Source: Micromonospora sp. ATA32
Lineage (GTDB): Bacteria; Actinomycetota; Actinomycetes; Mycobacteriales; Micromonosporaceae
Assembly (NCBI GenBank): GCA_016802835.1
Contig: JAEVHO010000005.1
Location: 1-35,822, forward strand
Reading direction: 5' to 3'
DNA length: 35,822 bases
Under the pieces are notes generated by a model. The model ran no database searches and had not been told where the DNA came from. It worked only from the letters and a program-made list of their open reading frames with translations. Both the position numbers and the translations under genes were made by a program. Position 1 is the first letter of the stretch; every line of letters begins with the position of its first letter. This document shows positions 1 through 35,822 of this stretch, in pieces.

Positions 1-1331
1 GAGGGTGTTGCCCCGGTGCGCGGCCCGGCGCACGGGCCGGCGGCGGCAGTGCCCCCCTGGACGACGCGGGTCGGGCCGAGCTGCAGGCGATGCTCGCCGA
101 CCGCGCCGGGGCGGGGCACCGCATCCTGGCCGTCGCGGAGTGCCCGGTGGGCGACCCGTCGGTGACCGACGAGGAGGTACGCGACCTGACCTTCGTCGGC
201 TTCCTGGCCCTGGCCGACGGGGTACGCGAGAGCGCCGCGCCCGCGGTCCGCCGGATCCGGCAGGCCGGCGTGCACACCATCATGATCACCGGCGACCATC
301 CGGCCACCGCCGAGGCGATCGCGTCGATCATCAGCCCGGACCACGAGGGGCAGCGGGTGGTCACCGCGACGGAGCTCGACCAGCTCGACGACGAAGCCCT
401 CGCCGACCGGCTGGCCGCCACCGACGTGGTCGCCCGCTGCACGCCGGCGCACAAGGTACGGATCATCCAGGCGCTGCAGAAGCGCGGCCGTACGGTGGCG
501 ATGACCGGCGACGGGGCCAACGACGCGCCCGCGATCCGGCTGGCCGACGTGGGGATCGCCCTCGGCCAGCGGGGCACCCCGGCCGCCCGCGCCGCCGCCG
601 ACCTGGTGGTCACCGACGACCGGCTGGAGACCATCATCGCCACCCTGGTCGAGGGGCGGGCGATGTGGTCGTCCGTACGCCACGCGCTGAGCATCCTGGT
701 CGGCGGCAACCTCGGTGAGATCGCGTTCAGCGTGCTGACCGCCGCCACGACCGGCCGGTCGGCGCTGACCGGACGGCAGCTGCTGCTGGTCAACCTGCTC
801 ACCGACCTGGTGCCGGCGTTGGCGATCGCGGTCCGGCCGCCGGCGTCGGACCGTACCGAGGATCTGCTCCGGGAGGGGCCGGACACGTCGCTCGGGGAGA
901 CGCTGACCCGGGAGATCGGGTTGCGGGCCGGCTCGACCGCGCTGGGCGCGACCGTCGGCTGGACGCTGGCCCGCTACACCGGGCGGCAGCGCCGGGCCGG
1001 CACGGTCGCGCTGGCGTCGCTGGTCGGCACCCAACTCGGGCAGACCGTGCTGGCCGGCGGGACCAGCCCCACCGTGCTCGCCTCCACCGCCGCCTCCATC
1101 GGGGTGCTGATCGCCGTGGTGCAGACCCCGGGGGTCAGCCAGTTCTTCGGCTGCACGCCGCTCGGGCCGGTCGGCTGGACCATCGCCGCCGGCTCCGCGC
1201 TCGGCGCCACCTTCGCCAACGGCGCGCTGACCCGCCTGGCCGACCACCTCCCGCAGCTGTCCGCCGGGAACCACCGCGGCGAGGACGGGTCGGGTGACGA
1301 GGCGGAACCGAACGCGGCGCCGGAGACCTGA
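1..1331 (+). CDS. Cation-translocating P-type ATPase, C-terminal part (cut by window edge)
   Basis: The visible part covers the end of the nucleotide-binding domain, the P-domain and the C-terminal membrane region. The MITGDHPATA and MTGDGANDAPA motifs are the hinge and Mg-binding loops of E1-E2 ATPases. Hydrophobic stretches follow, around RQLLLVNLLTDLVPALAIAV and in the last 150 residues. Such pumps move cations across the membrane using ATP; the substrate cannot be told because the DKTGT loop and ion-binding helices lie outside the window. The frame changes near bases 40-60: LPRCAARRTG is read in one frame and PLDDAGRAELQAML in another, next to a run of six C. The first in-frame ATG is at 90, but the gene clearly begins upstream of the window. 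Confidence 0.85.
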   Translation, partial: GCCPGARPGARAGGGSAPLDDAGRAELQAMLADRAGAGHRILAVAECPVGDPSVTDEEVRDLTFVGFLALADGVRESAAPAVRRIRQAGVHTIMITGDHPATAEAIASIISPDHEGQRVVTATELDQLDDEALADRLAATDVVARCTPAHKVRIIQALQKRGRTVAMTGDGANDAPAIRLADVGIALGQRGTPAARAAADLVVTDDRLETIIATLVEGRAMWSSVRHALSILVGGNLGEIAFSVLTAATTGRSALTGRQLLLVNLLTDLVPALAIAVRPPASDRTEDLLREGPDTSLGETLTREIGLRAGSTALGATVGWTLARYTGRQRRAGTVALASLVGTQLGQTVLAGGTSPTVLASTAASIGVLIAVVQTPGVSQFFGCTPLGPVGWTIAAGSALGATFANGALTRLADHLPQLSAGNHRGEDGSGDEAEPNAAPET

Positions 1332-1390
1332 CCCTGCCCCAGGGCCGCATGGTCCGGGTGATCGGGGGTACGGGCGGAGCGGAGGTGGAG

Positions 1391-2221
1391 ATGATGACGG
1401 AGCAGCCGGACGTGACGTTCGTCGGCACCGCCACGACCGTGCTGAGGATCGGTGGCTTCACCCTGCTGACCGACCCCAACTTCCTGCACCGGGGGCAGCG
1501 GGCGTACCTCGGTCGCGGGCTGTGGTCGAAGCGGTCCACCGAACCCGCGGTGGGCATCGCCGAGCTGCCCGCCCTGGACGCGGTGGTCCTGTCGCACCTG
1601 CACGGTGACCACTTCGACCGGGTGGCCCGGCGCGGCCTCGACCGACAGCTGCCGATCGTCACCACGCCGGAGGCGGAGCGGAAGCTGCGCCACTGGGGCT
1701 TCCGGGCGGCGGAGGGCCTGCCGACCTGGCAGTCCCACGAGCTGCACCGGGACGGCGCCACCCTCCGGCTGACCTCGATGCCCGGTCAGCACGGGCCGGG
1801 AGCGCTCGACAGGCTGCTGCCGGACGTGATGGGCACGATGATCGACCTGGAACGGGCGGGCTCCCGGCAGTTCCGGCTCTACGTCACCGGTGACACGCTG
1901 AACAGCCCGCTGCTCGCCGAGATCCCACGGCGCTACCCCGACGTCGATGCCATGCTGATCCACCTCGGCGGCACCCGGGTCGCCGGAGTGCTGCTGACCA
2001 TGGACGCGAAACAGGGCGCCGACCTGGTCGAGTTGATCCGGCCGAAGCTGACGGTGCCGATCCACTATGACGACTACCCGGTGTTCCGGTCCCCGCTGCG
2101 GCACTTCGTCGAGGAGGCCCGTCGGCGGGGCATCGTCCGGCAGGTACGCACCATCGCCCGCGGCGAGACCGTCCCCCTGATCCCGCCCCCGACCCCGGCG
2201 CCATCGGCAGAGCCGGTCTGA
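1391..2221 (+). CDS. Metallo-beta-lactamase-fold hydrolase, UlaG-like
   Basis: About 276 residues. The metal-binding signature SHLHGDHFD is clear, and later ligands are plausible in the TGDTLNS segment and in IHYDDY near the C-terminus. The TDPNFLHRG segment before the HxHxDH motif is typical of the UlaG/YtnP-like branch of MBL-fold proteins, which hydrolyse varied esters, lactones or phosphodiesters; the substrate is unknown. I chose the ATG at 1391 (ATG 1394 is equally possible) because GGAGGTGG lies at 1381-1388; an upstream in-frame start at 1349 has no good ribosome site. No signal peptide is seen, so it is probably cytoplasmic. It follows the ATPase gene by about 60 nt and may be co-transcribed. 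Confidence 0.85.
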   Translation: MMTEQPDVTFVGTATTVLRIGGFTLLTDPNFLHRGQRAYLGRGLWSKRSTEPAVGIAELPALDAVVLSHLHGDHFDRVARRGLDRQLPIVTTPEAERKLRHWGFRAAEGLPTWQSHELHRDGATLRLTSMPGQHGPGALDRLLPDVMGTMIDLERAGSRQFRLYVTGDTLNSPLLAEIPRRYPDVDAMLIHLGGTRVAGVLLTMDAKQGADLVELIRPKLTVPIHYDDYPVFRSPLRHFVEEARRRGIVRQVRTIARGETVPLIPPPTPAPSAEPV

Positions 2222-2256
2222 CCCGCCGCGCAGCGCGCGCGGAGGCCGCAGCGCAC

Positions 2257-2294
2257 GATCGCCGCCTTCCGGCCCGAGCCGGAGGGCGGCGATC
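2257..2294. terminator. Bidirectional terminator-type hairpin between convergent genes
   Basis: A 17-bp stem (2257-2273 with 2278-2294, one G-T wobble) closes on a CCGA loop. It lies between the plus-strand MBL gene (stop 2221) and the minus-strand CBS gene (stop 2309), so it can serve both. There is no long T run, as is common in GC-rich actinobacteria. Confidence 0.75.
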
Positions 2295-2308
2295 ATGGTC
2301 GAGCCGGG

Positions 2309-2734
2309 TCAGCCGTGCTCGGAGATGGCCTCGATGAGGTCGCCCACCGGGCGTTCGGGCAGTGAACGGGCCACGTCGGCGACGGCCACGATCCCGACGA
2401 GCTGGTGCCCGTCGATCACCGGCAGCCGGCGTACCTTGTGCTTGCCCATGGTGCGCAGGATCTCGGCGGCATCGTCGTCCGCACCGATGGTCACCGCCTC
2501 GCCCTGGGCCAGCTCGCCCGCCGTGACGCTGGCCGCGTCACGGCCCTCGGCGAGCACCTTCACCACGATGTCGCGGTCGGTCAGCATGCCCTTGAGCCGG
2601 TTGTCGTCGCCGCAGATCGGCAGCGAACCGACCCCCAGCTCGGCCATGATGCGGGCGGCGGTCCCGAGGTCGTCCTGCTCACGGATGCAGGTCACGTCGT
2701 TGGTCATGATCTCGCGGGCGGTCGGCATTGGCAT
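2309..2734 (-). CDS. CBS-domain pair protein
   Basis: A 141-residue protein made almost entirely of two CBS motifs. The first runs roughly from residue 7 to 65 (REIMTNDVTCI...MLTDRDIVVKV), the second from about 70 to 130 (AVTIGADDDAAEILRTMGKHKVRRLPVID...GIVAVADVA). Stand-alone CBS pairs bind adenine nucleotides and usually act as energy-state sensors or regulators of a partner; no partner can be assigned here. Two ATG codons lie two codons apart; GTGAGGTG stands upstream of the first. It is transcribed towards the MBL gene, with a shared hairpin between them. Confidence 0.88.
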   Translation of the reverse strand: MPMPTAREIMTNDVTCIREQDDLGTAARIMAELGVGSLPICGDDNRLKGMLTDRDIVVKVLAEGRDAASVTAGELAQGEAVTIGADDDAAEILRTMGKHKVRRLPVIDGHQLVGIVAVADVARSLPERPVGDLIEAISEHG

Positions 2735-2902
2735 GACACCTCACTTCCGGGGGTTGTTGTCCGTTCTCCTACCCCGGTCGCTCCGACCCATGCCGAGCCG
2801 GCGGAACGGGGCCGGTTGCAGCGCGCGGCCGGTCAGCGACGGGCTGCGCGGTGGGGACCAGCCGGGGCCGGCGTCGTCGCCCGTCGCCCGGGGCGCGAAA
2901 GG

Positions 2903-3892
2903 TCAGCCGCCGGGACGCCAGGTGGCGGCCGCCCGCCCGAGCCGGTCGTTGATCGCCCGACCCACCCCGACGTCCGGAACCCGCTCCGCGAGGATCTCGG
3001 TCACCCCGGCGGCGTCGAGCCGGTGCAGGGCGTCGAAGAGCCGGGCGGCGGCCGCGGTCAGGTCGCCGGCGGGCGACAGCACCTCGACCGCCCGATAGTC
3101 GACGGACGGCCGGTCGCGGAACGCAAGATAGCCACGGCGGTCGACGTCGCCCGGCGCCGGCTCCGACCCGGACAGCACCCGCAACGGGGTGCGCGGGGCG
3201 TAGTGCGCGGCCAGCGTGCCGGGCGCGACCGGCTGACCCGAGCTTCCCGGGCGTACCGTCACCGGGCCGACCGCCTCGACCAGCGCCTCCACCGGCAGCG
3301 CGCCGAGCCGCAGCACCACCGGCCGGTCGCCGCGCGCGTCGACGATGGTCGACTCGATCCCACACCGGGTCGGCCCGCCGTCCAGCACCACGTCCACCGT
3401 GCCGCCCAGCCCCGGGCCACCACGTGCTCCGCCCGGGTCGGGGCTGAGCTGCCCGAAGCGATTGGCGGCTCGGCGCGGCGACCGGCACTCCGGCCTCGGT
3501 GATCAGCGCTCGGGCAGCGGCATTGTCCGGCACCCGCACCGCCATCGTCTCCAGCCCGGAGGTGACGATCGGCGGGATCGCCGCGGGCGGTCCACGATGA
3601 GCGTCAGCGGGCCGGGCCAGAAGCGCTCGGCCAGCTCGGCCACCGCTGGCGGCACCGGCCCGACCAGCTCCGCGAGGTCCGCCGCGTCGCCGAGGTGGGT
3701 GATCAGCGGGTCGAAGCTCGGCCGCGCCTTCGCCTCGAAGATCCGGGCCACCGCCCGGGCATCCAGCGCGTTGGCGCCGAGCCCGTAGACGGTCTCGGTC
3801 GGGAAGGCCACCAACCCACCGGCACGCAGTACGGAGGCGGCGGCGGCGATGCCGCTGTCGGCCGGCAGCACGAGCGGAGATGCGGTGGTCAC
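2903..3892 (-). pseudogene. Sua5/TsaC-type threonylcarbamoyl-AMP synthase, broken by several frameshifts
   Basis: Sua5 family enzymes make threonylcarbamoyl-AMP from Thr, bicarbonate and ATP for the t6A37 modification of ANN-decoding tRNAs. The N-terminal part is read from the ATG at 3892 (FPTETVYGLGANA, KARPSFDPLITHL, FWPGPLTLIVDR). The frame changes near 3587, giving IPPIVTSGLETMAVRVPDN and GVPVAAPS, then again near 3467, 3440 and 3413, ending with VVLDGGPTRCGIESTIVD and a C-terminal Sua5 domain. Each segment matches the family and the joints sit at short C or G runs. As given, the sequence cannot make the full protein. Because the breaks resemble those in essential genes here, I favour sequence error over true decay. 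Confidence 0.75.
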
Positions 3893-4076
3893 GCCCCGAC
3901 GCTAGCGTGCCGCCCACCCACCGGTCCGGCGGGCCGCCCACCCGTCTGGGCCGCCCCGTCGTCCTTCGCCACGGTCGAGGGGCGGATACGCGTCCGGCAC
4001 GAACCGGGGCGATCCTGGCCGGGAAAACGAGACCGGCCACGACGCTGCGCGTCGGGCGGAATCGTGGTGGTAATGG

Positions 4077-4149
4077 TGGAGCCCAGGGGACTCGAACCCC
4101 TAACCCCTGCCTTGCAAAGGCAGTGCTCTGCCAGTTGAGCTAGGGCCCC
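4077..4149 (-). tRNA. tRNA-Ala (anticodon TGC)
   Basis: On the minus strand a full cloverleaf begins GGGGCCC and ends GGGCTCC plus discriminator A. The anticodon stem CTGCC/GGCAG surrounds the loop containing TGC. The T-arm carries GGTTCGAGTCC. The 3' CCA is not encoded. It is paired with tRNA-Ile about 220 bp away, the usual actinobacterial arrangement after gyrA. Confidence 0.95.
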
Positions 4150-4195
4150 GAGGGCGGCAACGCCGCTTGGCGCTGGCAGTGGAGAAGCGGAAGGA

Positions 4196-4324
4196 CTAGC
4201 GCAGGTCCGGGGCGGTGGTCGCCTCGTGCCACAGGGCGCGCTCGTCGTTGGAAGCCTTGACCTTCTTCGCGACGACGGCGGCCACGCCGACGACGCCGAT
4301 CAGGAACAGAAGCTTCTTGAACAT
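4196..4324 (-). CDS. DLW-39 family micro-protein
   Basis: A 42-residue ORF between the two tRNA genes reads MFKKLLFLIGVVGVAAVVAK, then a basic turn, then a C-terminus with NDERALWHEAT. It has one predicted membrane segment (about residues 5-18) followed by lysines. Length, sequence and position downstream of gyrA and tRNA-Ile match the actinobacterial DLW-39 family, whose function is unknown. The ATG at 4324 is preceded by GAGGGG. It is easily missed by gene finders with a length cutoff. Confidence 0.8.
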   Translation of the reverse strand: MFKKLLFLIGVVGVAAVVAKKVKASNDERALWHEATTAPDLR

Positions 4325-4367
4325 GGGGCGACCCCTCGCGCTCGACTGCCGTCGGACGAACGTGCGG

Positions 4368-4441
4368 TGGGGCTAGCTGGAATCGAACCAGCGACCTCAG
4401 AGTTATCAGCTCTGCGCTCTAACCGACTGAGCTATAGCCCC
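4368..4441 (-). tRNA. tRNA-Ile (anticodon GAT)
   Basis: On the minus strand the gene begins GGGGCTA and ends TAGCCCC plus discriminator A. The anticodon arm CAGAG/CTCTG encloses the loop with GAT, and the T-arm carries GGTTCGATTCC. A possible -10 element TAACCT lies at 4457-4462, with no convincing -35 box. CCA is not encoded. Confidence 0.95.
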
Positions 4442-4476
4442 GCATGGCGACGAGCAAGGTTAACGCATTCGTGTGC

Positions 4477-4497
4477 CGGGCCCCAAATCGGGGTCCG
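4477..4497. terminator. Hairpin downstream of the gyrB-gyrA-DUF3566 group
   Basis: An 8-bp stem (4477-4484 with 4490-4497, one wobble pair) with a 5-nt loop lies between the DUF3566 stop (4591) and tRNA-Ile. It may end the gyrase operon transcript. It has no T tract, so support is moderate. Confidence 0.45.
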
Positions 4498-4590
4498 TGC
4501 CGCGCGGCCGTCGCCGTACATCCCCGAAACTACCCGGGTACCGAGCGCCGGGGCGACCGCATTAGGCGGTGCCCCGGCGTCCGGGTCGGA

Positions 4591-5498
4591 TCAGTCGCGC
4601 TCGGCGAGCGTCAGCTCGATCCCGCCGACCAGGTCGGCGCAGACGTTGTAGACGAAGGCGCCGAGTGTGGCGAGCGCGGTGAACAGCACGACGTTGACCA
4701 GGCCGATCAGCGCGGAGCTGAGGATCACGCCCTTGGCGGTGATCCGGAAGCCGCTGGTGCTCTGCCCACCGCCGGCGCTGACCAGGTCGGTCAGGCTGTC
4801 GTTGACGCTCTTGAAGACGCCCATCGCGTCGAGCGCCAGGTAGAGCACCGAGGTGGCGACCACCACCACGATGAAGAGCACCACGGAGACGGCGAACGCG
4901 AACTTCATCACGGACCAGGGGTCGATCCGCTTGAGGTTCACGGCCGGCCGCGCGGTCCGCGAGACGCGGCCGAGCTGACGGAGGTACGCGCTGCGCGTAC
5001 CGCGTCACCCACCCGCGCGGCACCGACGGCGGCCGCGCCGCTGATTCCCGGCGGCAGGCCGCCGCCGTTGGCCGGACGGCCGCCCGTTCCGCCCGGGCGG
5101 GAACCGTCCGGCTGCGGCTTCGCGGTGCCCAGGCCGCCGACGCGGGTCTGCGTGCCGGTCGTCCCGGTCGACGCCTGCCCGGCGCCGGCCTTGAGCGGCT
5201 GGGTGGTGTTCGGCCGGGGCGCGGTGGCCGCCGGGGCGGCCGGGCCCGGGGCGGAGGGGAGTGCCTCGGTCCCGGTTGCCTCGGTCTGGTCGCTCGCTTC
5301 CGAGTCGTCGCCGGGAGTCTCCGGCGGCGGAGTCATGCCGGGAGCCCGGGTGAACTTCGGGGCAGGCGCGTCGGCGGGGACCGTCGCCCGACCCACGGCC
5401 GCGCGGCCGGTCGCTGGTGTGCCGCCCCCTGCGGCCTCCTCGTCGACCGGGTTGGTCGAGGTCCCCTTGTTCCCCGACTTCGCCTGTGTCTCCGTCAT
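4591..5498 (-). CDS. DUF3566 membrane protein, read in two frames
   Basis: The first 180 or so residues (ATG 5498) are a disordered Pro/Ala/Thr/Gly-rich cytoplasmic region. A DUF3566 domain of about 116 residues follows, with two membrane helices (MKFAFAVSVVLFIVVVVATS and a second near ALIGLVNVVLFTALATLGAF). DUF3566 proteins are regularly found just after gyrA in actinobacteria; function unknown. The parts lie in different frames: the first ends with TGA at 4938, and the domain frame has a GTG overlapping it (GTGA). Either one base is missing near 4940-4960, which I favour because relatives are single proteins as I recall them, or two genes are translationally coupled. It starts 4 nt after the gyrA stop. 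Confidence 0.75.
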
Positions 5499-5502
5499 TC
5501 AA

Positions 5503-8500
5503 CTAGTCCTGTTCGTCAGGCTCGTCGGCATTGCGAGCAATCGCCACGATAGTCACGCCGTCCGGGAGGTCCATCAGCTTGACCCCCATTGTGTTCCGGT
5601 CACGCGTACGGCGTACAGGCTTCACCGGAGTCCGGATGACACCACCGTTGCTGGTGATCGCGAAGAGCTCGTCGTCCGGGTCGATCACCACAGCGCCGAC
5701 CAGACCACCCCGCCGCTCGGTGATCTTCGCAGTCAGCACACCCTTACCTCCCCGGCCCTGGACCGGGTATTCCTCGATCGGGGTACGTTTCGCGTATCCC
5801 CCGTTCGTCGCCACCAGCACGTCCAGCCCCTCCCGGACCACTTCCATGGCCAGCAGGACGTCGTCGTCGGTGAAGCGCATGCCGATCACGCCCGAGGTGG
5901 CCCGGCCCATCGGCCGCAGGGCCTCGTCGGTGGCGTTGAACCGGATCGCCTGCGCCTTCTTCGAGACCAGCAGCAGGTCGTCCTCCGGCGCCACGAGGGC
6001 AGCACCGACCAGCTCGTCCTCATCGCGCAGGTTGATCGCGATGATGCCGCCGGACCGGTTGGAGTCGAACTCCTCAAGCCGCGTCTTCTTCACCAGGCCG
6101 TTTCTCGTGGCCAGTACCAGATAGGGAGCCACCTGGTAGTTCGGGATTTCGATGATCTGCGCGATCTGCTCGTCGGGTTGGAACGCGAGCAGATTGGCCA
6201 CGTGCTGGCCCTTGGCCACCCTACTGGCCTCCGGCAACTCGTACGCCTTCGCCCGGTAAACGCGGCCCTTGTTCGTGAGGAACAGGATCCAGTCGTGCGT
6301 GGAGCATACGAAGAAGTGGCTGACGATGTCGTCCTGCCGGAGGGTGGCGCCGCTGACGCCCTTGCCGCCCCGCCGCTGGGAGCGGTAGAGGTCGACCTTG
6401 GTCCGCTTGGCGTACCCGGTGCGGGTGATGGTGACGACCACGTCCTCGCGGGCGATCAGGTCCTCCATGGAGACCTCGCCGTCGAACGGCAGGATCTTCG
6501 TCCGCCGCTCGTCGCCCCACTTGGCGACGATCTCGCCGAGTTCCTCGGAGACGATCTTTCGCTGCCGCTCCGGCTTGGCGAGGATGTCCTTGAGGTCGGC
6601 GATCTCGATCTCGAGCTTGGTGAGGTCGTCCACGATCCGCTGCCGCTCCAGCGCGGCGAGCCGGCGCAGCTGCATGTCCAGGATCGCGGTCGCCTGGATC
6701 TCGTCGATCTCCAGCAGCCGGATCAGGCCCTGCCGGGCGTCCTCGACGGTGGGCGAACGCCGGATCAGCGCGATCACCTCGTCAAGGGCGTCCAGCGCCT
6801 TGGCCAGACCGCGCAGGATGTGCGCCCGCTCCTCGGCCTTGCGCAGCCGGAAGGCGGTCCGCCGGCGGATCACGTCGATCTGGTGCTCGACGTAGTAGCG
6901 GAGGAACTGGGCCAGGTTGAGCGTGCGCGGCACACCGTCGACGAGGGCCAGCATGTTGGCGCCGAAGGTCTCCTGGAGCTGGGTGTGCTTGTAGAGGTTG
7001 TTCAGCACCACCTTGGCGACCGCGTCGCGCTTGAGCACGAGCACGATCCGCATGCCGGTACGCCCGGAGGACTCGTCCCGGATGTCGGCGATGCCGGCGA
7101 GCTTGCCCTCCTTGATCAGCTCGGCGATCCGCTCGGCGAGGTTGTCCGGGTTGACCTGGTACGGCAGCTCGCTGACCACCAGGCAGGGGCGGCCCCGCTT
7201 GTCCTCCTCGACCTCGACCACGGCGCGCATCCGGATCGAGCCACGACCGGTGCGGTACGCGTCCTGGATCGCCATGGTGCCGACGATCAGACCGTGGGTG
7301 GGGAAGTCGGGGCCCTTGACGATCTCCAGCAGCGCGTCGAGGGTGGTGGCCTCGTCCTCCTCCGGGTGATCCAGGCACCACTGCACCGCCGCGCCGATCT
7401 CCCGCAGGTTGTGCGGTGGGATCTTGGTGGCCATGCCGACCGCGATGCCCTCGGAGCCGTTCACCAGGAGGTTGGGAATCCGGGACGGCAGGATGGTGGG
7501 CTCCTTGGCCCGGCCGTCGTAGTTGTCCTGGAGGTCGACGGTGTCCTCGTCGATGTCCCGCAGCATCTCCATGGCCAGCGGGTCGAGCTTGCACTCGGTG
7601 TTGTGGCTGACGAAGCCGTCGGAGACGAAAGAGTGGTCGTCGGTGTCCACCCGGATGCTGTAAACCGGCTGAACGCCCGCGTCGGCCACGCTGACGACCT
7701 CTGCGTAGTAGAACCGACCGTCCACCAGCGGCTCGACCACGTCGAGCACCTCGGGGTTGGTGATCCGGGCCGCGATCTCGTCGCGGTCCCGCTCCCAGCG
7801 CTCGATCCGGTCGACGTTGTGCCGGCGCAACCAGTCCCGCTCGGTCCACCGCGTCGCACCGTGCTCGCGGATGAAGTCGCCGACCAGCGGCACCTGGTCG
7901 CTGGAGAGCGCGGTGCTGCTCGCCGGGACCTGCGCGAGCTCCGACTCCAGCTTCGCCTGCTTGCGGCCGAGGAAGCCGACCTGCGCGGCGAAGATCCGCG
8001 CGTCGCGGCGGTTGGTCACCACGACCTTGATCTCGCCGTTGTCGTAGCGGCACTGCCTGCTGATCACACCGAACTCGAGCAGCAGCTGCTGGACCTCCCG
8101 GGCCAGGCGGTCGCTACGGGTCGAGTACGAAATCTGGATGGTGTTGCGCGGCAACAGCGATGAGGAGCCGTCGCCCTCGAAGAGCGCCTGGAGGAACGCC
8201 CGCTTGATGGCAGCCGGCCCCTGCCAGACGAACTCCGGCACGAACTTGGCCGCGCTCCGCACACCGACCATCTCGCCGAGCAGGCTCTTCCGCAACGCGG
8301 TGAGGTCCTGCACGTCGATCTCGTGCAGCATGCTGCCCGAGGCGATGACGCGCTGGCTGACGTGGCGGGGACCGCCCACGGCAAGGTCGTAGGCCGCCAG
8401 GACCCGGACGAAGAACTCCCGGTCGACGTTGTTGAAGCCGGCCCGTCCCTCGGACACCCAGCCCTCGCTGACGAACGCGCCGGCGAGCACCGCCGCCTCG

Positions 8501-9285
8501 ACGTGCTCCAGCATCGGGTAGCCGATCTCGTCCGGCACCGTGCGCTGAAGGACCACCCGGTCACCCGCGGAGACCTCGGCGAGCAGCTTCCAGAGGAGCG
8601 TGGGCACGCCAGCCACGTCCACCAGGCAAAGCACCGGGTGGTTGTGGGTGCCGCTCAGCTCGTACCCCTCGCGGGTGCGCAGCCGCAGGGTCGGGTGCTC
8701 GCCGGAGTGGAAGAACCTCGAGGCGCGGACCAGGTCGCCGTTGCGGTCGCGGACCTTGAGCTCGATGCCGGTCTCGCTGCTCGGCGCCGCGCCGGGCACG
8801 ACCTGGTCAATCCGAACGGAACCCTCGGCGGTACGGATCCGGACATCCCCGGTGAGGCAGTAGCGCATCGCCGCAGCCGGATCATTTCCCGGCGAGCCGA
8901 AGTTGCCGTTGCCGTCGACCAGCGGGTACCGCAGCGACCAGGGCTGCGCCATCCGGACCAGCGCGTCGTAGATCGCCGAGTCGCCGTGCGGGTGGAACTG
9001 ACCCATCACATCGCCGACGACCCGCGAGCACTTCACGTAGCCGCGGTCCGGGCGGTAGCCGGAGTCGAACATGGCGTAGAGAATCTTGCGGTGGACCGGC
9101 TTGAGCCCGTCCCGGACGTCCGGCAGCGCCCGCCCGACGATGACGCTCATCGCGTAGTCGAGGTAGGAGCGCTGCATCTCCACCTCGAGCCCGACCGGCT
9201 CGATCCGATCGTGCGCCACTACTGCGGCGACTGCGGTCTCGGGGACCTCGGGCTCACTCGGGGTGGACTCGGGAGTATCGGTCAC
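5503..9285 (-). CDS. gyrA: DNA gyrase subunit A precursor with in-frame intein
   Basis: A 1260-residue open frame: a normal 840-residue GyrA interrupted by a 420-residue intein. The N-extein holds the breakage-reunion domain ([32 protein letters not shown]) and ends at the catalytic Tyr142 in AAAMRY. The C-extein resumes with [13 protein letters not shown] and runs through the coiled coil to the beta-pinwheel domain with the GyrA box QRRGGKG. The subunit cuts and rejoins DNA in the A2B2 gyrase that adds negative supercoils. The quinolone-region positions are Ser103 and Asp107 (E. coli Ser83/Asp87), the sensitive type, unlike the Ala found in M. tuberculosis. The GTG start at 9285 has AAGG upstream. 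Without splicing the active-site region would be disrupted. Confidence 0.97.
7600..8859 (-). mobile_element. GyrA intein with LAGLIDADG homing endonuclease
   Basis: Residues 143-562 of the precursor (intein numbering 1-420). Cys1 begins block A (CLTGDVRI). Block B is THNH at 71-74. The first LAGLIDADG-type motif is [11 protein letters not shown] with acidic Glu132; the second is [11 protein letters not shown] with Asp230. Block F is [13 protein letters not shown], and the C-terminus is FVSHN with His419 and Asn420, followed by Thr as the +1 extein residue. All residues needed for Cys-type splicing appear present, as do both endonuclease acidic residues. Insertion directly after the catalytic Tyr is the known mycobacterial GyrA intein site. 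This element is full length, unlike the mini-intein of M. xenopi. Confidence 0.95.
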
Positions 9286-9321
9286 TGTTAACCCTTATCA
9301 GACTCAGAGTCGTTTTCATGC

Positions 9322-9373
9322 TGTGGATAACCGCTGTGGAAAGCGGCCAAGCTGTGGATAACTCTGTGGACCG
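9322..9373. promoter_or_regulatory. Cluster of four DnaA-box-like sites between gyrB and gyrA
   Basis: TGTGGATAA, the reverse complement of the consensus TTATCCACA, occurs at 9322-9330 and 9353-9361. Weaker copies are TGTGGAAAG at 9335-9343 and TGTGGACCG at 9365-9373. They all point the same way and fill the 130-bp gap upstream of the gyrA start. Binding by DnaA is inferred. Confidence 0.65.
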
Positions 9374-9415
9374 GTGGGTCGGCCGGTGGATGACCGGCCG
9401 ACCCGTCGCGGCCCG

Positions 9416-11362
<1,947 letters not shown>

Positions 11363-11886
11363 CCTCGGCCACTTTCTCGCGCCGTCCGCGCCAGGGCGCA
11401 GGGGCGCGGGTTCGGCGGACAGGACGCGACGTCGGCGCACGGGGCGGCACCGGACAACTCCGGAACACGGGCCGTATGCGCCGGTCGCCGCGGGTGCCCG
11501 CGGATCGCGATCGGCTCGACCCGACGCGGGACAATGATCACGGGCCGCCAGGGCCCGGGTCCGTCGCTCCGTGTCGGGGTCTTCGTCTCGCCCCCAATCC
11601 TACTGTGCGCTGACGACAGAACCACCACTCGGCACCGTTGCGCAGCGGGCTGAGACCTCCGTAGCGGGCCGAACCGCGCTATCCGCGACTCCCCCTACAC
11701 GCCCAGCCTCCGATCGAGGGGGCCGCCGCCACGGGGATCGGTGGCGACCGAGCGGGCACGGGTCGCGCCCGGGGCCGACGTAACGTAGCTTTGCGGCGCC
11801 CACCAGAGCCGGTCTTGATCTTTGCCGGCCGGAACCGGACGATCGACCTGATCGCTCCTACCCGTGCTCTTAAGAGGTGACTCCCG
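11363..11886. promoter_or_regulatory. Divergent intergenic region upstream of gyrB and the orphan plus-strand gene
   Basis: About 520 bp without a credible gene. It must carry the gyrB promoter (leftward) and that of the gene starting at 11887. A possible leftward -10, TAGGAT, lies at 11597-11602 without a good -35. GAGGTGA at 11873-11879 is the ribosome site for the rightward gene. I see no tandem repeats or strong hairpins. Confidence 0.45.
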
Positions 11887-12441
11887 ATGGGGCTGGACAA
11901 CGTCGCGGTGCACTGGCCGCGTACCGGCCGCTTCTACGATCCGGTCGCGCCGGCCGAGTTCGTCGACTTCGGCGAGATCGTGGACATCCCGCGGATCTCC
12001 GCGCCCACCGCGGCGCTCGCCGAGCTCATCGCCAAGACCGGCACGGTACGGGCGACCGCCTACACCCAACTGGTGGACCTGCTGCTCGGCCTGGAAAATG
12101 TGCTCTACGCCACGGACGCGGCGGCGGAGGACGAGGATCCGGTGATCGACCCGGACGGGTGCGCCTGGATCGCCGGCGGCATCGAACGTTTTGTCGCCGG
12201 CCACCGCCCACACGGCGACGTGGTGACCTTCGAGTCGGTCAGCGACGTCCTGCGCGTACTGCTCGCCGACGGCCGCCTCGCCGAACAGCAGCTCCGCTGG
12301 CTCGAGACCCGGCTGCACGCGCTCCGGGACGAGAACGGCGACCCGCCGCAGTGGAACTTCACCTGCGCCGAGCTCGGCGTGCTCGCCGCCTTCTACCGAC
12401 GCTGCGCTGACCGGGGCTTCGCGGTCTACGCCGACGCCTGA
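11887..12441 (+). CDS. Hypothetical protein of unknown function
   Basis: 184 residues, acidic, no signal peptide or membrane segment, and no motif I recognise. The composition (well-spread hydrophobics, helices such as YTQLVDLLLGLENVLYATDA and an aromatic-rich C-terminus ending YRRCADRGFAVYADA) and a strong ribosome site (GAGGTGA, 7 nt before ATG) argue for a real gene. It stands alone on the plus strand between gyrB and dciA, in a block otherwise all on the minus strand, and its 3' end faces dciA with only 4 nt between the stops. No function is proposed. Confidence 0.75.
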   Translation: MGLDNVAVHWPRTGRFYDPVAPAEFVDFGEIVDIPRISAPTAALAELIAKTGTVRATAYTQLVDLLLGLENVLYATDAAAEDEDPVIDPDGCAWIAGGIERFVAGHRPHGDVVTFESVSDVLRVLLADGRLAEQQLRWLETRLHALRDENGDPPQWNFTCAELGVLAAFYRRCADRGFAVYADA

Positions 12442-12445
12442 CGGC

Positions 12446-13032
12446 TCAGCCGTAGGTGTCCCGGGGCCCTCGGCCGCGTACCCGCCGGGGGCCCTTCTGC
12501 CAGGAGGGCGCGGCGGGACCGTGGATGTGCAGCTTGCGCACCACGTTGTGGCCGACCTCGCTGGCGATCTGCTTGAGCAGCGAGCCGGCCAGCAGCCGGA
12601 GCTGGGTCGCCCAGGCCGTCGAGCGCGCCTCGACGGTCAGTTCGCCGTCCTCCAGCTTGACCGGGCGGCTGTTCTGGGCGACCTCCGGCCCGACCACCCG
12701 CTCCCAGGCGCCGAAGACCGTCGCCTCGGCGGCCGGCTGCTGCCAACCTCGCGCCTTGACCAGCCGGTTCAGCACCGCGCCGAGCGGCTGCGGATCCCTG
12801 GGGTCGGGCCCGGGGCCGGAATAACCGCGCAGCCGCCGCTGGTTCCCGGCGCCGTCACCACCGTCACCGCCGGCCGGATTGCGGCGACGGTCCGGGCCCC
12901 CGCCTCCCGCCGGGCCCGGGCCGCGTCGAGCACCGCCCGGGCCAGCTCCGGTCCGCTCGCCTCGCCTGCCCCGGCGGGCACCTCGCCACCGCCGGCTGCA
13001 CCGCCGTCACGACGTCCTGGTTCATCCGGCAC
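12446..13032 (-). CDS. dciA: DUF721 protein, DciA-type helicase-loading factor, with frameshift
   Basis: The conserved DUF721 part ([60 protein letters not shown]) is read in one frame, and the N-terminal Ala/Arg/Gly-rich leader from the start at 13032 in another. The change falls near 12888-12905 beside a run of five C. The link [20 protein letters not shown] before the domain restores a protein of about 195 residues. The mycobacterial homologue between recF and gyrB (Rv0004) is a replication factor of the DciA family that works with the DnaB helicase. The start overlaps the end of recF by 11 nt, implying coupled translation. Confidence 0.82.
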
Positions 13033-14155
13033 GTCGCACCGTCCCCTCGCCCACCTCGTACCGGGCCCCGCGCAGGGCCGCCGGCACGTCGTCGTCGACC
13101 GCGCAGGTCACCAGCAGCTGGCTGGCCCCGCCGACCAGCTCCGCCAGCCGCTCCCGCCGACCGGCGTCCAGCTCCGCGAAGACGTCGTCGAGGACCAGCA
13201 CCGGCTCGATACCGTCCGATCGCAGCAGGTCGTACCCGGCCAGCCGGAGGGCGAGCGCGTACGACCAGGACTCGCCGTGGCTGGCGTACCCCTTGGCGGG
13301 CAGCGGACCCAGGGTGAGGGTCAGGTCGTCGCGGTGCGGCCCGACCAGCGTGGTGCCCCGCTCGATCTCCGCCGACCGCGATTCGGCCAGCGCGGCGGTC
13401 AGCGCCTCGGCCAGCACCCCCCGGTCGGTCGTAGGTTCGGTCAGCTCCAGCGACGGCCGGTAGGAGATCCCGGCGGCGCCCCGCCCGGCCGCGACCGCGT
13501 CGTACGCCTTGGTGACGTGCGGCGTCAGCGCGGCGACCAGCTCCAGCCGGCCGGCCAGCAGCTCGGCCCCGTGCTGCGCCAGGTGGGCGTCCCAGACCTC
13601 GAGTGTGGAGAGGTCCCCGCCCCGGGAACCGCCGGTCTTGCGGGCGAGGTACGCGGTCCGCAGCAGTGCGTTGCGCTGCTTGACCACCCGCTCGTAGTCG
13701 GCCCGGACCCCGGCGTACCGGGGCTGCCGGCTGACCAGCAGGTCGTCGAGGTAGCGGCGCCGCTCGGCGGGATCGCCGCGGACCAGCTCCAGGTCCTCGG
13801 GGGCGAAGAGCACCAGCCGCAGCGCGCCGAGCACATCTCGGGCCCGGCGGGCGGGTGACCGCCCCAACCGGGCCCGGTTGGCCCGGCCGGGAACGATCTC
13901 CAGCTCGATCAGCAGCTCGCGGCCCTCGTGCACCACCGCGCAGCGGATCACCGCCGAGGCGGCTCCCATCCGCACCAGCGGCGCGTCCGTGGCGACCCGG
14001 TAACTGTCCAGGGTCGCCACGTAGCCGAGCGCCTCGACCAGGTTCGTCTTGCCGACGCCGTTGGCGCCGATCAGCACGTTCGCGCCGGGCTCCAGGTCGA
14101 CCCCGACCCGCTCGTACGAGCGGAAGTCGACGAGTTCGAGCCGGCGGACGTACAC
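13022..14155 (-). CDS. recF: DNA replication and repair protein RecF
   Basis: 377 residues, intact frame. An SMC-like ATPase: Walker [11 protein letters not shown] at about residues 33-42, the ABC signature region near [14 protein letters not shown], and Walker [13 protein letters not shown]. RecF binds gapped DNA and helps RecOR load RecA at stalled forks. The N-terminus [17 protein letters not shown] matches the family, supporting the start at 14155. It lies 17 bp after gnd; a single DnaA-like sequence TGTGGATAC sits in that gap. Confidence 0.96.
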
Positions 14156-14171
14156 AGGTTGTGGATACCGC

Positions 14172-15043
14172 TCAGCGCTTGCGGACGGCGTGTCCGCCGA
14201 ACTGCTGGCGCAGCGCGGCGACCGCCTTCATCGCGGGCGAGTCGTCCTGCCGCGAGGCGAACCGGGCGAACAGGGAGGCGGTGATGACGTTCAGCGGCAC
14301 GGCGAGCCGGACCGCCTCGTCGACCGTCCAACGCCCCTCGCCGGTGTCCTCGGTGTAGCCGCTCAGCTCGGCCAGCTCCGGGTCCTCGTCCAGGGCCCGG
14401 TCCAGCAGGTCGAGCAGCCAGGAACGGACCACGGTGCCCTCACGCCACGACTTGAACACGCCCGGCACGTTGGTCACGACCTCGGACTTCGCCAACAGCT
14501 CGTAGCCCTCGGCGTAGGCGTGCATCAGGCCGTACTCGATGCCGTTGTGCACCATCTTGGCGTAGTGCCCGGCGCCGACCGGCCCGGCGTGCACGAAGCC
14601 GAACTCACCCGCGGGCTTGAGCGCCTCGAAGATCGGCATCAGCCGCTCGACGTGCTCCTGCGCGCCGCCGACCATCAGGCCGTAACCGTTGTGCTTGCCC
14701 CAGACGCCGCCAGAGACGCCGGCGTCGAGGTAGCCGATGCCGCGCTCGCCCAGGCGCTCGCCGCGGGGGGCATCGTCGCTGAACCGCGAGTTGCCGCCGT
14801 CGATGATGATGTCGCCGTCGCCCAGCACGCCGGCGAGTTCGTCGATGGTGCGTCGGTGACAGCGGCGGGGACCATCACCCAGACCGCCCGCGGCGCCTCC
14901 AGCTTCTCGGCCAGCTCCGCCAGGCTGGCGACGTCGCTCAGCTCCGCGTTGTGGTCGAAGCCGACCACCTCGTGCCCGGCGGCGCGCAGCCGCTCGCGCA
15001 TGTTGCCGCCCATCCGGCCGAGTCCTACCAGGCCGAGCTGCAT
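14172..15043 (-). CDS. gnd: 6-phosphogluconate dehydrogenase (decarboxylating), with frameshift
   Basis: With one base restored this is a 290-residue protein, the short GndA-type enzyme that oxidises 6-phosphogluconate to ribulose-5-phosphate and CO2. The N-terminus [15 protein letters not shown] is the Rossmann GxGxxG loop. Further on are [33 protein letters not shown] and [17 protein letters not shown] with the catalytic Lys and Asn. The frame changes near 14849: VTDAPSTN should read VTDATIDELAG, one base missing. GGAGGTAGG precedes the ATG. Placement between dnaN and recF is common in actinomycetes. Confidence 0.92.
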
Positions 15044-15084
15044 GTGTTCCTACCTCCGCTGCGTCTGGGTCAAGGGGTGTGCGA

Positions 15085-16219
15085 TCAGCGGGAGACGCGG
15101 ATCGGCATGATGAGGTACCGGTACCCCGGGATGACCTCGCCATCCTCGCCGGCGGGCGAAATCACCGCGGGCTTGAAGGCGTCGACGAACGACAGCATGG
15201 CGAACTGGGCTCCCAGATTGGCCAGCCCGTCGATCAGGTACTGCGGGTTGAAGCCGATGGTCACGGGTTCACCGGTGAAGGTGGCCTCCATCGCCTCGCT
15301 CGCCCGCGCCTCCTCGGTGCCCCCGGCCTCGACGACCAGCCCGTCCGAGCTGAAGCTCAGCCAGCACCGGGGTGGTCCGCTCGGCGACCAGGGCAACCCG
15401 CTTGACCACCTCGATCAGCGTGCTCACCGCCACCCGCGCCTCGGCGTTGTGGCTGGCCGGGAAGAGCGACCGCACTGGCGGGTAGTTCGCGCCGTCGAGC
15501 AGTCGGCTAGTGGTCCGGCGGGTGCCACCGGCGAAGCCGATCATGCCCTCGCCGGCGGCGCCCTGGGAGAGCGCCATGGTGACCTCGCCGCCGAGCGGGC
15601 CGAGCGCCTTGGCGGTGTCGTTCAGCGTCCGGGCCGGCACCAGCGCGTTGATGCTCACCTCGGGGTCGTCCGGGCGCCACTGCATCTCGCGCAGCGCCAG
15701 CCGGTAGCGGTCGGTGGCGAGCATGGACAGCGTGCTGCCGGAGAGCTCGAGGCGTACCCCGGTCATCATCGGCAGCGTCTCGTCCCGGCCGGCGGCGACG
15801 GCGACCTGGGCGACGGCGGCCGCGAAGGCCGCACCGTCGACGGTGCCGGCGCTCTCCGGCATCTCCGGCAGCGCCGGATAGTCCTCCACCGGCATGGTGG
15901 GCAGGGTGAACCGGGCACTGCCGCAGACCAGCTCCAGGTGGGCGCCGACCGCGGCGATGTCGACCGGCTTGGCCGGGAGCGCCTTGGTGATCTCGGCGAG
16001 CAGGCGGCCCGAGACGAGCGCGGCGCCGTCGGCGTCGCCCTGCACCTCGACCGTGACCTGGCTGGAAACCTCGTAGTCGAAGCCGGAGACCTGCAGGTTG
16101 CCGTCGGTGACCCGGAGCATCACTCCGGCGAGCACCGGTACGGACGGCCGGTTGGGCAGGCTCTTCGCGGTCCAGGCCACCGCTTCGGCGAGCGCGTCGC
16201 GCTCTACTCGGAACTTCAT
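15085..16219 (-). CDS. dnaN: DNA polymerase III beta sliding clamp, with frameshift
   Basis: With one extra base removed the protein is 377 residues. It starts MKFRVERDALAEAVAWTAKS and shows LSMLATDRYRLALREM and, at the end, YRYLIMPIRV, the clamp C-terminus that lines the protein-binding pocket. The ring of two clamps tethers polymerase to DNA and recruits other factors. The frame changes near 15361: RTTPVL should run into LSFSSDGLVVEAGG but one extra base intervenes. The ATG at 16219 fits the family; the open frame upstream of it crosses oriC and is not coding. Confidence 0.95.
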
Positions 16220-16405
16220 CAATGCCTCCGCGTCGACGTCAGCGACAACTCTCTCATGCCGACCGCTTCCTACCGTCCCGCCCGACCGTGCGGGTACCCA
16301 TCGCACCTTAGGGCGCGTGGGCATCGGCTGTGCGCCCGACCCCATGGATCTGTCGGTGCTGACGAGGTGTCCTCGGCAGCGTCCGGCCCGATCCACAGAA
16401 AGTCC

Positions 16406-16461
16406 AACGGTGATGATTGGTTTTTGTTCTCTTAGAAGAGATAACTCATCGTCTTCATCGC
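16406..16461. other. AT-rich stretch, candidate DNA unwinding element of oriC
   Basis: The only markedly AT-rich segment of the origin, holding GATTGGTTTTTGTTCTCTTA and AGAAGAGATAACTC. It lies on the dnaN side of the DnaA-box field, directly before the first boxes at 16474 and 16508, as expected for the site melted at initiation. Confidence 0.6.
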
Positions 16462-16585
16462 ACCTGTGCAAACTGTGGAGAACCGGCGTCAGCCCAGCTC
16501 AGACAGGTTATCCACCGGTGATTTCGCTGTGGAGAACCAGGGGTCCAACCCGTGTCCCAGTCCACAGGCACCGCCGCCCGCCGGG

Positions 16586-16626
16586 TTGTCCACCGTTGTC
16601 CACCGGTTGTCCACCGGTAATCCACC
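16586..16626 (+). repeat. Head-to-tail array of four DnaA boxes at helical-turn spacing
   Basis: TTGTCCACC at 16586, 16596 and 16607, and TAATCCACC at 16618, all in the same direction. Start-to-start distances are 10, 11 and 11 bp, which puts all boxes on one face of the helix. Confidence 0.85.
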
Positions 16627-16931
16627 GACTTTCTCCCCAGTCCTGTGGACGGCGCTGATCATGTTGACGACCGTCGTCCCCAGAACCTTCAACAGCTCGT
16701 ACACAGGTCGACCGTCGTCGGTGGACAAGGAAGACGCTGTCCCCAGGCGTCCACAGCGTCGTCCCCAGGGTTTGTCCACAACCTGTGGATAACCAGGCTC
16801 GGACGGACCGCGGTTTTCCACTGTCGGTGAATAACCGGATGTGGACAACGAGACAGGGATGGAGTGGGACACGCCTCGATCATGTGGCCTCGACCAGGTC
16901 GAGGCTCAACCCCCGGGCCTCCGGTGAGACG

Positions 16932-16957
16932 AAAAAGCCCGGCCGTGGTGGCCGGGC
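16932..16957 (-). terminator. Rho-independent terminator of dnaA
   Basis: On the minus strand GCCCGGCC and GGCCGGGC form an 8-bp stem with a 5-nt loop, followed by five T (plus-strand A run 16932-16936). It lies 45 bp after the dnaA stop at 17002 and would keep dnaA transcription out of oriC. Confidence 0.85.
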
Positions 16958-17001
16958 ATCCCGTGTCGCTGTTCGTCGCCGACGTCGGCGGCGGTGGTGG
17001 G

Positions 17002-18920
17002 TCAGGTGTTCTGCTTGATCCGGTTGGTCAGTTCGGCGATCTGGTTGTAGAGCGAACGCCGTTCGGCCATCTGTTGACGGATCTTGCGGTCGGCGTGCAT
17101 CACCGTGGTGTGGTCCCGCCCACCGAACGCCTGCCCGATCCGGGGCAACGACAACTCGGTCAGCTCGCGGCACAGGTACATGGCCACCTGGCGGGCGTTG
17201 ACCAGCACCCGCGAGCGGGACTGGCCGCGCAGGTCCTCCAGGCTCACCCCGAAGTAGTCGGCGGTGGAGGCCATGATCTGGTCGGCGTTGATCTCCGGCC
17301 CGGCGCCGTCGGGCATGAAGTCCCGCAGCACCTCCTCGGCCAGCGACAGCTCGACGGTCGACCGGGTGAGGCTGGCGAACGCGGTGACCCTGATCAGCGC
17401 CCCCTCCAGCTCGCGGATCGAGTTCGACACCCGGGAGGCGATGAACTCCAGCACGTCCGGTGGGGCGTACATCCGCTCCTGCGCCGCCTTCTTCTGCAGG
17501 ATCGCGATCCGGGTCTCCAGGTCCGGCGGCTGGATGTCGGCGAGCAGCCCCCACTCGAACCGGGTCCGCATCCGGTCCTCCAGCGTCGCCAACTGCTTCG
17601 GCGACCGGTCCGAGGTGATCACGATCTGTTTGTTGGAGTTGTGCAGCGTGTTGAAGGTGTGGAAGAACTCCTCCTGGGTCCGCTCGCGGTTCTCCAGGAA
17701 CTGGATGTCGTCGATCAGCAGGATGTCGACGTCGCGGTAGCGCCGCTGGAACGCGCTGGTCTTGTCGTCCCGGAGCGAGTTGATGAAGTCGTTGGTGAAC
17801 TCCTCGGTCGAGACGTACCGCACCGACCGGGCGTTGCCGAGCGTCGTCGCATAGTGCCCGATCGCGTGCAGCAGGTGCGTCTTGCCCAGCCCGGAGCTGC
17901 CGTAGATGAAGAGCGGGTTGTACGCCTTCGCCGGCGACTCGGCCACCGCGACGGAGGCGGCGTGCGCGAACCGGTTCGACGAGCCGATGACGAACGTTTC
18001 GAACATGTACTTGGGGTTGAGCCGGTTGCCGCCGCTCTCGGCGCCGCCGGGCATCCGCCGGTCGTCCCGACCACCCGGGCGGTGATCCTGCCCACCGCGG
18101 CCCGGCCCGCTGTCCGTACCGCCGTCCCGGGACAACCCGCGTACGCCGTGCTGGGCGCGCGGTGGTCCGGCGTCCTCGCGGTACCGGGGCTCGAAGCCGC
18201 GGGTCTCCGGGGCGGCTTCCGGGTCGCGTCGGGCCCGCTCGTCGAAGCCCCGCCGTTCCGGCCCGGGCCGGGCGGCCCGCAGCGGCTCGGCGAAGGCGGC
18301 GCCGAACAACGTCTCCTGGCCGTCCCGGCTCGCCGGGATGAGCCCGGATCGGTGGCCGTCCGTGGACGGGGCGGGCTGGGACGGGGGGCGCGGACGCCTC
18401 GGCCGGCTGCGCCGGCTCCGGCGCCGGCCGGATAGCCCTGATCGGGGTAGCCATGGTCGGGGTAGCCCTGATCCGGAACGTTCTGGTCGGGGTAGTTCTG
18501 GTCGGGGTAGTTCTGGTCGGGGTAGTTCTGGTCCGGGTACGCCGCGGACTCCTGCGGGCGCCCGCCGTCGCCGTCGAGCAGCTGGGGAGCACCCTCGAAG
18601 TCGGGCGGCCCGTCCGGGGCGCTGCGGTACACGGTGCCGGCCGGCCGGTCGGCGGCGTTTTCGGCCACCCGCACGGTCACCGCCACCTGTATCGGGCGGC
18701 CGAGCCGTCGCGTGAGCGCCTCGGTGATGGCCGGCCGCAGGCGGGACTCGATCACGTCCCGGGTGAAGGCGTCCGGGACGGAGAGCAGCGCGGTGTCCTC
18801 CACGATCGCGCGCAGCCGGGTGAGACGGAGGTAGGCGCGCTGCTGCGCGGAGACGATCTCGTCGGCCAGCTCATCCGTCGTCGCCGTCCACACCGCGGCA
18901 AGGTCGATCGTTCCGGCCAC
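17002..18920 (-). CDS. dnaA: Chromosomal replication initiator DnaA, with two frame breaks in domain II
   Basis: Domain I is read from the GTG at 18920 ([20 protein letters not shown]). Domain II is long, Pro/Gln-rich and has a YPDQN repeat. Domains III and IV are intact: [20 protein letters not shown], Walker [13 protein letters not shown], Walker [12 protein letters not shown], and the DNA-binding signature [11 protein letters not shown]. The frame changes twice in domain II, near 18421-18431 (into [15 protein letters not shown]) and at the G6 run 18383-18388 (into [20 protein letters not shown]). Restored length is about 638 residues. It binds DnaA boxes as ATP form to open oriC. Upstream, TTATCCACA at 19049-19057 suggests autoregulation. 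Confidence 0.95.
18441..18545 (-). repeat. 15-bp tandem repeats in dnaA encoding YPDQN
   Basis: Plus-strand units of the form GTTCTGGTCGGGGTA (about 18480-18540) give three or four exact YPDQN copies, flanked by diverged copies ([15 protein letters not shown]). Near-identity at DNA level indicates recent slippage. They lie in the flexible linker between domains I and III. Confidence 0.9.
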
Positions 18921-19551
18921 CGTCGTGCCCCCCCCTCGCCTCTGCTCCCGGCCGCCGCTGGATGTCCAGTCGGCCGTCCCGGGCCCGCACCGTGTTCATG
19001 GGCGGAGCTGGCACCCACCCGGACGGCTGACCGATCGCCATCCACAGGTTATCCACAGCCTGTGTGTACGACCGATTGTGGCCGCCCGCCGGACGCGGGT
19101 CTGACCTGCCCCCCTGCCTGGACGGGCGCTGAAGCGGGTTCACCGTGCCGAACGATTCACTACCTTGTCCGGTCTTGCCTGCCAGCGACACCCTGCCCCC
19201 GCCGCTGACCGCAATCGCGCACGCTAACAGCGTGAGCCATGGCCCATCAACCGTCGACGCGGTGCCACCCTTCTCGGTATCAGCGAAAACCGCCGCTTCG
19301 GTCGGGTCGGGCCCCGGTGTCCCCGACCCGTGGTGTTTGACGGTCATTGCCGCCCTGCGTAGGCTTGAGCGGCTGCTCTGTGGCCCTCTGCTAGGGTGAT
19401 GAGTGCTTGCTGTCCGCGGTCGCATCCCCGCATCGCCGAGGTCCCGCGTCGCCGGGCAGCACCGATCGGGGGCCACCGCCGAAGGTGCCCTGGACCACCA
19501 CACGAACCCGGCGATCCCGCGCCCGGGGCGTACGAAAACGGAGAGCCTGAC
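18921..19551. promoter_or_regulatory. dnaA-rpmH divergent regulatory region
   Basis: About 630 bp with no credible gene. A perfect DnaA box TTATCCACA stands at 19049-19057, preceded by a half site TCCACAGG, on the dnaA side. The rpmH promoter lies at 19337-19365. GAG followed by a run of eight G on the minus strand stands just before the dnaA GTG. Confidence 0.6.
19337..19365 (+). promoter_or_regulatory. Housekeeping-type promoter for rpmH-rnpA
   Basis: TTGACG (19337-19342), a 17-bp spacer, and TAGGCT (19360-19365) match the consensus of the principal actinobacterial sigma factor. It gives a leader of roughly 180 nt before rpmH. A second TAGGGT at 19392-19397 lacks a well-spaced -35. Confidence 0.6.
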
Positions 19552-19689
19552 GTGAGTAAGCGCACCTACCAGCCGAACAACCGCCGGCGCGCGAAGACCC
19601 ACGGCTTCCGGCTGCGCATGCGCACCCGTGCCGGCCGCGCCATCCTGTCGAGCCGTCGCGCCAAGGGTCGCACCACCCTGTCGGCCTGA
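19552..19689 (+). CDS. rpmH: Ribosomal protein bL34
   Basis: 45 residues beginning [20 protein letters not shown], with the usual RTRAGRAIL and a basic tail ending TTLSA. A component of the large ribosomal subunit near the exit tunnel side. The start is GTG at 19552 with GGAGAG 7 nt upstream. First gene of the rpmH-rnpA-yidD-yidC-jag-rsmG-parAB block. Confidence 0.97.
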
Positions 19690-19724
19690 GGCCGACCGGT
19701 CCGGTCCGGGGGACGTGGGCAATC

Positions 19725-20139
19725 GTGCTGGCCGCCGCGCAGCGACTGCGGCGCAGTAACGACTTCGCCGCAGCGGTCCGTGGTGGCCGACGCGCCGGCC
19801 GCGGCGCCGTAGTCGTCCATCTGACTCTGCCGGCAACGCCCGAGCCGGAGACAGCAACCTCGCCGGAGCCGGCGCGGAACGCAGGTGCGGAGGAGATCTC
19901 CGCGCCGAGCCGCGCCGGCTTCGTCGTGTCCAAGGCCGTCGGCCCCGCCGTGGTCCGTAATCGGGTCCGGCGTCGGCTGCGACACCTGGTGCGCGAGCGG
20001 GTCGACGCGCTGCCGTCGGGCAGCACCCTCGTGGTCCGGGCCTGCCGGACGCGGCCGACGCGTCGTACGCCCGGCTCGCCGCAGACCTGGACGCCGCCAT
20101 CGCGGCGCCCGCGCTCCCCGGGGTCGGCGGTCCCGGTGA
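19725..20139 (+). CDS. rnpA: Ribonuclease P protein component, with two frame breaks
   Basis: Starts GTG at 19725 ([20 protein letters not shown]). The family core is present: [20 protein letters not shown] followed by [23 protein letters not shown]. After that the frame is lost near 20040; one base restored gives [21 protein letters not shown], the expected C-terminal helix. A second change near 20107 would give [10 protein letters not shown] and a TGA at 20137-20139 overlapping the yidD GTG. The protein helps the RNase P RNA cut tRNA 5' leaders. As given, the unbroken frame runs falsely into yidD. The second break and exact end are inferred. Confidence 0.88.
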
Positions 20140-20426
20140 GCAGCGGTCCCGCCGCACCGCGGCCGACCACTACCGGTGCCCGCGTGCTGATCGGGCCCAT
20201 CATCGCGTACCGTCGTTGGATAAGCCCAGCGCTGCCGGCCCGCTGTCGGTTCTACCCGTCGTGCAGTGCGTACGCCCTGGAGGCGGTGGCCCGGCACGGC
20301 GCGTTCCGGGGAGCCGGCCTGGCGGTCCGGCGGTTGTTGCGCTGCCACCCCTTCCACCCAGGTGGACATGACCCGGTGCCGGAGCCGGGCGGCCGCCGCC
20401 GTGCCGATGTGACTGGAGCCCTGTAG
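20136..20426 (+). CDS. yidD: Membrane protein insertion efficiency factor YidD
   Basis: 96 residues from the GTG at 20136. The core [20 protein letters not shown] followed by [13 protein letters not shown], and the [16 protein letters not shown] motif, with three conserved Cys, identify YidD. It is a small membrane-associated protein that aids insertion together with YidC and the Sec system. The stop overlaps the yidC GTG by one base (TAGTG), so the two are translationally coupled. The same frame is open back to the rnpA start only because of the rnpA frame break. Confidence 0.92.
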
Positions 20427-21426
20427 TGAGTCTGAGTCTCGACTGGATCTACTACGCGATCTCGTGGATCCTGCTGACCTGGCACTCGGCCTGGGACGCC
20501 GTCGGGGTGCCCGTCGAAGCGGTCCTCGGCACGAACTGGTCCTGGATCCTCGCCATCATCTTCCTGGTGGTCACCGTCCGGGTCATCCTGTTCCCGGTCT
20601 TCGTCAAGCAGATCAAGTCTCAGCGGGCCATGCAGGCGCTCCAGCCCAAGGTCAAGGAGCTGCAGGAGAAGCACAAGGGTGACCGGGAGACGCTCCAGAA
20701 AGAGATGATGGAGCTCTACCGGAAGGAAAAGGCCAACCCGCTGATGGGCTGCCTTCCGATGTTCCTCCAGATCCCGGTCTTCCTCGGCCTCTTCCACACC
20801 CTCAAGCGGCTCAACCCGAACGCCAAGGACCAGTACAAGGTCCTGTACGGGTGGACCGCCGGACAGTTCGAGAGCGCCGCGCACGCGAAGCTGTTCAGCG
20901 CCCCGATCTCCGGGAAGTTCGGATCGACCGCCGCAGAGCTGGCTAGCCTGGGGGCCAGCGCCCACACCGTCAAGATCATCGCGGGCGTCCTGGTGGCCAT
21001 CATGATCGCCACGACCTACCTCACCAGCCGCCAGATGATCCTCAAGACCGGCTGGGCGGAGGACCCGCAGCAGAAGATGATCCAGCGGCTGATGCTCTAC
21101 GGCATCCCGCTCTCCCTGCTGGTCTCCGGCTCGATCTTCCCGATCGGTGTGATCATCTACTGGGTCACCAACAACCTCTTCACCCTCGGCCAGCAGCAGT
21201 GGGTGCTGCGCAAGTACCCGCCGCCGGCGACCGCCACGACCGGCCGCCCGAGCACCGCGCCCCGCAACCCGGTGCAGCCGGCCAAGGCCGGCGGTCTGCT
21301 CAGCCGGGTCAGGTCGACCCCGCAGGCGCCGGCGCGCCGGCCCCCGCCCCGAAGGTCGCGGGACCGAAGCCGGGCGCCAAGCCGGTCAACCCGAAGAAGA
21401 GCCGGCCCGCCAAGCGGCAAAGCTGA
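20426..21426 (+). CDS. yidC: Membrane insertase YidC/Oxa1, frameshift near C-terminus
   Basis: About 333 residues of the Gram-positive type without a large outer domain. Membrane segments lie near residues 35-55 (WSWILAIIFLVVTVRVILFP), then GCLPMFLQIPVFLGLFHTLK, IIAGVLVAIMIATTYL and IPLSLLVSGSIFPIGVIIYW. The conserved Arg of the hydrophilic groove is expected in the first. It inserts membrane proteins alone or with SecYEG. The natural basic tail (PKVAGPKPGAKPVNPKKSRP, stop 21426) is in another frame; the change lies near 21305-21315. The uncorrected frame runs to 21490 with an arginine-rich artefactual tail. Confidence 0.93.
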
Positions 21427-21431
21427 TCTCC

Positions 21432-21465
21432 CCGGGCCGCCGTCGAGCCTTCGGCGGCGGCCCGG
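21432..21465 (+). terminator. GC-rich hairpin after yidC
   Basis: CCGGGCCGCCG (21432-21442) pairs with CGGCGGCCCGG (21455-21465), 11 perfect bp, 6 bp after the yidC stop. There is no T tract. It may terminate, attenuate or protect the upstream transcript before jag. Confidence 0.5.
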
Positions 21466-21638
21466 TTCCGGCACCGTGCAGCCGCCGTAGGCAGGCGCCG
21501 GCCGGAAACCACCGCGCCCCGCGCGGTCACGGGCGAAACTGCCCGTACAGACGTGCCCGTGGGCACCGGCGACCTCCCGCCGGCCCCGGGAAACCAGCGG
21601 ACCCGACGGTCCGGCCGAGCGAGTACGGAGATGAGACC

Positions 21639-22244
21639 GTGACCGAAACCAGCACTCCCAGCGCGGACCAGTCCCTGGACGAGGACACCCCGCCGATCTC
21701 GGCGAACGGCGACACCGAGCCTGAGGAGACCGACGCCGACACCGACGCCGAGTCGGGCGCGAAGGAGAAGAAGGCCCCAGGCGAGGGCGAACTCTTCGCG
21801 CAGAGTGAGATCGCGGCGGACTACATCGAGGGACTGCTGGACATCCTCGACTACGACGGCGACATCGACGAGCTGGTCTCCGGCGGCCGGCCGGTCGTCG
21901 AGGTCGTCGGTGACCGGCTGGAAGCCCTGGTGGGGCAGCGCGGCGCCACCGTGGAGGCGCTCCAGGAGCTGGCCCGGCTGGCGGTGTTCCGCCAGACCGG
22001 TACGCCGAGCCGGCTGCTGCTCGACGTCGGCGGGTACCGGGCGAACCGCCGCAAGGAACTCGCCGCGGTCGCGAAGAACGCGGTCGAGAAGGTCAAGGAG
22101 CACGGCGAGCCGGTGCGGCTCGAGCCGATGTCCGCGTTCGAGCGGAAGTGCGTGCACGACGTGGTGAACGCCATGAGCGGCGTCGAGAGCGAGTCCGAGG
22201 GCGTCGAGCCGAACCGGCGCATCATCGTCCGGCCGGCGGACTGA
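21639..22244 (+). CDS. khpB: KH-R3H RNA-binding protein Jag/KhpB
   Basis: 201 residues. An acidic N-terminal 50 residues (EPEETDADTDAESG) precede a KH domain (about 65-130, VEVVGDRLEALVGQRGATVE) and an R3H domain (about 140-200, LEPMSAFERKCVHDVVNAM). The protein binds RNA; in firmicutes KhpB works with KhpA and affects cell elongation and division. The N-terminal Jag domain of some relatives is missing. Start is GTG at 21639. The position between yidC and rsmG is conserved in actinobacteria. Confidence 0.93.
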   Translation: MTETSTPSADQSLDEDTPPISANGDTEPEETDADTDAESGAKEKKAPGEGELFAQSEIAADYIEGLLDILDYDGDIDELVSGGRPVVEVVGDRLEALVGQRGATVEALQELARLAVFRQTGTPSRLLLDVGGYRANRRKELAAVAKNAVEKVKEHGEPVRLEPMSAFERKCVHDVVNAMSGVESESEGVEPNRRIIVRPAD

Positions 22245-22248
22245 CCGG

Positions 22249-23081
22249 GTGACCCACGACGACGCCACGGCTGGCGCCGGATCCGGCCCGGGCGGCACCC
22301 CGCCCGGGCGTCGCCTGTCCAGCCCGACTCCGCTCCGGCGGTCCCGTCCCCGGCCGACGCCGCGCTGCCGCCCGAGCTGGCGGACGCGGCGCGGACCCTC
22401 TTCGGCGACCGGCTCGACCTGGCTGCCGCGTACGCCGAACTGCTGGCCACCGACGGCGTGGTCCGCGGCCTGATCGGCCCCCGCGAGGCACCGAGAATGT
22501 GGGAGCGGCACCTGCTGAACTGCGCGGCGGTGGCGGAACGGATTCCGGAGGGCGCGAAAGTGCTCGACGTCGGCTCCGGGGCGGGACTACCGGGCCTGGT
22601 GCTCGCGATCGCCCGGCCCGACCTGACGGTCACCCTGATCGAACCGCTCGCCCGCCGGACGTCCTTTCTCATCGAGGCCGTTCAGGACCTGGGTCTGGCG
22701 AAGATGGTGCGGGTGTTCCGCGGCCGGGCCGACGAGGCGGCGACCGGAGCCACCGGCGCCGGTCCGTTGAGCGGGGACATCGTCACCTCCCGGGCGGTCG
22801 CTCCGCTCGACCGGCTCGCCGCCTGGTGCCTCCCGCTGACTGGGCGGGGCGGGCGGTTGCTGGCACTGAAGGGCGCCTCCGCCGGTGAGGAGATCGCCGA
22901 GCACGCCGAGACCGTGAGGCGGCTGGGCGGCGGTGAGCCGGTGGTGCACCAGTGCGGCATCGGCGTGATCGACCCGCCGACCACCGTCGTGGAGATCGTG
23001 CGCGAGCGGGTGGTGGGCCCCCGCCCCGCCGCCAAACGCTCTCGGGAGGGCCGCCGAGGTGGCCGGCCCCGGAGCCGCTGA
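22249..23081 (+). CDS. rsmG: 16S rRNA (guanine-N7) methyltransferase RsmG (GidB), with frameshift
   Basis: An SAM-dependent methyltransferase of about 276 residues after correction. The SAM site is VLDVGSGAGLPGLVLAIA, and TLIEPLARRTSFL, SRAVAPLDRLAAW and LLALKGASA are typical. It modifies G527 of 16S rRNA; loss gives low-level streptomycin resistance in many bacteria. The GTG start at 22249 is 4 nt after the jag stop. The N-terminal 20 or so residues (MTHDDATAGAGSGPGG) and the body (ELADAARTLFGDRLDLAAAY) are in different frames, the change being near 22300-22325. A start at 22458 would remove part of the fold. Confidence 0.92.
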
Positions 23082-23329
23082 GCCCGATCGGCTTTCCGCC
23101 GGCCGTGTCCGTCGTTGAACCGGTGTGCATACGCGCCGGCGGAGAACCCGACGTGGACCCGCTGCGCCCGTCCGCCGTAGGCTGGCCGCGCGTCGATAGT
23201 GTGGAGCGGACGGCATCGGGTGGCACCGGGCGCCGATTGCTCCCGACGGGCCGTACGCTCCACGATGCGAGCGCGTGTGGCCAGTTGACGGGGTGCCGAC
23301 CGACCATCCGGAGCGGGTAGGGATGACAG

Positions 23330-24700
23330 GTGCATGACGACGGCAGGTACGACGATCCACGGGTGACCGGGCCGGGAGGGCAGTCCTCCGGAGCCGACCC
23401 TGTTTCACGTGAAACCGACCATCCGGGGCGGCCCGTCGGCGAGGCGTCCCGGGACCCTTCCACCCGTCCATCGGACGCCGAGCCGGTGGCACGACAGGAC
23501 GACCCGTCGACCGTCAACCGTCCGGTCAAGCCGGAGGTCGCCGGCCTCGCGGCGGCGGCGGCCGGCCGGACGGACAGCCGCCGCCGGCGCCGTCGAACGC
23601 CGCCGGCCAGCGGCCGACGCCGGTGCCGCGGCAACGCCGCGCGTCGGCCCGATTCGAACCACCGCCCGTCGCCGCCGTACCGCAGCAGCCGGCGCCGGAC
23701 GCGGTTCCCGACGCGCCATCAAGGCGGCCGTGCCCCTCGACACGCCTACGGCACCGGCCGAGGCTATCGGCACCGATCACGCCGGTGCCGCGTACGTTCA
23801 CGTGAAACCCCGACGCGCGAAGAGGATGACCCACCGTTGGCTATGGAGGCGATGCGCGCCGTGCAGATCCTGAATCCGAGTGGCGAGGTGACCATGCCTA
23901 GGCCCGATCGGACCCGGGTGATGTGCGTCGCGAACCAGAAGGGCGGCGTGGGCAAGACCACGACCACAGTCAACCTTGCGGTGGCGCTCGCCCTGCACGG
24001 CAACCGGGTGCTCGTGGTCGACCTGGACCCGCAGGGCAACGCCTCGACCGGGCTCAACGTCCCGCACCACACCGGGGTGCCGGACGTCTACGACTGCCTG
24101 ATCGACAGCGTTCCGCTGGCGGAGGTCGCCCAGGAGGTAGACGGCATCCCCAACCTGTGGTGCGTACCGGCCACGATCGACCTGGCCGGTGCCGAGATCG
24201 AGTTGGTGTCGGTGGTAGCCCGGGAGTCCCGGCTGTCCCGCGCGATCGAGGCATACCCCGGTCACTTCGACTACGTGTTCATCGACTGCCCGCCCTCGCT
24301 CGGCCTGCTGACCGTCAACGCGTTGGTGGCCGCGCAGGAGGTGCTCATCCCGATCCAGTGCGAGTACTACGCGCTGGAGGGGCTCAACCAGCTGATCAAC
24401 AACATCAACCTGGTCCGCCAGCACCTCAACCCGAAGCTCGAGGTCTCCACGATCCTGCTCACCATGTACGACCGGCGTACCCGGCTGGCCGACGCGGTGG
24501 AGCAGGACGTCCGGAACCACTTCGGCGACAAGGTGCTCCAGTCGGTGATTCCGCGCAACGTCAGGGTCTCCGAGGCGCCCAGCTACGGGCAGTCCGTGAT
24601 GACCTACGATCCCGGTTCACGGGGGGCGACGAGCTACTTCGAGGCCGCCCAGGAGATCGCCGAGCGCGGGGTCAAGGAGCCGGTGAGCCGGAATGCGTAG
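23330..24700 (+). CDS. parA: Chromosome partitioning ATPase ParA with long N-terminal extension
   Basis: The ATPase core (from about residue 190) has the deviant Walker A KGGVGKTTTTVNLA, VVDLDPQGNASTGLN and FIDCPPSLGLLTVNALVAAQ. With ParB-parS it moves the newly copied origins apart. The GTG at 23330 gives an extension of about 170 residues that contains a parS site translated as VSRET. Inside it the likely frame jumps three times with net zero effect: near 23575-23600, near 23715 (into RAIKAAVPLDTPTAPAEAIG) and near 23815 (back into EEDDPPLAMEAMRAV). A shorter start at 23843 (MEAMRAVQILNPSGEVTMPR) is the conservative alternative. Only the core is certain. Confidence 0.93.
   Translation: MHDDGRYDDPRVTGPGGQSSGADPVSRETDHPGRPVGEASRDPSTRPSDAEPVARQDDPSTVNRPVKPEVAGLAAAAAGRTDSRRRRRRTPPASGRRRCRGNAARRPDSNHRPSPPYRSSRRRTRFPTRHQGGRAPRHAYGTGRGYRHRSRRCRVRSRETPTREEDDPPLAMEAMRAVQILNPSGEVTMPRPDRTRVMCVANQKGGVGKTTTTVNLAVALALHGNRVLVVDLDPQGNASTGLNVPHHTGVPDVYDCLIDSVPLAEVAQEVDGIPNLWCVPATIDLAGAEIELVSVVARESRLSRAIEAYPGHFDYVFIDCPPSLGLLTVNALVAAQEVLIPIQCEYYALEGLNQLINNINLVRQHLNPKLEVSTILLTMYDRRTRLADAVEQDVRNHFGDKVLQSVIPRNVRVSEAPSYGQSVMTYDPGSRGATSYFEAAQEIAERGVKEPVSRNA
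23401..23416. other. parS site 1
   Basis: TGTTTCACGTGAAACC, one mismatch from the consensus TGTTTCACGTGAAACA. It lies within the 5' part of parA. Confidence 0.93.
23794..23809. other. parS site 2 (degenerate)
   Basis: ACGTTCACGTGAAACC keeps the CACGTG core and the right arm but has a damaged left arm. It lies in the parA N-terminal extension. Confidence 0.65.
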
Positions 24701-24727
24701 TGCGGACAAGTCGCTGGGAGGCGTCGC

Positions 24728-25747
24728 ATGAAGAACCGTCCTCGTGGCGGTCTGGGTCGAGGCCTCGGAGCGCTCATCCCGACCGGGCCGGTGCAGGACG
24801 CCGAAACGGTGACGGCGGAGTCGGAGGCCGGCCACGTCGAGGCCGGCCCGCTGGCCGAGGCGACATCGCCCTCACCGGTGGCCGCCGCGCCAGCGGTCGC
24901 CCCGGAGCAACAGCTCAGCCCGGTACCGGGGGCACGGTTCGCGGAGATACCGGTCGACGCGATCATGCCGAACCCGAAGCAGCCCCGTCAGGTCTTCGAC
25001 GAGGATGCGCTGGAGGAGCTGAAGACCTCAATCCAGGAGGTCGGCTTCCTCCAGCCCATCGTCGTACGCCAGCTGGACGGCGAGAAGTACGAACTGGTGA
25101 TGGGCGAGCGGCGGTGGCGCGCGGCCCAGGCGGTCGGACGGGAGAACATCCCGGCGATCGTGCGGGACACCAGGGACGACGCGATGCTCCGGGACGCCCT
25201 CCTGGAAAACATCCACCGGGCGAACCTCAACCCGCTGGAAGAGGCCGCCGCGTACCAGCAGTTGCTGGAGGAGTTCGGCGCCACCCACGAAGAACTGGCC
25301 CGCCGGATCGGACGCAGCCGCCCGCAGATCTCGAACACCATCCGGCTGCTCAATCTCCCTCCGCAGGTGCAGCGGCGGGTCGCCGCCGGCGTGCTCTCCG
25401 CCGGCCACGCCCGGGCGCTGCTCAGCCTCGAAGAGTCGGAGGCCCAGGAACAGCTCGCCCTCCGGATCGTCGCCGAGGGCCTCTCGGTCCGGGCCACGGA
25501 GGAGATCGTCGCCGTGGCGCTCGCCGACGGCCCGGCGAATAGCCCGGCGGCGAAACGCCGGTCCAAGCCGCACGCCCCGGCTCTGACCGACCTGGCCGAC
25601 CGTCTCTCGGACCGGTTCGACACCAGGGTGAAGGTCGACATCGGCCGGAGCAAGGGCAAGATCACCATTGAGTTCGCCACGGTCGACGACCTTGAGCGGA
25701 TCGTGGGCATCATCGGTGTCGGCCAGGAAGAGGAACCGGAGGGCTGA
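24728..25747 (+). CDS. parB: Chromosome partitioning protein ParB
   Basis: 339 residues, intact. The N-terminal [13 protein letters not shown] is the ParA-contact patch. The CTP-binding ParB/Srx domain (about 75-170) has [31 protein letters not shown] and [14 protein letters not shown]. The helix-turn-helix (about 175-240) shows [20 protein letters not shown] followed by [11 protein letters not shown]. The C-terminal dimer domain ends the protein. It loads at parS, slides as a CTP clamp and recruits ParA and SMC. The ATG at 24728 has GGGAGGCGTCGC upstream, 27 nt after parA. The seven nearby parS sites are its targets. Confidence 0.96.
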
Positions 25748-25763
25748 ACCTCCCGCTCCGACA

Positions 25764-25797
25764 CCGGCCGCGTAGCTCGTGAGAGCGACGCGGCCGG
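25764..25797 (+). terminator. Terminator hairpin of parB
   Basis: CCGGCCGCGT (25764-25773) pairs with ACGCGGCCGG (25788-25797). The loop holds a nested GCTC/GAGC stem. It starts 16 bp after the parB stop. Confidence 0.75.
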
Positions 25798-25844
25798 TTC
25801 GCGTCTCACCCGCTGTGGCGGTCAACCCGGCGACTTGGCGGTGC

Positions 25845-25860
25845 CGTTTCACGTGAAACA
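25845..25860. other. parS site 3
   Basis: CGTTTCACGTGAAACA, one mismatch from consensus, about 100 bp after parB. Confidence 0.93.
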
Positions 25861-26053
25861 CGGCAGGGGTTCGAACCGCCGCTCGGGCGGCCCGACAGAG
25901 CGGCCCGCGACGGTCGGTCCGACGGTGCACCCGGCGCGGCTCCTGGCCGACTGGCTCCCTGGAAACGGGGAACGCCGGTGCTCCCGAGCTCCTGACCGTG
26001 GCCGGCATTGCTCCCGCCAGCGGTGGCGCGTCTCGGCGAGCCAAGCCGCCGAA

Positions 26054-26120
26054 GGCGGGTGGGCCGAGGCGGTCCGGTGGGCCGAGGCGGTCGGGTGGGC
26101 CCAGGTGTCCGGGTGGGTGG
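26054..26120 (+). repeat. Imperfect 18-bp tandem repeats
   Basis: Three neighbouring copies of a unit like GCGGTCCGGTGGGCCGAG, followed by GGTGTCCGGGTGGGTGGCC. They are G-rich on the plus strand and non-coding. Confidence 0.6.
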
Positions 26121-26363
26121 CCGGTGGTCGTGTCCCGCGGGGGCTCGGGCGTTGCCGGGTGGATGGGTTCTGGCGCGCTTGCCGCTGACCGGGGGCGGCC
26201 CAGTGGCGCCGGAGGGGCCAGGTCGCGCTGTCGCCCCACGGTGCAGGCGCACGTGCCGTGCGAGGTAGGCCAGCCGGGTACGGGCAGGGCTGGCTCCGCG
26301 TAGCGGAACCCGGGGCCGAGTACGGGTTGCTTGGTGTGGGCCCGGCCGTTGGTGGCTCCTGCT

Positions 26364-26399
26364 TCCCCGGTCCCCGGTCCCCGGTCCCCGGTCCCCGGT
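26364..26399 (-). repeat. 7-bp tandem repeat forming a G4-type tract on the minus strand
   Basis: Five copies of CCCCGGT on the plus strand. On the minus strand this gives five runs of GGGG separated by ACC, a textbook G-quadruplex pattern with 3-nt loops. Confidence 0.85.
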
Positions 26400-26595
26400 A
26401 AATGTCATTGCATGCGGGTCCCAGCTCTTGGCTTTCGGCTCCTGGCTTCGCTGCCCATCCCTCTGCCCGTGGAGGCTGTCGGCCCTGAGTCTCGACCCCG
26501 GCGGTTGGCCTCGGCACCTCGCGGCTCCCGGCTTCAGGATCTCGGCTTTAGCTGGCTGACGTTGCGCCTGGGCTTCACGGCTGCTGCCAACGTGT

Positions 26596-26611
26596 TGTTC
26601 CACGTGAAACG
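26596..26611. other. parS site 4
   Basis: TGTTCCACGTGAAACG, two mismatches, CACGTG core intact. Confidence 0.85.
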
Positions 26612-26657
26612 GCGCAGGTGTCCGCCGCCGCCTAGGAGCTGACGAGGTCTCGGAAGT

Positions 26658-26673
26658 GGTTCCACGTGAAACG
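26658..26673. other. parS site 5
   Basis: GGTTCCACGTGAAACG, three mismatches, core intact, 62 bp after site 4. The two form a close pair. Confidence 0.8.
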
Positions 26674-26872
26674 GAACTGCGGACTCTGGATCGAGGTGCA
26701 GCCACCCGATCCTCGAGGGAGGTGGACCCTCGATTGATCCGGTCGGTCCGTCTCGGTGTCGCTCTCCTGCCGAGGCGCGGCCGCCGAGAGGATGGCGTCG
26801 ATCCGGTCGTGCGCGCTTTGTTCAAAGCCCTCCTCAGGTGCCGGGGCGTGCAGCGCAGACCAGCGGGCCCCA

Positions 26873-26971
26873 GCGCCCCGCGACCCAGTGCCCCGCGACC
26901 CGACGCCCCGCGACCCGACGCCGACGCCGTGCGACCCGACGCCGTGCGACCCGACGGCCTGCGATCCAGCG
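26873..26971 (+). repeat. Tandem repeat of about 15 bp (CGCGACCCGACGCC type)
   Basis: Five to six copies of a unit reading CGCGACCCGACGCC or GTGCGACCCGACGCC, with a short GCCGAC insertion in the middle. Non-coding; G-rich on the minus strand. Confidence 0.75.
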
Positions 26972-27580
26972 TCTGCCCGCGTTGCGCCTTCCAGGTTCAG
27001 CGCGCGGGGGACCCACGCGCCATGCAAAGGGTGAACGGCAAGTTGCGCTGCGCTCGAAGGCCGAGCAGGACCGCAGAGGCGGAGATCCCGATGCCGGGCA
27101 GGCTCGGACGCGCCGCGCAGATTCAGGGATCACGGAGGCTGACAGCACGGAGGCGCGCAGCGGATGCGCATTGTCGAGCCGTTCCTGCCGCTCCGCCGAG
27201 GATGGCCAGGACGAGTCTGCGGAGCCCGCAGGTCTCCATCGGGTCGGCCAATCCCAACGCGTCCAGGCGACCGCGGACCCACCAGCCACCTGTCCCGCAG
27301 AGGTAGCTGAACGCCCCGCTGCCGGCTCGGACCGCCACCGGGCCCCCGGGCTATGCCGTGACCAGTGGACGTCCTTCAGGGGCCAATCAGAGGGCGGCCA
27401 GGCTGGTTCGGGACACAAGGATGGCCGACACCGATCACGGAGCCTTCCTGAGCGCCGATCGGGGTGGCTGAATCAGGCTCACAATCATTCACCCGCCCCC
27501 CACTCTTGCCGCCCAGAGCGAGCGAAACGCAGCACGAACGGAGTGTGTGAAGCGTGCCGATCATGCCGGCACCCCAAGCG

Positions 27581-27596
27581 TGTTCCACGTGAAACC
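27581..27596. other. parS site 6
   Basis: TGTTCCACGTGAAACC, two mismatches, core intact. Confidence 0.88.
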
Positions 27597-27745
27597 ACCG
27601 TCGCTCGCCCTCCGGTCCGCCCATCCCCCCTGGCGCAGAAGTCACCCCCTGCCGACGAGCTTCGAAGCGAGGATTCGGTCGTTAGGAAGACGGGCACCAC
27701 CGATCCTGGAACGGCCGCGCAGGTCGGTGCTCTTCAGGCCGTAGT

Positions 27746-27858
27746 TATCCACAGCGGTTTTCCACAGGTGGGGCCGTTTCACGTGAAACCCCGCGTAAAA
27801 CGGGGTGCGTGCCTGTGGATGACGGGGTGTGTTGGTGATCTCATCCGCCTGTGGACAG
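27746..27858. promoter_or_regulatory. Composite of DnaA boxes, parS and a hairpin
   Basis: Perfect DnaA box TTATCCACA 27746-27754, TTTTCCACA 27759-27767, parS 27776-27791, a CCCCG/CGGGG hairpin at 27790-27806, then TGTGGATGA 27815-27823 and TGTGGACAG 27850-27858. Confidence 0.6.
27776..27791. other. parS site 7
   Basis: CGTTTCACGTGAAACC, two mismatches in the outermost bases only. It is flanked by DnaA-box-like sequences. Confidence 0.92.
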
Positions 27859-27998
27859 CCTCGGAGGGTGACCGTTCGGCGCCGTACCGGCGGGCACCGG
27901 AGTGGGCGGTGGGCGCGACGACGGCAGATGGGTCGGCGGCGTCCGCCAGTCTCGATCTACCGCACGTTTCGGGTAGGGACAGCCGTCTCCGACTCGGT

Positions 27999-28004
27999 TA
28001 GGGT
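27999..28004 (+). promoter_or_regulatory. Candidate -10 element for a leaderless transcript
   Basis: TAGGGT fits the actinobacterial TANNNT -10. The GTG start codon lies 7 nt after it, where transcription should begin, and no ribosome site is visible. The -35 region is not convincing. Confidence 0.45.
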
Positions 28005-28011
28005 CAGCGTC

Positions 28012-28923
28012 GTGCACGACACCCCTCCTTCAGTCCCGGATTTCACCCAGTGGCCGTCCTTTCCCTTCGAAGGCGCCCTTCGCGTCAAACAGCTCGATGA
28101 TCCGGTCTCGGTCGAACCGCCCCGCAAGGGCGAGGGGCACCGGGAATGCACCGCCTGCAACGCCCCCGACGACGCCTACATCTGGGTGGGTGAGCGGTGG
28201 CGGGTACGCGCCATGGACCGGCCCACCGGCCTGCCGATGGTGCTGATCCTGGAATCCCGGTCACACCTCGACCTCGGCGACCTGCCCAACCTGCTCGCCG
28301 CCGAGCTGGGGGTGATGACGGTACGGCTGGAGCGGGCGATCCGATCGCTGGACGGCGTCGCGCGGGTGCACGTCAACCGTTGGGGCGACGGCTCCGCGCA
28401 CCTGCACATGTGGTTCCTAGCCCGCCCGTACGGCCGACTCCAGTTGCGCGGGACGTTCCTGTCACTCTGGGACTCGATCCTGCCGCCCATCTCCGAGTCT
28501 CAGTGGCGGGAGAACCTGGCCCTGGTCGCCGCCTGGCTCGCCGAGTTCGGCGGACGGCCGCTGGCCGAGCCGCCGCGGATCCAGTGGCAGGCACCGTCCA
28601 GCATCGCCGCGCAGTCATCCGGGCAGCGGGCCGCAGCGGAGGCGGAGGCGGAGGCGGTTTCGGTGATCGAAGCGGCCGAGGAGATCCCCGAGCCCGCGGA
28701 GCCTGCGGAAGCCGGCGCCGACGCTCAGGGCAGCGCCGACGCCGACGCCGAGAGCGGGGCAGACGCTGAGGGCGACACCGACGCCGAAGGCGACACCGAC
28801 ACCGACGCTGAAGGCGCCATCGACGCTGAAGGCGACGCCGACGCCGACACCGAGGGCAGCGCCGACACCGACGCTGAGGACGGCCCTGTCGGCGCAGCGA
28901 ACGGAAACCGCGCGAGGCAATAG
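28012..28923 (+). CDS. HIT-like superfamily protein with acidic repeat tail
   Basis: About 303 residues from the GTG at 28012. Residues 40-190 look like a HIT/GalT-like fold: a CTAC pair near the N-terminus, WVGERWRVRAMDRP, LESRSHLDLGDLPNLLAAEL, and a HIT-type end motif SAHLHMWFLARPYG. The usual H-x-H-x-H triad is incomplete (the third His is Trp), so nucleotide hydrolase or transferase activity is uncertain. The last 85 residues are a disordered Ala/Asp/Glu/Gly/Thr tail with repeats such as AEGDTDAEGDTDTDAEG. It stands alone after the parS region. The family call is inference from pattern. Confidence 0.7.
   Translation: MHDTPPSVPDFTQWPSFPFEGALRVKQLDDPVSVEPPRKGEGHRECTACNAPDDAYIWVGERWRVRAMDRPTGLPMVLILESRSHLDLGDLPNLLAAELGVMTVRLERAIRSLDGVARVHVNRWGDGSAHLHMWFLARPYGRLQLRGTFLSLWDSILPPISESQWRENLALVAAWLAEFGGRPLAEPPRIQWQAPSSIAAQSSGQRAAAEAEAEAVSVIEAAEEIPEPAEPAEAGADAQGSADADAESGADAEGDTDAEGDTDTDAEGAIDAEGDADADTEGSADTDAEDGPVGAANGNRARQ
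28725..28890 (+). repeat. Degenerate tandem repeat coding for the acidic tail
   Basis: Repeated GACGCTGAAGGCGAC and GCCGACACC units encode (D/A)-(A/T)-(E/D)-G blocks in the C-terminal tail of the HIT-like protein. Confidence 0.75.
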
Positions 28924-29045
28924 GGACGTTCATCCGGCCAGCACCGGAACCGGCCGGCAGTGGAATGTGCCGGGCGGTTCCGGTGGCCAGCGGTCACTGC
29001 GGCGAGCGGGTAACCACCGGCGGGCAGTCGTCCGCGGCGGGGCGG

Positions 29046-30043
29046 CTACCGGTGGCGGGCGGCGGCCCGGGACACCAGCGAGCCGAGTACCCGCCCGAAG
29101 TCCAACCCGGCGGCCTGGACCGCCAGCGGCAGCAGCGAGGTCTCTGTCATCCCCGGCGAGACGTTGACCTCGAGCACGTGTGGCTGCCCGGCGGAGTCGA
29201 CGATCAGGTCGACCCGGGAGAGGTCACGCAACCCGAGCGCAGTGTGCGCCGCCAGGGCCACACCGGCAACGGTCTGGACCACGTCGGGGTCGAGCCGGGC
29301 TGGGGCATGCCAGGTGGTGCGGCCGGCGGTGTACCGGGCCGCGTAGTCGTAGACACCGTTGCGCGGCACGATCTCCACCGGCGGGAGTGCCTGCGGGCCG
29401 TCACCGAGATCGATCACGGAGACCGCCACGTCCATGCCGGGCACGTACCGCTCGACCAGAGCGGTCGAGTCGTACGCGAAGCAGCCCACCATCGCGGCCG
29501 GGAGTGACGCGGCGTCCCGGACCACGGCGGTGCCCAGTCCGGAGCCGCCCTGGGTGGGCTTCACCATCAGCGGCAGGCCGAGCCGGTCGACGATCCGGTC
29601 CAGCACCGCCACCGCGCCCAGCTCCGAGAAGCGGTCGTGCGGCAGGGCGACCCAGTCCGGCGTCGGGATGCCGGCCTCGCGGAGCACCGCCTTCGCCGAC
29701 GGCTTGTCCCAGGCGAGCCGTGAGGCGCGGGCGTCGCAGCCGACGTACGGAACGTCGCAGAGGTCGAGCACCCCGCGCAGCGAGCCGTCCTCGCCGGTGG
29801 CGCCGTGCAGCGCGATGAGACCGCGTCCGGCGGGTCGGCCGCCAGCGCCGGCAGCAGCGCGACGTCGGCGTCCCGCAGCTCCGCCTGCACGCCGACGGCG
29901 CGCAGCGCATCCAGCACCCGGCGGCCGGACCGCAGCGACACGTCGCGCTCGTAGGAGAGCCCGCCGGCGAGCACCAGCACGTGCAGGTCGGAGGTGACGG
30001 AGAGGTCGGTCACGAGGGATCGCTCGGCAGCGGTCGAAGCCAT
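29046..30043 (-). CDS. ddl: D-alanine-D-alanine ligase (ATP-grasp), with frameshift
   Basis: About 332 residues after correction. The N-terminal domain has LHVLVLAGGLSYERDVSLRS. The ATP-grasp part shows KPSAKAVLREAGIPTPDW, LPLMVKPTQGGSGLGTAVV and the family signature LEVNVSPGMTETSLLP. It joins two D-Ala for peptidoglycan precursors, using ATP. The frame changes near 29820: PPDAVSSRCTA should read PPDAVLIALHGATGEDGSLR, one base missing. The start is ATG at 30043, 7 nt after the aminotransferase stop, so the two are probably one operon. It could be a second ligase copy; not testable here. Confidence 0.88.
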
Positions 30044-30050
30044 GCCGGAA

Positions 30051-31364
30051 TCATGCCAAGTCTGGTCCCGGCGCGTCCGCGCCGGCCTGCCCGCGTCGCA
30101 GACCGGGACGGCCCACCGCTCCGAAGACCCGGCGCATGGCGATGTCCTGCTCCATCACGCTGGCCAGCCGGCGCACACCCTCGCGGATCCGGTCCGGCGA
30201 CGGGAAGGAGAAGTTCAGGCGCATGGTGTCACCGCCGCTGCCGTCGGCGTAGAAGCCGGTGCCCGGCACGTACGCGACGCGGGCGGCGATGGCCCGCGGC
30301 ATCATTGCCTTCGAGTCCAGCCCGTCCGGCAGGCTGGCCCAGACGAACAGGCCGCCCCCAGGCCTGGTCCAGGTGGTGCCGGCCGGCATCATGTCCTCCA
30401 ACGCGTCGAGCATGGCGTCGCGGCGCTCCCGGTAGACCTCCCGGTAGACCTTCAGCTGCTCGCGCCAGGGCATCGTGGCGAGGTACGTCGAGACGGCGGC
30501 CTGGGCGTATCCGCTGGGGCAGAGAATCTGCGCCTCGCTGGCGATCACCAGCTTGTCGCGGACCGCGTGCGGGGCCAGGATCCAGCCGACCCGCAGGCCG
30601 GGGGCGAAGGTCTTGGAGAAGGTGCTCAGGTAGAAGACGCCGTCCCGGCGGCGGGCCCGCAGCGGCGCCGGCGCCTCCCCCTCGAAGCCCAGCTGACCGT
30701 ACGGGTCGTCCTCGACCACCAGCAGCCCGGCGCGCTCGCAGATGTCCAGCACCCGCTCGCGTCGCTCCTCGCTGAGCGTCACGCCGGTCGGGTTCTGGTA
30801 CGTCGGGATGGTGTAGAGGAACTTCACCCGCCGGCCGGAGCGGGCGAGGTCGGCGATGGTCGTCTCCAGCGCCTCCGGGATGAGCCCGTCGTCGTCCATC
30901 GGCACGTGCACGACCTGCGCCTGGGCGGCCTGGAACACTCCGAGCGCGCCGACGTAGGTCGGTCCCTCGGCGAGCACCACGTCGCCCGGGTCCAGGAAGA
31001 GCCGGGCGACCAGGTCGAGAGCATGCTGCCCGCCCACGGTGACCACCACGTCCTCCGGGGAGGCGCCACAGGACGCGTCGATCCCGGAGAGCGCCATCAC
31101 CTCGCAGATCCGCTCGCGCAGCTCCAGGGTGCCCTGACCGATGCCGTACTGCAGGGTGGTGGCGCCGTGCTCGGAGCCAAGCCGGCCGAGCATCTCGCCG
31201 ACCGCGTCCAGCGGCAGGGCGTCGATGTAGGGCGCGCCGCCGGCCAGGGAGACGACCTCCGGCCGGCTGGCCACCGCGAAGAGCGCGCGGATCTCCGAGG
31301 CGGTCATGCCCCGGACACGACGGGCGTACCGGTCGGTGTAGTCGTCGAGTGTCGTGCCGGTCAT
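30051..31364 (-). CDS. PLP-dependent aminotransferase, fold type I (2-aminoadipate/MocR-like group)
   Basis: 437 residues. The N-terminal MTASEIRALFAVASRPEVVS and SLAGGAPYIDALPLDAV, the IPTYQNPTG motif, EDDPYGQLGF and the cofactor lysine in YLSTFSKTFAPGLRVGW place it in the class I/II aminotransferase group that includes LysN-like enzymes and MocR catalytic domains. It has no N-terminal helix-turn-helix, so it is an enzyme rather than a MocR regulator. The substrate is unknown. I chose the ATG at 31364 because AGGTGATGTC precedes it; the open frame further upstream has no protein-like character. It is followed closely by ddl. Confidence 0.9.
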   Translation of the reverse strand: MTGTTLDDYTDRYARRVRGMTASEIRALFAVASRPEVVSLAGGAPYIDALPLDAVGEMLGRLGSEHGATTLQYGIGQGTLELRERICEVMALSGIDASCGASPEDVVVTVGGQHALDLVARLFLDPGDVVLAEGPTYVGALGVFQAAQAQVVHVPMDDDGLIPEALETTIADLARSGRRVKFLYTIPTYQNPTGVTLSEERRERVLDICERAGLLVVEDDPYGQLGFEGEAPAPLRARRRDGVFYLSTFSKTFAPGLRVGWILAPHAVRDKLVIASEAQILCPSGYAQAAVSTYLATMPWREQLKVYREVYRERRDAMLDALEDMMPAGTTWTRPGGGLFVWASLPDGLDSKAMMPRAIAARVAYVPGTGFYADGSGGDTMRLNFSFPSPDRIREGVRRLASVMEQDIAMRRVFGAVGRPGLRRGQAGADAPGPDLA

Positions 31365-31666
31365 GACATCACCTCGATCGCTGCTCGGGTGGGTTCCCGC
31401 CCCGGTGTGGTACCCGGGGCGCCGGCGACCATGGCGGCGCGGGACGCTGGTTGGTCGATCGTAGTCGGCGCTGACCAGGGCCGTCGGCGTGACATCGCCT
31501 ACGTCCACATCCCGGACCCCGCCGGCGGTCACCGTGCCGGGTGAGCATCTGCGCGTCCCCTCCCGTGCGGGCGGCTGGCGGCGTACGATCGCTCGTCGGG
31601 GGCAGGAAGACGGCGCCGTTCATTCCGCGCTGGTTTCACCTCCGAGCCTATTGTGGGGATGCGCCA

Positions 31667-32332
31667 ATGTCGCGACGTCTGGTCAGCCTGACCCTCGACA
31701 CGCTGGAAGACCTGCCCCGTCCGTGCCGGCAGTGCGTCTACTGGGAGCTTGATCCGGTTTCCGCCGACCGGGCCTGCGCGGCCGGCGACCCCGGGCTGGA
31801 GAAGGAGGCCTGGGTCTCCCAGACGCTGCTGGAGTGGGGCTCCTGCGGCAAGCTCGCGTACGTCGACGGGATGCCGGCCGGCTTCGTCATGTACGCCCCG
31901 CCCGCGTACGTGCCCCGCTCGATGGCCTTCCCCACCTCGCCGGTCTCCGCCGACGCGGCGTTGCTGATGACCGCCAACGTGGTCCCCGCCTTCGCCGGCG
32001 GCGGCCTGGGCCGGATGCTGGTCCAGGGCGTCGCCCGGGACCTCACCAAGCGTGGCATCAAGGCGATCGAGGCGTTCGGCGACGCCAAGTTCGGCGACGC
32101 CGGCGACGCCCCCGGTGGCTGCGTCGCCCCGGCCGACTTCTTCCTCTCGGTGGGTTTCAAGACGGTACGCCCGCACCCGCGCTACCCGCGGCTGCGGTTG
32201 GAGCTGCGCACCGCGCTCTCCTGGAAGTCCGACGTCGAGTACGCGCTGGAGAAGCTGCTCGGCTCGATGAGCCCGGAGACCCTGCTCCGGCCGGTACGCC
32301 CCGCCCCGGCAACCCGGTCCAGTATCGGCTGA
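31667..32332 (+). CDS. GNAT family N-acetyltransferase
   Basis: About 221 residues. The N-terminal part has two Cys in PRPCRQCVYWELDP. The acetyl-CoA loop is in the stretch LLMTANVVPAFAGGGLGRML, followed by VQGVARDLTKRGIKAIEAFG. A GNAT-like gene at the same place and opposite to cwlM and trxAB is found in mycobacteria (Rv3916c region). The substrate is unknown. The start is ATG at 31667, with GGGGA 8 nt upstream; the frame is open further upstream without support. Confidence 0.82.
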   Translation: MSRRLVSLTLDTLEDLPRPCRQCVYWELDPVSADRACAAGDPGLEKEAWVSQTLLEWGSCGKLAYVDGMPAGFVMYAPPAYVPRSMAFPTSPVSADAALLMTANVVPAFAGGGLGRMLVQGVARDLTKRGIKAIEAFGDAKFGDAGDAPGGCVAPADFFLSVGFKTVRPHPRYPRLRLELRTALSWKSDVEYALEKLLGSMSPETLLRPVRPAPATRSSIG

Positions 32333-32368
32333 CCGGCCGGCCGGGACGGGCGCGGCGCGAGGAGGCGG

Positions 32369-33535
32369 TCAGTCGACCGTCGTGCCGGCGGCCACCACCG
32401 CGCGCAGCTCGCTGACGTCGATCGAGCCGGTCGGCACGTCCCGCTCGATCGGCAGGTACATCCGCTGCACCGCCGCCACGATCGCCTCCACCACCCGGTC
32501 CCGGAACCGGGGATCGATCAGCCGGCCCCGGTCCGTCGGCGAGGTGAGGTAGCCGACCTCGACGCGTACCGCGGGCATCCGGGTCAGCCGCAGCAGGTCC
32601 CACGCCTTGGCGTGGGTACGGCAGTCCCGCAGCCCGGTACGCACGACGATCTCCCGCTGCACCAGCCCGGCCAGCCGCTCGCCGGTGCACGAGGTGACCC
32701 CGTTGTCGGTGCCGTAGTGGTAGGTCGCCACCCCGTCGGCCGCCGGATTGGCGTGACCATCGGTGTGCAGCGAGATGAACACGTCGGCGCCGAGCGAGTT
32801 GGCCAGCTGGGCCCGGTCCACGTCCGGCAGGCAGGTCTCCGGGGCTGGGCCGCGGGTGAGCTGCACCCGTACCCCGGAGGCGGCGAGCCGGCCCTCCAGC
32901 CGGCTGGCCAGGTCGTGCACCAGTTCCGCCTCGGTCCAGCGCAGCGGGCCGTCCGGCACCACCACGCCGGGGTCGGTGCCGCCGTGGCCCGGGTCGATGA
33001 CCACCGTCCGGCCGACCAGGGTGGGCCCGGACTGCCGGATGGCGTCGGACTCGCGGAGCCACTGGGGGCGACCGCCGACGACCTTGCGGCCGAGTCGGCG
33101 CAGCGCGTTCATGGTGTGCGGACCGCACGAACCGTCCGGCTTCAGGCCCACCTCGCGCTGGAACTGGGCCACGGCCCGGGAGGTGCGGATGCCGTAGATG
33201 GCGTCCGCCCGGCCCACGTCGTACCCCATCTCCAGCAGGCGCTCCTGCAGCGATCGGACGTCCTCGCCGGTGAGCGGTTCGGGCACCGCGTGGTAGAGGG
33301 TGCGGGCGCCGAGCCGCCAGCGGGCCGCGTCCAGCGCCCGCCAGGTCTCCGCGCCGACCCGTCCGTCGACGCTGAGGCCGCGGGACTGCTGGAAGGCGCG
33401 GACCGCGCGCTCGGTGGCGAGGTCGAACTCGTCGACGCCCGGCCCGGCGGGCGGCGTGAGCAGGTCGAGGCCGGTCAGCACGGTGCGGATCTCGGTCACC
33501 GCGGGTCCACGGTCACCGGGTCGGATCGGACGCAC
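32369..33535 (-). CDS. cwlM: CwlM-like N-acetylmuramoyl-L-alanine amidase-fold protein
   Basis: 388 residues. Two peptidoglycan-binding modules (about 8-65, AVRAFQQSRGLSVDGRVGAE; about 85-145, AVAQFQREVGLKPDGSCGPH) precede an Amidase_3 domain (about 175-365). Its zinc-ligand positions look present: VIDPGHGG, the Glu of RWTEAELVHDL, FISLHTD and the catalytic Glu in VRVEVGYLTS. There is no signal peptide, so the protein should be cytoplasmic. In Mycobacterium the syntenic CwlM next to trxC is a cytoplasmic activator of MurA, not a hydrolase; a similar role is inferred. The GTG at 33535 has AGAGGGGG upstream. Confidence 0.88.
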   Translation of the reverse strand: MRPIRPGDRGPAVTEIRTVLTGLDLLTPPAGPGVDEFDLATERAVRAFQQSRGLSVDGRVGAETWRALDAARWRLGARTLYHAVPEPLTGEDVRSLQERLLEMGYDVGRADAIYGIRTSRAVAQFQREVGLKPDGSCGPHTMNALRRLGRKVVGGRPQWLRESDAIRQSGPTLVGRTVVIDPGHGGTDPGVVVPDGPLRWTEAELVHDLASRLEGRLAASGVRVQLTRGPAPETCLPDVDRAQLANSLGADVFISLHTDGHANPAADGVATYHYGTDNGVTSCTGERLAGLVQREIVVRTGLRDCRTHAKAWDLLRLTRMPAVRVEVGYLTSPTDRGRLIDPRFRDRVVEAIVAAVQRMYLPIERDVPTGSIDVSELRAVVAAGTTVD

Positions 33536-33726
33536 GCACGACCCCCTCTGCACGGACGCTGACTGGCCGGGCCCTCGGGCGTACGAGCGAGACTCCGAGG
33601 GAGGTGCTCTCCGCTTTGGGATGCCTACGGAGCGTACCGTGGCTGCTCACCGGTCGTTCCGGGTTGAGGTTATGCGGTCCGGGGCACCGAGGTGACGCTG
33701 TCCGCCCAGCCCAGCCGCGAAAGAAC

Positions 33727-33759
33727 GGAACCCCGCACCCGGATCGGGTACGGGGTTCC
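33727..33759 (-). terminator. Terminator hairpin after trxA
   Basis: GGAACCCCG (33727-33735) pairs with CGGGGTTCC (33751-33759), with an inner CCCG/CGGG stem. It lies 18 bp after the trxA stop. Confidence 0.75.
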
Positions 33760-33776
33760 GCGAACGGAGGTGGCTG

Positions 33777-34100
33777 TCAGAGTGCGGACTCGATCAGCTT
33801 GACCAGCTCGCCCTTGGGCTTGGCGCCGGCGATCGACTGCACCGGCTCGCCGTTCTTGAACACGGTGAGGGTCGGCACCGACATCACCCGGTAGGTACGG
33901 GCGGTCTCCGGGTTCTCGTCGATGTTGAGCTTGACGATGGTGACCTGGTCACCCATCTCGCCCGCGATCTCCTCGAGCAGCGGCGACACCTTGCGGCACG
34001 GCCCGCACCACTCGGCCCAGAAGTCCACCAGAACCGGCTTGTCGGACTTCAGCACGTCGGCCGCGAAACTGGCATCGGTGACCGACTTCGTTGTTCCCAC
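33777..34100 (-). CDS. trxA: Thioredoxin
   Basis: 107 residues, a standard single-domain thioredoxin: LVDFWAEWCGPCRKVSPLLE with the WCGPC active site at about residues 31-35, the cis-proline loop VMSVPTLTVFKNGE and a C-terminal helix. It reduces protein disulfides in the cytoplasm. The GTG start at 34100 has GGAGGG upstream. It lies 33 nt after trxB, so both are probably one transcript. Confidence 0.97.
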   Translation of the reverse strand: MGTTKSVTDASFAADVLKSDKPVLVDFWAEWCGPCRKVSPLLEEIAGEMGDQVTIVKLNIDENPETARTYRVMSVPTLTVFKNGEPVQSIAGAKPKGELVKLIESAL

Positions 34101-34133
34101 TATGACCCTCCTCCGGGATTCAATTCCTGCTGT

Positions 34134-35087
34134 TCAGGCCTGCAGCGTGGCGATGAAGCGCTCGGCGTCCAGGGCGGCCGCGCAGCCCGTACCGGCGGCG
34201 GTGATCGCCTGCCGGTAGGTGTGGTCCACCACGTCACCCGCGGCGAACACACCCGGGATGCTGGTCCGGGTGCTCGGTGCCTGCACCTTCACGTACCCCT
34301 CGTCGTCCAGGTCCACCTGTCCGCGGAACAGTTCGCTGCGCGGGTCGTGACCGATGGCCACAAAGACACCGGTCACGTCGAGCACCTTGGTGTCGCCGGT
34401 GTGCACGTTGCGGACCCGTACCCCGGTGACCTTGCCGTCGTCGCCGAGGACCTCCTCGACGGTGGAGTTCCACTCGACCTTGATCTTGTCGTTGCCCAGC
34501 GCCCGCTTTGCCATGATCTTGCTGGCCCGGAACGAGTCGCGCCGATGGATGATGGTGACCGACTCGGCGAACCGGGTCAGGAAGCTCGCCTCCTCCATCG
34601 CCGAGTCGCCGCCGCCCACCACCACGATGTGCTGGTTGCGGAAGAAGAACCCGTCACAGGTGGCGCAGGACGACACGCCGTGGCCGAGGAACTCCTGCTC
34701 GCCCGGGACGCCCAGGGGGCGCCACGCGGAGCCGGTGGAGAGGATGACGGCGTGGGCCCGGTACGCGGTCTGGCCGACCCAGAAAGTGCTCACCGTGTCG
34801 GAACCCGGGGTGCCGGTGTCCACCAGCTCGACCCGGGTGACGTCGTCGGTGAGGAACTCGGCGCCGAACCGCTCGGCCTGCTTGCGCATGTTGTCCATCA
34901 GCTCGGGGCCGAGGATGCCGTCGGCGAAGCCGGGGAAGTTCTCCACCTCGGTGGTGGTCATCAACGCGCCGCCGGACTGCACGCCCTCGATGACGAGCGG
35001 CTTGAGGTTGGCGCGCGCGGCATAGACCGCCGCCGTGTAACCGGCCGGCCCGGAGCCGATGATGATCAGGTTGCGGACCTCGTCCAC
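34134..35087 (-). CDS. trxB: Thioredoxin-disulfide reductase
   Basis: 317 residues. FAD-binding [18 protein letters not shown] at the N-terminus, the redox centre CATCDGFFF at about 138-146, an NADPH-binding [16 protein letters not shown], and the C-terminal FAD contact [20 protein letters not shown]. It passes electrons from NADPH to the thioredoxin encoded next to it. The GTG start at 35087 is preceded by GGAGAC. No frame problem is seen. Confidence 0.97.
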
Positions 35088-35284
35088 TGCCGTCTCCCGA
35101 TGTGTGTGTTCGCCATCCGTTCCCGGCTGAGGTGCCGCCGGGACGATGCCGATCCGAGTGCCGACGACCCGAGGGGGGCGTCGGCGCTGACTTGCAGAAC
35201 GTCATCGTACGAACCGGGGATTCCCGAGCCGGTCATCCGGTGGGTCACGTCACGTACGGGGGCGGACGCCCGGTGACCGCGGTT

Positions 35285-35822
35285 TCACCCTACCCGCGTG
35301 CGGTACCGGGTGTCCGCGCCGGATCCGGGCACGCCGCACTCCGGCCCGCTCACCCACGCCCAGCGTTCGCCGGTCGGGTCCAGGAAGCGGACGACCAGCG
35401 CCGGCTGCCCCTGGAACCCGGCGTAGTCGACCTGCTCGACGGTCAGCAGCCCGCGGGCGTGCTCGGCGCTGATCTCCCCGAGGCAGGCGGTCAGCGCGGT
35501 CTGGTCGGTCAGCCGGTCGAGACCACCGGCGAACGGCATCCGCTGCCCGTCCGTCCCGGTGCCGGGAGCGAGCCCGGGGCCGCTGACGGTGATCTTCGGC
35601 CCGGCGGACGCGTCGGCGCGGCCGGCCAGGGCTTCCGGGGTGTAGTCGGTGCCGCTGCGCAGCGGCGTACCGGTGGTCCGGAACGGCAGGCCTGCGGCCC
35701 GGTCCTCCGCCGGCTGGCTCAACGCCGTACCGGAGGCGATGTCGGCGCTGCGGCTGGTGGCCAGATGGTTGACGCCGAGGCCGACGGCGGCCAGCGAGGC
35801 CGCGGCCAGCGCGACCGACGGA
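35285..35822 (-). CDS. Membrane-anchored protein in the anti-SigM position, C-terminal part (cut by window edge)
   Basis: The frame is open to the right edge. From that edge it reads SVALAAASLAAVGLGVNHLA, a probable membrane helix, and then about 155 residues of soluble, Gly/Pro/Thr-rich sequence with two Cys (TACLGEI and GPECGVPG), likely outside the membrane. I recognise no domain. In mycobacteria the gene between sigM and trxB encodes the anti-SigM membrane protein, so that role is a reasonable guess from position only. The true start lies outside the window. Confidence 0.6.
   Translation of the reverse strand, partial: PSVALAAASLAAVGLGVNHLATSRSADIASGTALSQPAEDRAAGLPFRTTGTPLRSGTDYTPEALAGRADASAGPKITVSGPGLAPGTGTDGQRMPFAGGLDRLTDQTALTACLGEISAEHARGLLTVEQVDYAGFQGQPALVVRFLDPTGERWAWVSGPECGVPGSGADTRYRTRVG

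Follow-up and report, generated by a model that had tools for sequence, protein, structure and literature searches.

The window, by which we mean the whole 35,822-nucleotide stretch of Micromonospora sp. ATA32 DNA that was analysed, covers an origin region with the gene order gyrA, gyrB, recF, dnaN, oriC, dnaA, rnpA/yidD, yidC, jag, rsmG, parA, parB and a gene encoding a conserved protein, here called gene G, which served as the anchor of our locus survey. The gene G family gave no Pfam match at E values up to 5 and no PDB match at E values up to 1; its HLHMW stretch is reminiscent of HIT enzymes. In the 2.26 kb between parB and gene G the tested reading frames had no Pfam match, and here lies the element of interest, referred to as the module, which spans 27745-27858 (114 bp) and consists of four predicted DnaA boxes around a perfect parS. 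The features of the region are as follows.

16474-16848, no strand assigned: oriC, a DnaA-box cluster with dnaN on one side and dnaA on the other
23330-24700, plus strand: parA
24728-25747, plus strand: parB
23402, 25846, 26597 and 26659: further parS-like sites (at most one mismatch)
27582-27595, no strand assigned: neighbouring parS, one mismatch, no DnaA box within 100 bp
27745-27753, plus strand: DnaA box 1, TTATCCACA, perfect
27758-27766, plus strand: DnaA box 2, TTTTCCACA, which fits TTNTCCACA, 13 bp after box 1
27776-27789, no strand assigned: parS of the module, GTTTCACGTGAAAC, 14 of 14 bases, with parA and parB within 5 kb
27793-27797, plus strand: CGCGT, just 3' of the module parS and frequent across genera
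27814-27822, minus strand: DnaA box 3, TCATCCACA, one mismatch, inverted
27850-27858, minus strand: DnaA box 4, CTGTCCACA, one mismatch, inverted
27972-28004, plus strand: promoter-like element of gene G, GGTAGGGACA ... TTAGGGT, separate from the module
28012-28923, plus strand: gene G

DnaA binds TTNTCCACA and ParB binds parS. A sequence-only reading of this DNA had reported DnaA boxes and a parS within 113 bp, about 11 kb from oriC; re-reading and scanning reproduced these sites with coordinates good to 1 bp, and the distance to oriC was measured as 10.9 kb. Allowing one mismatch at most, the window has six parS-like sites, of which only the one at 27776 has DnaA boxes within 100 bp. Box 3 starts 38 bp past the start of this parS and 69 bp past the start of box 1, while the parS dyad lies about two helical turns from box 2. 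CGCGT occupies positions 2-6 after parS at 70-94% in a comparison of 17 other genera with one locus apiece, and is 1 bp out of register in the window. Box 4 is common within Micromonospora but is not conserved in other genera. The small hairpin that the same reading had included (CCCCG...CGGGG, directly 3' of parS) is indeed present in the window; it is not conserved, however, since stems of at least 5 bp were seen within the 24 bases 3' of parS in 11% of the 81 loci surveyed (the window and the best 80 of 268 relatives) versus 8.6% of shuffles, and it was rejected as a functional part because its frequency does not rise above that of shuffled sequence. An RNA element was considered as well, but 25600-28100 gave no Rfam match at E values up to 1.

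All four box-like sites (at most one mismatch) of the parB-to-gene-G stretch lie inside the 114 bp, and in 2000 mononucleotide shuffles of that stretch at most two came together. In the organism's own genome assembly (6.14 Mb), TTNTCCACA occurs 48 times versus 22 times for the backward-read pattern. The module is thus a group of several 9-mers in a short non-coding stretch beyond chance expectation, as in DnaA-box clusters. By description only, it can be likened to D78, a non-coding chromosomal cluster of this kind, from which it differs in the parS embedded in its array.

The 81 loci were obtained by a gene G search of a genome collection, which confirmed 268 relatives; the best 80 of these are all Micromonosporaceae (Micromonospora, two Verrucosispora, three Salinispora and one further family member). 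The core of box 1, box 2 and parS was found in the same arrangement upstream of gene G in all 81 loci (window and best 80 of 268), where boxes and parS are strongly conserved and the flanks weakly. The other parS sites of these loci served as a control, restricted to those more than 220 bp from the module (38 sites within 220 bp were left out): 277 of the 288 had no TCCACA and 11 had one within 90 bp, none had two box cores within that distance, and the module parS has three to six. Within 500 bp upstream of gene G, the triad of boxes 1 to 3 was found in its geometry 61 times (58 of the 81 loci, window and best 80 of 268), compared with once elsewhere in 1.58 Mb. It is not strictly required, since among 83 rows of the genus Micromonospora it is present in 57 and box 3 is absent from 26, each of which carries box 4. 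In the three Salinispora modules (L079, L082, L084) parS is embedded in a longer palindrome, GCGCTGTTTCACGTGAAACAGCGC, with paired DnaA boxes on either side.

The spacing of the array is nearly fixed. In the triads, box 2 starts 13 bp and box 3 68-71 bp after the start of box 1, and parS starts at 30-32 bp, moving in step with box 3. Among the 95 triads with parS inside, the parS-to-box-3 distance is 38 bp in 89, 37 bp in three and 39 bp in three. In four genera the central parS has decayed (5-8 mismatches) and the box geometry is kept (g2, g18, g25, g31), and two others keep it in part (g3, g15). At these loci the distance between boxes 2 and 3 remains 56-57 bp, mostly with box 1 located 13 bp upstream, sometimes with two mismatches. 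In most rows of the genera with parS outside, the closest parS was found at a distance of 20 to about 100 bp, and in L130 (g15) and L128 (g18) at about 280 bp. With its geometry persisting after decay of the central parS, the DnaA array appears to be the core of the module, and the decayed loci are the strongest hint that the predicted array, and not parS alone, is under selection.

The meeting of initiator and partition sites that the sequence-only reading had singled out as unusual is therefore a real co-occurrence, conserved, of near-fixed geometry and specific to one parS of several; titration, or a link between origin firing and ParB loading, which that reading had put forward, are candidate roles of the site. 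Could it be a neutral leftover, or a chance overlap of two unrelated kinds of site that are both common near origins? The parS sites are dense in the 2.2-kb stretch, which speaks for such an origin, but the conservation of the module contradicts it: many genera keep the module with near-fixed spacing, the flanks carry little information, and the cluster was never reached in 2000 shuffles. The clustering of boxes and parS is not due to chance, and we regard this explanation as close to negligible.

Across the family, TCCACA at 2-30 bp from an exact parS was found in 234 of 300 Micromonosporaceae genomes, representing 28 of 44 genera, and the backward control gave no matches. The region upstream of gene G was read in 178 sequences, namely the 81 loci, 49 pattern-negative and 48 pattern-positive genomes, which are not all independent (at least L116 and L059, and L117 and L049, seem to be the same contigs). 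Gene G was missing from four of the 66 pattern-negative genomes; 12 of the other 62 were left out (11 of g11, one of g4), and L194 was dropped, its gene G match being a distant copy with 48% identity. All five pattern-negative Micromonospora genomes carry the core of box 1, box 2 and parS, although their parS deviates from the consensus at one or two bases.

The genera were then classed by our joint reading of several surveys, most of them being sampled by one to few genomes. Eighteen of the 44 genera have parS inside the boxes (g1, g6, g8, g10, g20, g21, g22, g23, g24, g28, g29, g32, g33, g34, g36, g37, g43, g44; g33 and g43 each also include one incomplete pattern-negative genome without gene G). 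In six, parS lies outside an array that retains its geometry or two of its boxes (g2, g3, g15, g18, g25, g31), and six show other arrangements of boxes and parS (g9, g16, g17, g19, g39, g42). The module is absent from 12 of the 44 (g4, g7, g11, g12, g13, g14, g26, g27, g35, g38, g40, g41), where lone TCCACA-parS matches in G004, G083, G014, G040 and G148 were not counted as modules, and two (g5, g30), in which gene G was not found, were left unclassed. Loss of the boxes with retention of parS, which the sequence-only reading had named as the outcome that would speak against it, was not seen in crown genera; several of these show the reverse, with box spacing kept, the inner parS decayed and another parS outside. 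The basal genera g4, g7, g11, g13, g26 and g38, however, have parS near gene G and no box array. In a midpoint-rooted gene G tree of 73 rows, a branch with support 79/33, recovered in 78% of bootstrap trees, has the rows with no module to one side, and every module bearer included falls into a single crown group (99/95), in which g27 alone lacks the module; the tree leaves out L178 (g26) and the short-stretch genera g9, g14, g17, g19, g33, g37, g38, g39 and g42. This distribution fits, with weak support, a single gain with parS inside that may have been followed by several displacements of parS.

Of 391 genomes sampled from the class outside the family, 22 have TCCACA at 2-30 bp from an exact parS, and the 13-bp box pair of the module was not seen among the matches listed for these 22; a general actinobacterial feature was rejected on these grounds. 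The 13-bp pair pattern itself occurs in 17 of 388 genomes, three of them Micromonospora, and no parS was found within 700 bp on either side in the 7 of the 14 outside loci that were examined. Eleven of the 22 outside genomes belong to one genus (g90 of family f29, 19 sampled genomes). Ten of its 11 loci (L152-L162) carry two tandem boxes 20-21 bp apart next to parS, and in four of five translated loci (L152, L153, L159, L161) the site falls in the 5' portion of a frame that occupies the place of parA; these frames were named by eye, in L161 also by a ParB-like frame downstream, and L154 yielded no frame in this position on translation. The association of DnaA boxes and parS in g90 looks independent of the module. 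A tandem DnaA-box pair followed by CTGTGTGTT is conserved in several genera of family f19, including L265, where the pair adjoins reading frames that we take to be NADH-dehydrogenase-like.

The module is close to the origin wherever this was measured. In 24 of 24 genomes from 17 genera, the dnaA locus and gene G or the module are separated by 7.7-15.9 kb; four of these distances (G001, G023, G064, G119) assume a circular chromosome, and that of G064 (12.3 kb) was taken by hand. The query piece (17123-17872, minus strand) is a shadow frame of dnaA, and its matches still mark dnaA. A second origin was considered and rejected, since no AT-rich unwinding element was found at the module, where the GC content is 61-69% compared with the dip to 48% at oriC (16400-16499).

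The position of the module upstream of gene G wherever it was found, in a survey that was itself anchored on gene G, raises the possibility of transcription control, in which DnaA and/or ParB would regulate gene G by way of the module as an upstream operator. DnaA also acts as a transcription factor. However, a conserved promoter-like element belonging to gene G itself lies at -42 to -8, in a nearly constant place before the GTG start and with most columns at 85-100% (81 loci, window and best 80 of 268), for which reason the module was rejected as its core promoter. The near-constant placement suggests that the gene G message is likely leaderless. Moreover, the module does not keep the fixed distance and orientation to the promoter that an operator would be expected to have: it is inverted relative to gene G in L073 and in g2, g28 and g29, and shifted in other loci (farther from gene G in L052, L065, L066, L072 and L077). 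Genera without the module still keep gene G. Control of gene G thus appears quite unlikely.

Our preferred reading, held tentatively and at somewhat less than even chances, is that the module would be a DnaA-holding site near the origin, comparable to datA, that is joined to a ParB loading site and provides a negative feedback tuned by ParB. DnaA would assemble into a defined complex by binding the two tandem boxes (13 bp apart) and the inverted third (about 69 bp from the first), and ParB would bind parS, usually inside the array, and load from there. Located about 8-16 kb from dnaA, the module would be duplicated almost at once after origin firing; DnaA held or inactivated there would then exert negative feedback on initiation, and ParB occupancy might tune the DnaA complex in place of the IHF of datA. 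This reading is favoured by the core present in all 81 loci (window and best 80 of 268) with two box cores within 90 bp at none of the 288 other parS sites, by the 37-39 bp kept between parS and box 3 in 95 of 95 triads with parS inside, by the box geometry persisting after decay of the central parS, by the freedom of the module to be inverted or moved relative to gene G, by the proximity to dnaA in 24 of 24 genomes and by the lack of an AT-rich unwinding element. On the other hand, an array of three or four boxes is small for titration if only their number counts, 12 of the 44 sampled genera lack the module, and box 3 is replaced by box 4 in 26 of the 83 Micromonospora rows.

Precedents for such a site come from several bacteria. 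In excerpts of two articles, DnaA-box clusters of S. coelicolor and B. subtilis are reported to repress untimely initiation, datA is described as needing an IHF site flanked by boxes at a set spacing, and datA and DARS are said to act via set box geometry together with helper proteins (PMC5742627, PMC4585315). As in E. coli datA, boxes of the module flank the site of another DNA-binding protein at constrained spacing, the second site being parS where datA has that of IHF; the module also differs in being close to oriC. A DARS-like element, in which the triad would reactivate ADP-DnaA, is suggested by box 3 being opposed to boxes 1 and 2, since box I is opposed to II and III in the DARS core (PMC5742627, in part). 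The three boxes with one opposed resemble the core of E. coli DARS1 and DARS2 by description; the opposed box of the module stands about 56 bp away, usually across parS, and the module is origin-proximal, whereas E. coli DARS2 moved near oriC disturbs initiation timing (PMC5742627, in part). We consider a DARS-like role very unlikely.

The main rival to DnaA feedback, doubtful but well ahead of the control of gene G, is a licensing of segregation of the Caulobacter type, in which DnaA beside parS would aid the release or movement of ParB-parS or limit sliding of the ParB clamp. In Caulobacter crescentus the parS region is bound by DnaA, and DnaA levels too low to fire replication still move it (Mera et al., 2014, as reported in excerpts of PMC6399470). 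This chromosomal centromere near the origin resembles the module in having DnaA sites beside parS; it belongs to another phylum, however, whereas the module is a tandem-plus-inverted array of near-fixed spacing at one parS of several, known from sequence alone. Licensing of segregation would further account for the parS inside the boxes or within about 100 bp of them in most module lineages, which would be needless for a pure DnaA sink; this closeness fits the segregation reading equally well. Rearranged genera retain boxes beside parS, and g90 has its box pair next to parS in another family. Against it, only one of several parS sites has boxes, so that most ParB loading sites are independent of the module, and the box geometry is kept where the central parS has decayed, with the nearest parS about 280 bp off in L130 and L128. 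In Vibrio cholerae, rctA/parS2 of chromosome II likewise has initiator and ParB sites side by side, although the initiator is RctB rather than DnaA and the chromosome a secondary one (PMC6399470, in excerpts).

DnaA feedback, which we place first among these explanations, may be extended to a partition-gated DnaA switch: a datA-like site with a ParB clamp replacing IHF, by which the partition complex would set the active DnaA available for the next initiation in Micromonosporaceae. A comparable box pair and parS may have arisen independently in g90. This extension is speculative and rather unlikely as a whole.

No description of a DnaA/parS module in Micromonosporaceae was found among the open-licence literature matches listed, and in the matching passages of a Micromonospora genome paper (PMC4182475) dnaA serves only to place oriC and the match to 'parS' stems from parsimony. 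Initiator sites at a centromere and DnaA-box clusters near the origin are of a known kind; what appears to be new is the composite layout with its near-fixed spacing, kept widely across the family. Such fixed-layout predicted DnaA and ParB sites across genera suggest that chromosome copying and sorting are coupled there. The coupling of initiation to origin segregation in bacteria is an open question; in a review of actinobacterial development the timing link in sporulating streptomycetes was described as not understood, with no published actinobacterial ParA-DnaA interaction as of 2013 (PMC4255298, in part). The module is compact (about 115 bp), its DnaA and ParB sites can be mutated separately, and natural variants exist in which parS lies within the array, lies outside it or has disappeared from its centre, as do genera that lack the module; the coupling thereby becomes directly testable in actinomycetes.

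Further observations concern the other genes of the window. The dnaA gene (17002-18920, minus strand) has an apparent frameshift in this draft, either an assembly error or genuine: a weak match to the DnaA N-terminal domain lies in 17715-18920, and the AAA+ and C-terminal domains lie in another frame at 17002-18309. The gyrA frame (5503-9285, minus strand) matches LAGLIDADG_3 and also gives an intein-splicing hit that is weak and below the cutoff; it thus appears to hold an intein. Directly upstream of gyrA, in the gyrB-gyrA gap, three tandem DnaA boxes (9322-9361, minus strand) read TTATCCACA, CTTTCCACA and TTATCCACA at spacings of 18 and 13 bp, through which gyrase could possibly be under DnaA control.
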